Positions 1 to 64,000 of a DNA stretch of 64,000 bases are shown one piece after another. Origin of the DNA: Spirochaetota bacterium (GTDB lineage Bacteria; Spirochaetota; Brachyspiria; Brachyspirales; JACRPF01). A model generated the notes under the pieces. It was not told the origin of the DNA and did no database searches. It was given only the letters and a program-made list of their open reading frames with translations. A program made the position numbers and the translations under genes. Position 1 is the first letter of the stretch. Each line of letters starts with the position of its first letter. Location: the NCBI GenBank assembly GCA_016214035.1, contig JACRPF010000011.1, positions 1 through 64,000 on the forward strand, read 5' to 3'.

Positions 1-2
1 AT

Positions 3-95
3 GTACTGCTTGGAAGATTCGATCTCGAGAAGAATCGCATTATTGATATTATGGAACGAGTATCAGCAGTATCAAGGAGGCAGAAATTTCTGTAA
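3..95 (+). CDS. 3' end of an unidentified ORF cut by the window edge
   Basis: An open frame enters from the left edge and stops at the TAA at 93-95, giving about 30 residues ending VSRRQKFL. The stop lies inside the first of two direct repeats that look like an insertion-sequence end, so this could be the tail of a transposase reading into its own terminus. The fragment is too short to identify; the other forward frames are also open for part of this stretch. Confidence 0.25.
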   Translation, partial: VLLGRFDLEKNRIIDIMERVSAVSRRQKFL

Positions 96-135
96 CCCAT
101 GTACCCGGACTAAAGTGTAACCTATGTTCCCGGAT
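91..135. repeat. Two 20-bp direct repeats, possible insertion-sequence terminus
   Basis: Positions 91-110 and 116-135 are near-identical (TGTAACCcATGTaCCCGGA against TGTAACCtATGTtCCCGGA), spaced 25 bp start to start. Tandem motifs of this form are common at insertion-sequence ends where transposase binds. The opposite end would lie outside the window, so the element cannot be confirmed. Confidence 0.35.
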
Positions 136-149
136 TATACCAATATTCG

Positions 150-209
150 GCCTAACAAGCGCCTGGAGCCGTCACGCGAGTACGCGCGCGGCTCAGGCTA
201 CTGTTGGGC
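150..209 (+). other. attC site 1
   Basis: The inverse core GCCTAAC (150-156) and core GTTGGGC (203-209) are perfectly complementary. The inner arms GGAGCCG and CGGCTC pair, and CGCG-AGTA-CGCG forms the apical hairpin. The apical stem differs in sequence from the other four sites yet keeps its pairing, which supports selection on the folded strand. It is the last site of a cassette lying mostly left of the window. Confidence 0.9.
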
Positions 210-231
210 GTCATAATTAGGAGAAAACAAT

Positions 232-717
232 ATGAAATATGTCTTTATGGTATTTACAATTACATTTCTGACAACTTTAACTGGTTGTGTTACAGCAAAT
301 ATTAAACAATACAGCAATGACGAAAACCATAATAAAATAAAAAAAGCATTTCTAAAATGTTATCCTGTTAATAAAAAAATAGTATATCCTGAAGGAAAAG
401 AAATCAATACAAGAATAACTGAAATTGGCGAATACAAGTATATGCATATACAATATCCAATTGAATATATAAATAATAATTATATAAACATTTTATATCG
501 ATTTATAGAAAGCGAAAATGGATATACATATCTAGGATATGAAATTGTAAATACAAATATAGATAATCAAGAAAATCAAAATCAATATCGCACTTCAAGG
601 TTATTTAATATCATCTGTTCACTTAATACGAATTCATACAATGCAATATTATGTTTGCCGAATATATTTGAAAAAGAAAAAAATGCCGACCAACAAGCGG
701 CTAGAGCCGTCAAATGA
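232..717 (+). CDS. Cassette 1: small putative lipoprotein, unknown function
   Basis: This 161-aa protein starts with a basic residue and a hydrophobic segment ending in LTGC, a lipobox that predicts lipid attachment at about Cys19 and an envelope location. The rest is Asn/Lys/Tyr-rich with no family I recognise. An AGGAG sequence (219-223) precedes the ATG. The frame runs into attC site 2 and takes its TGA stop (715-717) from the conserved ATGAGTAC of that site, so the last residues (about AARAVK) are encoded by attC. Base composition is very AT-rich, as usual for cassette genes of foreign origin. Confidence 0.75.
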   Translation: MKYVFMVFTITFLTTLTGCVTANIKQYSNDENHNKIKKAFLKCYPVNKKIVYPEGKEINTRITEIGEYKYMHIQYPIEYINNNYINILYRFIESENGYTYLGYEIVNTNIDNQENQNQYRTSRLFNIICSLNTNSYNAILCLPNIFEKEKNADQQAARAVK

Positions 718-747
718 GTACATTTGCGGCTCAGCCTACTGTTATGT
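688..747 (+). other. attC site 2
   Basis: The inverse core is GACCAAC (688-694) and the core GTTATGT (741-747), exactly 60 bp end to end. The arms GAGCCG and CGGCTC pair and the apical hairpin is AAATG-AGTA-CATTT. The inverse core belongs to cassette 1 (whose start is TTGGGC, one mismatch) and the TTATGT belongs to cassette 2. Confidence 0.9.
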
Positions 748-780
748 GGGCGAAGAAAATATAGAAATATGGAGATTTGA

Positions 781-1626
781 ATGATAAAATATATATTAGT
801 ACTCGCATTTATTGCAACATCCGTTTTATATTCAGCAAGTAATGACAATCAAATATCTCTTAATGGTTTTTATTTATTGCAAACAAAGAATGCAGTAACA
901 AACATTTTCGGCAATGCCCCAACTGCTCATGGAATAAATAAGTATTCAACCTGGGATTTATATGCATATGATAATAATTCATATATTGTCTTTGAATATT
1001 TAACCAATAATCCAAATTATATTTATAGCTTACAACTTACGGGTTATGAAAATAAAAATATGTACCTATTTAAGGGTTGTCGCCTTGGTGATTCAAAATA
1101 TGCCGTTTTGGCAAAAATTGGTAAACCAGACAATATTAAACATATTCGTGATAAATTATACGCTTATGACTATACAAATAGAAATTACAGCATCGAATTT
1201 AATCAAGATAAGTTATATAGCATAAGAATTCAATGCTATAAAGAGCTTGACAATGCAAAGATATCACCGTTTGATTGGCAAGGATTTAAAGATGTGTTAA
1301 TTAGTAAAAATATTAAAAAAATAAAAGAATATCTTCGACCAGATTTCGAGATATTTAAAGGAAGTGATTTGCTATCTGTCAAAGGTCCATTTGAAAGTTT
1401 TAAGATAACTACTGGCGATGAATATTATAATATTTTATTTGTTAATCGCGATAGCGTTTTATCAGAAATCATATCAAATGATAAGCCAGAAAGTGCATTA
1501 CGTATAATAATGGGTGTTGGTATTGGAATTGTTTATAAATTTAAAAAAGACGATGCTCTTCAGGAAATAGTTTTATTCCCATACAATAATAAATATAGAG
1601 TATTTGAGATTAAATATAAAAAATAA
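781..1626 (+). CDS. Cassette 2: secreted protein of unknown function
   Basis: This 281-aa protein has an N-terminal hydrophobic segment of about 19 residues ending near YSAS, which predicts export by the general secretion route. The mature part is rich in Asn, Lys, Tyr and Ile and matches no family I recognise. A GGAG sequence (771-774) lies just before the ATG. It is the only gene of the cassette at 742-1685 and stops just before attC site 3. Its AT-rich composition resembles the neighbouring cassettes and differs from the chromosome. Confidence 0.75.
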   Translation: MIKYILVLAFIATSVLYSASNDNQISLNGFYLLQTKNAVTNIFGNAPTAHGINKYSTWDLYAYDNNSYIVFEYLTNNPNYIYSLQLTGYENKNMYLFKGCRLGDSKYAVLAKIGKPDNIKHIRDKLYAYDYTNRNYSIEFNQDKLYSIRIQCYKELDNAKISPFDWQGFKDVLISKNIKKIKEYLRPDFEIFKGSDLLSVKGPFESFKITTGDEYYNILFVNRDSVLSEIISNDKPESALRIIMGVGIGIVYKFKKDDALQEIVLFPYNNKYRVFEIKYKK

Positions 1627-1631
1627 TGCCC

Positions 1632-1691
1632 ACATAACAGGCGGCTGGAGCCGTCAAATGAGTACATTTGCGGTTCAGTCTGCTGTCAGAC
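1632..1691 (+). other. attC site 3
   Basis: The inverse core ACATAAC (1632-1638) is complementary to the TTATGT that starts cassette 2, and the core GTCAGAC (1685-1691) starts cassette 3. Sixty bp long, with the same AAATG-AGTA-CATTT apical hairpin. One arm carries CGGTTC instead of CGGCTC, still able to pair through G-T. Confidence 0.9.
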
Positions 1692-1711
1692 AGCATTGAG
1701 AGGAATAACGT

Positions 1712-2263
1712 ATGAAATGTGCATTTGCGTATCTTGTAAGTAGTGAAATACATAACTATATCAGGAAAAAGGCAATTGAAATAGACAAATACATCAACAA
1801 TGGTTTTTATGCAGCCCAATTACCGCCGCATGTATCATTAAAGCAGCCATTCAAAATAGATGATTTAGCTCAAGTAGAAAAATTCTTTGACAGATTATCA
1901 TCAGAAATGGCTCCTGTTGAAATTGAATTCAGATCATTATATAGATTTGCCAATGGAATATTTCTTGATGTATGCAACCAAAGCACATTAATGGAAATAC
2001 ATAAAGAATTAAACAGAAGGCTTGAGCATGAATTTAAAGATACAAAAGCAGCGCATGACGGCGACAAATATCACTTCCATGCGACTATTGCCCTTCAAGG
2101 AAGTGATATGGATAATTATAAAAATGTATTCGAAAAGGTGAATGATAATAACGTGAATCTAAAATACCTGGCATCAGAAATGGTAATGTTTTATTATAGT
2201 GATGATAACTACAGTGCAGGATCATTTATTACGTATAAAATTAATAAATTAGGGAAAAAATAA
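1712..2263 (+). CDS. Cassette 3: 2H phosphodiesterase family (2'-5' RNA ligase-like)
   Basis: This 183-aa protein carries the two H-x-S/T motifs that define the 2H phosphoesterase superfamily: PPHVSLKQPF near residue 38 and YHFHATIAL near residue 122. The family opens 2',3'-cyclic phosphates or 2'-5' linkages in RNA, nucleotides or ADP-ribose cyclic phosphate; the natural substrate here is unknown. No signal peptide is seen, so it is probably cytoplasmic. A GAGAGG sequence (1697-1702) serves as ribosome-binding site. It is the only gene of the cassette at 1686-2321, directly before attC site 4, and is followed by two more phosphoester-cleaving cassettes. Confidence 0.8.
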   Translation: MKCAFAYLVSSEIHNYIRKKAIEIDKYINNGFYAAQLPPHVSLKQPFKIDDLAQVEKFFDRLSSEMAPVEIEFRSLYRFANGIFLDVCNQSTLMEIHKELNRRLEHEFKDTKAAHDGDKYHFHATIALQGSDMDNYKNVFEKVNDNNVNLKYLASEMVMFYYSDDNYSAGSFITYKINKLGKK

Positions 2264-2267
2264 TGCA

Positions 2268-2327
2268 GTCTGACAAGCGGCTGAATCCGTCACATGAGTA
2301 CATTTGCGGCTCATTATTCTGTCATGC
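2268..2327 (+). other. attC site 4
   Basis: The inverse core GTCTGAC (2268-2274) is a perfect partner for the TCAGAC that starts cassette 3; the core GTCATGC (2321-2327) starts cassette 4. Sixty bp, apical hairpin ACATG-AGTA-CATTT. The outer arm (GGCTGAATCC) is more diverged than in sites 2 and 3. Confidence 0.88.
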
Positions 2328-2394
2328 GAAGTTAAGATGTCAGTTTATATACAATAATGAATATGATGCTCTTCAAACTATTATTGACTGACAT

Positions 2395-3156
2395 ATGAAA
2401 ATTGCACTCATTTCAGATATTCACGGCAATCTTCAAGCACTTCAAGCTGTTATCCAGGATATTGATAGAAATGCTATACAATCAATTATTTGTCTTGGCG
2501 ATATCATCAGTATGGGACTGCAACCAGGTGAAGTCATAACTATGCTGCAAAGTATACATTGCAGTTTTATTCTCGGCAATCATGATGAACCATTTATTGA
2601 TTTTTCGCAGATGGGAATGTTAAGTGTCATCTCCGAGGAGGTATTTATTTCAAATAAATGGACATTAGGGCACATATCGGAACCGCAACGTGAGTTTATC
2701 CGTACATTTAAGTCCTCAGTAAAACTGCAGGATGCACGAGGCAGAAAAATATATTGTTTCCACGGTACACCAAAACATAATTATGAAGGAATATCCCCGG
2801 ATACTGACGATGACAGCATTCATGTATATCTTGATGAATGCAATGATGATATATTTGTATGCGGGCATACACACAGGCAAATGAGAAGAGAATTTAATGG
2901 AAAGATTATAATTAATCCCGGAAGTGTAGGAAGTGTTTTTAATGAATCATGCTCAAAAGGGAATGGAACTGCACTTCAACCATGGGCGGAATACGGAATA
3001 TTAGATTTATCAAAAAATAATGTTTCATTCGAAATGGAAAAAATACCATTTAATATCAGTCAATTGCAATCAGTAATTGATAACACAGATCATCCGTATA
3101 AAGAGTGGTGGAAAAACCAATATTTTGCACACCGGGAGTCTGGAGCCGTCACATGA
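2395..3156 (+). CDS. Cassette 4: calcineurin-like metallophosphoesterase
   Basis: This 253-aa protein has the ordered metal-binding motifs of the superfamily: SDIHGN (residues 7-12), a GD in the CLGDI segment, GNHDE and a late GHTHR. The family hydrolyses phosphomonoesters or phosphodiesters with two metal ions; the single-domain form resembles YfcE or diadenosine-tetraphosphatase relatives, but substrate cannot be read from sequence. It has no signal peptide. The frame runs into attC site 5 and takes its TGA from it, so the terminal GAVT is attC-encoded. No strong ribosome-binding site is visible before 2395, which is odd for a cassette gene. Confidence 0.85.
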   Translation: MKIALISDIHGNLQALQAVIQDIDRNAIQSIICLGDIISMGLQPGEVITMLQSIHCSFILGNHDEPFIDFSQMGMLSVISEEVFISNKWTLGHISEPQREFIRTFKSSVKLQDARGRKIYCFHGTPKHNYEGISPDTDDDSIHVYLDECNDDIFVCGHTHRQMRREFNGKIIINPGSVGSVFNESCSKGNGTALQPWAEYGILDLSKNNVSFEMEKIPFNISQLQSVIDNTDHPYKEWWKNQYFAHRESGAVT

Positions 3157-3186
3157 GTACATTTGCCGCGCAGTACAGTGTACTGC
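3127..3186 (+). other. attC site 5, degenerate
   Basis: The conserved centre (CCGTCACATGAGTACATTTG) and the 60-bp spacing are kept, and the core is GTACTGC (3180-3186). The inverse core is GCACACC where the start of cassette 4 predicts GCATGAC, so the RYYYAAC consensus including its AAC is broken. Arm pairing is also weaker (GCCGCGC in place of GCGGCTC). The site is probably poorly recombinogenic. Confidence 0.75.
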
Positions 3187-3259
3187 ACCGAAAAGCGGAA
3201 GACATGATAGCTGTATCATTGAGTAAAATAGTGAAAAATTCGAGTAGGAGAATGCGTAT

Positions 3260-3691
3260 ATGAAACGTGCGCAGTGTTTTATAGTCAGAGAGAATAAAAT
3301 ATTAATGGTACAGCAAAAGGATAATGATACATCAATCTGGCTGCTGCCCGGAGGGAGAATAGAAGAGCATGAATCGCCGGAACAAGCGGCATTACGCGAG
3401 TTGCATGAAGAATGTAATGTTGCCGGTACTATAGTGCGAATGATCAGCTTTAATGACTATAGTGATGCATATCAGGAATATACATACCATGTGGACATCG
3501 GCAGCAGTACAATATCACAAGGCAGTGACCCTGAAAAAGCAGATCAGGAAATAATGGATGTGCAGTGGAAAGATATTTCGGAATTGACAGAAATGGAACG
3601 CGGACTGTTATGGTCTTCAGGCCTATTGGCGTTTATGGAAATTATAAATGATTACGAAGAGCATAAAAAAACACAAAACAGACCGCTGTAG
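3260..3691 (+). CDS. Cassette 5: Nudix hydrolase
   Basis: This 143-aa protein contains a complete Nudix box starting at the GGRIEEHES segment and ending RELHEEC, fitting G-x5-E-x7-REUxEE with Cys in place of the late Gly. The family cleaves nucleoside diphosphates linked to another group, such as oxidised dNTPs, ADP-ribose or dinucleoside polyphosphates. It is a single-domain protein of usual length with no signal peptide. A GTAGGAG sequence (3244-3250) precedes the ATG. It follows attC site 5, but no further attC is recognisable downstream, so it may be the last cassette or a cassette whose end has decayed. Confidence 0.85.
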   Translation: MKRAQCFIVRENKILMVQQKDNDTSIWLLPGGRIEEHESPEQAALRELHEECNVAGTIVRMISFNDYSDAYQEYTYHVDIGSSTISQGSDPEKADQEIMDVQWKDISELTEMERGLLWSSGLLAFMEIINDYEEHKKTQNRPL

Positions 3692-3761
3692 ACGGGAAAC
3701 GTACAGCAGGCATAGATGAGGAATAGTAAAAGCCGCACAACTGGAGGCAGTAACTGATATT

Positions 3762-4085
3762 ATGAGTGCAATTGTCGTTACGATATGTATCGCAGCCGCG
3801 CTGATAATAATCATTCTGGCAATCAATCAAAAACCTTCAAGGAATTGCATGCTTGTCATCAACGATGCCCTTGCAGGTAAGAAGCTTATCACTGAGGCGA
3901 ATTTCAATGGCATAAATGCAATCGATTTAAAGGTGTCTGAACCGATGACTGTCTCGGGCAAAGAGGATAGAACGGGGATGGCTATGGCGATAATACTTGA
4001 TACCATGCTGGGGAAAGGTTTTGAACCGGATGGATTTGTACAGGGAAATGGCTACCGGATATATCATTATAAAAGAATGAGGTAA
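3762..4085 (+). CDS. Small membrane-anchored protein, unknown function
   Basis: This 107-aa protein has one N-terminal membrane segment (about residues 3-22, VVTICIAAALIIIILAI) and a short soluble domain. I do not recognise the family. A GGAGG sequence lies about 13 nt before the ATG, longer than usual. Composition is intermediate between the cassettes and the chromosome. It lies 27 bp before the next membrane-protein gene and may be cotranscribed with it. Confidence 0.55.
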   Translation: MSAIVVTICIAAALIIIILAINQKPSRNCMLVINDALAGKKLITEANFNGINAIDLKVSEPMTVSGKEDRTGMAMAIILDTMLGKGFEPDGFVQGNGYRIYHYKRMR

Positions 4086-4111
4086 TGTTTTATCAGTATG
4101 GATGAAAAAAT

Positions 4112-4717
4112 ATGAATACTAATAGTGTTTCAACATATTCCAGTATAAGCGCAAAAACAGCAATGATCGTTTCAGTGATTGCGATTGCACTTGCATCGGC
4201 GATGGTATTGTTGATAAGTCATAAATCGCTGTTTATCAAACTGCAGATAATACTGGCCGTACTATCCGGCTGTCTGTTCATATTTTTAGTGCTTGGACTG
4301 TATATCGGTATCCTCATAAAGAAAGATCCGATACACTACCAGCCAGTGACGATAAAAATTGAATCAATACCGGATGCATTGTCATCATTCATGGAACCTG
4401 TTGTCGAACTTGGTGAAGGAATATCGGGTATGGTAATCTCGATAGTTGTCTGGATAATTGTGTCAATTGTATTTGTGCTGCTGTTCCTGATCGCCGCCAA
4501 TATTGCCGTCGGATTGATATTTGTGACCGCGTCGATAATGTATTGGATATTTTATCGGGCTTACAGGATTATCTTTATAAAGCATAGAAGGTGCAAAGGT
4601 AATCTTAAAAAAAGTATCGGCTACAGTATGCTGTATACACTTCTGTATACCGGCTGGTTATATGCCATTATATTGATATGGAACATAGTTCGAACATTGC
4701 TGGCGAAAAGCACCTGA
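4112..4717 (+). CDS. Polytopic membrane protein, unknown function
   Basis: This 201-aa protein shows four or more hydrophobic segments (about residues 15-35, 45-70, 105-145 and 180-198), so it is an integral membrane protein. No family motif is recognised. It follows a small membrane protein gene closely and precedes the large inverted-repeat element. With that upstream gene it forms the AT-rich border between the cassette array and the GC-rich chromosome. Confidence 0.55.
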   Translation: MNTNSVSTYSSISAKTAMIVSVIAIALASAMVLLISHKSLFIKLQIILAVLSGCLFIFLVLGLYIGILIKKDPIHYQPVTIKIESIPDALSSFMEPVVELGEGISGMVISIVVWIIVSIVFVLLFLIAANIAVGLIFVTASIMYWIFYRAYRIIFIKHRRCKGNLKKSIGYSMLYTLLYTGWLYAIILIWNIVRTLLAKST

Positions 4718-4792
4718 CAGATAATCTGAAAACCCAGTCCCTCATTTAATTCGACTCCTAAACGTGCAGCAAAGTGATATCCAATCCGAGAA

Positions 4793-4822
4793 CGAACGCG
4801 CCAACAGTACATAACGGCGTTC
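4793..4822. repeat. Short inverted repeat
   Basis: CGAACGC and GCGTTCG form a 7-bp stem around an internal sequence of about 16 nt. It follows the membrane-protein gene ending at 4717 but no T-run follows it, so terminator function is doubtful. Confidence 0.35.
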
Positions 4823-4891
4823 GAGCGTTGGTACAATGACAATATCATTCACACCATCACCATCTCATTACATCAACGCGCGATCGGCGAA

Positions 4892-5062
4892 GGGGAGAAA
4901 TGTGTTTCCGAGCATCGTATTTTAATGACGGGAAAAAAGAGAATATGGTATACAGATAAAGGCACTTTTTTGTACGAGCGCCACGATGGCGCGAGTGCGC
5001 CGAATCCGTCCACGGATGGACGGCTGAGGCGCAATACGATGCGAGGAAATACATTTCTCCCC
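4892..5062. repeat. 171-bp element closed by 30-bp inverted repeats, with nested internal hairpins
   Basis: Positions 4892-4921 and 5033-5062 are inverse complements at 28 of 30 positions, starting GGGGAGAAATGT on the outside. The 111-bp interior holds a hairpin GCGCC-ACGAT-GGCGC (4978-4992) and a nested one at 4996-5033 whose outer stem is TGCGCC/GGCGCA and inner stem CCGTCC/GGACGG. The stretch 4718-5201 has no credible gene. The element could be a small non-autonomous transposable element, a structured RNA or a strong terminator; sequence alone does not decide. Confidence 0.75.
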
Positions 5063-5201
5063 GAGCCCCAATGCGCGTACTACCCTCTGCGCTCACGCGC
5101 CTCGGGATGCGCGTTTCACACATGCCCATGACCGTTTCACCCATTGTCACAACCCCCGCGCGGATGTATCCTATACCCAATCTGAACGCCGGAGACGATA
5201 T

Positions 5202-6935
5202 ATGAGCATACCGAGACCCGAGCATCCGAAACCGCAGTTCGAACGCAGCGACTGGATCAACCTCAACGGACCGTGGACCTGTACGTTCGACTTCGGCGTG
5301 AGCGGCCGCGAGCGCGGGCTTGCCGAAAGCACCGGCTTCGAGCGGAATATCATCGTGCCGTTCTGTCCGGAGTCGGTATTGTCGGGCATCGGTCACACCG
5401 ATTTCATCCCCGCGATGTGGTATCACCGGAAGATCGATATACCGTCAACATGGAATGGGAAACGCACGCTCATACATTTCGGCGGCGTTGACTACGAATG
5501 CGAGGCGTTCATCGACGGAAAAAGCGCGGGTATTCACTACGGCGGAACGGTGTCGTTCTCGTTCGACATCACCGGTCTGGTGAAAGCGGGGGCATCGCAC
5601 AGTCTTGTCGTCGCCGTCCGTGACGATATACGGTCGGGGAATCAGCCCGCCGGAAAGCAATCGGAACGATTCGCCTCATACGGCTGCAAATATACGAGGA
5701 CCACAGGCATATGGCAGACGGTCTGGCTTGAAGCCGCAGGCATGAAGGGACTTTCTCGCGTCCGCACCATCACCGATATCGACGCGGGGACTGTGGCCTT
5801 TATTCCCGAATATCATGCGGTGAGAAACGGCACCATGCTCAAGGCAACCATACTCGACGGCGGTCAGCGCGTCGCTGATGCAGCTGTCACCTGCGCGAAC
5901 GGCATGCCGCTTACCATATCCATACCGAAAGCGAAACTCTGGTCGCCTGAAAGCCCGCATCTTTATGATGTCATCTTTGAAATACTCGATGGGAAAACGA
6001 TTGTCGATTCCGTAAAAAGTTATTTCGGCATGCGGAAAGTACATGTTGAGGGAAACGAAATATTCCTTAACAACAAACCCGTGTATCTGCGCTTCGTCCT
6101 CGATCAGGGTTTTTATCCCGACGGCATCTGGACAGCCCCGGGTGATGACGCATTGAGACGTGACATCGAGCTTTCACTCGCGGCTGGCTTCAACGGCGCG
6201 CGGCTCCATCAGAAAGTGTTCGAAGAGCGCTTCCATTACTGGGCCGACAGACTAGGCTATCTCACCTGGGGCGAGTCGTCGAGCTGGGGCATCGATTACT
6301 GCAAGCCCGACAGCATGCGTAACTTTCTCACCGAATGGAGCGAGATCATACAGCGCGACATGAATCATCCGTCCATCATCGCGTGGACACCGCTCAATGA
6401 GACGCGCGGCAATGCGGGGACTCCGGCGCACCGGCGATCACACCTTGAAGTGTACGATCTCACCCGCCGCATCGACCCGTCGCGTCCGGTAAACGAAGCG
6501 AGCGGCTATGCGCATGTGAAAACCGATCTCTGGACCGTGCACAATTACACGCAGGACGGCGCAAAACTCGCCGAACAGCTTGCGCCGAAAACCGACACCG
6601 GCGTCTGGCGGAATTTCCCCGAGCAGGAAGTGCCGTACAGCGGGCAGCCGTATCTCGTCGACGAATTCGGCGGCATCAAATGGATAGCCGACGAGACGAA
6701 ACGCTTTTCCGAAAAGTCATGGGGCTACGGTGAAGCGCCGAAAACGCTTGACGAGTTCTACGCGCGACTTGACGGCCAGATCGACGCACTGCTCTCGTTC
6801 GGACACATCGTCGGCTACTGTTACACGCAGCTCACCGACGTTGAACAGGAACAGAACGGGATATATAATTACGACCGGACTGAAAAGTTCGATATGAAAA
6901 AGATACGTGCGGCATTCATACGTGAGCCCAAATAG
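5202..6935 (+). CDS. Glycoside hydrolase family 2 (beta-galactosidase/beta-glucuronidase type)
   Basis: This 577-aa protein has the GH2 order: jelly-roll sugar-binding domain (about residues 10-180), immunoglobulin-like domain (about 185-275) and TIM barrel (about 280-577). The acid/base Glu is in WTPLNETRG and the nucleophile Glu in YLVDEFGG. The family removes beta-linked galactose, glucuronate or mannose from non-reducing ends; the specificity is not clear. No signal peptide is seen, so it probably acts on imported oligosaccharides. A GGAGA sequence lies 7 nt before the ATG. The next gene starts within 13 nt, indicating cotranscription. Confidence 0.9.
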   Translation: MSIPRPEHPKPQFERSDWINLNGPWTCTFDFGVSGRERGLAESTGFERNIIVPFCPESVLSGIGHTDFIPAMWYHRKIDIPSTWNGKRTLIHFGGVDYECEAFIDGKSAGIHYGGTVSFSFDITGLVKAGASHSLVVAVRDDIRSGNQPAGKQSERFASYGCKYTRTTGIWQTVWLEAAGMKGLSRVRTITDIDAGTVAFIPEYHAVRNGTMLKATILDGGQRVADAAVTCANGMPLTISIPKAKLWSPESPHLYDVIFEILDGKTIVDSVKSYFGMRKVHVEGNEIFLNNKPVYLRFVLDQGFYPDGIWTAPGDDALRRDIELSLAAGFNGARLHQKVFEERFHYWADRLGYLTWGESSSWGIDYCKPDSMRNFLTEWSEIIQRDMNHPSIIAWTPLNETRGNAGTPAHRRSHLEVYDLTRRIDPSRPVNEASGYAHVKTDLWTVHNYTQDGAKLAEQLAPKTDTGVWRNFPEQEVPYSGQPYLVDEFGGIKWIADETKRFSEKSWGYGEAPKTLDEFYARLDGQIDALLSFGHIVGYCYTQLTDVEQEQNGIYNYDRTEKFDMKKIRAAFIREPK

Positions 6936-6947
6936 ATGAGGATGACC

Positions 6948-8981
6948 ATGAGCACAAAAAAGCAGAAAACAAAAAGCGCGATTCAAGGATATACCGGACG
7001 CGCACCGGCGACTCCCCTCATCGTCCATGACCCGTATTTCAGCATGTGGTCGTTCGCCGACAAACTCACCGATGAATGGCCGAAGCACTGGACAGGAACG
7101 ATACGCGGCGCCGCGGGTATGATTCGCATCGACGGCGTACCGTACGCGTGGATGGGGCCGGTCTGCGAGAAACGCATGGAGCAGCTTTCCTGCGAGATAC
7201 TTCCCACGCGGACGATATATACGTTTCAGGCGGCTGGTGTTGCGCTTACCGTTTCATTCGTGAGTCCTATACTGCCTGACGACCTTGAAATACTCAGCCG
7301 GCCGCTCTCATACGTGACGCTCGATGTTCATTCTGTCGACGGCCGGGCGCACCACATCGCCGTTTATTTCGACGTGGGCGCGGAATGGGCAACCGACACG
7401 ATGAACCAGCAGGTGATATGGATGCATCATCGTCTCGAAGGATTATCCGTCATGCGCGCGGGAACATTCGATCAGCGTGTGCTTGGACGCGTAGGCGACA
7501 ATATCCGCTGCGACTGGGGTTACTGCTACGTCGCACTTCCGTCGGAGAACACAGTGACCGCTATCGGCGATGACGGCATACTCCGTTCATCGTTCAGAAA
7601 AAGCGGCACGATACCCGTATCCGACGACCTCGCGCAGCCCCGTTCCGTACGTGAGGGGTGTGTCAAAATGGCGGCGATGGTAGATCTCGGTTCAGCGAAA
7701 ACCGCATCGACGTATTTCATGATAGCGTATGACGATATCGTCTGCAATGAATATATGGGAATGAAACTCAAGCCCTACTGGCGTAAAAGCGGTATGGATA
7801 TGGGCGCACTCATCCTCACCGCGGCAAAGGACCGTGAAAAACTCACCGCACGCTGCGCCGCATTCGACCGATCACTGCTCGCTTCCTGTGAACGCGCGGG
7901 CGGTACACAGTATCGCGATCTCTGCTCGCTGTCGTACCGTCAGGCGGTGGGCGCGCACAAGGTTGCGCTTGCGTTCGACGGCAGTCCGTACTTTTTCTCG
8001 AAAGAGAATTTCTCCAACGGCTGCATCGCCACGGTCGACGTCACCTATCCGTCAGCGCCGCTCTTCCTCCTCGTCGCGCCGAAGCTGCTGGAAGGGATGA
8101 TGACACCCATTTTTGAATACGCGCAGAGTTCGCGCTGGCGTTTCCCGTTCGCACCGCACGACCTCGGCACCTTTCCGCTCGCGAACGGCCAGATATACGG
8201 CGGCGGCGAACGCACCGAGGATAATCAGATGCCGGTGGAGGAATGCGGCAACATGCTCATCCTTGCCGCGGCGCTCCTCAAGGCGACTGATGATCTGTCG
8301 TATGCGAAGCGTTATTGGAGCGCGCTCAGCACCTGGGCGGAATATCTCGCCGAGAAAGGTCTCGACCCGGAGCATCAGCTCTGCACGGACGATTTCGCCG
8401 GACATCTCGCGCATAACGCGAACCTGTCCATCAAGGCGATACTCGGCATTGCATCATATGCGCAGATCGCCGCCCGGCTGAAAGATAAAAAAAATGCGGT
8501 GAAGTACCGCACTATCGCAAAGAAAATGGCGTCGTCGTGGATTCGGATGGCAGATGACGGTGATCACTATCGTCTCGTATTCGATAAACCGGGCACATGG
8601 AGTCAGAAATATAATCTCGTCTGGGATGAATTGCTCGGTCTGCATATTTTCCCGGCGTCCATAGCCAGGAAAGAGACTGCGTTCTGTCTACGGAAACAGA
8701 ACGTCTACGGACTGCCGCTCGATAGCCGTAAGGATTATACTAAGATCGACTGGATACTCTGGACGGCGACATTCGCAGAAAACGATACAGACTTCGCGGC
8801 ATTCATTTCGCCGCTCATGCGCTGGCTGAAAGAAACGCCAACGCGGGTGCCGCTCACCGACTGGTACGACACCGTCAACGGAAAACAGATCGGCTTTCAG
8901 GCGCGTTCTGTGGTAGGCGGGCTTTTTATCAAAACGCTTGCGAAAATGTGGAAGAAAAAACAACCCGACTCGGCGAGATAA
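6948..8981 (+). CDS. GtaA-type glutaminase-like protein (DUF4964/DUF5127/DUF4965/DUF1793)
   Basis: This 677-aa protein begins with the segment PATPLIVHDPYFSMWS and continues DKLTD...HWTG, characteristic of the fungal GtaA-type glutaminase family found widely in glycan-degrading bacteria. The later SRPLSYVTLD stretch fits DUF5127 and the C-terminal half is an alpha/alpha barrel. Activity on glutamine in bacteria is uncertain; a glycosidase-like role is equally possible given the GH2 gene before it. ATGs occur at 6936, 6942 and 6948; TGAGG at 6937-6941 sits 6 nt before 6948, so I chose that one. No signal peptide is seen. Confidence 0.8.
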   Translation: MSTKKQKTKSAIQGYTGRAPATPLIVHDPYFSMWSFADKLTDEWPKHWTGTIRGAAGMIRIDGVPYAWMGPVCEKRMEQLSCEILPTRTIYTFQAAGVALTVSFVSPILPDDLEILSRPLSYVTLDVHSVDGRAHHIAVYFDVGAEWATDTMNQQVIWMHHRLEGLSVMRAGTFDQRVLGRVGDNIRCDWGYCYVALPSENTVTAIGDDGILRSSFRKSGTIPVSDDLAQPRSVREGCVKMAAMVDLGSAKTASTYFMIAYDDIVCNEYMGMKLKPYWRKSGMDMGALILTAAKDREKLTARCAAFDRSLLASCERAGGTQYRDLCSLSYRQAVGAHKVALAFDGSPYFFSKENFSNGCIATVDVTYPSAPLFLLVAPKLLEGMMTPIFEYAQSSRWRFPFAPHDLGTFPLANGQIYGGGERTEDNQMPVEECGNMLILAAALLKATDDLSYAKRYWSALSTWAEYLAEKGLDPEHQLCTDDFAGHLAHNANLSIKAILGIASYAQIAARLKDKKNAVKYRTIAKKMASSWIRMADDGDHYRLVFDKPGTWSQKYNLVWDELLGLHIFPASIARKETAFCLRKQNVYGLPLDSRKDYTKIDWILWTATFAENDTDFAAFISPLMRWLKETPTRVPLTDWYDTVNGKQIGFQARSVVGGLFIKTLAKMWKKKQPDSAR

Positions 8982-9032
8982 TAGAACGAGCATGGATGTC
9001 GAGCGGGTGCGTGTCTGCAGCGTTAAAAACAC

Positions 9033-9061
9033 TTGACGCCAAAAAACCAGCGTGATATACT
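9033..9061 (+). promoter_or_regulatory. Promoter of the PEGA/CsgG-like lipoprotein gene
   Basis: TTGACG (9033-9038) and TATACT (9056-9061) are separated by 17 bp, close to the vegetative consensus. The predicted transcript starts near 9068, giving a leader of about 68 nt before the ATG at 9136. Confidence 0.75.
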
Positions 9062-9135
9062 CCCAACGTTGAGAATATCAATGTATCCTGTCCGCCGAAC
9101 GGCTGTTCTGCGGAACTTTCACACCGGAGTATGAA

Positions 9136-9948
9136 ATGAAAAAAACAATCGCATTACTGCTGCTCGTGTGCATGTCGTTCACCCTGATGAACTGCGCCAC
9201 CATTCTGAAAGGAAGCAAGGTCGACCACTCCTTTATGTCGAACCCACCGGGAGCCAAGGTGTACGTCGACGGTGGATTCGTCGGCGTGACGCCGCTGAAA
9301 ACACAGATCAACCTGAATCACAAGCAGCATATCGTTGAGCTTGAGTATGCCGGTCAACGGCAGAAATTCGTGCTCAATGAGACGTGGGGCTGGGGCTGGC
9401 TTGTAGTGGATCTTGCATTCACCGCAGGCTGGACAGCCATCATTGACTGGGTGACAGCAAGCTGGAATTATCTTGACACGGAAGTGACATCGTATTCGTT
9501 CGACGGAACCGGCGGTACGATGACACGCGCCGCTGCGCCGAAGATAAAGCCGGGTGTGCGTCTCGCCGTCATGAGCCTCAACGCTCAGGGGATAGATGCG
9601 GCATCGGCATTGACGGTGTCCGATATGCTCCGCACCGAAGTGCAGAAGACCGGCATGTTCACCATCATCGAACGCTCGAAGATGGACACGATACTGAAAG
9701 AGCAGGAATTCCAGCAGACCGGCTGCTCGGATGCCTCATGCGCGGTTCAGGTGGGAAAAATACTGAACGTCGAATATCTCATGGTCGGTTCCATCGGCAG
9801 ACTCGGCAACAAGCTCGTGCTCAACGCAAGTCTTGTGGACATCGAGTCCGGCAAGGTGGTTTACGCCGAACAGGTATCGAGCGGCAATCTTGAATCCATG
9901 GATGTCGCTGTAGCGCAGTTCGCGTCACGTCTGAGGGGCGGCAATTAA
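9136..9948 (+). CDS. Lipoprotein with PEGA and CsgG/LpoB-like domains
   Basis: This 270-aa protein starts with a signal peptide and lipobox LMNC (Cys20), predicting lipid attachment. Residues about 35-75 (NPPGAKVYVDG...GVTPLK) form a PEGA surface domain. A Trp-rich hydrophobic stretch (WGWGW at about 85, then 90-110) follows, typical of PEGA lipoproteins that carry a short membrane-associating segment. The C-terminal part (about 138-265, VAVMSL-like start, FTIIERSKMDTIL, VGKILNVEYLMVGSI) resembles the CsgG/LpoB/DUF2380 fold of envelope proteins. A CGGAG sequence precedes the ATG and a consensus promoter lies upstream. Role in envelope assembly is inferred. Confidence 0.85.
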   Translation: MKKTIALLLLVCMSFTLMNCATILKGSKVDHSFMSNPPGAKVYVDGGFVGVTPLKTQINLNHKQHIVELEYAGQRQKFVLNETWGWGWLVVDLAFTAGWTAIIDWVTASWNYLDTEVTSYSFDGTGGTMTRAAAPKIKPGVRLAVMSLNAQGIDAASALTVSDMLRTEVQKTGMFTIIERSKMDTILKEQEFQQTGCSDASCAVQVGKILNVEYLMVGSIGRLGNKLVLNASLVDIESGKVVYAEQVSSGNLESMDVAVAQFASRLRGGN

Positions 9949-9955
9949 CCGCGCA

Positions 9956-10807
9956 TCAAGCGTTTGCTGTTCCCGTCATCTGCGCACTGAGCGTCCATAA
10001 TTTTTCAGCCGCATCTTTATCTGCTGCCCGCCGCGATGTTTTCACCGGTCTGCATTTGCTGAAATACGTTCCGGTAATCTGTGCTGCCGACGGATCCGCG
10101 GCAAGGAACACCGATGTCCGCGCACCCTGTTCCGGCGTGAGCAGTACAAGCTTCGCCAGCCACATTATCGTTTTCCCGAAACCGGTTTTCCTGTCGACAC
10201 CGATGTTCGACGCCACGGCTCCGGGATGCAGACTGTTGACAGTCACTCCGGTTCCCGCGAGCCTGCGCGCAAGCTCATTGGAAAACAGTACATTCGCCAG
10301 TTTCGCCTGACCGTATGAACGTATGACGGAATAGTGTTTTCTGAGATTGATGTCGTCGAAATGGATGCGCCCTGCCCGATGAGCTCCGGATGCGACGACC
10401 ACGATGCGCGACGGCGCACTTTTTTTCAGCATGTCGAGCAGTAGATGTGTCAGTAGAAAATGGCCGAGGTGATTCACGCCGAACTGCAGTTCAAATCCGT
10501 CGACGGTCTCCTGCCGATCCAGCGTGATGACGCCGGCATTGTTAATGAGGACATCAAGGCGTTTATATCGTTTTTTGAATTCAGCCGCGGCTCGCCTGAT
10601 GTCCGCCAGACTGCCGAGATCGCAGCGAATGAGATCGACCGCGCTGCTGCCGCTGTCGCTGATGATGTCTTTCATCGCCTGTTCGCCGCGCTGTTGATCG
10701 CGGCAGAACATGACAACGCGGGCGCCGGTGCGAGCAAGCGCTGTTGCTGTCGCCTTGCCGATTCCTGTATTCGCGCCGGTGATAAGCATGATCTTCCGGT
10801 TGTTCAT
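9956..10807 (-). CDS. Short-chain dehydrogenase/reductase (retinol-dehydrogenase-like)
   Basis: This 283-aa protein has the classical SDR motifs: GANTGIG for the cofactor near the N-terminus, NNAGV, a catalytic Ser in VVASGAH and Y-x3-K in YGQAKLAN. FCRD after the second strand suggests NADP preference. The subfamily resembles retinol dehydrogenases and WW-domain oxidoreductases, but the substrate is unknown. A frame extends upstream to 10903; I chose the ATG at 10807 because GGAG lies about 7 nt before it and MNNRKIMLITGA is the usual family start. It converges with the lipoprotein gene, ending 8 bp from it. Confidence 0.85.
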   Translation of the reverse strand: MNNRKIMLITGANTGIGKATATALARTGARVVMFCRDQQRGEQAMKDIISDSGSSAVDLIRCDLGSLADIRRAAAEFKKRYKRLDVLINNAGVITLDRQETVDGFELQFGVNHLGHFLLTHLLLDMLKKSAPSRIVVVASGAHRAGRIHFDDINLRKHYSVIRSYGQAKLANVLFSNELARRLAGTGVTVNSLHPGAVASNIGVDRKTGFGKTIMWLAKLVLLTPEQGARTSVFLAADPSAAQITGTYFSKCRPVKTSRRAADKDAAEKLWTLSAQMTGTANA

Positions 10808-10972
10808 AGCGGCTCCATGTGCATGTAGATGCGGTTCCATTATATGACCGAACAGTCGAACACGCAACTGACGTGAAGTGATCCGCGGTATGTCCGCTTG
10901 CATCGGAGCGGTTTTCCGGATAGCATGGACGGATGTCTATGACCTACCGTTATCGTTGAGGATCAACGCATC

Positions 10973-11818
10973 ATGACCCGTATGAAGCATCGCGAAATAT
11001 CCGAGATCGACTATCTTCACCGTCTGATGGACCGCGTATCTGATGGAACGGTGCGGCTGACGGTTAATGACCGCATTATCGGAACGCAGCGGATACGGTC
11101 CCGTATACGATATACCGACCGTGTCTGGCCGAAGCATATCCTTCAGCTGGTACACGGCGGGATGATCGAACGGACCGTGAACGGACGGAACATTGTGAGC
11201 CGCGCGGGCTCGTTCTTCTGGTTATTTCCCGGCGTGAAACACGATTTTATTTTTCATCCCGGTACCGTTCATACGGTAATTCAATTTACGCTTGCCGGGA
11301 AAACAGGGCCGGAGCCGGAATGCGGCTTTTTTGCCGTTGAGAACGCCGGTGCGGTGTCGTGGCTCTTCGATCGTCTGCAGCATGAAATGCAGCTGAAGGA
11401 ACGGTCCGCCGCTGCGGTCAGATCATATCTGGCACTGCTGTTCCTGGAACTGTCGCGCATCATCCGGAAACCGCAGCAGCATGCGTTCAACCCGGCTGCC
11501 GAACGGAAGATCCGCGATACGATCCGGGACAATGTACACCGGCATCCCACGAGCGCCGATCTGGCACGTGCGCTCGGGCTTTCACAGGATTATTTCACCC
11601 GCGTATTCCGCCGCACCTACGCGGTCTCTCCGCGTACGCACATACTGCGCGAAGTCATGCGAAGCGCATCGTTCGATCTGTCCGGCGGCAACGCAGTCGG
11701 CGATATCGCCGAACGGTACGGATACGATATCGCTGCGTTCAGCAGACTGTTCAGAAAAGTGACCGGCCAGTCACCGGCGGTGTTCCGCCGCGGACACGGC
11801 ATCACGGACAACGGCTGA
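10973..11818 (+). CDS. AraC-family transcriptional regulator
   Basis: This 281-aa protein has an N-terminal cupin-like sensing domain (about residues 45-105, with FWLFPGVKHDF) and two helix-turn-helix units at the C-terminus (SADLARALGLSQDYFTRVFR and the later VGDIAERYGYDIAAFSRLFR). Such proteins usually activate sugar catabolic genes on binding a ligand. It lies 101 bp before the GH39-like gene in the same direction and is a likely regulator of it and the sulfatase. A TGAGG sequence precedes the ATG. Confidence 0.9.
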   Translation: MTRMKHREISEIDYLHRLMDRVSDGTVRLTVNDRIIGTQRIRSRIRYTDRVWPKHILQLVHGGMIERTVNGRNIVSRAGSFFWLFPGVKHDFIFHPGTVHTVIQFTLAGKTGPEPECGFFAVENAGAVSWLFDRLQHEMQLKERSAAAVRSYLALLFLELSRIIRKPQQHAFNPAAERKIRDTIRDNVHRHPTSADLARALGLSQDYFTRVFRRTYAVSPRTHILREVMRSASFDLSGGNAVGDIAERYGYDIAAFSRLFRKVTGQSPAVFRRGHGITDNG

Positions 11819-11855
11819 ACACCGGTTCATGACAAATTTCCGACGGTACAAAGCA

Positions 11856-11883
11856 TTGTATTTTCTGTGCGCGGCGCTACTAT
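11856..11883 (+). promoter_or_regulatory. Probable promoter of the GH39-like gene
   Basis: TTGTAT (11856-11861) and TACTAT (11878-11883) are 16 bp apart. The predicted start near 11890 leaves a leader of about 30 nt with GGAG before the ATG at 11920, which argues against the earlier ATG at 11890. Confidence 0.5.
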
Positions 11884-11919
11884 TGTAGTATGTCATGTGT
11901 CACCCCAACGGAGCCGAGT

Positions 11920-13689
11920 ATGCTGCGCAAAATAAAAAAATCCGTCCTTAAGCTCATGATGAACCGGCATTTCTGCATACTTCTCGTCGCAGTGATAGGC
12001 ATCGCCCTGCGCGCAGAACCTGCCGGCGTCATTACTGTACAGATAGACAATCCCGGGTTTGAAAATGGGTTCTCCAAGTCGGGAATTGCAAACCGGTGGA
12101 GTGACAATTCGTTCAAGGCGGAGGTTATCTACCGTGAAGAAAAAACGTTTATCCACTCCGGAGGTTCAGCACAACGTATTGATTGTACACGATTAGATTC
12201 CGGACGGGTTCAATGCTGTACCCCGGTGGCGGTTCAAAAGGCAAAACTTCACACGGTATCGATATGGCTGGCCGCGTCAGAACCGCTGCGGGTAAGCGTG
12301 TTACTTCGGATGGCAGGAAAACCGTATAAGTCATACGCCGTCGGATCATTCAAGGTGAGTACCGGCTGGCAGGAATATCGCTTCAGTGAAATTGTCGATG
12401 AGGATGACAGTGATGCCCGCCTGTTCATCATCATGGAACAGCCGGGAACGCTCTGGGTCGATGATGTCTCCTGCGTTATAGAGACCGGAATCAGTGCGGC
12501 AGTTTTTTCACCGCCGGCGAAACCTGTTCCCGCAACGCTATTCGGGCTTCATTACAGCCCCTATAATCCCCATCAGCGCCAGACGGTCACTGACAGCCAT
12601 CCCTGGCCGGCGATACCATTTAAAAACCTCAGACTTCATGACAGTGATGTATCCTGGAATTGGCTCGAAAAGGAAAAAGGGAAATGGAACTGGGATGTTC
12701 TCGACAACTACCTGAGCCTGGCTGCCGAACACACAATTGATTTACATTATGTCCTTGCCTTTTCTCCCACATGGGCCTCAGCCCGGCCGGGAGAAATACC
12801 CATTTACGGTAAGTGGTGGATGGGCTGCGCAGCTGAGGCTGCAAATATCGATGATTGGCGGAACTTTGTCCGGACCGTAGTCACCAGGTGTAAAGGAAAG
12901 GTCAAATACTATGAGGGTTGGAACGAGCCGGATATACGCGGCTTTTATTCCGGCAGTAAGACAAAGCTTATCGAACTGCAGAAGGAGATGTACCTGATCG
13001 TCAAGGAAATAGACCCGGCTGCGCAGGTGATCTCACCATCGTGTGCCGCTGCCGGTACGGCCTATCTGGATGAGCTGCTGGAACTGGGCCTTGGCTCATG
13101 GATAGATGCGGTCGGTTTCCACTTCTACTCGGGAGGCATGGGCCCCGAGCGCACCATACCACGGATCGAGTTGGTACAAAAGATAATGAAAAACAACCGT
13201 TGTCAAAAACCGCTCTTCAATACGGAAGCGGGCTGGTCAATAGCTTCTTCTTACAGAACCAATGTTACTGCAGGTGTTGATACCAAAAAAGTTCTGCCCA
13301 TCGAGACTGCCGCGTATTGCATTGCCCGGGCATATCTCATCAATTGGGCCATGGGGATTCCTGTCTTTAACCTTTACCGGTGGGAAGGCGGCATGGGCCT
13401 GCGGGAAGACAATGATGAACTTAAAGAACCGTGCGTAAAGGCCTACAGCAATGTCGCAGCATGGATGACCGGCGCAGTCATGACTTCCTGTGCCCGTGAT
13501 GCGGAAGGGACATATACAGTAAAGCTGGCGCGCGACGGCAGAATAGCAACGGTCATATGGAATACCGAAAAAAGTGCGGAAATATCTGTTCCGGAGAATA
13601 CCGGAAAAATTACCGGCATTCTGGGAGATGCCATCCAATCAAAGTCGGGAATTCTGACTGTTGGAGAAGCGCCGGTTATTATTGAGTAA
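11920..13689 (+). CDS. Exported GH39-like glycosidase with N-terminal carbohydrate-binding domain
   Basis: This 589-aa protein starts with a hydrophobic segment (about residues 17-32, FCILLVAVIGIALRA) that acts as signal peptide or anchor. Residues about 40-195 resemble a jelly-roll carbohydrate-binding module (NPGFENGF start). The catalytic TIM barrel follows, with the acid/base Glu in YEGWNEPD and a nucleophile candidate in FNTEAGW, as in GH39 and other clan GH-A families (beta-xylosidase or iduronidase activities). I chose the ATG at 11920 because GGAG lies about 6 nt before it. The sulfatase gene follows after 18 bp, suggesting joint action on a sulfated glycan. Confidence 0.8.
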   Translation: MLRKIKKSVLKLMMNRHFCILLVAVIGIALRAEPAGVITVQIDNPGFENGFSKSGIANRWSDNSFKAEVIYREEKTFIHSGGSAQRIDCTRLDSGRVQCCTPVAVQKAKLHTVSIWLAASEPLRVSVLLRMAGKPYKSYAVGSFKVSTGWQEYRFSEIVDEDDSDARLFIIMEQPGTLWVDDVSCVIETGISAAVFSPPAKPVPATLFGLHYSPYNPHQRQTVTDSHPWPAIPFKNLRLHDSDVSWNWLEKEKGKWNWDVLDNYLSLAAEHTIDLHYVLAFSPTWASARPGEIPIYGKWWMGCAAEAANIDDWRNFVRTVVTRCKGKVKYYEGWNEPDIRGFYSGSKTKLIELQKEMYLIVKEIDPAAQVISPSCAAAGTAYLDELLELGLGSWIDAVGFHFYSGGMGPERTIPRIELVQKIMKNNRCQKPLFNTEAGWSIASSYRTNVTAGVDTKKVLPIETAAYCIARAYLINWAMGIPVFNLYRWEGGMGLREDNDELKEPCVKAYSNVAAWMTGAVMTSCARDAEGTYTVKLARDGRIATVIWNTEKSAEISVPENTGKITGILGDAIQSKSGILTVGEAPVIIE

Positions 13690-13707
13690 CCGGAAGGAAC
13701 AACTGAT

Positions 13708-15099
13708 ATGCGTCCCAATATCCTTTTCATCAATGTGGACCAGCAGCGCTACGATGCGCTCGGCTTCACCGGAAATCCCATCGTCAAAACGCCGCATCTG
13801 GACAGTCTCGCGGCGAACGGCATGTCGTTCACCGAGGCGTATACGCCCATACCCATCTGCTGTCCGGCGCGGCAGTCGCTACTCTGTTCACAGATAGCCG
13901 AAGTTCATGGCGGTCTCTGGAATTACGACGGCGGCGCCGGATTCAAGATGGGCGGTATAGCACCGCACGCGGATATGTGGCCGTTTAAACTGAAGGAAGC
14001 GGGATACAGCACCGCGTATCTCGGTAAATGGCATGTGAACCCGACGATTAATCCTACCGGTTTCGGCTATGACCGGTATATCCCGGAACGCTATCCCGCA
14101 CGGCGTCCGGCGGGGAATATATGGCACTCGCTTGAAGGCATTCGCGCGCTCGGCATGAAAGACGAAGGCGATGTGGAGACATCGTACACGCATATGTTCG
14201 CGAAGGATTGCGTCGGGACGATAAAAGAATTTGCCGACCGTGACGCGCCGTGGCATGTGCGTCTGGACTTCATGCACCCGCATCTTCCCAATTTTCCCGC
14301 CGAACCGTTCGCATCGATGTACCGCCCGGATAATATTCCGCCGTGGGGCAGTTTCAACGACACCTTTACGGGCAAACCGTACATACAGCGTCAGCAGCTC
14401 AGTAATTGGGGCATTGAGAACTGGACATGGAAAGAATGGTCGCAGATCGTATCGCAGTATTACGGCGTCATATCGCAGTACGACGACGCGCTCGGCCGCG
14501 TGTTCTCGTTCCTCACGTCGCAGGGTCTCATGAAAGACACGATGATCATCTACACCACCGATCACGGCGACATGACGGGCAGCCACCGGATGATGGACAA
14601 GCATTACGTGATGTATCAGGATATCACGCATGTGCCGATGGTCATACGACATGACGGCGTCATCGCTCCCGGCAGCACGAACGGCGACCTCATCAATCAC
14701 TATCTTGATCTGGGGCCGACCATTCTTGATTTGCTCGGCCTCCCGATACCGTCGTCATATCAGGGCATATCAATGCTGCCGCAGCTTTCCGAGAAACGCA
14801 ACGACCGCACGCGGACGCATATAACCTCGTCGTACAACGGCCAGCAGTTCGGTCTCTACGCCGAGCGCATGATTACCGACGGTCGGAAAAAACTGGTCTG
14901 GAATCTCACCGATGTGGATGAATATTACGACCTCGATACAGATCCGTGGGAAATATATAATCTCATCGCTGATGTTTCGCGAAAAGATGAAATACAGCGG
15001 ATGCGGACGCAACTGCTACAGGAGCTTTCCGCGTTGAAAGACCCCATTGTGGCGAATCCGTGGATGAAGCACCAGCTGATGAACGGCGCGAAACTGTAA
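13708..15099 (+). CDS. Type I sulfatase (formylglycine-dependent)
   Basis: This 463-aa protein shows the family S1 pattern: NILFINVDQQRYD metal-binding start, the maturation motif C51-C-P-A-R55 (C-x-P-x-R, Cys to be converted to formylglycine), YLGKWH near 107 and TTDHGD near 287. It removes sulfate esters from a carbohydrate. No signal peptide is seen, unlike many carbohydrate sulfatases, so it probably acts inside the cell on imported fragments. A Cys-type site requires a formylglycine-generating enzyme or a radical-SAM maturase, not present in the window. It is cotranscribed with the GH39-like gene (18-bp gap, GGAAGGAA ribosome-binding site). Confidence 0.92.
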   Translation: MRPNILFINVDQQRYDALGFTGNPIVKTPHLDSLAANGMSFTEAYTPIPICCPARQSLLCSQIAEVHGGLWNYDGGAGFKMGGIAPHADMWPFKLKEAGYSTAYLGKWHVNPTINPTGFGYDRYIPERYPARRPAGNIWHSLEGIRALGMKDEGDVETSYTHMFAKDCVGTIKEFADRDAPWHVRLDFMHPHLPNFPAEPFASMYRPDNIPPWGSFNDTFTGKPYIQRQQLSNWGIENWTWKEWSQIVSQYYGVISQYDDALGRVFSFLTSQGLMKDTMIIYTTDHGDMTGSHRMMDKHYVMYQDITHVPMVIRHDGVIAPGSTNGDLINHYLDLGPTILDLLGLPIPSSYQGISMLPQLSEKRNDRTRTHITSSYNGQQFGLYAERMITDGRKKLVWNLTDVDEYYDLDTDPWEIYNLIADVSRKDEIQRMRTQLLQELSALKDPIVANPWMKHQLMNGAKL

Positions 15100-15124
15100 C
15101 CAGAATGCGTCGGATGTGTTCGCT

Positions 15125-16129
15125 TCAGAATCTCATCACGAAAGCACCCGGTCCGATGGTCAGCGATATCGGCGATGCGCTCGTATTGGTCTCTGAATCA
15201 CACAACTTCAGATCGGCCTTTCCGTCACAGATATCACGGTTGTAATACCATACTGCAGTACGCAATTTCTGTATTGACGCCAGTGAAAAAGTACTCCCGA
15301 AACTCTCAACTATCCCGCCCACAACGCAAATCGCTAGAAAAGCATAGAACCGGTTTTCAGGCGGGATAAACGAACTTGTCAGCCTAGGATTGTATACAAA
15401 CCAATATAGATTCGCAGCAGATATCGCTAGACCCGTATATACAAATATTTGTGCAAACAGAACATCACGCTCATAATCCTGAAGTACTTTGCCCGCATCA
15501 GCGGAGACACGTAGCATATTTAGAAATGCAGTGTCTGTTCCGTATCCGGTAAAAGCAAAATGTCTGGATTTATCGGCACGTTGAAATTCAGCCGAGAACA
15601 GCTGATGCTGTTCGATGAATGTAAATTTTCGATAGATATCCGGCGCAGATGTCCGTTCATAATTATATTCCCATATGGTGTTGAAAAATATGGAATCTGC
15701 TTGAAGATAATTCGCGAGACCGACGAACACCAGGGTCAATCCCGTGGCACATCCGCCGATGGTAACACCGATACCGGTGGTAATCCCGATGTTATTTGGA
15801 AACGCAAACATAATTCCGATGCCAAGTGCGAAACCGCCGAAATACGTCCCCCATCCGCCGCCCCAGAATAAACCGTTTCCCCATGCCCGATAATCATCAT
15901 ACACGGTGAAAGTCTTCTGCGCCTGAGGAGAATTGCTTATTGCCGTACGCAGCTCTCGGCTCGGACCGAATATTCCCAATTCATATCGATTTGACCCGTC
16001 AATTGTGATAAAATTGTTGTTTGATAGTAAAAGAGCGTTTCTGTTATACCGTTCACTGAATGTGCTGCTCCCATCAATGCCGGAAAGCAAGAATGGAATA
16101 CATATGAGTGCCGTAAGAACAAACCGCAT
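15125..16129 (-). CDS. Membrane protein of unknown function
   Basis: This 334-aa protein begins with a signal-peptide-like segment (RFVLTALICIPFLLSG) and has further hydrophobic segments rich in Gly (about residues 90-140) and again at about 225-285. I do not recognise the family. I chose the ATG at 16129 over the upstream one at 16168 because AGGAG lies 6 nt before it and the hydrophobic segment then sits at the N-terminus. It converges with the sulfatase gene 25 bp away. Confidence 0.6.
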   Translation of the reverse strand: MRFVLTALICIPFLLSGIDGSSTFSERYNRNALLLSNNNFITIDGSNRYELGIFGPSRELRTAISNSPQAQKTFTVYDDYRAWGNGLFWGGGWGTYFGGFALGIGIMFAFPNNIGITTGIGVTIGGCATGLTLVFVGLANYLQADSIFFNTIWEYNYERTSAPDIYRKFTFIEQHQLFSAEFQRADKSRHFAFTGYGTDTAFLNMLRVSADAGKVLQDYERDVLFAQIFVYTGLAISAANLYWFVYNPRLTSSFIPPENRFYAFLAICVVGGIVESFGSTFSLASIQKLRTAVWYYNRDICDGKADLKLCDSETNTSASPISLTIGPGAFVMRF

Positions 16130-16321
16130 ATACCGCTCCTGGCGCAACGATGTAGAGTATATCAACAAATCGGATTATATCCGAAAAAGTTTCCGTGTCA
16201 AATTACATAAAATAAAAAGTAAACCTTTTTCAATTCATCTTCACATACGTGTACTAACCATGCCAATAGCGAGGAATAAAATATATTTCTTCCGAGCCGA
16301 AACGCTTGTAACCCGTCCCGC

Positions 16322-16909
16322 TCACACCAGCTCATTATAAAAATCGACGGTTTCCTTCGCTAGAAAACGGTTGGTGGCGATGACATACTCGAGCGACAGC
16401 CGCACGGTGGCGCGGAGCGTGGCGTTGAAATCGTGCATGGCGGTTTTCCGCAGGTCCTTGCAGATGGGCATATGACGGCCGGGCTCGATGTGGTCGGCCA
16501 TATACAGGATCTTGCCGAGCATGGACAGATTCGCACGGCCGGTCGTATGCCAGCGTATGGCGTCCAGAATCGTTTCATCCTGGACGTCGAAGGTGGTCCG
16601 GGCGATGACGACGCCGGCCATAGAATGCAGGAGGCTTTTTGAGACATGTTCACGGGGAAAGGTGATGCCGTTTTGTTTCAGGAACGTGTTCATAGCTGCG
16701 GCGTCGGGCAGGCTGCGTCCCGTGTCATGGAGAAGCGAAGCGAGTGTCGTCTTATGCACGCTCACGCGATACCGCTCGGCAAGACGCACTGCCATATCGC
16801 GGACACGGAGCGAATGTTCATACCGGTCTTTGGCCAGATTGTCTTTCAGCCAGCCGACGATGAACGTCTCGTCTGTTCTCCGGCGTTTTACATGTTTCCT
16901 GACTGCCAT
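16322..16909 (-). CDS. yqeK: HD-domain nucleotide hydrolase, YqeK-like
   Basis: This 195-aa protein has the ordered HD motifs of the YqeK family: RYEHSLRV, LLHDTGR, LLHSMAG, AIRWHTTGR and LYMADHIEPGR. Characterised YqeK proteins symmetrically cleave diadenosine tetraphosphate to ADP. Length is normal. It is usually found beside nadD and rsfS, but neither is here. The gene is divergent from the exported-protein gene at 16992. A TATAGT box lies exactly 6 nt before the ATG and no ribosome-binding site fits, suggesting a leaderless transcript. Confidence 0.88.
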   Translation of the reverse strand: MAVRKHVKRRRTDETFIVGWLKDNLAKDRYEHSLRVRDMAVRLAERYRVSVHKTTLASLLHDTGRSLPDAAAMNTFLKQNGITFPREHVSKSLLHSMAGVVIARTTFDVQDETILDAIRWHTTGRANLSMLGKILYMADHIEPGRHMPICKDLRKTAMHDFNATLRATVRLSLEYVIATNRFLAKETVDFYNELV

Positions 16910-16915
16910 GCGCAG

Positions 16916-16921
16916 ACTATA
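16916..16921 (-). promoter_or_regulatory. -10 box of yqeK, 6 nt before the ATG
   Basis: Read on the minus strand the box is TATAGT, followed by CTGCGC and the ATG at 16909. A convincing -35 is not seen. The spacing puts transcription start at or next to the start codon. Confidence 0.5.
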
Positions 16922-16956
16922 TCACACACACGGTGAAAAATCCATCCCGGATCGTC

Positions 16957-16985
16957 TTGCATTTCTCCGCAATCGTATTTATAGT
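16957..16985 (+). promoter_or_regulatory. Promoter of the exported-protein gene at 16992
   Basis: TTGCAT (16957-16962) and TATAGT (16980-16985) have a 17-bp spacer. Only GTAGGC separates the -10 box from the ATG at 16992, so transcription should begin at or beside the start codon. Confidence 0.65.
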
Positions 16986-16991
16986 GTAGGC

Positions 16992-18107
16992 ATGAAGGCT
17001 TTTGCAGTGATACTTGCGGCATGTACCGTTTACGGCGCAACGAATGTTCCAGCCGGTCAAAAAGAGTTATACGTATATCTTGAACGGCAGCTGAACGCGG
17101 TGGAGAATGTACTCGCCACAGGAAGCGGTCCCGCAACGAATATTACCGTTGCCGCCGAACTGTTCGCTTCGGACAGCGCCCGCGGTGAGCTTCTGTTCGG
17201 CAAACGCGCACGTGCGTATGCCATTGCAGTGCTCGACCGCATCGTCTCGCTCGGCTTCAGCGCGGTAACGGTTCATATCGGAACAAAGGAGCTCATCGGT
17301 GCAACGAACGCACCGCAGTACGCCGCGTATTACCGTATACTAGCCGCCGAGATACGCGCGCGAAAACGCGGAATACGCGTTGTCATCGATCTCCCGTATG
17401 GAACGAACCGGACGATGCAGGCAGTCGCGAAAAGCATCACCGCGGCGTCCGCCGTTATCATCAGAGAAATGTCGCCGGATTACCTCTCGGTGCTGCAGGA
17501 TCCGGAATATATCAACGCACGGACAGGTCTGCTCGCGACCCCCGACGACTACCGCACGCTCACCCAGACGGTTCTGACGGGGCTTGACAGCGGGAGAACG
17601 CATGTCGGCATCATTATCGATGCGGTCAACCCCGAGTGGTTCGATGCCGTGGCGCAGCTTCCGGTAGAATATTTTGACATACGCCTCAGCGCCGTTACCA
17701 GAGAGACGGCCATCGAACATTGCGACATCATCGCACGTCGGGCGGCTGAACTGGGGAAAAGCGTCATGATGACCGGCTGGCTCTATAAAGCATCACCGCG
17801 TGAGCTTGCCGCATCAGGCATCACCAATGATGCTGTTTTGGTCCGGGATGCATTCAGTCTCTGGGCGCCGCTTGATGAGCGTTTCGTTTCCATGCTTTTG
17901 ATGAACGCGAAGCGTATCGGCGCGGGGTATGTGTCATGCAGTGCATCGGCGATATTCTTCGGGGGAGTAGTATACTCCGAAATCACCCGGGGGTTAAGCC
18001 GGTCCGATGCGATGGAATTGCTTGAGATGAACGCCCGGACTAATATTCTGAATGAGACAGTCAACCCGCTTGGCGCCGCTATGCGCAGAACGGTCAAAAT
18101 ACGATAA
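16992..18107 (+). CDS. Exported protein, TIM-barrel-like, unknown function
   Basis: This 371-aa protein has a short signal peptide (KAFAVILAACTVYG). Alternating strand/helix periodicity with segments such as GIRVVIDLPYGT, HVGIIIDAVNP and LGKSVMMTGWLY suggests a beta/alpha barrel, as in glycosidases, but no family is recognised. The frame stays open leftwards to 16488, but that part lies antisense to yqeK and is spurious; the promoter at 16957-16985 fixes the start here. The YedF-like gene follows after 13 bp and the AraC gene after that, so the three probably form an operon. Confidence 0.7.
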   Translation: MKAFAVILAACTVYGATNVPAGQKELYVYLERQLNAVENVLATGSGPATNITVAAELFASDSARGELLFGKRARAYAIAVLDRIVSLGFSAVTVHIGTKELIGATNAPQYAAYYRILAAEIRARKRGIRVVIDLPYGTNRTMQAVAKSITAASAVIIREMSPDYLSVLQDPEYINARTGLLATPDDYRTLTQTVLTGLDSGRTHVGIIIDAVNPEWFDAVAQLPVEYFDIRLSAVTRETAIEHCDIIARRAAELGKSVMMTGWLYKASPRELAASGITNDAVLVRDAFSLWAPLDERFVSMLLMNAKRIGAGYVSCSASAIFFGGVVYSEITRGLSRSDAMELLEMNARTNILNETVNPLGAAMRRTVKIR

Positions 18108-18120
18108 CGGGAGCAGCGTC

Positions 18121-18453
18121 ATGGAACAACTTGTCATCATCAATGCAGAAACGCTCGGCAGGGGCGACGATTCACTCGGGGCACAGCTCATGGGTTCATA
18201 TCTGCGCACATTATATGCGTCGGAACAGAAACCGGACGCCATCGTATTCTATAATGCAGGCGTCAAACTGCTCGCAGCCGGTTCTCCGGTGCTCGACGCG
18301 ATCGATATGCTCGCGCGCGCGGGCGTTGACCTTGTCGCCTGCGGTACCTGCGTCTCATTCTACAAGGTGAACGATTTACACGCGGGCAGAGTAAGCACGA
18401 TGAAAGAGATCGTCGGCATGATGGCGTCCGCACGGACAGCGATAACCGTGTGA
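18121..18453 (+). CDS. YedF-like DsrE-fold protein (selenium metabolism type)
   Basis: This 110-aa protein matches the C-terminal DsrE-like domain of YedF: INAETLGRGDDSLGAQLM at the start, FYNAGVKL in the middle and the Cys-containing VACGTCVSFY. In most selenium-utilising bacteria this domain is fused to a TusA-like domain; here it stands alone. The family is associated with sulfur or selenium transfer. No selD, selA or selU gene is in the window. I chose the ATG at 18121, with GGGAG before it, over the longer frame from 18052. Confidence 0.8.
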   Translation: MEQLVIINAETLGRGDDSLGAQLMGSYLRTLYASEQKPDAIVFYNAGVKLLAAGSPVLDAIDMLARAGVDLVACGTCVSFYKVNDLHAGRVSTMKEIVGMMASARTAITV

Positions 18454-18475
18454 ACGCACGGATGGGCGGCAATTC

Positions 18476-19207
18476 ATGATTCGTTTCATCGTCTGCAACT
18501 ACAAAAATACGATAATGCCGCATGAAAGCCTTCCCGCGCATGCGCACGACTTCTGGCAAATAGACTGGATACATGACGGCAGCGTTGAGCTTGATCGTAA
18601 CGGTATGCGCAGAATAGATGCCGGACAGATGGCTGTCATCGCGCCCGGCGTGATGCACCGGTATCTTTTCCCGGAGAAAACGGTCATGTCGGCGCTCAAG
18701 TTCATGCCGCATTTCAGATTTTCCGTATCCGGCGGCGCCGCGTACCGTCAGCTTACCGGCGACATGCAGCGTATTCTCTCCGCTGTGTTCGAGGAATATC
18801 ATTCCGCGCACCGGCATGCCGTGCATATCGCATCGCAATACACGGAAATATTCCTCTATAAATACATCATCGGCCGGGCGGATGAAACGGATGCACTCAT
18901 GGAAGCCGCCGCCCGATATCTCACGGAACACCGCGGTGAAACGATATCCGACCGCACGGCGGCGGAGACGCACGGACTTTCGGTAAACCACTTCATCAAG
19001 CGCTTCCGCGAATATCACGGTGTGACCCCGGCGCACTATCTCCGTAACATACGTGTTGAGCACGCGAAGGAAATGCTCCTCTTCAGGGACGCGTCGATAC
19101 TCGAGATCGCACGCGCCTCCGGTTATACCGATGCAGCATCCTTCGGCAAGATATTCAAAAAAACCACCGGAATACCGCCGGCAAAATATCGCGATTTGAG
19201 CGTATAG
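18476..19207 (+). CDS. AraC-family transcriptional regulator
   Basis: This 243-aa protein has an N-terminal cupin (HDFWQIDWIHDGS and MAVIAPGVMHRY) and a C-terminal double helix-turn-helix (AAETHGLSVNHFIKRFREYH and the ILEIARASGYTDAASFGKIF unit). It lies 22 bp after the YedF-like gene and before the polysaccharide lyase gene in the same direction. The lyase gene is its likeliest target. Confidence 0.88.
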   Translation: MIRFIVCNYKNTIMPHESLPAHAHDFWQIDWIHDGSVELDRNGMRRIDAGQMAVIAPGVMHRYLFPEKTVMSALKFMPHFRFSVSGGAAYRQLTGDMQRILSAVFEEYHSAHRHAVHIASQYTEIFLYKYIIGRADETDALMEAAARYLTEHRGETISDRTAAETHGLSVNHFIKRFREYHGVTPAHYLRNIRVEHAKEMLLFRDASILEIARASGYTDAASFGKIFKKTTGIPPAKYRDLSV

Positions 19208-19342
19208 GAACTGATTTGAAAAAGAATGACCGCGGTGCTGTTTACAGAATGTGGAAACACAACCGATCTCCAGACGCACTGTTCGATTATTTGAAACAGT
19301 CATACACTCCTTTTCCTTGCACCACTTGAACGGAACATCAGC

Positions 19343-19348
19343 TATACT
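19343..19348 (+). promoter_or_regulatory. -10 box before the polysaccharide lyase gene
   Basis: TATACT lies about 46 bp before the ATG at 19395. A -35 box at the usual spacing is weak. The position supports 19395 as the start and not the frame beginning at 19251. Confidence 0.4.
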
Positions 19349-19394
19349 ATTATGCATCGACGCAAAAAATAAACGATTCAGGATATGTAAACAC

Positions 19395-21413
19395 ATGTCA
19401 AAAACCATGCACCGTGTTCTCTGTTTGATCATCGTGGGGACGCTCTCGCTGTCAGCCCAGAATGAACCTGATGGCGCCATGAGCACCCAGGAGTCATGGG
19501 GTCAATCGCTGCCGGATTTCCCCAAACCCGCGCCTGAAAAGGCATTTGCCGAACTGAAACTGGTGCAGCCGGACGGCGGTGTCTACCGCAGACCGGTGGA
19601 GGATTGGAAAAGCGCGCGGCAATACGTTGCAACGAACGCGGCCGGCAAAAAGTGGCTGAACGAACAGTGTGCCGCCATCGACGCATGGATGACACGTCCG
19701 CGGGACCGGGTGGAATGGAAATGCGGCCGCAACAGCGCATTCGTCAGCCCGGTGGACGGATCGTTTCTCGTCTGGACGGAAAAGATCCCGGGCGAAGAGG
19801 TTAAAACATTCACCAGCCGCACCGGACATGAGGTGGAAATAACCGAGAAAACGTTCGGCGGCTGGGTTTTCAAACTCCGGGAAAAGCACTTCGGGAACAT
19901 ACTCACCGCGGCTCGATTATTCAGACTTACCGGTGATAAAAAATACGCCGACTGGGCCGCGGAGCAGTTGGATTTTTATGCAGACAACTATCAGCGTTTC
20001 CCCGTCGTCAAAGTTGACAATTACAACTACGCCCGCATTTCTGGTCACAGCCTCAATGACGCGATGTATCTTTCAAAAATAGCCGAAACCGCGCGCCTCC
20101 TGTTCGATTGGGCCGGGGTCGAGCGCCGTCAGGGATGGTACCGCAATTTTTTCAAGCCGGAAGTGGAATTGCTGGACCGTTCCTATCAGACAATACATAA
20201 TATCGCCATATGGCAGCGCGCTTCATCGGCTCAGGTGGCGTTATTATACGGCGACGAGGAAATGTGGGAACGCGAGATGAACGGACAGTTCGGACTGCGC
20301 GCGCAATTCAGCCGCGGCGTTACCAGCGATTATTTCTGGGCCGAGCAGTCGATACAGTACAATAATTTCTGCGTGTATGCCGTCCTGCCGCTCTTGAACT
20401 TTGCGGGGCTTGTCGGCAAACAGGACCGCATTGCAACCGAGGCCGCACTGGTGCAGAATATGGTGCTTGCACCGGTCATGATACGGTTTCCCGACGGATC
20501 GCTTCCCAATCCGGGTGATGCCACGGGCGTCCCGTATGTGAAGCTCGGTCTGTTCGGGGACTGCGCCCGCATTCTGCCCACAACGATTGGCGTTCTCGCG
20601 CAGGACGCATTGAACTGGGACACGCTGGTCGATCCGATACGGACCGAGGGCGGGACTACCAATCTGCCCGACGTAGTGTCCCGCAACATGGAATCGGCGC
20701 GGTTCGCTCTATTGAAAAAAGGGCCGTGGCAGGTGTTCTTCCATTACGGACAGCTCAGTCAATCGCATTCTCAAAGCGAAGCGCTGAGCTGGTCAGCCAG
20801 TTTTGACGGCATCGATATATCCCACGACTGCGGCACCGTCGGTTATGCATCGCCGCTGCATAAGTATTATTACACACGCGGGCTCAACCACAACGTTCCG
20901 CTCATCAACGGCGAGGGGCAGGCCGTATGGAATCCGGGAAAGCTCATCTCTTTTGATGCCGCCGCTTCTGTCATGTCCGCCGAACAACCGGCCTATCGCA
21001 CCGATGCTTCCGCGCGCCGCACGATGCGTATCGAGGGCGAAACACTGATTGATGAAGTCGCCGTGACGTATACCGGGAGCGGCGACGCCCGCCTCGGCCT
21101 TGCCCTGAACCTGTACGGGACTCCGGCGCTTCCGGAAAATTTCAAACCGGACAGCACATTTGCCGAGGGACGCCCGAAGAGCTTTTCATATTGGAAAGAC
21201 GTACGCAGCGCCGGCTTCAAGGACAGAACGGAGTTCGAGGTGACGTTCAAAAGCAACCGGAACATCGCTGTTGCAATCATCGTTCCGGGACCGTTCACGG
21301 TCTATCAGGGTTCCGCGCCGGACCGCCCGCCGCAGCGCAAGAACAGCATCTACATCGAAACCCGGGGGCAGAAAGCGGTTTTCGTGACGAGATTAACGCC
21401 GGTCAGACGATAA
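19395..21413 (+). CDS. Alginate lyase / heparinase II/III-like polysaccharide lyase
   Basis: This 672-aa protein has a signal peptide (HRVLCLIIVGTLSLSAQ), an alpha-helical alginate-lyase-type domain (about residues 95-380, with RLFRLTGDKKYADW and WAEQSIQYNNF) and a C-terminal heparinase II/III-type beta-sandwich (HSQSEALSWSASFDG, then DCGTVGYASPLHKYYY). The layout matches exported uronate-polymer lyases of families such as PL15 and PL17. It probably cleaves an alginate- or glycosaminoglycan-like polymer by beta-elimination. The start was placed at the signal peptide. The 3' end overlaps the convergent regulator gene by 21 bp. Confidence 0.85.
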   Translation: MSKTMHRVLCLIIVGTLSLSAQNEPDGAMSTQESWGQSLPDFPKPAPEKAFAELKLVQPDGGVYRRPVEDWKSARQYVATNAAGKKWLNEQCAAIDAWMTRPRDRVEWKCGRNSAFVSPVDGSFLVWTEKIPGEEVKTFTSRTGHEVEITEKTFGGWVFKLREKHFGNILTAARLFRLTGDKKYADWAAEQLDFYADNYQRFPVVKVDNYNYARISGHSLNDAMYLSKIAETARLLFDWAGVERRQGWYRNFFKPEVELLDRSYQTIHNIAIWQRASSAQVALLYGDEEMWEREMNGQFGLRAQFSRGVTSDYFWAEQSIQYNNFCVYAVLPLLNFAGLVGKQDRIATEAALVQNMVLAPVMIRFPDGSLPNPGDATGVPYVKLGLFGDCARILPTTIGVLAQDALNWDTLVDPIRTEGGTTNLPDVVSRNMESARFALLKKGPWQVFFHYGQLSQSHSQSEALSWSASFDGIDISHDCGTVGYASPLHKYYYTRGLNHNVPLINGEGQAVWNPGKLISFDAAASVMSAEQPAYRTDASARRTMRIEGETLIDEVAVTYTGSGDARLGLALNLYGTPALPENFKPDSTFAEGRPKSFSYWKDVRSAGFKDRTEFEVTFKSNRNIAVAIIVPGPFTVYQGSAPDRPPQRKNSIYIETRGQKAVFVTRLTPVRR

Positions 21414-22691
21414 CGTACCGGCCTTGTCCGTTGTCCGGAAATGCCGCGGGGTTACACCGAATTTCTTCTTGAATAAGAAACTGAAATTCTGATAATTATT
21501 GAATCCGCTTTCGATGATGATGCGGGTTATCGAGCGCGAGGTCTTTTTCAACGCATCCGCCGCATGCGACAGACGCATGTCGTTGAGATATGCGGTGAAC
21601 GGCATGCCGAATAACCGTGAAAAGCGCTGACGGAAATAATCACGGCTCATCATGAATGTCGCCGCTATTTCTTTCATGCGGTCCGGGTCGGCGAAGTTTT
21701 CCATGATAAAATCGTCAATGGTCCGTTTCAGCTCATCGTCAGACTGTTTCGTATGTTTAAGCGTGCGCTTGAGCGTTGACCTTCGAACGATAAGTTTTGG
21801 TTCTACACGTATATGCTTAAGCGGATCCGCATCGCCCGCGATGACGTCGGCCAGAAGCCGGATAGCGGTAATGCCGATGGTCTTATACGGCTGATCGACG
21901 GTGGTGAGAAAATTGGAATAGCGCGCGAAGCGAAGCCGTTCATTGTCAAATCCGGCGATGCCGAAGCGGTACGGTATGCGGATACCGTCCGACAGGGCCC
22001 GCCGATAGAAATGGATGGCAAGATAGTCGTTCTCGAAAATGATCGCCGACGGCGGCGCGACGAGATGCGTATAATGATCATAGATTGCGGTGCGCGGGGT
22101 GACTGTCGAATGCTGTTCCCCCTTCTCATAACGCGCAATGGCTTTTGCCGGAAAATAGGATGTCGTTACATCAATGCCTACGACATGATCGCCGCAGGGT
22201 TTCAGCCCGTGGTGCTTGAGCGCATCACGATATCCGATGTACCGCATTTGTGTATAGTGCTGCGCGCTTGCCGCCGCAAACCCGATAGTCTCATGTCCCT
22301 CTTTTTTCAGATGTCCGACAAGCATATCCATGGCTTTGCACTCATCCACACCCACATAGTACGCGTATCCGGTCCGCGGAGGATTGTGCATATAGACGCA
22401 CGGCACATCGTGCGCAATCACATCCCACACGCACTCCCGCTTCCGCGGCCACCAGGCAACAGTTCCAATGATGCCGTCGAAGGTGCGATGTTCTTTTTTT
22501 TTCACACATGCGGAGAGATCGAAATCCCTGTCGTAGTAATAGAGTTCTATGTTGTTGTCATATGCCTCATGGTTTAGTCCCTCGACCGTCTCCATGAAAT
22601 GTACGCTCCGGCCAATGTTCGTCTTGAAATCGGCGAGTTCGTTGATGACAGCGACGCGCAGCCGGCGCTGCTGTATTCGTGTGCGTTTCAT
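21393..22691 (-). CDS. XylR-type regulator: LacI-like sensor fused to AraC DNA-binding domain
   Basis: This 432-aa protein has a periplasmic-binding-protein-type sensor (about residues 10-300, ending with GIAGFDNERLRFARYS and VEPKLIVRRSTL as in LacI-family sensors) followed by a C-terminal AraC helix-turn-helix pair (MKEIAATFMMSRDYFRQRFS and the ITRIIIESGFNNYQNFSFLF unit). The architecture is that of E. coli XylR. It faces the polysaccharide lyase gene, whose end it overlaps by 21 bp, and may control it. Its promoter has near-consensus boxes, with the -10 only 7 nt before the ATG. Confidence 0.92.
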   Translation of the reverse strand: MKRTRIQQRRLRVAVINELADFKTNIGRSVHFMETVEGLNHEAYDNNIELYYYDRDFDLSACVKKKEHRTFDGIIGTVAWWPRKRECVWDVIAHDVPCVYMHNPPRTGYAYYVGVDECKAMDMLVGHLKKEGHETIGFAAASAQHYTQMRYIGYRDALKHHGLKPCGDHVVGIDVTTSYFPAKAIARYEKGEQHSTVTPRTAIYDHYTHLVAPPSAIIFENDYLAIHFYRRALSDGIRIPYRFGIAGFDNERLRFARYSNFLTTVDQPYKTIGITAIRLLADVIAGDADPLKHIRVEPKLIVRRSTLKRTLKHTKQSDDELKRTIDDFIMENFADPDRMKEIAATFMMSRDYFRQRFSRLFGMPFTAYLNDMRLSHAADALKKTSRSITRIIIESGFNNYQNFSFLFKKKFGVTPRHFRTTDKAGTLSSDRR

Positions 22692-22698
22692 ACGTAAT

Positions 22699-22727
22699 AG
22701 TATAGTCGGTTACCATTGCGGCGTCAA
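22699..22727 (-). promoter_or_regulatory. Promoter of the XylR-type regulator
   Basis: On the minus strand TTGACG (22727-22722), a 17-bp spacer and TATACT (22704-22699) are followed after 7 nt by the ATG at 22691. There is no room for a ribosome-binding site, so the transcript is predicted to be leaderless. Confidence 0.75.
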
Positions 22728-22787
22728 ATATATTCATTGCACCGGATGAGCCGGCACTCTCGTTTTCCGGAATGGATTGCGTTTTTG

Positions 22788-22815
22788 TTGACAAAAAAAT
22801 ATGCCGGTGTATACT
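22788..22815 (+). promoter_or_regulatory. Promoter of the cation efflux gene
   Basis: TTGACA (22788-22793) and TATACT (22810-22815) are separated by 16 bp. The predicted leader to the ATG at 22953 is about 130 nt and holds a hairpin GCTTT-CTTG-AAAGC, so post-initiation control is possible. Confidence 0.75.
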
Positions 22816-22952
22816 GAAAAAATGATTGGAGGATCAGGCGGATCCGATGGATGCCGCCGGGCTTTCTTGAAAGCAGCAGTGACTTTTCCATTTCGCTGTG
22901 GGACTTCCTAAAACAACAACATAGTTCCATCCCGGAACAAAGAGAGTGTTTT

Positions 22953-23816
22953 ATGAATGAAAAAGCGAAAGTGGCACGACTGTCGATTATTTCCAACATC
23001 ACCCTGATAATCCTTAAACTAACCGCAGGCATCATGAGCGGCGCGGTGAGTATCATTTCCGAGGCGATACATTCGGCCATGGACCTGCTTGCGGCCGTCA
23101 TCGCCTTTTTCTCCGTGCGCGTATCAGATAATCCGCCCGACGAAACACATCCGTACGGTCACGGGAAATTCGAGAACGTTTCGGGCTTCATCGAGGCCGG
23201 TCTCATTCTCGCAGCATCGGCATGGATCATCTATGAAGCCGTCATGAAGATTATCCATCACGAGGCGATCAAGTTCGCCATCGCCGGCGTCATCGTCATG
23301 TCCATCTCCGCACTGGTGAACACGCTTGTCTCGCGGGCGCTCTACCGCATGGCGAAAAAAACGAACTCCATGGCGCTTGAAGCGGATGCGCTCCACCTGA
23401 AAGCCGACGTCATCACCTCGGCGGGCGTTGCCGTGGGCCTTTTGATAATAATGATAACGAAAATGCACTTCCTCGATCCGATTATCGCCATCGCGGTGGC
23501 GCTGTTCATCACCCGCGAAGCCGTGAGCCTTCTCATAAAAGCGGTGGTACCGCTTCTCGACACCGGTTTCAGCCGCAACGATCTTGTCCGGCTTGAAGAC
23601 ATTATCAGGAACACCGGGTATGAATACCATAAGCTCCGCACGCGTCATGCGGGGAACCGTTCGTTCGTCGACATGCACCTGCTCTTCCCGCCGGAAGCCA
23701 CGATCGACCAGGCGCACGACGTTACCGACCGGCTGAAAGAGGCGATACACCTGGATTTTCCGAACACCGACGTCACCATCCATATGGAACCGAATGGCGC
23801 ACATTTCCGCACATGA
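22953..23816 (+). CDS. Cation diffusion facilitator (CDF) transporter
   Basis: This 287-aa protein has the six-helix membrane domain of CDF proteins, the site motif HSAMD in helix 2, the conserved HPYGHGKFE loop and ALHLKADV in helix 5, then a cytoplasmic ferredoxin-like domain ending IHMEPNG. The family exports divalent metals such as Zn, Mn or Fe in exchange for protons; the HSAMD/HLKAD residues do not settle which. I chose the ATG at 22953, preceded by AGAGAG, over the longer frame from 22851. A methyltransferase gene overlaps its end by 23 bp. Confidence 0.9.
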   Translation: MNEKAKVARLSIISNITLIILKLTAGIMSGAVSIISEAIHSAMDLLAAVIAFFSVRVSDNPPDETHPYGHGKFENVSGFIEAGLILAASAWIIYEAVMKIIHHEAIKFAIAGVIVMSISALVNTLVSRALYRMAKKTNSMALEADALHLKADVITSAGVAVGLLIIMITKMHFLDPIIAIAVALFITREAVSLLIKAVVPLLDTGFSRNDLVRLEDIIRNTGYEYHKLRTRHAGNRSFVDMHLLFPPEATIDQAHDVTDRLKEAIHLDFPNTDVTIHMEPNGAHFRT

Positions 23817-24447
23817 TAGCACGGTGATCTGTACCCTGTGCGGGGGTGAGACATCGTATTTCGAATCGGCCAGAAACAGGGACTACTATTCCTGCGGCGG
23901 CTGCGCTGCGGTGCTGCTGCATCCGCGGCATTATCTTTCCATTGACGATGAGCGGCGCCGGTATCTCGCTCACACCAATGATATCGAAGACCGCGGGTAC
24001 CGTGATTTTGTCTCGCCGATGCTCACCGCGGTACGGGCGCAATTCACCGCATCCCACACGGGACTTGATTTCGGATCCGGCGCAAGCGGGATTATAACCG
24101 CACTGCTTCGCGAACACGGTTATTCGGTAACGCCCTATGACCCGCTTTTCAGGAATGATTCTGCGGCGCTGACCCGGAAGTATGATTACATCGCCTGCTG
24201 TGAGGCTGTTGAGCATTTCCGTACTCCCGCAGAGGAATTCCGGCTGCTTGCGTCACTGCTCAAACCTGGCGGTGCACTCTTCATCATGACTGCATGCTTC
24301 ACGGATACACCGCTTGCACAGTGGCATTACGCGAGCGACACCACACATCTGTTTTTCTACCGCGCTGAAACATTCGCCTGGATACAATCACACTTCGGGT
24401 TTTCATCGCTGTCGGTCGAGGGAAGGCTGATAATACTTAAAAAATAA
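23794..24447 (+). CDS. Class I SAM-dependent methyltransferase with N-terminal zinc-ribbon motif
   Basis: This 217-aa protein begins with two Cys pairs (CTLC near residue 13 and CGGC near 34), then a Rossmann domain with GLDFGSGASG for SAM binding and YDYIACCEAVEHFRTP in the middle, as in the Methyltransf_23 group. The C-terminal LKPGGALFIMT strand is typical. The substrate is unknown. Its start overlaps the CDF gene by 23 bp, so the two are translationally coupled. Confidence 0.82.
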   Translation: MAHISAHDSTVICTLCGGETSYFESARNRDYYSCGGCAAVLLHPRHYLSIDDERRRYLAHTNDIEDRGYRDFVSPMLTAVRAQFTASHTGLDFGSGASGIITALLREHGYSVTPYDPLFRNDSAALTRKYDYIACCEAVEHFRTPAEEFRLLASLLKPGGALFIMTACFTDTPLAQWHYASDTTHLFFYRAETFAWIQSHFGFSSLSVEGRLIILKK

Positions 24448-24468
24448 GTATATTTCGCCCGCGCTACC

Positions 24469-24496
24469 TTGCGGAAAAGCATCGGCCCGCTATAAT
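24469..24496 (+). promoter_or_regulatory. Promoter of the agmatine deiminase gene
   Basis: TTGCGG (24469-24474), 16-bp spacer, perfect TATAAT (24491-24496). Predicted start near 24503, about 22 nt before the ATG, with GAGG in between. Confidence 0.65.
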
Positions 24497-24524
24497 AGGG
24501 TATAACGCACACGTGAGGAAACGC

Positions 24525-25586
24525 ATGAAACCGAACATGACATCGGGGCAGAGCGGCAGGCGCCGCTGGCCAGCTGAATGGGAACGGCATATATACACGC
24601 TGCTTGCCTGGCCGCAGACTGAACTCGAGTGGCCGGGAAAACTCGACGCCGTCGACTGGGCTTTTGCCGAGATAGCGCGGCTCGTCACCGCAAGCGAACG
24701 TCTGCTGCTTGTTGCGGCAAATCCCGTCCATCGTTCGAACGTGCGCGCCATGCTCGTGAACGCCGGTGTGAACAGCAAAAACGTCGATTTTCTCATACAT
24801 CGTCTGGACCGGAACTGGATGCGCGACAGCGGCCCGGTATGCGTGAAGAACGGCTCGCGTGTCGAAGCGATACAGTTCTCGTTTAACGCCTGGGCGAATT
24901 ACCCGGAATACGCCAACGATATCAAACTCACACCGCTTGTCGCGCGCAAAACGGGCGCGAAACTTACCCCTGCGATGTATAACGGCAGGCATGTGGTACT
25001 CGAGGGCGGTGCCATCGACGGCAACGGACGCGGTACCCTGATAACCACCGAAGAATGCCTCATGCATACGAAGATACAGGTGCGCAATCCCGGCTTTTCG
25101 AAAGCGGATTACGCAGCCGTGTTCCATGAATATCTCGGCACGAAGCACGTCATCTGGCTCGGCGGCGGCATCGTCGGTGACGATACGCACGGTCATGTGG
25201 ATGACATATGCCGTTTCATAGGTCCGTCAACGCTGGTGATCGCCCGCGAGAAACATTCACGTGACATCAATTACCGGAATCTCGAGGAGAACCGCGAGCG
25301 GCTCACCGGCGCGCGTCTTGCGGACGGGTCGAAACCAAAAGTCATTGAACTCCCCATGCCCGGGCCCGTGGTCTTCCGCGGCATGCGCCTGCCGGCGAGT
25401 TATACAAATTTTCTTTTCACAAAAGACGCGCTTCTGGTGCCGACGTTCAACGACCCGAATGACCGCATTGCGCTCGGCATATTATCTGAGGCGCTGCCCG
25501 GACGCACGGTCATCGGTATTCACGCCGTTGATATCGTTCTCGGACGCGGAACACTGCATTGCCTGAGCCACGAAATACCGGCGTAA
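24525..25586 (+). CDS. Agmatine deiminase / peptidyl-arginine deiminase family
   Basis: This 353-aa protein has the pentein motifs of bacterial agmatine deiminases: DRNWMRDSGP, EGGAIDGNGRGTLITTEEC, GDDTHGHVDDICRF and the late catalytic Cys in GRGTLHCLSHEIP. It converts agmatine to N-carbamoylputrescine and ammonia, a step of polyamine synthesis. Length is normal and there is no signal peptide. I chose the ATG at 24525, preceded by GAGG, over a GTG at 24513. No N-carbamoylputrescine amidohydrolase gene is adjacent, although the two usually pair. Confidence 0.92.
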   Translation: MKPNMTSGQSGRRRWPAEWERHIYTLLAWPQTELEWPGKLDAVDWAFAEIARLVTASERLLLVAANPVHRSNVRAMLVNAGVNSKNVDFLIHRLDRNWMRDSGPVCVKNGSRVEAIQFSFNAWANYPEYANDIKLTPLVARKTGAKLTPAMYNGRHVVLEGGAIDGNGRGTLITTEECLMHTKIQVRNPGFSKADYAAVFHEYLGTKHVIWLGGGIVGDDTHGHVDDICRFIGPSTLVIAREKHSRDINYRNLEENRERLTGARLADGSKPKVIELPMPGPVVFRGMRLPASYTNFLFTKDALLVPTFNDPNDRIALGILSEALPGRTVIGIHAVDIVLGRGTLHCLSHEIPA

Positions 25587-25614
25587 CACACAACGTATCG
25601 CGGGGGGTATGTTC

Positions 25615-26940
25615 ATGGAGTTGAACGATGTTCTTGCTGAACTCGGTATTACGGACCGCATCGACGCTTTCAGTCCCGGCTGGAAAGAATCCGTCGCGTG
25701 TTATCCGTATCCTCATCCGTCATTCCTCAATCCGCCGCACATCATCGCCGCGCGGAATATGGCGCATCTCGATCCGGCCGTCGACGGAGCGCTGATACGT
25801 ACCGCCGGCATCATCAGTTTAAAACCGGCGCTGTCCTTCTTCATCTGGCACTGCTATCGGCTCCTCTTTTTCAAACAGGACTATTTTCAATTCTCGAAAT
25901 GGCCTAAACTCACGCGGGTGCTCGGTGACGACTGGGGCGTGTTCTATCTGCTCATCATACTCGATTCGGTGAAACGCACCGTCGCCTATCATCACGCACG
26001 GGGTATTCCCGAGGCCGTCACTGAAGGCGTGCTCGCGGATTACGGCATCGGTGTCGCCCGGTTCGCGCGGTTTCACGGCGGGCTCATCGGGACGCCGCAT
26101 ACGCATATCGGCTGGTACCGCAATCATCCGGGCGGGGGCCTGTACCGGCTCGGCCGGCTTCAATATGTTCCCAACCCCTGCAGATATGCGGTGCGCATGT
26201 TCCGTCATGCGGCTACCGGCGAAACGCTCATGTTGTCGGAACCGGAAATAAAGTATACGGGTGATGGTTTCATCGATTCAATTGCCGGACATGAAGACAA
26301 AGAACATGGATGGATTTCATCGCTTGATTATGACGGTGAGCACATCATCGGCAATCCCATTCTGCCCACCGGCCGTGCGCTGCGCCGGAAGATCCGCATC
26401 CCGGCCCGCGTGTGGAATGACGCCGTGAAACGCGATGATACGCTGCTCGCCATGCATATCCCCGAAGGCGGCGGCATGGGCATGGATGTCTGTAAGTCAT
26501 CGATGGAAGAGACCTTGTCGTTCTTTCCGAAGTATGTGCCGGAGCAGCCGTCGAAAGGCATCATGTGCGCATCGTGGCTGTTCAATCCCGAGCTTGAGGA
26601 TTTCTACAACAGGGAATCGAATCTCGTCAGGTATCAGCAGGAGCTGTATCTCTTTCCCGTGCACTCATCGGGAACTGACGGCGTTTATTTCATATTCGAC
26701 CGCGAGACGGTTGGCGATCCGGCGGCTCTGCCGCGTGACACAAGCATACGCAAAGCGTTGGCCGAAAGACTCGCATCCGGCGGCGTGCTTCGAAACGGCG
26801 GCATGATGTATCTGAATGAAGATCTGCCGAAGTTCGGAGCACAGCATTACCGAAGACAGCCGTGGGTGCAGGCGATTATTGCCGGTGATGCAGCAGCACT
26901 CAAGCGTTCGGATATCGGACTTCTGCCCGATGCGTTCTGA
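25615..26940 (+). CDS. DUF5596-type acyltransferase domain protein
   Basis: This 441-aa protein matches the two-domain DUF5596 family: ARGIPEAVTEGVLADYG then LYRLGRLQYVP in the first half, and HIPEGGGMGMDVCKSSMEE followed by ASWLFNPEL in the second, a GNAT-like acyltransferase fold. Function in the family is not established. No signal peptide. GGGGGG (25602-25607) is 7 nt before the ATG at 25615, which I prefer to the ATG at 25609. The rhamnosidase gene starts inside its last codons (11-bp overlap), so the pair is translationally coupled and probably acts in one pathway. Confidence 0.78.
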   Translation: MELNDVLAELGITDRIDAFSPGWKESVACYPYPHPSFLNPPHIIAARNMAHLDPAVDGALIRTAGIISLKPALSFFIWHCYRLLFFKQDYFQFSKWPKLTRVLGDDWGVFYLLIILDSVKRTVAYHHARGIPEAVTEGVLADYGIGVARFARFHGGLIGTPHTHIGWYRNHPGGGLYRLGRLQYVPNPCRYAVRMFRHAATGETLMLSEPEIKYTGDGFIDSIAGHEDKEHGWISSLDYDGEHIIGNPILPTGRALRRKIRIPARVWNDAVKRDDTLLAMHIPEGGGMGMDVCKSSMEETLSFFPKYVPEQPSKGIMCASWLFNPELEDFYNRESNLVRYQQELYLFPVHSSGTDGVYFIFDRETVGDPAALPRDTSIRKALAERLASGGVLRNGGMMYLNEDLPKFGAQHYRRQPWVQAIIAGDAAALKRSDIGLLPDAF

Positions 26941-29524
26941 ACATATCACGATAGAATACCGGGAACACCCGCTCGGCGTCGATATCTCCGCTCCGCGTTT
27001 CGGATGGACGGCGGACCAGACTCCAGGTAAGCAGACGGCGTATGCGATAATCGCCGCCGTGACGCCTGAGCGTTGCAATGAGAACGATGCCGATCTCTGG
27101 AACACGGGAAAGGTGCTGTCTCCGGAGAATGCTCAAATAGCATACGCGGGTAAAACGCTGCCGTCACGTACGCGTGTATACTGCGCGGTGCGTTTGTGGG
27201 ATGAAAACGACAATGCCGGCCCCTGGCAGAATACGTGGTTTGAAACGGGATTCATGAACGAGTCCGACTGGCAGGCGCACTGGATCGACGACATGCACGC
27301 CCCGCATCCGGATGATTACCGTTCCGGCGCCGCGCCGATGTTCCGTAGGGAATTTCAGCTGCCGGAAAAGATAGTTTCTGCCCGCGCATACATAGCCGGC
27401 CTCGGGATGTACGAATTATTCATCAACGGCTCACGTATCGGCGATGCGGTGCTCGCGCCCGCGCAGACGAATTATGATGAACGAAAACTCCGCCACATGC
27501 TTTATCCGTTCAAAGACAGAACGAAAAAGCGGGTACTCTATAATGTCTACGACATAACCGCACAGCTGACCGGCGGACTGAATGCGGTCGGCATCATACT
27601 TGGTACCGGCTGGTATGATCAGCGCGACCGGACCGTGGAAGGATGGATGTGGTACGATTCGCCCCGCGTGATAGCGCAGCTCGAAATAATCGATGCTTCC
27701 GGCAGAACGCATATCATCGGCACGGACACGTCGTGGAAGTCATACGGCGCCGGGCCCATTATCCACAACGGCATATTTACCGGCGAGATATTCGATGCCC
27801 GCAGAGACATCAGCGGCTGGGCAAATGCCGGATTCAGCGACGCGTCGTGGATCGCTGCACGCAGAGCGCGTCCGCCTTCGGGAACACTGCATGCGCAGCT
27901 GTCGCCGCCCGACATCGTCACCAATACGTTCACTCCGGCGGCGGTAACCGGGCCGGATAATGTCCGCAGATTCGATGCCGGACGGAATGTCACGGGATGG
28001 GCGCGCATCCGTACGAAAGGAGAAAAGGGCCGGACGATAACGATACGCTATGTCGAGGACAGCGGCCAGGATTATTCGCAAACCGACACGTTCATCTGCG
28101 GCGGCGAGAGCGAGATGTATGAGCCTAGCTTTACCTGGCACAGTTTCCGGTATGTTGACGTCATTGGCGCACCAGAATCATTCTCCGAGCAGGATATAGA
28201 CATTCGCGAAGTGCATGCCGATGTTCTTCAAACAGGATCGTTCCACTGTTCCGACGAAACGCTTAATGACCTCTACCGGCTTTTCTGCAATACACAGCTC
28301 GCAAATATGCATTGCGGTGTCCCCAGCGATTGTCCGCATCGCGAACGGCTCGGTTATACCGGTGACGGACAGATAGCGGCCGAGGCTGCGATGTACGCAT
28401 TCGACATGAGCGCGTTCTACACGAAATGGGTGACCGACATCGCCGACGCGCAAAACAGCGAAACGGGTTTCGTCCCGCACACGGCGCCGTTCGGCGGGGG
28501 CGGAGGCGGACAGCCATGGGGCAGCGCACTCGTCATCATACCCTGGCTCATGCATCGTTTCTACGGCGACCGTCGGATACTCGACGGGAACTACGACGCG
28601 ATGAAAAAGTGGCTGCGGTATTTCGCAGCGTGCAGAAATGAACGCGGCATCGTCACGCATGAAGAACCGGGCTCATGGTTCCTCGGCGACTGGTGCACAC
28701 CGACGGGAGAACGGCCGAAGCTCACGCCCGAATATGTGAACACCTGCTATCTCGGCTATAACGCACTGCTCATGAAAGATATCGCCCGCGCGCTCGGTAA
28801 CGAAACTGATGCGGCATTCTATGCGGAGCTTCACGCTGCGGTAGCGGCAACAGTGCATCATGAATATTTCGATGCGGTGACGGGGGATTATTCTATCGGC
28901 AGCGAAGGCGCGAACGAATTCGCACTCATGTTCGGACTTGTGCCCGATGAGCACCGGGCACGCGTTGCAGAGAATATCGCCCGCCATGTCGCGCGGAACG
29001 GATATCATTTCGATACCGGTATTTTCGGCACGCCGCTGCTCCTTGCCGCGCTCACCGACTGCGGCTTTATCGACGATGCGTTTCGCATCATGACCGTAAA
29101 GGACTTTCCCTCGTTCGGTCATATGCTGGCCAGCGGAGCTACGACGCTCTGGGAACATTGGCGCGGAGGCGGCAGCCGGAATCACCCCATGTTCGGCAGT
29201 GTGTGCGCGTGGCTCTTTCGCTCACTTGCGGGAATCGTCCCCGCCGCGCCGGGTTTTTCCAAGGTGCGGATACGCCCGCTGATTCCGAAAGGCTTGTCTT
29301 CCGTCACCGCGGAACACCTGTCGATACGAGGCCTCATCGCGGTATCGTGGGAACAGACGGGAGAAAGTATATCAATCTCGGTTGTAATCCCGCCGCATGC
29401 CGATGCGCATATCGAATTGCCGCGGACAGGCCGCTGGGTCATGGACGGAAGACCAGAGGCATTTATCGGAACGCCGCTGTCGCTTTCATCCGGAACGCAC
29501 GCGCTGACATTTTCCGGAAAATAG
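26930..29524 (+). CDS. GH78 alpha-L-rhamnosidase
   Basis: This 864-aa protein shows the GH78 layout: an N-terminal fibronectin-like domain (SEHITIEYREHPLGVD), a jelly-roll domain, a concanavalin-like domain around residues 340-450, an (alpha/alpha)6 barrel with CPHRERLGYTGDGQ holding catalytic acids, and a C-terminal sandwich. It releases L-rhamnose from pectic side chains or glycosides. No signal peptide, so it acts in the cytoplasm. The frame is open from 26816, but that part overlaps the acyltransferase gene; the ATG at 26930 gives the usual N-terminus. Confidence 0.92.
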   Translation: MRSEHITIEYREHPLGVDISAPRFGWTADQTPGKQTAYAIIAAVTPERCNENDADLWNTGKVLSPENAQIAYAGKTLPSRTRVYCAVRLWDENDNAGPWQNTWFETGFMNESDWQAHWIDDMHAPHPDDYRSGAAPMFRREFQLPEKIVSARAYIAGLGMYELFINGSRIGDAVLAPAQTNYDERKLRHMLYPFKDRTKKRVLYNVYDITAQLTGGLNAVGIILGTGWYDQRDRTVEGWMWYDSPRVIAQLEIIDASGRTHIIGTDTSWKSYGAGPIIHNGIFTGEIFDARRDISGWANAGFSDASWIAARRARPPSGTLHAQLSPPDIVTNTFTPAAVTGPDNVRRFDAGRNVTGWARIRTKGEKGRTITIRYVEDSGQDYSQTDTFICGGESEMYEPSFTWHSFRYVDVIGAPESFSEQDIDIREVHADVLQTGSFHCSDETLNDLYRLFCNTQLANMHCGVPSDCPHRERLGYTGDGQIAAEAAMYAFDMSAFYTKWVTDIADAQNSETGFVPHTAPFGGGGGGQPWGSALVIIPWLMHRFYGDRRILDGNYDAMKKWLRYFAACRNERGIVTHEEPGSWFLGDWCTPTGERPKLTPEYVNTCYLGYNALLMKDIARALGNETDAAFYAELHAAVAATVHHEYFDAVTGDYSIGSEGANEFALMFGLVPDEHRARVAENIARHVARNGYHFDTGIFGTPLLLAALTDCGFIDDAFRIMTVKDFPSFGHMLASGATTLWEHWRGGGSRNHPMFGSVCAWLFRSLAGIVPAAPGFSKVRIRPLIPKGLSSVTAEHLSIRGLIAVSWEQTGESISISVVIPPHADAHIELPRTGRWVMDGRPEAFIGTPLSLSSGTHALTFSGK

Positions 29525-29622
29525 TACAAAAACATCTAAATAATATTGTTCTACAGAAAAAGCGATATGTTCCGAAAATAGTACTGTAACAGGCCATACG
29601 TACACCGTTACGAGGTAACGCC

Positions 29623-30666
29623 ATGCTGAAACGAATTCTTCTTCCGTTAGCGCTCATAGCATTCATCGCGGGAGCCGCATATCCGAAAGCGACCGTTCGC
29701 GTCAAAGACATATCATTTCTAAAAGGTGTCCGCAAAAATCAGCTGAAAGGCTACGGACTCGTCGTGGGGCTTGCCGGCAAGGGCGATTCCGCACAGAACC
29801 CGCTCACCAAGGCTACGATGCAGAACTTTTTTGACAATCTCGGCATCGCGGTGAACGACGCGCGTATGACGACGAAGAACGTTGCCGCCGTTATGGTTAC
29901 CGCCGATATTGAGGGATTCATCGCGGAAGGCGACCGAATCACCGTGCAGGCTGCGAGCATCGGCGACGCGAAAACGCTTTCCGGCGGCGTGCTCCTGCAG
30001 ACCGCGCTCAAGGGTGCCGACGGCGTCATTTATGCCGTGGCACAGGGCAATGTCGCCGTCACCGACGGCAAGGGCGCGGTTACAACGGTGGGAACGGTTC
30101 CGGACGGAGCGATAATCGAAAAGGCGCTTGTGTCGGATTTCCTTGAGAACGGTTCGTTCACGCTGGTGCTCCGTGCGCCCGATTTCAAGACCGCCAACAA
30201 TGTGCGCGAGGCGATACAGACACGCTACGCCGACGCCGGCGTTGTCCCCATCGACGCGAAAAGTATCGGCGTGGCGATACCGACCAATTCGCTCAGCAAC
30301 GCGGTCGATTTCATCTCCAAAGTGCAGGAGCTCGAGATAGAACAGGACGTTTCCGCGAAAGTGGTAATCGACGAAAGGAGCGGCGTCATCGTCATGGGCG
30401 AAGACGTGCGCGTATCGAGCGCGGCGGTCAGCGTTGCGGGAATGAAAATCAAAATCAGCGATACTACGGCGACGCAGGCAGGCGCGGATACGGAAGGCGG
30501 CTCGAAAAAGAAATCGGCAAACAAAGTTATCCCCGATGCCACAACGGTGAAAGCACTCGTCGACAGCATGAATGACCTCGGCATCGATGTCAAGGATATC
30601 ATACAGGTTCTTATCGCGCTCAAAACGGCGGGTGCACTGAACGCTGAGATCATTGTAAATCCTTAG
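29623..30666 (+). CDS. flgI: Flagellar P-ring protein FlgI
   Basis: This 347-aa protein has a signal peptide (ILLPLALIAFIAGAAYPKA) and the FlgI hallmarks: VRVKDISFLKGVR, GYGLVVGLAGKGDS, the FFDNLGI segment, KNVAAVMVTA and a C-terminus ending IIVNP. FlgI assembles in the periplasm around the flagellar rod. It is normally beside flgA, flgH or flgJ; here it stands alone between the rhamnosidase and trmB. A residue stretch near 275-300 (ADTEGGSKKKSANK) is a hydrophilic insert. CGAGGTAACGCC precedes the ATG. Confidence 0.93.
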   Translation: MLKRILLPLALIAFIAGAAYPKATVRVKDISFLKGVRKNQLKGYGLVVGLAGKGDSAQNPLTKATMQNFFDNLGIAVNDARMTTKNVAAVMVTADIEGFIAEGDRITVQAASIGDAKTLSGGVLLQTALKGADGVIYAVAQGNVAVTDGKGAVTTVGTVPDGAIIEKALVSDFLENGSFTLVLRAPDFKTANNVREAIQTRYADAGVVPIDAKSIGVAIPTNSLSNAVDFISKVQELEIEQDVSAKVVIDERSGVIVMGEDVRVSSAAVSVAGMKIKISDTTATQAGADTEGGSKKKSANKVIPDATTVKALVDSMNDLGIDVKDIIQVLIALKTAGALNAEIIVNP

Positions 30667-30726
30667 CACGTACTATATACTTCTTGCCCATCATGCCTGC
30701 GGAGTTCTGCCATTAAATTCAATCAT

Positions 30727-31338
30727 GTGACACCCGAATCGTTCGCCGCCTGCGCGCTTGACGCATTTGAAACCGATATACGGAACGACCTCGCCGGGCG
30801 TGTAAAACCGTATACGACGCTCGAACTTGAGGTGGGCAGCGGCAACGGTAAATTCCTCGTCGAGCACGCGCTTGAGCGGCCCGATGTCTTTTTCATCGGC
30901 CTCGAATGGTCGCTTAAGGCTATCAACAAAAGCATCATCAAAGCCTATAAACGTTCGCTGAAAAACCTCGTGTTCATCCACGGCGAAGCCGTCGCGGTCA
31001 TAACGGATGTGCTTCTGAACACCTATACATTCGATACGGTATATCTCAATTTCCCCGACCCGTGGCCAAAAAAACGGCACAACAAACGGCGCATCGTGAG
31101 CGATGAGTTCGTCGCATCGGTAAGAAATCTTCTTGCCGATAATGGCAGATTCTTTCTCGTAACCGATGACGAGGAATATGCGACAACGGTGATGGCCCCG
31201 GTGATGGAACGCAGCGCGTTCAACAACACGCTGTCAACGCCGTGGGCGCATGAGCTTCAGGAATATAAACAGACACTCTACGAACACAAGATGCGTTCGG
31301 CGGGTAAAAACATCTATTATTTCAGTTACGTAAAATAG
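30727..31338 (+). CDS. trmB: tRNA (guanine-N7-)-methyltransferase TrmB
   Basis: This 203-aa protein has the SAM motif LEVGSGNGKF, the signature LNFPDPWPKKRHNKRR and the late FFLVTDDEEYA. It methylates G46 of tRNA to m7G. The GTG at 30727 is the only common start codon at the expected place, but no ribosome-binding site is near it. GGAG at 30701-30704 sits 7 nt before an in-frame ATT (30712), which would add five residues. Its stop codon lies in a terminator hairpin shared with the convergent TPR gene. Confidence 0.9.
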   Translation: MTPESFAACALDAFETDIRNDLAGRVKPYTTLELEVGSGNGKFLVEHALERPDVFFIGLEWSLKAINKSIIKAYKRSLKNLVFIHGEAVAVITDVLLNTYTFDTVYLNFPDPWPKKRHNKRRIVSDEFVASVRNLLADNGRFFLVTDDEEYATTVMAPVMERSAFNNTLSTPWAHELQEYKQTLYEHKMRSAGKNIYYFSYVK

Positions 31339-31354
31339 CGCCGCCCGCTATTTT
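31332..31354. terminator. Bidirectional terminator between trmB and the TPR gene
   Basis: AAAATAGCG (31332-31340), loop CCGCC and CGCTATTTT (31346-31354) make a perfect 9-bp stem whose A/T ends supply a U-tract in both directions. The TAG stops of both convergent genes (31336-31338 plus; 31350-31348 minus) lie in the stem. Confidence 0.8.
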
Positions 31355-32631
31355 CTTGCGGGCACAATAGCCCGCGTCTCAATGGCCATGCGGTACGCAT
31401 ACGCCACTTTCTTCGCCACATATTTGCTCTGATACTGCAGGTTCGCATACTGCCGGACGTTGGTGATGCCGGTGGAACCGATGTTGCGTATCTGCATGTC
31501 GAGCGTCCGGTAATATGCGTCATACCAGTAGTATGCGTTCGACCATGATGTCTGTCCCTCATAGATACCGGCGACAAGATTGTACATCTCCGTATTTTCG
31601 CTTTCGGCCTCGATGACGCGCGTCGCGTAACGTATTATTGTCTCGTTGTGTTCCGTCGTCCCCTTGCCCTTCAGGATGGATATGAGGCCTTTGTAGCTCG
31701 GTATATGCGTCGGGTTGATATCGATAACTTTCTCAAGCGTGAGTTCGGCGTTGGCGAAATCCTCCTGCAGAAAGAAAAGCTTCGACAGCCAGAAATGGTA
31801 GTTATAAGAAAGCGGCCGCAGTTCGATGGCGCGCGATATGTGCTTCATGCTTTCGCCAAGGTCTTCCTGGCTTACCTTCACGCGGTAGCGGTGATAGAAA
31901 CGCACCGCTGAAAGATACGACACGTAATGATGCGACTCGCCGAGTGTCTTCGTGATCGACGCGGTCACGGCATCCGCAACCGCCGGCGGTCCGTTTTCAA
32001 GTACGATAGGGCAGTAATCGAGATTGAACCAGAGATTGTCCTGATAGAACTGATAGAACTTGGTGTAGCAGTCGCTCCTGCGGTACTGATAGGTGCGTGA
32101 TGTGGGGCGGTACTTCTCGCCGATGTCGTAGAGTTCCTGATAATATCCCATGAGCGGCGTATACGCCTCCTCGTTGAGCGCGATCAGCGGCGGACCGTCA
32201 CGCTTGATCTTCACCGTGGGATAAAAATCGTCGATGAAATCGGTGACAAGACGGTAAAACCGCTCCTTGCGTGCGGAGCGGGTGCGCTCTTTCCACTGGT
32301 GCGGATTCGAGCGCTCATAGATGAAATAACGCAGGACAAAATCTTCCTTGAACGGGCTTATCGTCGCGGCAATAAGCACATCGGCATTGTACTTATCCGA
32401 AAGCTTTTTGACATTGCGCTTGATGTTCTCGTACGACGTGTTCGTTTCGTTCACCGGATTTTCGTTCATCGCGGTGTAGAGGAGCAGGTCCTTGCTGACG
32501 AGATCGGCGAATGCGAGCGTATGATATTTATCCTCCGGCGCAAGACCGAACGGAAACGGAGTGACGATGGCGATATTCCGCGCGAAAAGCGCGTGAACTA
32601 AAAAAATATACGCGAGTATGAGCCGGCGCAT
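31348..32631 (-). CDS. Exported TPR-repeat protein, unknown function
   Basis: This 427-aa protein has a signal peptide (RRLILAYIFLVHALFA), then a domain with NIAIVTPFPFG and ADVLIAATISPF that resembles the fold of CsgG/TolB N-terminal-like domains, and TPR repeats from about residue 260 (ISRAIELRPLSYNYHFWLSKL, LTLEKVIDINPTHIPSYKGL). Such proteins usually serve as envelope scaffolds. It ends against trmB and lies 7 bp after nuoK, so it may be cotranscribed with nuoK. Confidence 0.7.
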   Translation of the reverse strand: MRRLILAYIFLVHALFARNIAIVTPFPFGLAPEDKYHTLAFADLVSKDLLLYTAMNENPVNETNTSYENIKRNVKKLSDKYNADVLIAATISPFKEDFVLRYFIYERSNPHQWKERTRSARKERFYRLVTDFIDDFYPTVKIKRDGPPLIALNEEAYTPLMGYYQELYDIGEKYRPTSRTYQYRRSDCYTKFYQFYQDNLWFNLDYCPIVLENGPPAVADAVTASITKTLGESHHYVSYLSAVRFYHRYRVKVSQEDLGESMKHISRAIELRPLSYNYHFWLSKLFFLQEDFANAELTLEKVIDINPTHIPSYKGLISILKGKGTTEHNETIIRYATRVIEAESENTEMYNLVAGIYEGQTSWSNAYYWYDAYYRTLDMQIRNIGSTGITNVRQYANLQYQSKYVAKKVAYAYRMAIETRAIVPARK

Positions 32632-32638
32632 GTATGCA

Positions 32639-32956
32639 TCAATGCTTCAGAAGGTTTAATGCATCCACGGCAAGCGTGCCGCGCCGTTTGTGCAGCGTAA
32701 CGATGAGCGCAAGCCCCACGGCGGCTTCGACCACCGCGAGCGCCATCACAAAAACTGCCGCGGCGGCCGGCGTGATCTCATTATAAGCAACAGCAAACGC
32801 GATGAACGCCATATTCGCCGCATTGAGCATTATCTCGATGGATATGAAAACAAGGATGATGTTGCGCCGGGTGATGACGCCGATGAGCCCGATGGCGAAC
32901 AGCACGCCGCTCACGGAGAGGAGCACCAGGTGTTTCAGCTGCATGATTTCGAACAT
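32639..32956 (-). CDS. nuoK: NADH-quinone oxidoreductase subunit K (orphan)
   Basis: This 105-aa protein has three membrane helices and both Glu residues essential for proton translocation in NuoK: Glu in ISIEIMLNA (helix 2) and in AVVEAAVGLA (helix 3). Length and ending match the family. It is normally flanked by nuoJ and nuoL, yet neither they nor any other nuo, mrp or hyc gene is in the window. AAGGA lies 8 nt before the ATG at 32956. Confidence 0.88.
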   Translation of the reverse strand: MFEIMQLKHLVLLSVSGVLFAIGLIGVITRRNIILVFISIEIMLNAANMAFIAFAVAYNEITPAAAAVFVMALAVVEAAVGLALIVTLHKRRGTLAVDALNLLKH

Positions 32957-33036
32957 ATTCTTATTCCTTATCCGTAATAGTACAGCGTTACGGACAAAAA
33001 ATCAAATTGCCGCATCAGCCGAAAGGACACATCGTG

Positions 33037-35103
33037 TTATTTCAACACATCAGCTGCGTCTACGGCGGCATCTGTTCTGATTATCACGAGAGCGGCTATT
33101 CTCGTCCCGTCCTCACGGTTCTGAATTTTCAATGTATGTGTCCCTTTCGTCAGTCGATATGTCATCTTTGATTCAGGCACCGGCTTATCGTTCACGCGGT
33201 CGCGTACGAAATCCCAGCGCCAGGCGTTTTTCTCAAGCACGTCGGAGAGCGCCGGTTTCCCGCCGTCAATGCTCGCGTAAAACGTGTCCGATTCCGCGGT
33301 CGGCGAGAACACGAGCACCTGTATCAGGTAGTCACCGTCGCTTGCCAGCTCAAACCGCGCGACGGCGTTTCCGCGGTCCCGTCCGCCCTTAAGCGGAACC
33401 TCTATATATTTCCCCGTCGGAACGCTGCCGTCCTCGACGACGGTCATCGGTGCGCTCAGCTTCATGCGATGGGCCTCAATGAGCACCGCGCCGTTCACCT
33501 TTGCTCCGATCAGCGGCGTATCTGCCGAAAAAAGCGCTCCGGGCTTCATATGAGCGAATGCCTGTGACGCGTTTTTCATGCCGGTGCCGTCGAACGACAC
33601 CTGTTGTGCATCATCGGCATCATCTTCAATCGCAAGAAACAGCTTGGTGCCGGCGGGCGCGCTGCTCCGTGTTACCGAGGCATCGCTTACATGCAGAAAC
33701 CGTATTACCGGGAATTGACCGGTCGATCCGCCCGCGGTGAAACCGCTCAGATCAATCCGCTTCACGTCATCGCAGATAAATGCCGGGCGCTCATCCTTTG
33801 CGAGCGTACGGAACGAAAGACCGCTGATCCGTATGCCGTCGACATGTCGACAGTAGAGGCCGTATGCGGGAAGACGCCCGAACATCTGCGCCTCGGGATA
33901 ATGTCTGATCACCGCTTCGTCGGGAACCTCGCAATCGGCAAGGTCGGCGCCGCCGCCGCCCTCGTATTCCAGTTGTATATTTGACAGCGTTATGCCCTGA
34001 ACGGGATGACTGGGGATGCCGGTGATCGACGATTCGAACATCGAACGCACCGCCGTTATGCCGGCGATGACGACGTTGCGAATTGTCCCCGGCACGTTCG
34101 GATCAACCTGTTTCGTCTTCTCGCTGTTGCCGCCGCGATGACCGAGACGGACAAACAGCGGCGTTTTAACATTCGATATTGAAATGTTTGATACATAGAT
34201 GCCGTTCAGGTTCGCCCCGTCTACGGATTCTATCGCCACCGCGGCAAGCGTACGGTCGAGCGGATCGCCAGATGCGCTGTAAAGAAAGCAGTCGCGGAAG
34301 ACGATATTTTCAAAACTGCCGTGCGTCTCGGTACCTATTTTAAGTCCGTTGCAGGCGCTCCAGATGCGGCAGTTTGCGGCGGTGATGTTTTTCGAGGGAT
34401 GATCGTGTCCGGGTTCCGTGCTTTTGAGGACTATGCCGTCATCCCCCGTGATGATATCGCAATTCATGATCGATACATCAACACAGGAGTTCACATCGAA
34501 CCCGTCGGTGTTCGGGCCGTAGAGAAAATTGCGTATCGTCACGCCGTCGGCCTTCACGTTCGTACAGCGCTGCAGATGCACGGTCCATGACGCGGAATTC
34601 GTGAGCGTTATGTTGCGAATGCTCACCCCAGAACATTTGACCAGATGGATGAATGACGGGCGCTTCTGCGCCTGATAATTGAACTGCGCGGTGCCGCGCC
34701 ACGCCGTACCGGAATACACTTCTTTTTTTTTCACCCAGAACGTACTTCCCTGCCCGTCGATAATACCGCCGCCTTCGATACCGATATGCTCAGCCTTATC
34801 AGCGAAAAGCAGTTTCCCGGTGGTGTAGTCCGATAATTCGGTACTTCCCAGGAGAACAGCGTCCGGTGAGATGAAGAGCGTCACGCCGCTTTTTAGTACT
34901 ATCGACCCGCTCAGATATCGCCCTTTGGGGAAAAATACTTCGCCCCCGCCGGATGATGCGCAATCATCTACGGCTTTCTGTATGGCTATGGTGTCTTTTG
35001 TCGTGCTGTCACCCTTTGCACCGTACGAGGTGACGTCATATCTTCCGGCGGCAACGCATACCGCTGCTGCTATGAATACGATGACCGCTGACTGTATGTT
35101 CAT
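33037..35103 (-). CDS. Exported GH28-like beta-helix protein with C-terminal domain
   Basis: This 688-aa protein has a signal peptide (IQSAVIVFIAAAVCVAAG), then the GH28 start YDVTSYGAKGDSTTKDT, pectinase-type motifs NTDGFDV and TGDDGIVLKS, and a C-terminal beta-sandwich (about residues 560-680) like a carbohydrate-binding module. In place of the usual GHG and RIK motifs it has CNGLKIGT and VAIES, so it belongs to a divergent branch and polygalacturonase activity is uncertain. GGAG 6 nt upstream selects the ATG at 35103. The second GH28 gene precedes it by 14 bp. Confidence 0.82.
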   Translation of the reverse strand: MNIQSAVIVFIAAAVCVAAGRYDVTSYGAKGDSTTKDTIAIQKAVDDCASSGGGEVFFPKGRYLSGSIVLKSGVTLFISPDAVLLGSTELSDYTTGKLLFADKAEHIGIEGGGIIDGQGSTFWVKKKEVYSGTAWRGTAQFNYQAQKRPSFIHLVKCSGVSIRNITLTNSASWTVHLQRCTNVKADGVTIRNFLYGPNTDGFDVNSCVDVSIMNCDIITGDDGIVLKSTEPGHDHPSKNITAANCRIWSACNGLKIGTETHGSFENIVFRDCFLYSASGDPLDRTLAAVAIESVDGANLNGIYVSNISISNVKTPLFVRLGHRGGNSEKTKQVDPNVPGTIRNVVIAGITAVRSMFESSITGIPSHPVQGITLSNIQLEYEGGGGADLADCEVPDEAVIRHYPEAQMFGRLPAYGLYCRHVDGIRISGLSFRTLAKDERPAFICDDVKRIDLSGFTAGGSTGQFPVIRFLHVSDASVTRSSAPAGTKLFLAIEDDADDAQQVSFDGTGMKNASQAFAHMKPGALFSADTPLIGAKVNGAVLIEAHRMKLSAPMTVVEDGSVPTGKYIEVPLKGGRDRGNAVARFELASDGDYLIQVLVFSPTAESDTFYASIDGGKPALSDVLEKNAWRWDFVRDRVNDKPVPESKMTYRLTKGTHTLKIQNREDGTRIAALVIIRTDAAVDAADVLK

Positions 35104-35117
35104 CTGCATCTCCGTTG

Positions 35118-36692
35118 CTACTGTAGCTGAATCTCATTTCTGATAGTGTCTTCCGCATCCACCGACGATGCATCGATGGAATTCCCGCCGAGCATGATGC
35201 GCTTTGTCATTGCGCCGCGCGCTTTCAGGAAAAGCTTTGCCCCGCGCGGCGCGGGACTTTTCGTCACCGTTGCGTCAACAACATTCACGAATCGCATGAG
35301 CGCTTCATCGCCTGAAACATCGCCGGCAATGAAGTTGTCGATGGCGAGCGTTTCAACATCGTCGCAATAAAGCACGGGACGGGCGTCGGGAAGCAGATTC
35401 CTGAACCGGACATTGCTGAACGATAATCCTTTCACATGACGGCAGAAAAAACCGTACGCGGGAAGCCGCACACCGAACATGCGGGGCGCGGGATAGCTGT
35501 CTTCAGCTTCCTTCACCGCAACTGCAGCCCACGCTTTTTCACCGCCGCCTTCAAGTTCAATATCGATGTTGCGCAGCGTCACGTTCTCTACGCGATAACC
35601 CGGTATGCCGGTGACAGACGATTCCATGAGTGAATGATATGCGGTGATGTTTTCGATAACGACATTCTTAAGTGCCCCCGGAATCTTTTTCCCGGCGGGT
35701 TGTCCGTTGCCGCGATTGCCGAGACGTATGAATATCGGCGCACGGACGTTCGTCATCACGATATTTGAGACGACAACACCGTTCACCGTGCCGCCGTCGA
35801 CCGCTTCAAGCGCTATGCCGGCGGATGCCCGCTCGCCGGGATCTGATGACCGGTTGTAAATGAAGGAGTCGCGGAACACAATATTCTCAAACCCGTCGAG
35901 TGTTTCAGTGCCGATCTTGAACGCCTGGCATTCAGTTTCGATACGGCAATTCGATACCGTGATGTTTCGGGATACGCGCCGGTCGGCTGCGCTGGTCGCT
36001 TTGAGTACAATGGCGTCGTCGCCGGTGCTGATGTCGCAGTTCGCGACCATAACCTCGCGGCACATGTTGATATCGATGCCGTCGGTGTTCGGCCCGTGCA
36101 GCGGATTGCGTATGGTGACATTATCGACGATAACGTTGTCGCACGACGAGACATGCAGTGTCCATGACGGCGAATTGGTGATCATGACGTTCATTACCGA
36201 TACGCCGCGGCATTTTGAAATACGGATATTTGACGGACGGGGAATCGCCTTCCATGCATTATGCGATGCCCCCGACCATGTATCCTTTTTCTCCCGGTAT
36301 TTTTCATCCTTAACCCAGAACGCATCGCCGCTTCCATCGAGTATTCCCGGCCCGGCGATACCGATATTCGTCGCACTGTCAGCCGCAATGAATATCCTCT
36401 GCTTATTATCATACTGAGACAGTTCCCGCGGTGCCCGCAGTGTTGCGCCGGCCTCAAGATACAGCGTGACATTGTCTTTGAGGAGAATTCCCGCGGTGAG
36501 AAACACGCCGGCGGGGATGACGACACGCCCGCCGCCCGCGGCACTGCATGCATCGACGGCACGCTGCACTGAAGCGGTGTTCATCGTCGTCCCGTCGGCC
36601 TTTGCGCCGTATGCGGTGATATCGAATTGGGCGGAATAGACAAACACGCCGACTATCATATAAAAACCTGACAGCAGGATGGTGCGCAGCAT
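35118..36692 (-). CDS. Exported GH28-like beta-helix protein
   Basis: This 524-aa protein is a paralogue of the next gene, with a signal peptide (TILLSGFYMIVGVFVYS), FDITAYGAKADGTT, NTDGIDI and TGDDAIVLKA motifs. It lacks the extra C-terminal domain. The GHG position reads CQAFKIGT and the RIK position is GIALE, again diverged from polygalacturonases. GGAGG lies 7 nt before the ATG. It is the first gene of the tandem pair, which probably acts on pectin-like polymers outside the inner membrane. Confidence 0.82.
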   Translation of the reverse strand: MLRTILLSGFYMIVGVFVYSAQFDITAYGAKADGTTMNTASVQRAVDACSAAGGGRVVIPAGVFLTAGILLKDNVTLYLEAGATLRAPRELSQYDNKQRIFIAADSATNIGIAGPGILDGSGDAFWVKDEKYREKKDTWSGASHNAWKAIPRPSNIRISKCRGVSVMNVMITNSPSWTLHVSSCDNVIVDNVTIRNPLHGPNTDGIDINMCREVMVANCDISTGDDAIVLKATSAADRRVSRNITVSNCRIETECQAFKIGTETLDGFENIVFRDSFIYNRSSDPGERASAGIALEAVDGGTVNGVVVSNIVMTNVRAPIFIRLGNRGNGQPAGKKIPGALKNVVIENITAYHSLMESSVTGIPGYRVENVTLRNIDIELEGGGEKAWAAVAVKEAEDSYPAPRMFGVRLPAYGFFCRHVKGLSFSNVRFRNLLPDARPVLYCDDVETLAIDNFIAGDVSGDEALMRFVNVVDATVTKSPAPRGAKLFLKARGAMTKRIMLGGNSIDASSVDAEDTIRNEIQLQ

Positions 36693-36798
36693 GCCGGACC
36701 TCCATAATCGTTACAGTATACAGCATATGCGTTTTTTATGAAAAACACCTTGCACTGCGCCGGTGTATCTTGCACTATTCGGATAAAATCGGGGATTG

Positions 36799-37530
36799 CT
36801 AGTGCGCAGGTTTCCGCGGCACGGTGCCGTTCACCGTTGTGATTTCATCATCCGTGAGCGGTCTGAACTGTCCTTCCGGAAGTTCACCGAGCGTGATAGG
36901 GCCCACCGAACGCCTGATAAGATCGGTCACCGGAAATCCGGCATTGTCGCAGAGGATGCGTATCTCGCGGCGTTTGCCTTCGTTGAGCACGAGTTCCACC
37001 ACCGAATGCGACGCCTCGGCGTGTAGGACGGTGAAATCACGGATGCGGTAGCGCTCACCGTCGATAGTCACACCCGTTATCATCGGAGTGAACACATCGG
37101 AAGTGACCTCTCCCTGCACGACGACTTCATAGCGTTTCAGTATCTCGAACGACGGATGCGTGATGTGATGCGCGAAATCGCCGTCATTGGTGAGTATCAT
37201 GAGGCCGCGCGAATTGTAATCGAGGCGGCCCGCGTAGAACACGCGCGGCAGTGCTTGGACGAAATCAGCGATGGACCGTTTGCCTTTGAGCTTCGCCATG
37301 GTGCTCATCACGTCGAGCGGTTTGTGAAAAGCATAGTAGACTTTTTTCGCGTTCACCACATCCGTGCCGTTGAACGACACGGTATCGGCGGCATCAACGC
37401 AGGTGCCGAGTTTCGTGACCGTGACGCCGTTCACGGCAACGCGGCCTTCGGCGATGAATTTTTCGCATGCGCGGCGCGAACCGACACCCGCGCGGGAGAG
37501 GACTACCTGTAAACGGATCTTATTTTCCAT
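36799..37530 (-). CDS. RsuA/RluB/RluE-family rRNA pseudouridine synthase
   Basis: This 243-aa protein has an N-terminal S4 RNA-binding domain (LQVVLSRAGVGSRRACEKFI) and the catalytic GRLDYNSRGLMILTNDG with its Asp, followed by KRYEVVVQG and NEGKRREIR. The closest group is RluB, which modifies 23S rRNA, though RluE or RsuA cannot be excluded. It is the last gene of the minus-strand operon and starts 3 bp after the stop of the RluA-type gene. Confidence 0.88.
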   Translation of the reverse strand: MENKIRLQVVLSRAGVGSRRACEKFIAEGRVAVNGVTVTKLGTCVDAADTVSFNGTDVVNAKKVYYAFHKPLDVMSTMAKLKGKRSIADFVQALPRVFYAGRLDYNSRGLMILTNDGDFAHHITHPSFEILKRYEVVVQGEVTSDVFTPMITGVTIDGERYRIRDFTVLHAEASHSVVELVLNEGKRREIRILCDNAGFPVTDLIRRSVGPITLGELPEGQFRPLTDDEITTVNGTVPRKPAH

Positions 37531-37533
37531 ACG

Positions 37534-38400
37534 CTAGTGAAAGAACATATCGGGAGGCGGAGCGGCGATCGTCATCCGTTTTCCGCTCAATGGATGCGTC
37601 ATCTCGATCATGTAGCTGTGCAGGAGCATGCGTTCATGAAGACGTCCGCCGTATCCCGCATCACCGACGATGGGCAGTCCCCGTGCTGCAAGCTGCACGC
37701 GTATCTGATGGCGCACCCCGGTGATGAGCTTCACGAGCAGCAGCGAATCCGTACCGACGGTGCCGATAACCGAAACTTCCGCGCGCGCGGGCAATCCTGT
37801 CTCCCCCACCGCCATGCGTTCGCGCTGTTCCCGTATTTTCCGTATCCTGTCTTCCATCACCATCGGCGCGTTGACCGCACCGGCAACACGCGCAAGATAA
37901 TATTTCTCTACCGCGCCCGAGTGGTATGCCGCATACATCGTTTCGAAAGCAGCGTCAGTTTTTGCGACGAGCACAAGCCCCGATGTTTCAAAATCAAGCC
38001 GGTTGATGCTTCCCGCGTTGAGCACGCCGCCGGCGGTTATCGTCGCGCGGTTCGCACGGAGCATGTTCATGAGCGTTGCCGCTTCCCTGAAACGCACCGG
38101 CACCGTGTGCATGTTGGGCGGTTTATCGAGCACGATGAGCGCATCATCCTCGAACACGACCGCAAGATCTGCCGCGGGCGGTGCGGCGATAACACCCTGT
38201 TTTTCTGAATCGGTGAGATCGGCCTCGAGCTCGGTACCCGCGACTATCTGTTCGCTCTTTTTTATTTTCACACCGCGGAACATGATGCGCCCGCGCGTGA
38301 AGAGTTTGCCCAGTTCGCCGCGCGTCAGATGCGGGAACGCGGCTTTCACCACATTCAGCGCCCGTCCGCTGATCGGGGCTGCGAAAATGTTATTTGCCAT
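37534..38400 (-). CDS. RluA/RluD-family pseudouridine synthase
   Basis: This 288-aa protein has an N-terminal S4-like domain (FPHLTRGELGKLFTRGRIMF), the catalytic segment INRLDFETSGLVLVAKT with Asp, the YYLARVAG strand and TGVRHQIRVQLAARGLPIVGD at the C-terminus. It makes pseudouridine in rRNA or tRNA; the target is not clear. The longer frame from 38496 is unlikely; MANNIFA at 38400 overlaps the end of the 72-aa gene by 11 bp. Confidence 0.88.
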   Translation of the reverse strand: MANNIFAAPISGRALNVVKAAFPHLTRGELGKLFTRGRIMFRGVKIKKSEQIVAGTELEADLTDSEKQGVIAAPPAADLAVVFEDDALIVLDKPPNMHTVPVRFREAATLMNMLRANRATITAGGVLNAGSINRLDFETSGLVLVAKTDAAFETMYAAYHSGAVEKYYLARVAGAVNAPMVMEDRIRKIREQRERMAVGETGLPARAEVSVIGTVGTDSLLLVKLITGVRHQIRVQLAARGLPIVGDAGYGGRLHERMLLHSYMIEMTHPLSGKRMTIAAPPPDMFFH

Positions 38401-38608
38401 CGATATCACGCACCGCATCGAAATAGCATGCGGAGAAATCGCCCTCGCCGTGTTCGAACGCGTCAACCATGGCTGCAACTTTTTTATTGAGCACACGCAC
38501 CATAGCCCGCGCTATCGTCGGGGCATCGGATGAACCGTGATACTGTTCTTTGACCAGGCGCTGTACGAGCAGTATGTTCACGCGCCGGTAAATGGAATCT
38601 TCATCCAT
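38390..38608 (-). CDS. Small conserved-looking protein, unknown function
   Basis: This 72-aa, predicted helical protein (DEDSIYRRVNILLVQRLVKE start) fits exactly between trpS (12 bp away) and the RluA-type gene (11-bp overlap), the tight spacing of a real operon member. I do not recognise a family. It has no membrane segment or signal peptide. Confidence 0.55.
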   Translation of the reverse strand: MDEDSIYRRVNILLVQRLVKEQYHGSSDAPTIARAMVRVLNKKVAAMVDAFEHGEGDFSACYFDAVRDIDGK

Positions 38609-38620
38609 ATTTGCCGTTCC

Positions 38621-39607
<987 letters not shown>

Positions 39608-39624
39608 GAATCAGTACTCCGTTT

Positions 39625-40533
39625 TCAGACGCCGAAATCGCCGAGCATCACCAGATTGAAATCGAGTTCATGGCTGTAATGCTGCGCGACCATTTTCTGC
39701 GTCTCTTTGATTAGCATATAGATATCACGTGCGCTCGCGTTCTTGGGGTTCACGATGTAATTGGGAAACTGTTTGTACCACATTGCGCCGCCGAAGGAGA
39801 GCGAGAGCGCCCCCACGCGTTCAACCATCTGATACGCCTTGTTCTCGGCCGCATCGGCGAACACGAGACCGCTCGAGCGGCCCGCCGGCTGGAGCACACC
39901 GCGTATGTAACGGTATTTCTCCGTCGTTGACTGTATCGATTCCTCGCTCGATTCCTCAAGCGCGAACACCGCGGCAAGCACCATGCAGCTCTTGATGCTG
40001 CTGGTGCGCGTGCCGAACGTTATTTCACCGAGCTTTTTTTCGGTAATGCCTTTTTCGGGACAGAACATCGTGAGGCTTTTCAGAATGCCCGAAACAGACT
40101 GTCCGAAACAGGTGGCGTTTTTGACGACGCTGCCGCCCACGGTGCCGGGAAGTGCGCAGACGAATTCCATGCCGCTGAGTTTCTGCATCCGCGTCTCGCG
40201 CGAAAGGCGTTCCATGGAAACGCCGCCCCCGGCGGTCAATACCGTTCCGCTGATCGTGAATGACGCGAATGTCCCCTTCAGGCGTATCGCCGCGCCCCGG
40301 AAACCGTCGTCGCTCAGAAGGATATTGGTCGCATCGCCGAGCATGAAGAACGGGATGTTCTCCTGCTTGAGCGCATCGTGCACCAGAAGAAGTTCCGCCT
40401 CGCTCTTCACCGTGATGACATAATCAACGGCTCCGCCCACGCGAAGCGGTGACATGACCGCAAGCCGGACATCGACATCATGCTCGATCTTCCGCTCGGC
40501 GAGCAGCGTGTCAAGGCTTTTGGAGCGCGGCAA
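39625..40533 (-). CDS. murB: MurB-like UDP-N-acetylenolpyruvoylglucosamine reductase, diverged active site
   Basis: This 302-aa protein has the FAD domain of MurB (LRVGGAVDYVI, GDATNILLSDDGF, GMEFVCALPGTVGGSVVKNA) and the C-terminal MurB domain. MurB makes UDP-MurNAc with NADPH. At the position of the catalytic Ser (usual GSVF) it reads SSGLVF, and where the catalytic Glu is expected (LEPEVR) it reads LDFNLV. The TTG at 40533 is preceded by GGGAG (6 nt); a GTG at 40566 gives 11 more residues. It overlaps murC by 23 bp. Confidence 0.82.
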   Translation of the reverse strand: MPRSKSLDTLLAERKIEHDVDVRLAVMSPLRVGGAVDYVITVKSEAELLLVHDALKQENIPFFMLGDATNILLSDDGFRGAAIRLKGTFASFTISGTVLTAGGGVSMERLSRETRMQKLSGMEFVCALPGTVGGSVVKNATCFGQSVSGILKSLTMFCPEKGITEKKLGEITFGTRTSSIKSCMVLAAVFALEESSEESIQSTTEKYRYIRGVLQPAGRSSGLVFADAAENKAYQMVERVGALSLSFGGAMWYKQFPNYIVNPKNASARDIYMLIKETQKMVAQHYSHELDFNLVMLGDFGV

Positions 40534-41875
40534 AGCGTTCTCCCGTCCGGTAGATGTCTCCCGCACCGAGCGACAACACCGTGTCTCCGGCGCGCGATAT
40601 CCGTGTCAGTAATGGAATAATATCGTCTTTCGCCGCGAAATGAACATCCTTCGCGTGCTTCTTCACTTCGGAGAAAATCAATTTCCCGTTGACGCCTTTG
40701 ACGGGTTTTTCTCCGGCGGCATAGATGTCGGTGATGATAACCGTGTCGGCGTCGCCGAATGCGCGTCCGAATTCGCGGAACAGTATTTTCGTCCGGCTGT
40801 AGCGGTGCGGCTGAAAAACGACGATGAGCTTTCCCTGTACCGTCGGTTTGAGCGCCGCAAGCGTCGCTTTGATCTCGGTGGGATGATGGCCGTAATCGTC
40901 GTATACGCGCACGGGTCCGGCGGCAAGCTGATTGAGTCTGCGGCCCACGCCGGCGAAATGCACGAGCGAGCGGCGTATCACCGATGGTTTTACTTTTAAA
41001 AACACCGCAGTGCCGATGGCGGCAAGCGCGTTGAGTATATTGTGTTCGCCCAAAAGCGGCAGCGTGAACTCGCCGAGATCGTCGCCTTTCACATGCACAT
41101 GAAAGGTGCTTCCGTCATCATGGTGGCGTATGTCGCTCGCATAGATATCATATTTTTTGTTGAAACCGTACGAATAAAATTTCTTGGTAATGCGCGGCAC
41201 GATGGCGCGCACCGCGGCGTTCTCGAAACAGAGGAAAGCCGAGCCGTAGAACGGGATACCGTTGATGAACGTAACGAATGCATCGCGAAGCGCTTTTTCC
41301 GTGCCGTAGTGATCCATGTGGTCGTTATCGATATTGGTGACCACCGCGAGCACCGGCGACAGCATGAGGAACGAGCCGTCGCTTTCATCCGCCTCGCAGA
41401 CGAGATAGCGGCCTTTGCCGAAATTAGCGTTCGTATTGATGTTGAAATATTTTCCGCCGATAACCGAGGTGGGCGCGAGTCCCGCGTCGGCAAGGAGATG
41501 ACTGGCGAGCGACGTCGTGGTCGTTTTGCCGTGCGTGCCCGAGATGGCGATGCCGTAGCGCAACCGCATGATCTCGGCGAGCATCTCGGCCCGGTGAATA
41601 ATCACGATGCCGCGTTCGCGCGCGCGGAGTACTTCCGGGTTTTTTTCGTCGATGGCGCTTGAGGTCACCACAAGATCGAGATTGTCCGCGATATTCGAGG
41701 CGTTGTGCCCGATGTAGATCGTCGCGCCCTTTTTCTTGAGCGCGTCGGTGACCTCGCCGGCATGCAGGTCGCTGCCGCTCACCCCGTAACCCATGGACAT
41801 GAGGATGCGCGCAATACCGCTCATCCCGATGCCGCCGATGCCTATGAAATGTATCTTCTGCTTTTCCGCGAACAT
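40511..41875 (-). CDS. murC: UDP-N-acetylmuramate--L-alanine ligase
   Basis: This 454-aa Mur ligase has the N-terminal GIGGIGMSGIARIL nucleotide-sugar fold, the P-loop GTHGKTTTTS, NIDNDHMDHYG and the C-terminal DDYGHHPTEI. It adds L-alanine to UDP-MurNAc. Length is typical. CGGAG precedes the ATG at 41875. It lies between murG and murB in a tight minus-strand cluster. Confidence 0.96.
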   Translation of the reverse strand: MFAEKQKIHFIGIGGIGMSGIARILMSMGYGVSGSDLHAGEVTDALKKKGATIYIGHNASNIADNLDLVVTSSAIDEKNPEVLRARERGIVIIHRAEMLAEIMRLRYGIAISGTHGKTTTTSLASHLLADAGLAPTSVIGGKYFNINTNANFGKGRYLVCEADESDGSFLMLSPVLAVVTNIDNDHMDHYGTEKALRDAFVTFINGIPFYGSAFLCFENAAVRAIVPRITKKFYSYGFNKKYDIYASDIRHHDDGSTFHVHVKGDDLGEFTLPLLGEHNILNALAAIGTAVFLKVKPSVIRRSLVHFAGVGRRLNQLAAGPVRVYDDYGHHPTEIKATLAALKPTVQGKLIVVFQPHRYSRTKILFREFGRAFGDADTVIITDIYAAGEKPVKGVNGKLIFSEVKKHAKDVHFAAKDDIIPLLTRISRAGDTVLSLGAGDIYRTGERFAALQKP

Positions 41876-41930
41876 GACGACTCCGGTGTCACGCCGTCAT
41901 GCGCCTTAGTGGCAATATATTTTTGCGTAT

Positions 41931-42989
41931 CTATGGGCGGCGTGTAACCGCATCGGCGATCACCGACGCGGCATTGTGTAATCCGGACGCAGTCATACGC
42001 CGCATATTTGCGCGCAGAGAAGCATCCGTCAGCACATTGGAGATTATATCCGCTAATTTTATTTTATCAAGCAATTCCTCGCGGACAACAAACGCCCCGC
42101 CGCCCGCTGCGGCCTCTTCGGCATTATAGAACTGGTGATCGTCGGTGGCAAAGGGGAACGGAACGAACAGCGCGGGAAGTTTCGCGGCGCGGAATTCATT
42201 GAGCGACGACGATCCGGAACGGGCTACCGCGAAATCGGCCGCATGTACCAGCCGGTGCATCTCTTTGTAGAAGGAAAGGAGCGTAATTCCCGTGAGTTTC
42301 CGTGAGGATATCTCTCCTGAGATAATGCCGTGATGCGCAGCCCCGCAGACCCAGAATACAGCGAGCTTCGGCACACGTTTCACGATATCGGGATATGCGT
42401 CGAGAAATATTTCATTGAGCCGCTTCGCACCCTGCGAACCGCCCATGACGAGGAGCACCGGATCGTTTGCCGGAAGCGAAAGCTCTTTTCGCGCACGTTC
42501 CCGCGTGTATTCAAAGAAATCCCGGCGGACCGGATTGCCGGTGACGGAACCCTTCGCAATATACTGCTGCGACCGCGCAAATGAGTGGAAAAAGTCGGCG
42601 GCAAAACGCGCCAGAAAGCGGTTTGCCTTGCCGGGGATAGAATTCTGTTCGCAGATATAGAGCGGTACGCGCATGAGAAGTGCGGCGATAAGCGGCGGCG
42701 TGGAAATATATCCGCCCATGCCGATGACCGCGGATGGCCGATAGCGCAGGATAAGACCGATGCTTTTGAGCAGCGCAAAAAAAAGCTCGAACATATACCG
42801 TACACGTCCGAATCCGCCGCGGGAGCGGAGCGCCAACGTCTCTCGTTTCACCTGTTCCGGCAGCATGGGGATGTCGCGGACGGCCACGACAAGACGGGTG
42901 TCGATGCCGCGCCGCATAAACTCATCATAGAGTGCAAGCGCCGGGGTGATGTGTCCGCCGGTGCCTCCGCCGCAGATAAGAATATTCAT
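41931..42989 (-). CDS. murG: UDP-GlcNAc--lipid I GlcNAc transferase
   Basis: This 352-aa GT28 enzyme has GGGTGGHITPALAL at the N-terminus, GGSQGAKRLNE in the middle and ARSGSSSLNEF (usual SRAGA) near the C-terminus. It converts lipid I to lipid II at the inner face of the membrane. Its ATG overlaps the ftsW stop (ATGA), so the two are translationally coupled. Confidence 0.95.
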   Translation of the reverse strand: MNILICGGGTGGHITPALALYDEFMRRGIDTRLVVAVRDIPMLPEQVKRETLALRSRGGFGRVRYMFELFFALLKSIGLILRYRPSAVIGMGGYISTPPLIAALLMRVPLYICEQNSIPGKANRFLARFAADFFHSFARSQQYIAKGSVTGNPVRRDFFEYTRERARKELSLPANDPVLLVMGGSQGAKRLNEIFLDAYPDIVKRVPKLAVFWVCGAAHHGIISGEISSRKLTGITLLSFYKEMHRLVHAADFAVARSGSSSLNEFRAAKLPALFVPFPFATDDHQFYNAEEAAAGGGAFVVREELLDKIKLADIISNVLTDASLRANMRRMTASGLHNAASVIADAVTRRP

Positions 42990-44077
42990 TGTTCAGTCTC
43001 CGATGCCGTCCGTGATATATTGAGCAGTAACCCCACCATCGCCATGGTTATGACGAGGGAATTGTTTCCGTAACTTATGAACGGCAGCGTCATGCCGGTT
43101 GTCGGCACAAGACCCACCACGACGAGGATATTGAGAAACGCCTGAACGACGATCATGAACACGATACCGAACGCGAGGTTCTGCCGGAACGTATCCTCGG
43201 TGTGCTTAACAACATGGAGTCCGCGGATAAGGAAAGCGAGAAACAGCAGCACGACTGCCGTGCATCCGAGAAAACCGGCCTTCTGCGCGATGACGGCGAA
43301 GATGAAATCCGTGGTAGCAGCGGGAAGCGATACGGTACGCTCGAGAAGACCTTCCATACTGCTGCCGGTGAATCCGCCCAGTGCAAACGATTTGAACGAC
43401 TGTACAAGGTGATATCCCTCGGCGGATTTCCGGTCCCATGGATTGAGGAATCCGACGATGCGGTACCATACGTATGCTTTTCCCGATATCAGCAGATAGA
43501 ACAGCGGGAGCGACACCAGCGCCGTTGATACGAGATAGACGACCGGCGTGCCCGCGAAGAAGAACATCCCGAAAACGACGGCGATGATAAGGAGCGCCGT
43601 GCCGATATCCGGTTCGAGCATGATGAAAAACGCAAAAAGAATGCTCACGATGAACGGCGGCAGAAAGCCCTTTGAAAACATCGTCATCTTTTCGCCCTTG
43701 CGGGTGAAGAGCGCGGCAAGATATGCAACGAGGCCGAGTTTCGCCGCTTCCGACGGCTGTATCGTGAACATGATGAACGGTATCCATCGGCGTGAACCGC
43801 CCACCTTTCTGCCGATGAATGGAACGAGTACAACCACGAGTGCGATAAGTATGCCGAGCGCGACATACGGCGCGATGCGTTCAACGAAAGAAAGATCGAC
43901 GAAGATACAGACGATACACGCGGCAATCGACAAGCCGATGATGGCAAGATAGTTGAAAAAGAATCCGCCGGTACTGTTCGTGCGGTAAAGCGCCAGCGCA
44001 TTATAAATCGTCGTTACACCGATGACAAGAAGCAGCAGCACAATGATTATGATGAATATGTCGGGGAATTTCTTCAT
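42986..44077 (-). CDS. ftsW: FtsW/RodA/SpoVE-family lipid II polymerase
   Basis: This 363-aa polytopic protein has about ten membrane helices and the SEDS signatures GRKVGGSRRWI, TIQPSEAAKLGLV and VPTTGMTLPFISYG. It polymerises peptidoglycan in the septum with a class B PBP. Position directly before murG favours FtsW over RodA. It is the first gene of the operon. Confidence 0.9.
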   Translation of the reverse strand: MKKFPDIFIIIIVLLLLVIGVTTIYNALALYRTNSTGGFFFNYLAIIGLSIAACIVCIFVDLSFVERIAPYVALGILIALVVVLVPFIGRKVGGSRRWIPFIMFTIQPSEAAKLGLVAYLAALFTRKGEKMTMFSKGFLPPFIVSILFAFFIMLEPDIGTALLIIAVVFGMFFFAGTPVVYLVSTALVSLPLFYLLISGKAYVWYRIVGFLNPWDRKSAEGYHLVQSFKSFALGGFTGSSMEGLLERTVSLPAATTDFIFAVIAQKAGFLGCTAVVLLFLAFLIRGLHVVKHTEDTFRQNLAFGIVFMIVVQAFLNILVVVGLVPTTGMTLPFISYGNNSLVITMAMVGLLLNISRTASETEQ

Positions 44078-44154
44078 ATCGCCGGAGTATATATCGGGAG
44101 CGCGGTAAGCGCAAATGACGGCGACTGATTTGCCGGATCAGACTATCAATCGGA

Positions 44155-44616
44155 TTATTTTCCGTTTTTTGCAGCCTCTTCGAGCATCTCCGTCAGTATC
44201 AGCGCCGCATCCTCAACCGCTTTCGGGCATACTTTTGTCACAACATCGTGTTCTTTCGCATACGCATGTCCTTCGGGCGTGCTGATGTCGCAGCCGAGCA
44301 GTTCGCGGCACAGCAGATTGCCGTTATTGCGCTCGCGGAAACGGCGTGAGAATTCGCGCACCATCGCATAGGCGTTCTCTTTCACTTCCTTATTAAAAAC
44401 AGTATAACCGTATTTCAGTCCGAGCACCATATACGCGCCGGTGGCGGCCCCGCAGACATTGGTCATGCGGCCCATGCCGGCGCCGAATCCCGAGGCTATC
44501 CTGAGCGCTGTTTCGCGGTCGAGCGAGAATTGCTCCGCGAACGCCGCCAGAACCGCCTGGGCGCAGCAGAGACCATCGTCAAACACATCAAGGGCAAGCT
44601 CACTTTCATTCGACAT
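44155..44616 (-). CDS. C_GCAxxG_C_C family protein
   Basis: This 153-aa protein has the family pattern: CCAQAVLAAFAEQF, GFGAGMGRMTNVCGAATGA and a distal CPKAV with Cys residues spaced as in the family (redox or metal-associated, function unsettled). Length is normal, and it is probably cytoplasmic. CGGAG lies 7 nt before the ATG. It is divergent from nothing and separate from the ftsW operon by 77 bp. Confidence 0.85.
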   Translation of the reverse strand: MSNESELALDVFDDGLCCAQAVLAAFAEQFSLDRETALRIASGFGAGMGRMTNVCGAATGAYMVLGLKYGYTVFNKEVKENAYAMVREFSRRFRERNNGNLLCRELLGCDISTPEGHAYAKEHDVVTKVCPKAVEDAALILTEMLEEAAKNGK

Positions 44617-44683
44617 GCGGCAACTCCGTCAGTATCATGATGCTCATATATATAATGAATCCGCTATAAAAAGCAATGCATGC

Positions 44684-45556
44684 TCACCGCCGGCGCACGT
44701 CGCTCGGTGAACGCCCGGTGAGGCGTTTGAACTGCCGCGAGAAATAGTTGCTGTCGGTGAACCCGCAGTCGAACGCGATATCGGTGATCGGACGTATTGG
44801 GCCGGCGAGCATTTCGCCGGCGCGGCGTATGCGATGCCGCAGGATATAGTCGAACGGCGTCATGCCGTAGTGCGCTTTAAAGACGCGGTCAAAATGACGC
44901 ACGGAACTCCCGTATTGCTTCGCAAGCGTCTGAACGGTGAGCGGACGGTTCCAGTGCGCTTCCATAAAACCGGCGGTACGGGCGAGCGGATCGATGGCAT
45001 TCATGAACGACGACCGGTGCGGGGCGTAATACCGGGAGAGACGTACGATGAGCTCCGATACGGCAAGGTGCGACAGTGTCTCATTCCCGCCGGCATGCAA
45101 AGCGAGTTCGGCAAGCACGCGTTCGATGATCGCCGTAACCGCGGCGCGTTCTGCGGGTGCAAGGCGCATGGAGGCGCGATACCCGGTATCGGACGACGAC
45201 GGCGCGATGACGAACAGCGCCTGATATCCATGCAATTTCCGCACATCGTCCCCGAGAAGCGACAGCAGCGCCGGACGATACCCGATGTTGTAGAGTGCGA
45301 GTTTCTTTGCGCCGAGGAATGCATGTGAAACGCCTTCGCCGAGTACGTAGACATCGCCCGGGCGCAGCACGTCCTCTTTTCCATTCACGCGATGAACGGC
45401 CGCGCCGCTCTGCACGATGAACAGTTCGGCATAATCGTGCGTGTGTTCCGCAAAGTCGCCGGAAAGCATATGCGGCACAATGCTCACCAGACCTGAAGGG
45501 GACAGATGCCGGTCGTAATCCCGGCGGTCGGTGAAACGTATCGTGGCCATGTCCAT
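44684..45556 (-). CDS. AraC-family transcriptional regulator
   Basis: This 290-aa protein has an N-terminal cupin (VLRPGDVYVLGEGVSHAF) and a C-terminal HTH pair (VQTLAKQYGSSVRHFDRVFK and ITDIAFDCGFTDSNYFSRQFKR). It is divergent from the helical-barrel gene at 45691 and is the likely activator of that glycan locus. A TTATAT box lies 4 nt before the second in-frame ATG (45550), so the start may be 45550. Confidence 0.9.
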   Translation of the reverse strand: MDMATIRFTDRRDYDRHLSPSGLVSIVPHMLSGDFAEHTHDYAELFIVQSGAAVHRVNGKEDVLRPGDVYVLGEGVSHAFLGAKKLALYNIGYRPALLSLLGDDVRKLHGYQALFVIAPSSSDTGYRASMRLAPAERAAVTAIIERVLAELALHAGGNETLSHLAVSELIVRLSRYYAPHRSSFMNAIDPLARTAGFMEAHWNRPLTVQTLAKQYGSSVRHFDRVFKAHYGMTPFDYILRHRIRRAGEMLAGPIRPITDIAFDCGFTDSNYFSRQFKRLTGRSPSDVRRR

Positions 45557-45690
45557 ATAATGCGGGTTGTGTCCAAAAAGTCAAGGACGAAACACCGCGT
45601 CATCACTACCTTATATCCGGAATTGTTGACATTTCATTCACCCGTGCTAAGCTTCCGTATTGTCCGGCATTACATCCGCAAGGAGTGGTC

Positions 45691-47433
45691 ATGCGCTTTC
45701 TCGCTGTGCTGTTCATCGCTGCTGCAGTTATCTGTAACGCCGCCGATCTTGCACCGGTGCGCGCCATGCACGATGATATCTGGAAACGGTTCATCGATAA
45801 ACACGGCATCATGCTCGATTACGTGAACGCCGACGGAACTGTATCGCTGCCCACGCCGGAAGAATGCGCAAGTAATATGCCCAACGCGCTCGGCTGGTGG
45901 AGCCCCATTGAGAACGGCGCGTTCTTCACCGGATTATATCTTGCCGGGATATGCCGCCGGTATGCACTTACCGGAAATCCCGACGACGCGGCCAAGGCGA
46001 AGCGGCTCGCGAACGGTCTGCTCGCACTCGCGCAGAAAACAACGACACCGGGTTTTATCGGCAGGGGATTCGCAACCGACGGCAATGCGCATTTTCCGGT
46101 CACATCATCCGACCAGATAGCGCCGTGGTTTTTCGGGCTATGGACATATGCGAGATCCGGTATCCCATCCGCCGCAGAGCGAAATGCGGTCATCGCCCTC
46201 ATGACGCGAACAGCGGAGGCGCTCCGACAGTCGCAATGGCAGATGCCGTGCGAACCGTCCATGGCTGCCGGAAGCACGTACGGAACTTGGAACTGGAAGG
46301 ATTTCCGCAGCGTGCCGAGACTGCTTTTCGCCTGCCGCGCATTGTATGAGCTTACCAGCGACGCCGTGTGGTATGAACGGTATACCAATGCGGCATTCGC
46401 CACTCCGTTCCGAAGCACGGTCAGCCGTCTTGAACTCTGCGCGCGGGGTATGGCGTGGGACGTAAACGGCGAGGACCCGGCACTCCGCGAGAATTCGTGG
46501 ATCTATGTCGTGTCGCAGGCGCAGGTGCGCGCGCTGCTCGATATGGAAACGGACGAGACGATACGCGGGTTTTACCGGAGATCGCTCACCGCAACCGCAG
46601 AGGCCGCACTCCCGCTCGTGTACGACTATGAGGACTTCGAATATCATCCGGTGAACACCGATTGGCGGACGCTGTTACATAAATGGAAAGCCCATACGAC
46701 TCCGAAAGAAGCGGAATCCATTGCGCAGAAGCAGCTCATCGATTGGGCGTCCGTCGGGCGCATGCATGAGACGCGTCTTCTGCGGGAGCCGATGAGCGCC
46801 GCATGGATAGTCATGCTGTCGGGCGACATGCGCCTCATCGCACGGATGAAACTGCCGTTCGAACGCGCGCTCACCTTTTTCGATTATCAGCGGCTGTCAT
46901 CGCCGGTATATTTCATGGGCGAGTGCGCGTATTACGAGATGCTCGCCGGAGGATATGGGACAATTGCCGCCGATCCTATCCCTGTCCGCCCGGTGGCAGA
47001 GAATGACACGGTCAGCGCGAAAAAAGCCGCGGGCTGGATCGGATTGAAGATCGGCGCCGTTACACCAGCGATGAAACGCTGTTCGGATAAATTTCCCATC
47101 ACCGTCAGTCCCGAGTCATTTTCCGGCGGGACGTATGTATCGGTCAATCGCGGATTCGCCACCGTGCCGTTGATACCGTATACGATCGTCGTGCGCACAA
47201 ACGCCGTCGTATATCTGGTCGTGCATGAATCGGGAAAGCCGTCGATACCGGCCGAATGGAAAAAAAGCGCGTTGTCGCTTCGCTGGTCGCCGACGCCCTC
47301 GGCCGCCGTCACCGACACGGTCTATGAGCGGCGGGCAGGCGCGGGAAGCGAGATCACGATACCGTCACACGACGGAAAAGGCGAGATAAGCTACGGTATA
47401 CCGCATCTCTGTGTCGTTGTCCCGGTGCAATAA
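45691..47433 (+). CDS. Exported (alpha/alpha)-barrel protein, glycosidase-like
   Basis: This 580-aa protein has a signal peptide (RFLAVLFIAAAVICNAA) and an N-terminal region shared with the gene at 48483: MPNALGWWSPIENGAFFTGL and SSDQIAPWFFGLW. Repeated helical hairpins suggest a six-hairpin glycosidase fold; the C-terminal part (about 440-580) is a beta domain absent from the paralogue. No assigned GH family is recognised. AGGAG lies 5 nt before the ATG at 45691. Confidence 0.7.
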   Translation: MRFLAVLFIAAAVICNAADLAPVRAMHDDIWKRFIDKHGIMLDYVNADGTVSLPTPEECASNMPNALGWWSPIENGAFFTGLYLAGICRRYALTGNPDDAAKAKRLANGLLALAQKTTTPGFIGRGFATDGNAHFPVTSSDQIAPWFFGLWTYARSGIPSAAERNAVIALMTRTAEALRQSQWQMPCEPSMAAGSTYGTWNWKDFRSVPRLLFACRALYELTSDAVWYERYTNAAFATPFRSTVSRLELCARGMAWDVNGEDPALRENSWIYVVSQAQVRALLDMETDETIRGFYRRSLTATAEAALPLVYDYEDFEYHPVNTDWRTLLHKWKAHTTPKEAESIAQKQLIDWASVGRMHETRLLREPMSAAWIVMLSGDMRLIARMKLPFERALTFFDYQRLSSPVYFMGECAYYEMLAGGYGTIAADPIPVRPVAENDTVSAKKAAGWIGLKIGAVTPAMKRCSDKFPITVSPESFSGGTYVSVNRGFATVPLIPYTIVVRTNAVVYLVVHESGKPSIPAEWKKSALSLRWSPTPSAAVTDTVYERRAGAGSEITIPSHDGKGEISYGIPHLCVVVPVQ

Positions 47434-47457
47434 TCGTTCGTTAGAGAAGGAGTTCAT

Positions 47458-48477
47458 ATGCGATCGTTCATCAGCTTTTTTTCTATTGCCGCCGTCGCAT
47501 TGTCGTTATATGCCGGCGATGCGCCGCGCGGTATTTTCTGCATCCTCGTCGGCGATTACGAAGCGCCTGATGCCGACGCCATACTCGCTCGTCCGGAGAT
47601 CGACGGGATTACGTTCTATAACTCGTGGCGCACGGTGGAGCCGTCGGAAGGAAATGTCCGCTGGCAGGCATATGACACGGTGCTCGCCGCCGCGGAAAAG
47701 CACGGCAAGAGAGCTGTATTTTCATTGAACACGGGGAACTGGATATCGAATTGGGTATATGACAAAGGCGTGAAAAAAATATCCTTCACATCGGCGGACG
47801 ATTATATGACGGGCAAAGTGACGACACGTGCGCATGCGTCGCCGGTGCCGTGGGATCCGGTGTTCCTCGACCTCTTTTCCGTCACGGTGAAGAAATTCGG
47901 CGCGCGTTACAACAGCCGACAGGGACTTGCCGCCGTGAATATTACCGGCCCCGCCCCGGAGAACGGCATTGAACCGTGCATGCCGCTCGGCGGGCGAGAT
48001 GAGCTGCTCGAGGTGAACGGCTATACGGCTGAAAAGTTCACCGGCGCGTGGAAACGGATGATCGACACATTTGCGGCGTCGTTTCCGTCGCACCGGCTTG
48101 TCATGGCGACGCATGATATGTTCGGGTCCAAACGATTTGCCGAGCCGTCGATGCTCATACACCGTTACGGATTCTCCGCATATCCTGAACGCTACGGCAT
48201 ATCGGCGCTTTTCCTCACCCATGACGCGTGGTTCGGACCCGAAAACTCGACGGTGAAGATCGTCACTTCATTCGCGGGAAAAGGTCATACCGGCATGCAA
48301 CTTATCAGAAAATACAAGATGAAAGAGCTGCCCGCATCTGATGTTGCCGCCGCGATGGAAAAAGGAATCACGCTGTGCAAAGCGGACTGGATAGAAGTGT
48401 TCAAGGACGATGTGAACTATGCGCCCTATCGGGACGTGCTCACGAAATTTCACACCCGGTTGACCGGCGGGAAATAG
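47458..48477 (+). CDS. Exported TIM-barrel glycosidase-like protein
   Basis: This 339-aa protein has a signal peptide (RSFISFFSIAAVALSLYAG) and clan GH-A-like features: GITFYNSWRTVEPSEGNVRW near residue 45, typical of GH10, GH14 or GH42 barrels. No clear acid/base NE pair is seen; NITGPAPENG is at its place. GGAG lies before the ATG. It lies 24 bp after the barrel gene and 5 bp before its paralogue. Confidence 0.68.
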   Translation: MRSFISFFSIAAVALSLYAGDAPRGIFCILVGDYEAPDADAILARPEIDGITFYNSWRTVEPSEGNVRWQAYDTVLAAAEKHGKRAVFSLNTGNWISNWVYDKGVKKISFTSADDYMTGKVTTRAHASPVPWDPVFLDLFSVTVKKFGARYNSRQGLAAVNITGPAPENGIEPCMPLGGRDELLEVNGYTAEKFTGAWKRMIDTFAASFPSHRLVMATHDMFGSKRFAEPSMLIHRYGFSAYPERYGISALFLTHDAWFGPENSTVKIVTSFAGKGHTGMQLIRKYKMKELPASDVAAAMEKGITLCKADWIEVFKDDVNYAPYRDVLTKFHTRLTGGK

Positions 48478-48482
48478 CATCC

Positions 48483-49763
48483 ATGACAGCAGCATCACTT
48501 ATTGAAACAATACAGCCCGCGCACGAGACGATATGGCGGAGGTTCATCGCCGCCGACGGCGCGCTTCTCGATTATACCGGCGCCGACGGCGGCACGCTGC
48601 TGCCCGACGTCGAGGATCACCGCGATAACAGACCCAACGCGCTCGGCTGGTGGACATCGGCCGAGAACGGGCCGTTTTTCGGCGGGCTGTACCTCTCCGC
48701 GCTCTGCGACCGTTATCTCATTGCGCACGAACCGCTCATCGCTTCGCGCGCGTCATCCATTGCCCGCTGGCTACTCTCACTCGCGGTCGCGTCTCAGCCG
48801 GGATTCATCGCACGCGGTCTCGGACCTGACGGTAAAAGCCACTATCGCGCGAGTTCCAGCGACCAGACCTACCCCTGGTTCTACTGCATGTGGCGTTATG
48901 CGGCAAGCGGCATTCCGACCGGCAATGACCGCGCGGTTATTGTCGCCGCCATGGACCGGACGGCGCGCGCGCTCGTCGCTTCCTCATGGCGCATTTACTG
49001 CGCACCGCCGTCGTTCGGGTACTTCGGCAATCTCGCCGGCGGATTCGCCGATGGCGCCGGGGATCTCCGCGGCGAAGAACCCGCTTTCGATGCAGCCGTA
49101 CGCATCCTGTTCATTCATCGCGCGATGGCCGATCTCACCGGCGACGCATTCTGGACGGACCGATACCGTTCATTGGCCGCCGAAACGGTAAATGCCCGCG
49201 GTGAGACGCGCATAACGTTCTGTTCCCGCGGGGCTCAGTATGCCGCCCCCGGCGCATCGCCGCATTATCCTGATAACACGAATCTCTGGACATCGGCAAG
49301 TTCTCAGGCCGGACTGCGCGCGCTCTACGACATGGAAACCGATTCACGCATCCGCGAACAGTTCCAACGCGGCCTCTCGCTGAATGCAGAACGGGCGCTG
49401 GTGCATCTGCCGGAACACCGGCATTTCGACAACGACAGCAAACTGCAGGCGTCGCCGGACTGGCGGAAACTCAATGAGCTCTGGAAGCCGCAGGAGACCA
49501 TCGAGGATGCCGTACGCGTAGCAACCGCGCAGTACGGTATGTGGCACAACGGCATATCGCCGCGCAAGCAGCACGAGAGCATTTTCATGCGCGACCCGCT
49601 CTTCGCCGGATGGATTGTGGCGCTCTCGGGCGACGCGCACCATATCACCGCCGGACGCCAGCTGATGGAACGCATGCTGCAGCATTACCGCTGGGATCGT
49701 ATGTTCAGTGTCTTCTTTTTCATGGCAGAATGCATGACGTACCGTCTCGGTATATCCGGTTAG
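48483..49763 (+). CDS. Cytoplasmic paralogue of the (alpha/alpha)-barrel protein
   Basis: This 426-aa protein shares RPNALGWWTSAENGPFFGGL and SSDQTYPWFYCMW with the 45691 protein but lacks a signal peptide and the C-terminal beta domain. I chose the ATG at 48483, just after the previous stop; a longer frame from 48375 lies inside the previous gene. It probably works on imported product of the same glycan as its exported relative. Confidence 0.68.
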   Translation: MTAASLIETIQPAHETIWRRFIAADGALLDYTGADGGTLLPDVEDHRDNRPNALGWWTSAENGPFFGGLYLSALCDRYLIAHEPLIASRASSIARWLLSLAVASQPGFIARGLGPDGKSHYRASSSDQTYPWFYCMWRYAASGIPTGNDRAVIVAAMDRTARALVASSWRIYCAPPSFGYFGNLAGGFADGAGDLRGEEPAFDAAVRILFIHRAMADLTGDAFWTDRYRSLAAETVNARGETRITFCSRGAQYAAPGASPHYPDNTNLWTSASSQAGLRALYDMETDSRIREQFQRGLSLNAERALVHLPEHRHFDNDSKLQASPDWRKLNELWKPQETIEDAVRVATAQYGMWHNGISPRKQHESIFMRDPLFAGWIVALSGDAHHITAGRQLMERMLQHYRWDRMFSVFFFMAECMTYRLGISG

Positions 49764-49777
49764 GAGTGAGGCATTAT

Positions 49778-51382
49778 ATGAGAAAAATATTTCTTGGTTT
49801 TCTAGTCTGTTCTATCGCCGCAGCCGCCGTAAATCCCGCAGCGGATACCTGGCAGGCTTTGGAAAGCGTTACGGCATCTCAGGAAAACGGCATCATCACA
49901 CTGCGCTCCGTTACCGATGCCTACGGTATTTACCGATTTGTGTATGCCGTATCTGCAGATTCCCCGAAAACGCTGAAACTGAGCTTCCGTTACCGCACCG
50001 CAGCCGATAAAGCCGCGAATGCGTCATTCGCGATAACCTGGATGTGGTATGGTGCTGACGGGAAAGAGCTTAAGAATAAAGGCAGCTACAAACCGCTCAC
50101 ACCGTCAGTAAAGGAATTCCGCCGCGCATTGCAGCTCATCGATGTGCCGAAAGATGCCGCGCGTCTTGAGGTACGCTTTCAGACGCAGGGTGCGGGCGGC
50201 GGCGGAAAATTCGTTCCGTCATATATCGAACTCGCCGATCTAGCGCTTGCCTCGTTCGGTCAGACAGAGGAGTCGCTCATGCTGCTCACAAAACCGCTTA
50301 CAAAAAGTACGGCCGAAAAACGCTGGCCGAAAAACGGTCTTCGCGGCGTCAATACGGTTACGTTCGGACCTATCGGCGCGAACACGACCGATCCGGGTGA
50401 ATACATCTCAGAGGCGGCATTCAAACGGATGTCCGATTGGAATATCAATCTGCTCAGGCTCTGGGTGAACGTGGATTCCGAATCCATCTGGAACGTCAAA
50501 AAGGGAGAGACGATGCCGCCGATACCGGATGACGACCCGATGGCGCCGTACAAGCGTCATCTCGACGGCATACGCGTGGCGCTGCATCTCGCTGAAAAAT
50601 ATAACATGCAGGTCATCATCACGACAAGCGACATCATCGGCCGGAAAATAGACGTCATGTTCACCGGATCAGCCGGAACCGGTTATGAACAGGAACTCGT
50701 CAAAGTGTGGTGGTATATCGTCCGCGAATTCGGCACGCACCCGAACGTCATCGGCTACGATCTTCTGAACGAGCCGAACACGAAAGAGGAGATGGAACTC
50801 TGGCAGAAGCAGATAATGCCGGTGCTCTGCAAAGAGGTGCGTACGCTCGATAATAACACGTATCTCATCATCGAGCCGGGGCCATGGGGGCTGCCGTGGG
50901 GATTTGAAAAGTTCACGCCCATTGACGACCCGAAAGTGGTGTATTCATTTCATCATTACATGCCGCACACGTATACGCATCAGGGCATCGGCGGATACAA
51001 GTCGGCCGAGTATATCAACAAACCGTATCCCGGCATGCTGAAATTGTTCCCTTCGGATTCCGCGATGATGTGGGATAAAGCCGCGCTTGAAAAGAGCATG
51101 GCAATAGCGATTGATTTTGCGCAGAAGAACAACGCGATAATGTGGGTGGGGGAATTCTCGGCGATACGCTGGGCGCCGGGGGCATCGCGGTGGATAAAGG
51201 ATTCCATCGACATCTTCGAGAAATACGGATGGAGCTGGGCATATCACTGCTACCGCGGCTGGAACGGATGGAATCCCACGTTCGACCCCGGCGAGCCGGA
51301 CAGCAATGACCCGGACGGCGGAAAAACCACCGAAAGCCTCACCGTACTCACCGATGCATGGAAAAAAAATATGCGTCCGTGA
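49778..51382 (+). CDS. Exported GH5-like glycosidase with N-terminal beta domain
   Basis: This 534-aa protein has a signal peptide (RKIFLGFLVCSIAAAA), a beta-sandwich resembling a carbohydrate-binding module (about residues 25-150) and a GH5-type barrel with acid/base Glu in DLLNEPN and nucleophile Glu in WVGEFSAIR. Endoglucanase- or mannanase-like activity is probable. GGAG lies before the ATG at 49778; an upstream frame from 49541 lies in the previous gene. It belongs to a run of five same-strand genes. Confidence 0.85.
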   Translation: MRKIFLGFLVCSIAAAAVNPAADTWQALESVTASQENGIITLRSVTDAYGIYRFVYAVSADSPKTLKLSFRYRTAADKAANASFAITWMWYGADGKELKNKGSYKPLTPSVKEFRRALQLIDVPKDAARLEVRFQTQGAGGGGKFVPSYIELADLALASFGQTEESLMLLTKPLTKSTAEKRWPKNGLRGVNTVTFGPIGANTTDPGEYISEAAFKRMSDWNINLLRLWVNVDSESIWNVKKGETMPPIPDDDPMAPYKRHLDGIRVALHLAEKYNMQVIITTSDIIGRKIDVMFTGSAGTGYEQELVKVWWYIVREFGTHPNVIGYDLLNEPNTKEEMELWQKQIMPVLCKEVRTLDNNTYLIIEPGPWGLPWGFEKFTPIDDPKVVYSFHHYMPHTYTHQGIGGYKSAEYINKPYPGMLKLFPSDSAMMWDKAALEKSMAIAIDFAQKNNAIMWVGEFSAIRWAPGASRWIKDSIDIFEKYGWSWAYHCYRGWNGWNPTFDPGEPDSNDPDGGKTTESLTVLTDAWKKNMRP

Positions 51383-51402
51383 TGTCTGACAGGAGTCCTC
51401 AT

Positions 51403-52572
51403 ATGCGCCGACCGTTTTTTATCACCTTGGTGCTCTGCACATTCCTCCTCGCATCCGGAGCCGATTCCCCCGGTCTTTCTATCGTGAACGGTACGCTCAT
51501 GCGCGGCGGAAAACCGTATCGCGCCATGGGTATCAATTATTTCAGCGCATTCTACCGCGCGGTACTCGCGCCTACGAACACCTCCTACCGCGACGGCTTT
51601 GCCGTTCTCGCCCGATACAATATTCCATTCGTGCGTTTCGCGGCTTGCCCGTTCTGGCCGACGGATTGGAAACTCTATCAGACTGACAAGGCGCGTTATT
51701 TCGCCATACTCGACGACGTCATCGCGACGGCCTCATCGAACCATATCGGCGTCATACCGTCGCTGTTCTGGAATTTTCCTTCGGCAGCCGATATCTGCGG
51801 CGAACCTCTGTCCGCGTGGGGCGACACCTCGAGTAAGACGCATGCGTTCATGCGCACGTACACCACCGAGGTGATGACGCGATACCGGAGCAATCCCGCC
51901 GTGTGGGCGTGGGAATTCGGCAACGAGTTCAATCTCGGCGTGGACCTGCCGAACGCGAAAAAATCACTTACCGACAAAAAGGCGATGCCGCGGCAGGGCG
52001 TTCCCGCGCGCACGGAGGCGGACATACTGACGTCGGACATCATGATCACTGCACTCAGCGAATTCGGAAAACTCGCCCGCACCCTCGACGCCAACCGGCT
52101 CATCATGAGCGGCAATTCACGGCCGCGGCCGTCGGCGTGGAACAACAGCGCGAAGGGAAGCTGGACCACCGACACGCGTGAGGAATATCAGAAGGTGCTC
52201 ATCCGCGACAACCCCGATCCGTTGAACGGCATATCGATTCACTATTATGAAGGCAAGGACAAATACTTTTCGCAGGATAATCCCGCGTCGATGCCCGAGG
52301 TGCTTGCCGCAACCATGGAAGCGGCGGCGCAGGTGAACAAGGCGCTGCTCGTGGGGGAATTCGGCGCAAACAAAAAGCTCGGCCCTTCGGAGGAACGTGC
52401 GCTCTTTGAGAAAATGATAGACGCCATCGTCAACGGAAATATCCCGCTCTCAGCCGTATGGGTGTTCGATCTGCCGAATCAGAACGATGAGTGGAATATA
52501 ACCGAAAAGAATGAACGTGCGTATATGCTCACGTTCATCACCAATGCGAACGCAGCAATCATGAACCGCTGA
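51403..52572 (+). CDS. Exported GH5-like glycosidase
   Basis: This 389-aa protein has a signal peptide (FFITLVLCTFLLASGAD) and a clan GH-A barrel with acid/base Glu in WEFGNEFNLG and nucleophile Glu in LLVGEFGANK. It is diverged from its neighbour, with no binding domain. AGGAG lies 7 nt before the ATG at 51403. It is the last gene of the glycan locus and converges with the LacI regulator. Confidence 0.85.
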   Translation: MRRPFFITLVLCTFLLASGADSPGLSIVNGTLMRGGKPYRAMGINYFSAFYRAVLAPTNTSYRDGFAVLARYNIPFVRFAACPFWPTDWKLYQTDKARYFAILDDVIATASSNHIGVIPSLFWNFPSAADICGEPLSAWGDTSSKTHAFMRTYTTEVMTRYRSNPAVWAWEFGNEFNLGVDLPNAKKSLTDKKAMPRQGVPARTEADILTSDIMITALSEFGKLARTLDANRLIMSGNSRPRPSAWNNSAKGSWTTDTREEYQKVLIRDNPDPLNGISIHYYEGKDKYFSQDNPASMPEVLAATMEAAAQVNKALLVGEFGANKKLGPSEERALFEKMIDAIVNGNIPLSAVWVFDLPNQNDEWNITEKNERAYMLTFITNANAAIMNR

Positions 52573-52600
52573 CGAACGTAACGCTGTGTCGATGGTGGGA

Positions 52601-53602
52601 CTACGTCGTTTCCTTATGCAGGAACGTGGTGCTCACCCCGGTGTTCTTCATCTCGAACTTGTCCTCGATGAGTCCGATCATGGTGTCGGCGACGAGGCGC
52701 GCGAATTCCTCGATATCGACCGCGATGGTACTGATGCGCGGCGTATAGTACTGCGAAATATCCATGTTGTGAAATCCGACAACGGCGATATCATTCGGCG
52801 CTGAAAGTCCGCGGTCGGCGATGGCACGAAGCGCACCGGCCGCCGTGTAATCCGAACTGCAGAGCACCGCATCGATGATTTCCCCGCGCTCAAGAAGTCC
52901 GCGCATGACCGTATATCCGCTTTCACAGGTATCTTCGACTGCATGCACCAGCGTGTGGTCGGGTATTATCTGATTTGCGCGGAGTGCGAACTCAAAAGCC
53001 TTGCGCCGTTCAAGCCCGTCAGCTACATCCTTGAGTGCCAGCTGCACAAAATTGCGTTTGCCGCGTTCACGGACCAGATGATCCACCGCCTCGCTGATGC
53101 CCTTACGGAAGTCAAAGAGCACGTGACTCACATTGTATGCCGCCACGAAACGCCCGAGCACGACCAGCGGTATCCCCGAGCTCATCGCATAGTCGAACAT
53201 CTTGTATTCGCCGGGAAGCGGAAGAACGACGATGCCCATCACACGGCGTTTGACAAGCTCGTGCATGAGAAAATCCTCAACCGACAGATTGTTGTTCGCG
53301 TTGAAAAGGATGACCTCGAGTTTCCGTTTCATGAATTCAAGGTTGATGGCTGAATAGATGATATGGTTGACCGCGGAATTATCCGGCAGCAGCAGCCCGA
53401 TCGTATGTGAGGATCCGCGCACCAGCATCTTCGCCGGTTCGTTGGGAGTATAATTGAGATTGCGGGCGCTTTCCAAAACACGGCGTTTGGTCGCCTCGGT
53501 GACTTTGGGGCTGTTGTTCAGCGCCCTCGATACCGTTGCCACGGAAAAACCGGTGTCCCTGGCGATATCGACGATAGTGTTCTGTTTTACGTTTTTTTCC
53601 AT
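52601..53602 (-). CDS. LacI-family transcriptional regulator
   Basis: This 333-aa protein has an N-terminal LacI helix-turn-helix (TIVDIARDTGFSVATVSRAL), hinge ARNLNYTPNEPAKML and a periplasmic-binding-type sensor (NDIAVVGFHNMDISQYYTPR). It faces the glycan locus and probably represses it when no sugar is present. A perfect LacI-type operator overlaps its own -10 box, indicating autoregulation. The sugar is unknown. Confidence 0.92.
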   Translation of the reverse strand: MEKNVKQNTIVDIARDTGFSVATVSRALNNSPKVTEATKRRVLESARNLNYTPNEPAKMLVRGSSHTIGLLLPDNSAVNHIIYSAINLEFMKRKLEVILFNANNNLSVEDFLMHELVKRRVMGIVVLPLPGEYKMFDYAMSSGIPLVVLGRFVAAYNVSHVLFDFRKGISEAVDHLVRERGKRNFVQLALKDVADGLERRKAFEFALRANQIIPDHTLVHAVEDTCESGYTVMRGLLERGEIIDAVLCSSDYTAAGALRAIADRGLSAPNDIAVVGFHNMDISQYYTPRISTIAVDIEEFARLVADTMIGLIEDKFEMKNTGVSTTFLHKETT

Positions 53603-53605
53603 ATC

Positions 53606-53625
53606 ATTCCGATATTTACCGGAAT
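53606..53625 (-). promoter_or_regulatory. Inverted repeat in the lacI-type leader
   Basis: ATTCCG and CGGAAT around an 8-nt centre lie between the predicted transcription start and the ATG at 53602. It could be a second operator half-site or a hairpin affecting translation. Confidence 0.35.
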
Positions 53626-53632
53626 ACTGTGA

Positions 53633-53661
53633 TTGTAACCGTTTTCATTGCGAAAATCAAG
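53633..53661 (-). promoter_or_regulatory. Promoter of the LacI-family gene
   Basis: On the minus strand TTGATT (53661-53656), a 17-bp spacer and TACAAT (53638-53633) give a predicted start near 53626. The operator at 53635-53648 covers most of the -10 box. Confidence 0.65.
53635..53648. promoter_or_regulatory. LacI-family operator
   Basis: TGTAACCGTTTTCA fits the TGNAANCGNTTNCA consensus of LacI/CcpA-type operators exactly. It overlaps the -10 box of the regulator gene whose ATG is at 53602, so the protein should repress its own gene. Confidence 0.7.
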
Positions 53662-53742
53662 TGCAATATCAACTATTGTGAAAATCACATGGTAGGAGCA
53701 ATTCCGCCGATATCGGTAAAGACACTTCTACCTGCGTTGCTG

Positions 53743-53770
53743 TTGAAAAAATCGGGATTCATTATAAAGT
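53743..53770 (+). promoter_or_regulatory. Weak promoter of the large TPR gene
   Basis: TTGAAA (53743-53748), 16-bp spacer and TAAAGT (53765-53770), followed after 6 nt by the ATG at 53777. The -10 is imperfect; an alternative TATAAA at 53764-53769 is equally possible. Confidence 0.4.
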
Positions 53771-53776
53771 ACCGGT

Positions 53777-56698
53777 ATGAAAAAAATCATGCCATGGCTG
53801 ATGATCGTTTTCATGGCGTCGGCATTGACGCTCGCGGCGCAGACGGCGGAAGACCTGTATGTCAACGCATCCAAGGCGTTCGATGAAAAGGCGTATGCGC
53901 TCGCGGCCAATCAGTATGTCCGTCTCATCACGATGTTTCCCCTGTCCGCCGCCGCCGACAAAGCGCACTATTATCTTTCAGTCTCCTATTACCATCTCGG
54001 CGAATATGAAAAAACGATACGTTATCTCGGCATATTCCTGAAGCAATACCCGTTATCCCCGCTCCGCGGCAAGGCGTATTACTGGCTTGCGCAGAGTTAT
54101 TACAAAAAAAAGGACCTTCCGCTCGCCCGCGACAATTACCGCACCGTCGTGGAGCAGTATCCGGACGATGATTACGCACCGCTGTGCGCCTATTCCATCG
54201 GCTATATATTCTTTGAACAGAAGCGATATGAAGAGGCGATATTCGAATTCAAAACGGTGCTCACGCGTTATCCGAAAAGCGCTATAACATCCGAGGTGAT
54301 GCTCAGGCTCGGTATCGCCTATAACGCGAACGGCCAGGACCCCGAAGGTACCGCGATGCTTACGCGCCTCTATACCGCGGCCCAGGGACGCTACCGGTCG
54401 CTTGCCGCATATTATCTTGCGCGCAATCATATGACGATGGGCAGAAACACCAACGCGATGAACTTCTTCAGGGAGGCAGTCAGCGAGCCGTCTGAAATAC
54501 TTGAAAACGCCACCGGGTATTTGGTGACCCTTTCACTGGATGCGAAGGACATTGCCGGAGCGTATGCGTATGCGAAACGGTTTATCAATACGACACCGGT
54601 GACCCCGTCGATGTACATCGCATACCTCTACATCCGTACACTCATCGCGCGCGGCGAGGGACGCGAGGCGGCAGCATACTATGACACCATCAAGCATCTG
54701 CCGATGTCGTATCGTCCGGAGATATTCGCTGAATTCGTACGCTACTACTACGCCGCAAACGACCTGGTCAACGGCGAGCGCTTCATGCAGAGTCTTGCCG
54801 GCGAACATGCCACGAACACGCTCGCCGAAACACTCACCGCCGTGGGAACGCTCTATCGAACGTCCGGTTCGTTCTCAAATGCCGCGGTTTTCTATTCGCG
54901 CGCATCGGTATTCTCGAATGCCGACACCTACGGTCCGGCACGATACGGACTCGGCATTGCGCTTGCCGGTCTCGGCAGAACGAACGATGCCGTCAGCGAG
55001 CTGCGTGCGTCATTGAACCTCTTGAAAGACAAGTGGCCCGCGTTCTTTTTTCTCACCGGCATACTCATCGATGACGGACGGACGAACGACGCGCTTATGC
55101 TCATCGGCGCCGGAGAAAAATATGACGGATACGCCGAACATAAAACGGACGTGCTTGAGCTGAAAAGCTACGTGTTCCTCGAGATGAAGGACTACGAAAA
55201 GGCGAAAGCAGCGGCGCGTGAACTCACCGCCACGGATTACGCCGACCGCGCCTATTACCGCCTCGGTGTTATCGCCTACAATGAAAAGGACTACGAAGGG
55301 TCGCGCGCGCACTTTGCAACGGTGGTGACAAAATATCCTTCATCAGTAAAATACCTGCAGTCGCTCAAGGAACTTGCCGAGGTATGCTACCGCCTGAAAC
55401 GGTATGCAGACGCGCGGGGCTATTTCCTCTCCTATGCGGCAGCACGCACCAAAGGCAGCGCCGGCGACTATGCATACGGCCTTATGCGCGCCGCGTGGTG
55501 TGATTTCAGTCTCAGCGACTACACGGCATCGGCAAAACGTTTCCGTGAGGCGGCTGACGCATACAAGGAAGGCGAGCAGTTCTTTCAGGCGCACATGCTC
55601 GTGGCGAAATCACATTACAATGCGCGCGCCTACAAAGAGGCAATTGAACAATACCGCTGGCTCATCAAACAGCTTGAAAACCTCAAACTGCACGGCGACA
55701 TACTCCTTGACGCCTGCTACGACCTCGGCGGCGCGTATACCATCAGCGGCAGGGACGAGGACGCCGAGCGCGTGTGGCAGCTCATGCTCACCCGTTTTCC
55801 CGGCAACAAATATGCCGACGAAGTGATGATGAAACTCGCCGATACGCATCTGCAGAAAAAACGCTACGACGCCTCCGCCGGATATTACGATGCGCTCATC
55901 GCACGGCAGTCGCCGCGGTACGCCGAAGAGGCCCGGTACCGCAAAGGCGATGCGTTGGTCGCCGCGGGAAGTTACAAGGACGCGATGAAGGTGCTTAAGG
56001 ATTATATCGATGATTATCCGAAAGGCCAGTTCGTCCGCGACGCCTACTACAAACTCGCGGTCGCGTATCACCGTACCGAGTTCACCGCCGAGGCCGTTGC
56101 GAATTACCGGAAGGCCTTGGCACTCGCACCGGCTGCGGACGCTTCCGCCGAGACGCGCGCCGCAAAAATCGCCATTGCCGATATCCTTTATGACACAAAG
56201 CAGTTCGGCGAATGGCTGCCGTATGTAAAATCGGTCATTGACGACGCATCGCTTTCCGGTGAGGAAAAAACACCGATACTGCTTGAGCTCGGAACGTATT
56301 TCGAGGATATCGACCCGGCAGTGTCCGCGACGTATTACCAGCGCATCGCCGACCATGAGGCGAACCCGAAAGCCGCCGAAGCCGCCATGTTCTCGCTTGC
56401 GCGCATCTATTTCAAGGCGAAAGACTATGCAAAGGCGCAGCAGTACCTCAAGCGCTACTACACGGCGTTCAGCGAAGCGGGTGAACACCGTGTCGATGCG
56501 GTATTCTTTCTCGCCTGCACCTCGTACTACGGCGGCGACATGGAAACGGCGAAAAAGTATTTTCGGTATATCGTCACCACGCATCCGACTTCAACCCGTG
56601 CCGAGCTTTCAAAGAATATACTGGCAGAGATGCTCGATGAGGATAACAAGACATCCCGCTCGAGCATACTGGATACACGCAGTTTCGAGATCAGGTAA
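53777..56698 (+). CDS. Large exported TPR-repeat protein
   Basis: This 973-aa protein has a signal peptide (MPWLMIVFMASALTLAAQ) and consists almost wholly of TPR-like repeats of the BamD/YbgF type (ADKAHYYLSVSYYHLGEY, GKAYYWLAQSYYKKKDL and many others). Such solenoids usually act as scaffolds in the periplasm or outer membrane. No enzymatic domain is seen. The start is fixed by the signal peptide. Confidence 0.8.
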   Translation: MKKIMPWLMIVFMASALTLAAQTAEDLYVNASKAFDEKAYALAANQYVRLITMFPLSAAADKAHYYLSVSYYHLGEYEKTIRYLGIFLKQYPLSPLRGKAYYWLAQSYYKKKDLPLARDNYRTVVEQYPDDDYAPLCAYSIGYIFFEQKRYEEAIFEFKTVLTRYPKSAITSEVMLRLGIAYNANGQDPEGTAMLTRLYTAAQGRYRSLAAYYLARNHMTMGRNTNAMNFFREAVSEPSEILENATGYLVTLSLDAKDIAGAYAYAKRFINTTPVTPSMYIAYLYIRTLIARGEGREAAAYYDTIKHLPMSYRPEIFAEFVRYYYAANDLVNGERFMQSLAGEHATNTLAETLTAVGTLYRTSGSFSNAAVFYSRASVFSNADTYGPARYGLGIALAGLGRTNDAVSELRASLNLLKDKWPAFFFLTGILIDDGRTNDALMLIGAGEKYDGYAEHKTDVLELKSYVFLEMKDYEKAKAAARELTATDYADRAYYRLGVIAYNEKDYEGSRAHFATVVTKYPSSVKYLQSLKELAEVCYRLKRYADARGYFLSYAAARTKGSAGDYAYGLMRAAWCDFSLSDYTASAKRFREAADAYKEGEQFFQAHMLVAKSHYNARAYKEAIEQYRWLIKQLENLKLHGDILLDACYDLGGAYTISGRDEDAERVWQLMLTRFPGNKYADEVMMKLADTHLQKKRYDASAGYYDALIARQSPRYAEEARYRKGDALVAAGSYKDAMKVLKDYIDDYPKGQFVRDAYYKLAVAYHRTEFTAEAVANYRKALALAPAADASAETRAAKIAIADILYDTKQFGEWLPYVKSVIDDASLSGEEKTPILLELGTYFEDIDPAVSATYYQRIADHEANPKAAEAAMFSLARIYFKAKDYAKAQQYLKRYYTAFSEAGEHRVDAVFFLACTSYYGGDMETAKKYFRYIVTTHPTSTRAELSKNILAEMLDEDNKTSRSSILDTRSFEIR

Positions 56699-56704
56699 GA
56701 AAGC

Positions 56705-57517
56705 TTATTTTCGATTCCGCCGGAACTGCGCCGGGGACATGCCGCATTTCCGTTTGAAAACATTCGAGAAATGATATGCATCGGTGAAACACAGGAGCCG
56801 CGCGACTTCGCGGATATTCATACCGCCGTACATGAGCAGATTTTTCGCGTGCGCGATCTTCCGGGACAAAAGATAATCATACGGCGTAGTGTCCAGTTCG
56901 TTTTTGAATATGCGTATCACCTGCGCCCTGCTCCTGCCGATGCACTCGGCCGCCTTCGCGAGCGACGCCCTTCCCTCGACGCAGCCGTCCAGATATTCCA
57001 TGATGCGCTGCGCATGGACGGACAATTGCGAATGGTGCGCGGTCATTTCAGATAACAACATAACAATAGTGTGGAAGAGCGACATCATCTGCCGATGCGC
57101 AACGGCAACACCGTCATCCCCGCTCTTCTCCGCACACGCGAGCATTTTCCTGAACAACGGGCCTAGTGACGGCATACCGATGTAATGTACCGCGGATAAT
57201 CGGTACGCTTTTATCATCTCGTCGGCAAGCGGACCAACGGCCCAGAACCAGATTTTCCGCCACGGGTTTTCCGGATCGGATTCCAGACGGTACGGCACGC
57301 CTTTGGGCAGAATGTATACACCGCCGCGTTCGGGACGGTATTCCATACCGCGAATGATAAGTCTTCCCCTGCCGCCGGTCGTATATGCGAATGTAGTACC
57401 GCCGTTATGGTCGTTGACACGGGTATAGTTTTTATCCCCGTCAAGCCTTCCGGCCGCGATGATATGCGCCGGGGCGTGGTCGGGCGCGGGAATGGTATAG
57501 GAACGTTCGCGGGTCAT
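56705..57517 (-). CDS. AraC-family transcriptional regulator
   Basis: This 270-aa protein has an N-terminal cupin domain (GGVYILPKGVPYRLESDP) and a C-terminal HTH pair (LAKAAECIGRSRAQVIRIFK and NIREVARLLCFTDAYHFSNVFK). It is divergent from the DUF5060 glycosidase-like gene at 57862 and probably controls it. A promoter with the -10 box 6 nt before the ATG points to a leaderless transcript. The gene ends 6 bp from the TPR gene. Confidence 0.9.
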   Translation of the reverse strand: MTRERSYTIPAPDHAPAHIIAAGRLDGDKNYTRVNDHNGGTTFAYTTGGRGRLIIRGMEYRPERGGVYILPKGVPYRLESDPENPWRKIWFWAVGPLADEMIKAYRLSAVHYIGMPSLGPLFRKMLACAEKSGDDGVAVAHRQMMSLFHTIVMLLSEMTAHHSQLSVHAQRIMEYLDGCVEGRASLAKAAECIGRSRAQVIRIFKNELDTTPYDYLLSRKIAHAKNLLMYGGMNIREVARLLCFTDAYHFSNVFKRKCGMSPAQFRRNRK

Positions 57518-57523
57518 GATTTC

Positions 57524-57551
57524 ATTCTATCATGCCGCGGAGTACTGTAAA
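57524..57551 (-). promoter_or_regulatory. Promoter of the AraC gene ending at 56705
   Basis: On the minus strand TTTACA (57551-57546), 16-bp spacer and TAGAAT (57529-57524), then 6 nt to the ATG at 57517. No ribosome-binding site can fit before the start. Confidence 0.65.
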
Positions 57552-57577
57552 GCGATGTTCAAAGCGCGGGCTATTCA

Positions 57578-57717
57578 CGCTCTCCATGACTACAAAAACC
57601 AACGTATATAGGAGTTGCGCGCATGGAAGCGCGTATCAACACTCTACTCCGCGCTTCGCTAGCGCCAGCGGTGCCGGATGCCGCCGGTGAGCACTCCTGT
57701 GCGAACACGCGAGAGCG
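57578..57717. repeat. GC-rich intergenic stretch with nested inverted repeats
   Basis: CGCTCTC (57579-57585 region) and GAGAGCG (near 57712) enclose several hairpins, including one near 57610-57650 (GGAGT...ACTCC around GTTG/CAAC and GCGC arms) and GCGC-TTCGCTA-GCGC. The gap 57518-57861 between the divergent AraC and DUF5060 genes otherwise holds only their promoters; I see no gene in it. Confidence 0.4.
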
Positions 57718-57861
57718 ACAACATGACAGTGCTTCACTGCAGGCGTAGAATTGAAGATGTTCATAATTTACATCCGTTTACGCCTATACTACATCCCCGA
57801 AATATGTTTTCTGACATATACTCATACTAGTATGTTTTCCATCGACACTGCGGAGGCGCTT

Positions 57862-60534
57862 ATGAACATCGCATTAAAAAGTATAATACCGGCACTCGCC
57901 TTCTCAACTATGATTTTCGGTGCCGAAACATCGGCCCTTGAAAAAAAGATAACCGTCAATGACGCGGGGTTTGAGGGAACATCGTGGTGGTATAACAAGT
58001 CGCAGCAGACCGCTGACGATGCCTGCGAAGGAAAGAAATCGCTCAGGTTCTCAGGAAACGAAAAACAGAGCGCGGTGCTCAACTCGCCGTTCGAGGCCGC
58101 CCCGGGAATTCCGCTGCGCATCTCGATATCATTCAAAAATCGCGGCGGCTCAACAGACGGCGACGTATATGCGGCATTCATCGAATACACCCGCGCCGGA
58201 AATGTCTGGGTGAAGGAGCACCCGCATACAACGGCGAAAATACCCGCAGCACAATCATGGGAACCCGTTCGTTTCGATCTTGCCGTACCGGTTTACGACA
58301 GGGCGACATCATATCTGAAACTTGCCGTCGGCGTTGTCCCGAAAGGAAGTATCGATCTTCTGGCCGACCGCGTCGAGGCCTATACCGCCGGTGAAACGCA
58401 GAAAGCGGTGTCATTCATCGAAACATTACGTGCACCGTATTCCGCCGCATCCCCGGGAGTTCCATCCGTGGATAATTTCCGGATGACGGCATCGGCGGGG
58501 CAATATGAAAAGATTGAAGCGTCATTCAATGTGCAGGCGGCTTACCGCAACGTATTCGATCCGGAGGATATTCTTGTCAACGCGGTTATCACGAAACCCG
58601 ACGGATATACGGTTACCATCCCCGCGTTCTTCATGCTGCCGCTTGAGCCGGAGAACGGCCTCACGCAGATGCTCTATTCGGGCAAGTACCGGACGAACGG
58701 CCCTGCGTGCTGGATGGTGCGTTATGCGGGCGATAAACCCGGAGCATATGCCATGAAGATAACCGTGCGCGACGCGCAGGGCGTCACCGCTGAATCGACG
58801 GCATACCCATTCACGGTGACCGTATCGAAAAAACCGGGGTTCGTCAGAGTGAGCACCGCGAACCCGAACTATTTCGAGCGCAGCGACGGCTCGGCATTTT
58901 TCGGCTGCGGAGCCAATGTACCATGGACGCGCCTGAACGAAAAACCGAAAAGCGGAGCACCGTCATATGAAAATTATTTCGGGCGCGCCGCGGGAATGAT
59001 GAACGCCACGCGCGTGTGGCTCTGCCACTGGGCATGGCTGGAATGGACACCGCAGGAGAAAAAGAACGATACCCATTCGTACGCGGGCCTCGGGTATTAC
59101 AATCAGCATATCGCGGCGCATCTTGACCGCGTCATCGCGCTCGCAGAATCAAACGAATACGCCGTGATGCTCACGCTTGAGGACAATAACGAGCATATGG
59201 GCGGCACATCGTATGACGCATGGAAGTTCAATCCGTACAACGTGGAGAACGGCGGCGTAGTGACGTCATTCAATGAACTTTTAAAAAGCGAAACCGCACG
59301 GAAGTGGTACAAGAAACGCCTGCGCTATATCATCGCACGATGGGGCTACAGCAGATCTCTCTGGGCGCTCAACGGCTTCAACGATTACGACGACGCCTCG
59401 CCTGACGCGCTTTCGTTTATCACCGAAGCGCGCGATTATCTCCATAAAATAACCGCCGGCTGGCGGCCGATCATCTATGGCGCCAATTATAAACGCAAAG
59501 CTAACGAACGTATGGATTATTCGCAGGGAGTGACTTCGTTTGCAAAACCCGGCGTGGCGCAGGAATGCTATTACACCGACGACATCACATGGTTCCGTGA
59601 AACGCTGCATACCGAGCTCTGGGACAATCTTGCCAAAGGCATCGCCGCAGTGATGGTTTGGGAGCATACCATGGTCGACCGCACCGATTCGTGGGATCTC
59701 TTCCGCAACGTGCTTGCGTTCACCGGCGATATCGCGCTGTCGGTCAAACCGTGGAAACCGGCGACGGTACGCGTGACGAAAGCATCGGCCGAGGGAAGCG
59801 GATTCTCTCGCGTCATCATTGCGTCATCGTACGGCGACGTACCCGATTGGGGAGTCCGCGCGCCGAAGGATTCATTCGTTATTGACACCACAGAGAACGC
59901 CGTGTGGCTTGAAGGTATGAGCAGAACGCTCTACGGTAAACGAGGCGACAGAAAGGACTGGCGCCTCACGCCGTCGTTCACCATGGATATGCCGGGACCG
60001 GGTAAATTCATCGCGCGCGTCGATGAGATAGGCGGCGGCAGTCAGACTATGGTCGCATCGGTCGACGGAAACGAGGTGCAGCGGAGGACGTATGGCCGCG
60101 GCCGCCGTTACCTTACGCCCGATGAGATGTGGTTCGAAGTGCCGCTTCCCGCAGGCAAACACACCGTGATGCTCGAGAACGCCGCGGACGACTGGCTCCG
60201 CGCGGGCAAATACTACGTCGTCATCGACGTGAACGACCCGAAAGGACTTGTGGGTGCGCGAGGTCTTTCCGCCGGCGATGAGGCGTTTGCGTATCTGCCC
60301 AATCAGACCTACGGGCAGCTCTACCGTAATGTGCTGAAACGCGAACCCGTACCGCTTACTGATGTTGCCGTTGCATTCGAAGGACTTGCCGACGGCGCGT
60401 ATCGTGTGATTATTATGGATCCGTTCACGGGTACGGTGACCTCGGACGGCGCGGGCGAATCGTCGGGCGGAAAACTCGCCGTAACGATAAAAAGACTTGA
60501 GCGCGATGCGGCAGTAAAAGTGAAACGAAAATAG
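57862..60534 (+). CDS. Exported DUF5060 / clan GH-A glycosidase-like protein
   Basis: This 890-aa protein has a signal peptide (LKSIIPALAFSTMIFGAE), an N-terminal beta-sandwich (about 30-190), a DUF5060-like domain (about 215-325), a TIM-barrel domain starting YFERSDGSAFFGCGANVPW (about residue 335) and a C-terminal beta domain. The position usually holding an acid/base NE reads ALNGFNDYDD, so catalytic activity is uncertain. GGAGG lies 5 nt before the ATG at 57862; longer frames start in the intergenic repeats. Confidence 0.78.
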   Translation: MNIALKSIIPALAFSTMIFGAETSALEKKITVNDAGFEGTSWWYNKSQQTADDACEGKKSLRFSGNEKQSAVLNSPFEAAPGIPLRISISFKNRGGSTDGDVYAAFIEYTRAGNVWVKEHPHTTAKIPAAQSWEPVRFDLAVPVYDRATSYLKLAVGVVPKGSIDLLADRVEAYTAGETQKAVSFIETLRAPYSAASPGVPSVDNFRMTASAGQYEKIEASFNVQAAYRNVFDPEDILVNAVITKPDGYTVTIPAFFMLPLEPENGLTQMLYSGKYRTNGPACWMVRYAGDKPGAYAMKITVRDAQGVTAESTAYPFTVTVSKKPGFVRVSTANPNYFERSDGSAFFGCGANVPWTRLNEKPKSGAPSYENYFGRAAGMMNATRVWLCHWAWLEWTPQEKKNDTHSYAGLGYYNQHIAAHLDRVIALAESNEYAVMLTLEDNNEHMGGTSYDAWKFNPYNVENGGVVTSFNELLKSETARKWYKKRLRYIIARWGYSRSLWALNGFNDYDDASPDALSFITEARDYLHKITAGWRPIIYGANYKRKANERMDYSQGVTSFAKPGVAQECYYTDDITWFRETLHTELWDNLAKGIAAVMVWEHTMVDRTDSWDLFRNVLAFTGDIALSVKPWKPATVRVTKASAEGSGFSRVIIASSYGDVPDWGVRAPKDSFVIDTTENAVWLEGMSRTLYGKRGDRKDWRLTPSFTMDMPGPGKFIARVDEIGGGSQTMVASVDGNEVQRRTYGRGRRYLTPDEMWFEVPLPAGKHTVMLENAADDWLRAGKYYVVIDVNDPKGLVGARGLSAGDEAFAYLPNQTYGQLYRNVLKREPVPLTDVAVAFEGLADGAYRVIIMDPFTGTVTSDGAGESSGGKLAVTIKRLERDAAVKVKRK

Positions 60535-60554
60535 TTTCGCGCTGCGATACGTTG

Positions 60555-61370
60555 TTACTTTTTCTTCGCAAGCGCTTCGTTGAGACTGCCCATCCGGTAG
60601 CCTTTCATGTCGATGCTCACCCAGGTGTAGCCAAGCTCACGCAGCCGTCTGTCTATCGCGCCGCGTATACCGTCTTTCATGATCTTCCGTATGTCTTTCC
60701 CGGGAACTTCGATACGTGCAAGCTTTCCATGATGCCGTACGCGTACGATGACGAATCCGAGCGAGCGTATGAACGCCTCGGCGCCGCTCACCATGCGAAT
60801 ACCCTCACGGGTAATGCGCTCGCCGTACGGAAAACGGCTGGCGAGACACGGGTTTGCCGGCTTGTTCCACGTGGGCAGACGAAGTTTTTTCGATGCACGC
60901 CTGATGTCGTCTTTTGAGAATCCCGCATCCCTGAGCGGGCTTAGTATCGGAAGTTCGAACGCCACTTTGCTGCCGGGACGATAATCGTGCGTATCGTCGG
61001 CATTGGTACCGTCAAGCACATGTGTGAATCCTTCTGCCTTTGCACGGGCGAATATCTCGGTGAAGAACGCTTTTTTGCAATAATAACAACGGTCGGGGCT
61101 GTTCTCTACAAACCGCTCGTCGTCGAACTCGCCGCTGGGGAGTATCACATGCCGTACATCAAGCGATGACGCCACATTTTTCGCGATGTTCATCTCCTCT
61201 TCGGTGTACGATTCTGAAGCGCCGGTAAGCGCGAGCACATTGTCTTTGCCGAGCGTGTTCACCGCTGCTGCAAGCAGATATGACGAATCAACGCCGCCGG
61301 AGAACGCGATGACAACACGTCCGAGTTTTTCAAGCGAAGATGCGAGTTGTGTCTCTTTATCAGTATTCAT
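60555..61370 (-). CDS. larE: LarE-type ATP-dependent sulfur transferase
   Basis: This 271-aa PP-loop protein has SGGVDSS for ATP, ENSPDRCYYCKKAFF and PANPCLASRFPYG. LarE inserts sulfur into the nickel-pincer cofactor of lactate racemase and related enzymes. The CxxC plus the distal Cys make three cysteines, as in forms that use a [4Fe-4S] cluster in place of a sacrificial Cys. No larB, larC or larA is in the window. Its promoter ends 7 nt before the ATG, predicting a leaderless transcript. Confidence 0.9.
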   Translation of the reverse strand: MNTDKETQLASSLEKLGRVVIAFSGGVDSSYLLAAAVNTLGKDNVLALTGASESYTEEEMNIAKNVASSLDVRHVILPSGEFDDERFVENSPDRCYYCKKAFFTEIFARAKAEGFTHVLDGTNADDTHDYRPGSKVAFELPILSPLRDAGFSKDDIRRASKKLRLPTWNKPANPCLASRFPYGERITREGIRMVSGAEAFIRSLGFVIVRVRHHGKLARIEVPGKDIRKIMKDGIRGAIDRRLRELGYTWVSIDMKGYRMGSLNEALAKKK

Positions 61371-61377
61371 GGATGAT

Positions 61378-61405
61378 ACTATATAATTTTATTCCGCTTT
61401 TTCAA
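61378..61405 (-). promoter_or_regulatory. Promoter of larE
   Basis: On the minus strand TTGAAA (61405-61400), 16-bp spacer and TATAGT (61383-61378), followed by 7 nt and the ATG at 61370. Confidence 0.65.
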
Positions 61406-61424
61406 TCGTGCTTCCGAAACGGAC

Positions 61425-61452
61425 TTGACGCTGTGAAAATTCAGGATATAGT
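61425..61452 (+). promoter_or_regulatory. Promoter of the acyltransferase gene
   Basis: TTGACG (61425-61430), 16-bp spacer, TATAGT (61447-61452). The predicted leader to 61509 is about 50 nt. It is divergent from the larE promoter, 20 bp away. Confidence 0.7.
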
Positions 61453-61508
61453 AAGGATCATGTGACTGCATCGATGCAGCATGTTACTACTTTATTCATC
61501 AGGTACCT

Positions 61509-62819
61509 ATGAAAGAACTGGAAAAGATCGAAGATTATTTCCCCTATATCGGCCATAATCTTGATAAACCCGGCCCGCTCGACACGGAATCACTCAGAAA
61601 GCCCATCATAGAGACGCTCTTCGACAAAAGCGTGTACATCGCCGAAAAAGACCGTCTTGAGATGACCAATCCCGGACCAAAGGGCATTTTCGCAAGCGCC
61701 GTCGTCCGGGGAATAACGGCGCAGAAGAAAATCGCCGCGGATCCCGATGCGGTAGAAGCGATCGTACCGCGTCATCGTACGCTCTACGACTACAGTCTGC
61801 ACATGCCGCTCCACGCACACTTCGTCACCAAGGAAGTGATGCTCCTCGCCGGGCATAATCTCTTTGTCGGAAGTTATGCGGAACTGCTCAGGAATTACGG
61901 CGGCATCGTCTTCGTGCGGAACGATGCATTCCTCACACGCAAAGGATATCCGAAAGCGTTCATATCACAGCAGCATTATTTCAAGGATGTGTTCCCGGCC
62001 TACCTGAAACAGGAAATGATTGTAGGCGCGGGTGAAAAACACGTGAAACGCGATTTCATTTTCTACCCCGGCCAGGAAAAGGACCCGATCACCAAAGTGC
62101 GTAACGGCGGCCGCACGAAATCGGGACTCCTGCGCGCGCTCAATCCCGTCTTCTTCGAGATCTTCAGCAGAATAACCCGGGAGGACAGCCGGACTAAATT
62201 CTACATCACCCCGGTGTGCATCTCATTCTCAAAATACCCCGACGCTCCGTACATCGTTCATCCGTCAAAGCATAAAGGCATCCTCAAAATGCTCCGCTAT
62301 CTGGATGAACAGAAATTCGTCTACACCCGGTACGTGAACTATTCCAACAAACACCCGGAGGCGAAAGTAGACGCCGTCGTCTCATACGGCGAGCCGAAAC
62401 TTTTCTCCGGCAACGATTTCAAATCAACCAGGGAACTCGTCAATTTTGTTTCCAGCGTACAGCATGATATCGGCAGGCTTGAAAGCATATTTCCGCTCAA
62501 TCTTCTCTTCCGCGCGATGAACGGCGAACCCGATGTCGCTGTTGCGGAACTGCAGACACGGGCACAGAAGTTGTTCGAACACTATGCCTCACTGGGCATC
62601 AATGTAGAAAAAGTTGCCGATGCGCAGGGAAACATGAAGCCCGTGAGCGAGCTTATTGAGTCGTCGTTGAGGACGATCAATTCAAATCCCGGGTTCAATA
62701 TCGGCGGCGTGAAAACCGATCATTTCCTCTCCAGCACGTCCGGTCGTCTGTACTCGCATGACGCCAAACTGCAGCAGTGGTATATCAATCTGACGAAACA
62801 CCTCGACCCCGCAGGTTGA
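61509..62819 (+). CDS. PlsC/PlsB-type glycerolipid acyltransferase
   Basis: This 436-aa protein has an H-x4-D catalytic motif in PRHRTLYDYSLH (about residue 90) and a distal segment YPGQEKDPITKVRNGGRTKS that fits the phosphate-binding motif of glycerol-3-phosphate acyltransferases, then GLLRALNPVFF and ITPVCISFSKYP. It probably transfers an acyl chain to glycerol-3-phosphate or a lysolipid at the inner membrane. Its large size is nearer to PlsB/DHAPAT relatives than to simple PlsC. Confidence 0.8.
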   Translation: MKELEKIEDYFPYIGHNLDKPGPLDTESLRKPIIETLFDKSVYIAEKDRLEMTNPGPKGIFASAVVRGITAQKKIAADPDAVEAIVPRHRTLYDYSLHMPLHAHFVTKEVMLLAGHNLFVGSYAELLRNYGGIVFVRNDAFLTRKGYPKAFISQQHYFKDVFPAYLKQEMIVGAGEKHVKRDFIFYPGQEKDPITKVRNGGRTKSGLLRALNPVFFEIFSRITREDSRTKFYITPVCISFSKYPDAPYIVHPSKHKGILKMLRYLDEQKFVYTRYVNYSNKHPEAKVDAVVSYGEPKLFSGNDFKSTRELVNFVSSVQHDIGRLESIFPLNLLFRAMNGEPDVAVAELQTRAQKLFEHYASLGINVEKVADAQGNMKPVSELIESSLRTINSNPGFNIGGVKTDHFLSSTSGRLYSHDAKLQQWYINLTKHLDPAG

Positions 62820-62921
62820 TTGTAGAGAAGCCGTGCATGAGTGTTCTTCCTCGGCGACATCTTACTGACGTGCATTTATTTCAACAACGCGATGTGTTTC
62901 GCAAACAGTATTGTCGCTTTC

Positions 62922-62941
62922 GCAATCCATCCATGGATTGC
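62922..62941. terminator. Hairpin after the acyltransferase gene
   Basis: GCAATCC, a 6-nt loop and GGATTGC form a perfect 7-bp stem about 100 bp after the stop at 62819. No T-run follows, so termination is uncertain. Confidence 0.35.
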
Positions 62942-62953
62942 TTGCGCTCGGCG

Positions 62954-63050
62954 TAGCGCGGGCGTCTGTAAACTCTCCAATATTGTACCGCATCCATGCG
63001 GTCATGAATACTGCCGGCTATTCAGAATGAGCTGTTGAAAGCCCGCGCTA
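62954..63050. repeat. 97-bp structured intergenic element
   Basis: TAGCGCGGGC (62954-62963) and GCCCGCGCTA (63041-63050) are a perfect 10-bp inverted repeat. An internal hairpin ACCGCA-TCCA-TGCGGT lies at 62987-63002. The element fills the gap between the acyltransferase and the convergent MBL/cNMP gene, and the AGCGCGGGCT sequence recurs near 57564. Confidence 0.5.
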
Positions 63051-63053
63051 TGG

Positions 63054-64000
63054 CTATGCTTTCGCGTTGAACAGCATTTCCATGAGCACGCCGGGGTTGA
63101 CGTTCAGGAAATGAATGAAATCCTCGCGAGCAATACGATACAGTTTCGAAAATGTAATTGCTGTGACTGTAAAACGGGCGGGGTTGTTCTCCGTCATCAT
63201 CGGAATATCGCCGATCAATTCGCCTTTCGCGGCAATTGTCTCATCGGCTCCGTTCACGCGCTTTTCTACGCTGCCGTCGATGAGGATATACACGAACGCG
63301 GCATGGGTGCCCGCAGCAGTGAGTATTTCGCCCGGTTTGGCTTCATACGGCGTCAATATTCCCTCGATGGTTGTTATCTGCGACGATGACAGCTTGCTGA
63401 AATATTTATTTGCCTTCACCACGTTCCAGGTATCGCCCGTACGCATTTTCGCGATGCGCCGGATGAGGTCCTCCACGCGCGTCCCCTGAATGAGCCGCAG
63501 GAATGGCTGTTTCTCAATGGAGTATGCGGTGACGCTTGTTGCGGCGATGACATCGGCTGCGCGCAGGGCCCCGAGCACGAGCGACGCCTCGCCGAAATAT
63601 TCGTAGGTGCCGTATACTTTGTCGCTGACGTTTTTGAGTCCGCCGATGGACACATTGCCGGAAACGATGACATAGAATTTATCCCCGGGCGTATCCTTGC
63701 GTATGATGCAGTCCCCGCGGTTGAAATGCTCTTCCTTGACGCAGAAAAGCAGATACTTGATATTCTCGAACGGTAGCGATTCGAAGATATCGATACGGCT
63801 GAACACGTCGAGTATCCGGTACGGCTCTTCGAAACGGTGCTTGGTGATCTCCGGATACACCGTATCACCGATGCCGAACTTTGCGAGCGTGAGCTTGGTC
63901 GTCTTCGGAAAATCTTTTTCGGCTATATGATACACGGTTATTTTTTTCTGCAGCTCCTCGGGAAGCGAATTGAGATACGCCACCGGCGTGTGCAGCGGCG
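63054..64000 (-). CDS. MBL-fold/tandem cNMP-binding protein, 5' end beyond the window
   Basis: The frame is open to the window edge and the first 30-40 visible residues (HTPVAYLNSLPEELQKKITVYHI) match the C-terminal end of metallo-beta-lactamase-fold proteins. Two cyclic-nucleotide-binding domains follow (about residues 60-165 and 195-300 from the GTG at 63983), with partial phosphate-cassette segments GTYEYFGEASLVLGALRAA and KGELIGDIPMMTENNPARFT. It may be a cNMP-controlled hydrolase. The gene is truncated only by the window. Confidence 0.78.
   Translation of the reverse strand, partial: PLHTPVAYLNSLPEELQKKITVYHIAEKDFPKTTKLTLAKFGIGDTVYPEITKHRFEEPYRILDVFSRIDIFESLPFENIKYLLFCVKEEHFNRGDCIIRKDTPGDKFYVIVSGNVSIGGLKNVSDKVYGTYEYFGEASLVLGALRAADVIAATSVTAYSIEKQPFLRLIQGTRVEDLIRRIAKMRTGDTWNVVKANKYFSKLSSSQITTIEGILTPYEAKPGEILTAAGTHAAFVYILIDGSVEKRVNGADETIAAKGELIGDIPMMTENNPARFTVTAITFSKLYRIAREDFIHFLNVNPGVLMEMLFNAKA

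Follow-up and report, generated by a model that had tools for sequence, protein, structure and literature searches.

Evidence for the distal end of a sedentary chromosomal integron in a spirochaete outside Treponema

The five 60-bp sites that lie between positions 150 and 3186 of the DNA studied here are, with near certainty, attC sites at the distal end of a sedentary chromosomal integron in a spirochaete outside Treponema. The window, by which we mean the whole 64,000-nucleotide stretch that was analyzed, starts at base 1 of contig JACRPF010000011.1 (contig C7) in a genome (G000) of 5.2 Mb and 22 contigs. An initial annotation had proposed an integron cassette array and suggested looking for intI; the gene was found on another contig, C16, with seven more attC sites, the last of them cut by the contig end. 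The annotation had named the lack of an IntI-type recombinase, and of other such sites beside varied genes, as grounds for rejecting an integron, and both were found in this genome. Its guess of a spirochaete host fits the relatives, the phylum set including Treponemataceae.

The attC sites of the window and their cassettes

The features at the left end of the window are as follows; E values are from the covariance model described below, and z scores refer to folding of the bottom strand.

1-141, + strand: end of an IS481-like element (transposase C-terminus and terminal repeats) at the left edge of C7
150-209, + strand: attC site 1, R'' GCCTAAC, R' GTTGGGC, loop CGCGAGTACGCG; E = 6e-32, z = -4.4
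204-694, + strand: cassette 1, with a gene at 232-717 for a putative lipoprotein of 161 aa whose stop is the TGA in the loop of site 2
688-747, + strand: attC site 2, loop AAATGAGTACATTT; E = 3e-27, z = -5.1
742-1638, + strand: cassette 2, with a gene at 781-1626 for a secreted-looking protein of 281 aa; outer arms match
1632-1691, + strand: attC site 3, R' GTCAGAC (GTC replaces GTT); E = 2e-22, z = -3.5
1686-2274, + strand: cassette 3, with a gene at 1712-2263 for a 183-aa protein of the 2H phosphoesterase/2'-5' RNA ligase family (PF13563, E = 2e-16)
2268-2327, + strand: attC site 4, R'' GTCTGAC, R' GTCATGC; E = 2e-14, z = -0.5
2322-3133, + strand: cassette 4, with a gene at 2395-3156 for a YfcE-like metallophosphoesterase of 253 aa (PF12850, E = 4e-23; TIGR00040 above cut-off) whose stop is the TGA in the loop of site 5
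3127-3186, + strand: attC site 5, decayed, R'' GCACACC, R' GTGTACT; core only, E = 1e-5, z = -1.4
3260-3691, + strand: NUDIX gene past the last site (PF00293, E = 2e-17)

All five sites that had been annotated were recovered at their positions and are 60 bp long. The core pattern, with up to three mismatches allowed, matched eight times in the 64-kb window, compared to 0.69 matches expected; the five sites have zero or one mismatch, and the other three matches, with two or three, look like chance. Circularity was avoided by training the covariance model on only the six attC sites of C16. This model recovered sites 1 to 4, and in site 5 it detected the core alone (model positions 14-47). Sites 1 and 2, like the C16 sites, combine R''/R' boxes of the form RYYYAAC/GTTRRRY with an imperfect bottom-strand hairpin; the hairpins of sites 1 and 2 are textbook-like, and one side of each leaves two single bases unpaired. 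Site 3 has a GTC and folds less well, site 4, with GTC boxes, does not fold significantly, and site 5 has neither the boxes nor a significant fold. The claim that all five sites share their boxes thus stands for sites 1 to 4 and fails for site 5, in which the boxes have decayed. Site 5 closes the recognizable array. In both sites 3 and 4, R' starts with GTC rather than GTT, and cassette 3 has TCAGAC at its start and GTCTGAC at its end, a compensated change of the usually fixed GTT crossover triplet.

The covariation of the stem that had been reported from the window was borne out in an alignment of 24 rows from two genomes, this one and a family relative (G001). Nine pairs were changed on both sides, with recurring double changes (A-T to C-G and C-G to G-C), and 91.8% of stem cells were paired (90.9% after one truncated and two reverse-strand rows were left out), compared to 24 to 43% in a slid control; pairing far exceeded that in slid and shuffled controls. 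The inner loop is almost invariant in the two genomes, reading AGTA and once TGTA.

We then compared the arms of each cassette, that is, the bases past the crossover G and the reverse complement of the bases preceding the end of the next R''. Over the eleven cassettes of the two contigs, 90 of 110 bases matched, compared to 44 expected when cassettes were shuffled, and none of 200,000 shuffles reached this value. In cassettes 2 to 7 and 9 (numbered from intI across both contigs), 11 or 12 bases matched unbroken. In the window, the matching of box pairs within each cassette that the initial annotation described holds for cassette 2 (11 consecutive bases) and cassette 3 (12/14), holds in part for cassette 1 (TTGGGC versus TTGGTC), and fails for cassette 4, which has the decayed site 5 at its end and a 1-base match. 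Each site in the array takes its two arms from different cassettes, and a past circle explains why the arms of one cassette match. Circular excision and insertion leave just this footprint, and the borders of these cassettes are consistent with it.

All eleven cassettes lie in one orientation and have varied contents: six carry different genes, and five lack an open reading frame (ORF). The six genes encode two putative lipoproteins, a small membrane-looking protein, the 281-aa secreted-looking protein, which has no Pfam or NCBIfam match, the 2H phosphoesterase, and the YfcE-like phosphoesterase. No resistance gene was seen among the cassette genes that were read. Cassette G+C content is 23 to 35%, compared to 54% in the neighboring backbone. 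The NUDIX gene past site 5 has a start that overlaps (ATGA) the stop of a frame opening in the site 5 loop. It gave the single clear PADLOC match, to a candidate model, and we take this as NUDIX homology only.

The integrase locus and the extent of the array

The integrase locus lies near the end of C16, within locus L040 (C16:284000-291413).

C16:286828-287766, - strand: intI, TIGR02249
L040 2808-4151, - strand: IntI with the extra N-terminal residues
L040 4314-4623, 4677-4999, 5053-5371, 5425-5743, and 7061-7378: ORF-less cassettes, 46-54% A

IntI scored 375 to 380 bits against TIGR02249, which has a cut-off of 265, and intI is the single gene of the genome above the cut-off of this family of IntI-type tyrosine recombinases. 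Among solved structures, its best match is Vibrio IntI4 (2a3v; E = 4e-65, with a nearly full-length alignment). The alignment shows conservation of R229, K254, H360, R363, H386, and Y395, which we take to be the catalytic residues of a tyrosine recombinase. About 90 extra N-terminal residues duplicate the SAM-like core-binding domain (hhalign, 97%); this extra domain is common to the IntI proteins of some Desulfobacterales and Thermodesulfovibrionales and one Spirochaetaceae metagenome-assembled genome (MAG).

The layout is divergent, with intI on the minus strand and every attC on the plus strand. The six complete sites and the truncated one lie beyond the start of intI, and C16 terminates 3.6 kb past intI, inside an attC (C16:291413). 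A candidate attI, G^TTAGGA at L040:4314, matches the end of the first cassette (TCCTAAC). Transcription may start at TTGACA-17-TACATT (L040:4231-4259), ahead of this candidate attI, although the region has no significant excess of promoter-like matches (24, compared to 17.3 +/- 4.3 by chance). The putative attI and promoter both sit between intI and the cassettes. The start of the first cassette, L040 4313-4327 (TTAGGAGCCGTCA), has the 10-mer GGAGCCGTCA in common with the attC core and is possibly an attC remnant.

Between the C16 sites lie two different coding genes and the family of ORF-less cassettes; a long gene is absent from five of the seven C16 cassettes. Among these five, four have bodies that are 81 to 82% alike and attC inner parts that are nearly identical. 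All five have a 14- to 15-bp inverted repeat flanking ~130 to 200 bases of A-rich sequence, and the repeat of cassette 1 differs in sequence from that of the others. The copies share a pair resembling TTGAAT-17-TAGAAT, although such pairs are common in AT-rich DNA here. No further copies of the four diverged cassettes were found in the rest of the genome or in G001, and Rfam searches of L040 and of locus L179 of G001 returned nothing. Across the order, DNA matches of an ORF-less cassette outside this integron were short and AT rich, and we judged them to be chance.

Both C16 and C7 end in or beside an array. The C16 array exits at the contig end away from intI, and the C7 array, oriented alike relative to its cassettes, begins at a contig end; we therefore take them as one integron. 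We infer a single array of at least twelve sites that was split in assembly, with no read or contig joining the two parts. The left edge of the window carries the insertion sequence: window positions 1-141 are identical to C17:1-141 and 88% like the opposite end, C17:1275-1322. A complete IS481-like element lies at the end of C17 (positions 1-1322 of L198, G000:C17:1-3000), and its 141 terminal bases are the start of the window. Its 397-aa transposase scored 202 bits against NF033577 (IS481), below the cut-off of 224; an IS21 identity was dropped when profile comparison gave an IS481-like element. The shared 141 bases are likely an assembly junction. A plasmid search using the left edge of the window found nothing.

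Two other readings of the sites bear on this interpretation. The C7 array could be a CALIN, an attC cluster without an integrase that was displaced from the intI array by an IS481-like insertion or rearrangement. Site 1 begins 9 bases past the IS481-like end, C17 may adjoin C7 on the left, given the 141 edge bases that they have in common, and G001 likewise has solitary sites within contigs. However, the arrays on C16 and C7 are on the same strand and of the same attC family, a model-wide search found no other convincing site of this family in the genome beyond the ends of these two contigs, and an insertion sequence sitting inside one array would give the same picture. We consider a displaced cluster rather improbable. 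The sites are also short and palindromic and belong to a single sequence family, as would be the case for a dispersed structured repeat (REP or MITE-like) that merely resembles attC. Such a repeat is so improbable as to be virtually negligible: IntI adjoins other copies, and the sites occur in one orientation throughout and at two contig ends only. Moreover, the arm matching is cassette specific, which we count, together with IntI, as refuting the repeat.

In a sedentary chromosomal integron, IntI would bind the folded bottom strand of attC and would cut in the R' box at G^TT (here, G^TC too). A cassette would be excised as a circle and then inserted at attI or at another attC. New cassettes would enter beside intI and push older ones away, so the window would hold the old end of the array, closed by a decayed attC. 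IntI presumably still recombines these cassettes today. A mobile (class 1 to 3) integron was rejected: the contigs are long and chromosomal looking, there is no resistance family, and IntI falls below the NF011946 cut-off.

Stop and start codons in the attC loop

Seven genes run into an attC, four in this genome and two in G001 ending at a TGA in the attC loop and one running through. The loop-TGA gene ends lie in the following sites.

Window 688-747 and 3127-3186
L040 6293-6352 and 7008-7067
L179 2082-2138 and L181 2113-2172 (G001)

These genes have tails such as ..QAAGAVK, and the same letters contain an overlapping start codon in another frame. A split of cassettes by loop variant, with six coding cassettes having the TGA and five ORF-less cassettes lacking it, was broken by a coding cassette of G001 without TGA (L179:1500); moreover, four of the five ORF-less cassettes duplicate one another.

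It is conceivable, though unlikely, that the loop RTGA also couples translation, with TGA ending one gene and ATG or GTG starting a short frame toward the next. In that reading, the short frame would span the crossover point and stop near the next start codon, which we likewise think unlikely. In class 1 integrons, ORF-11 of attI1 and short frames of attC span the crossover, stop close to where the next gene starts, and are thought to aid its translation, and re-initiation at short frames in attC has been reported (PMC8876359). In contrast to class 1, the start codon here would lie in the attC loop of most coding cassettes. At 12 of 13 junctions, the crossing frame stopped no more than ~20 nt from the start of the next gene, compared to 9.0 expected (P = 0.009, with distance limits that were set after the data were seen), and four junctions are exact ATGA overlaps. 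However, tight overlaps in this frame numbered 6, compared to 4.2 expected (P = 0.13), and another frame gave 6, compared to 2.5 (P = 0.004). The hairpin alone may also account for the conserved loop letters, and neither the stop nor the start codon occurs in the CGCG variants.

The more general design, in which attC of this lineage would be a translation hand-off part besides a recombination site, would combine a fixed 60-bp length, overlapping stop and start codons, and tuned leaders. The fixed length would hold one reading frame constant over each crossover, and the cassette leaders would make the crossing frame end close to the next start codon. If so, any captured cassette would be translationally coupled to its new neighbor. 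Since the stricter count fell short of significance and a different frame does equally well on it, we rate this design low, marginally below the coupling itself. Termination and re-initiation in attC have already been described (PMC8876359), so a hand-off, even if true, would be a variant.

Distribution and comparison with known integrons

The initial annotation had noted integrons as known in Treponema denticola and this attC family as noteworthy; in the phylum, integrons are not rare, with IntI matches in 58 of the 393 Spirochaetota genomes searched and in 32 of the 168 genera sampled. Among the same 393 genomes, strong matches of the attC family were confined to this genome and G001; four single weak matches elsewhere resemble, by sequence, attC sites of other types. 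Both IntI and the attC family are absent from the remaining 29 genomes of the order, and a search of IMG/VR viral contigs for the attC cores gave no exact match. In G001 (L178-L184), an IntI of its own lies at a contig end, and ten related attC sites are spread over six contigs; some are well inside contigs and may be solitary attC cassettes. The attC family is lineage specific, and the integron is typically oriented and lies outside Treponema.

A 2013 survey found integrons among spirochaetes in the Treponema clade only and with an atypical layout, intI being transcribed toward attI, in the direction of the cassettes (PMC3607928). Against that view, we find a non-Treponema lineage with a typical integron and its own attC family. 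The breadth of spirochaete integrons is of practical interest because spirochaete-type attC sites have been proposed as a source of aminoglycoside acetyltransferase resistance cassettes (PMC8352920).

The Treponema integrons (T. denticola, T. vincentii, and T. succinifaciens; PMC3607928) are of the same phylum and likewise have IntI and an array of attC sites of ~60 bp. The attC sites of T. denticola are 63 to 68 bp, and AAC/GTT boxes and a protruding G occur in both systems, as do ORF-less cassettes (PMC6557892). In contrast with Treponema, intI here diverges from the cassettes (intI on the minus strand, attC on the plus strand), which led us to reject a Treponema-type integron, and the attC sequences belong to another family. 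The IntI of this genome also has a different N-terminal extension and was placed by the tree, with that of G001, outside the main spirochaete clade, although a single spirochaete IntI clade was not rejected (p = 0.10), and we therefore do not claim a separate origin.

The IntI proteins with a double core-binding domain, from Thermodesulfovibrionales, Desulfobacterales, and Spirochaetaceae MAGs (L074, L075, L082, L087, and L108) and from Fibrobacter (L140), have the same extra N-terminal domain and are 33 to 44% identical to this one; no attC of the present family was found at their loci. The Vibrio superintegron (VchIntIA/IntI4, 2a3v) is alike in its IntI-type recombinase, divergent intI and array, and gene-less cassettes (PMC11014356); the integron described here differs from it in the ~90 extra N-terminal residues of IntI, the short array (12 sites found), and the attC sequence.
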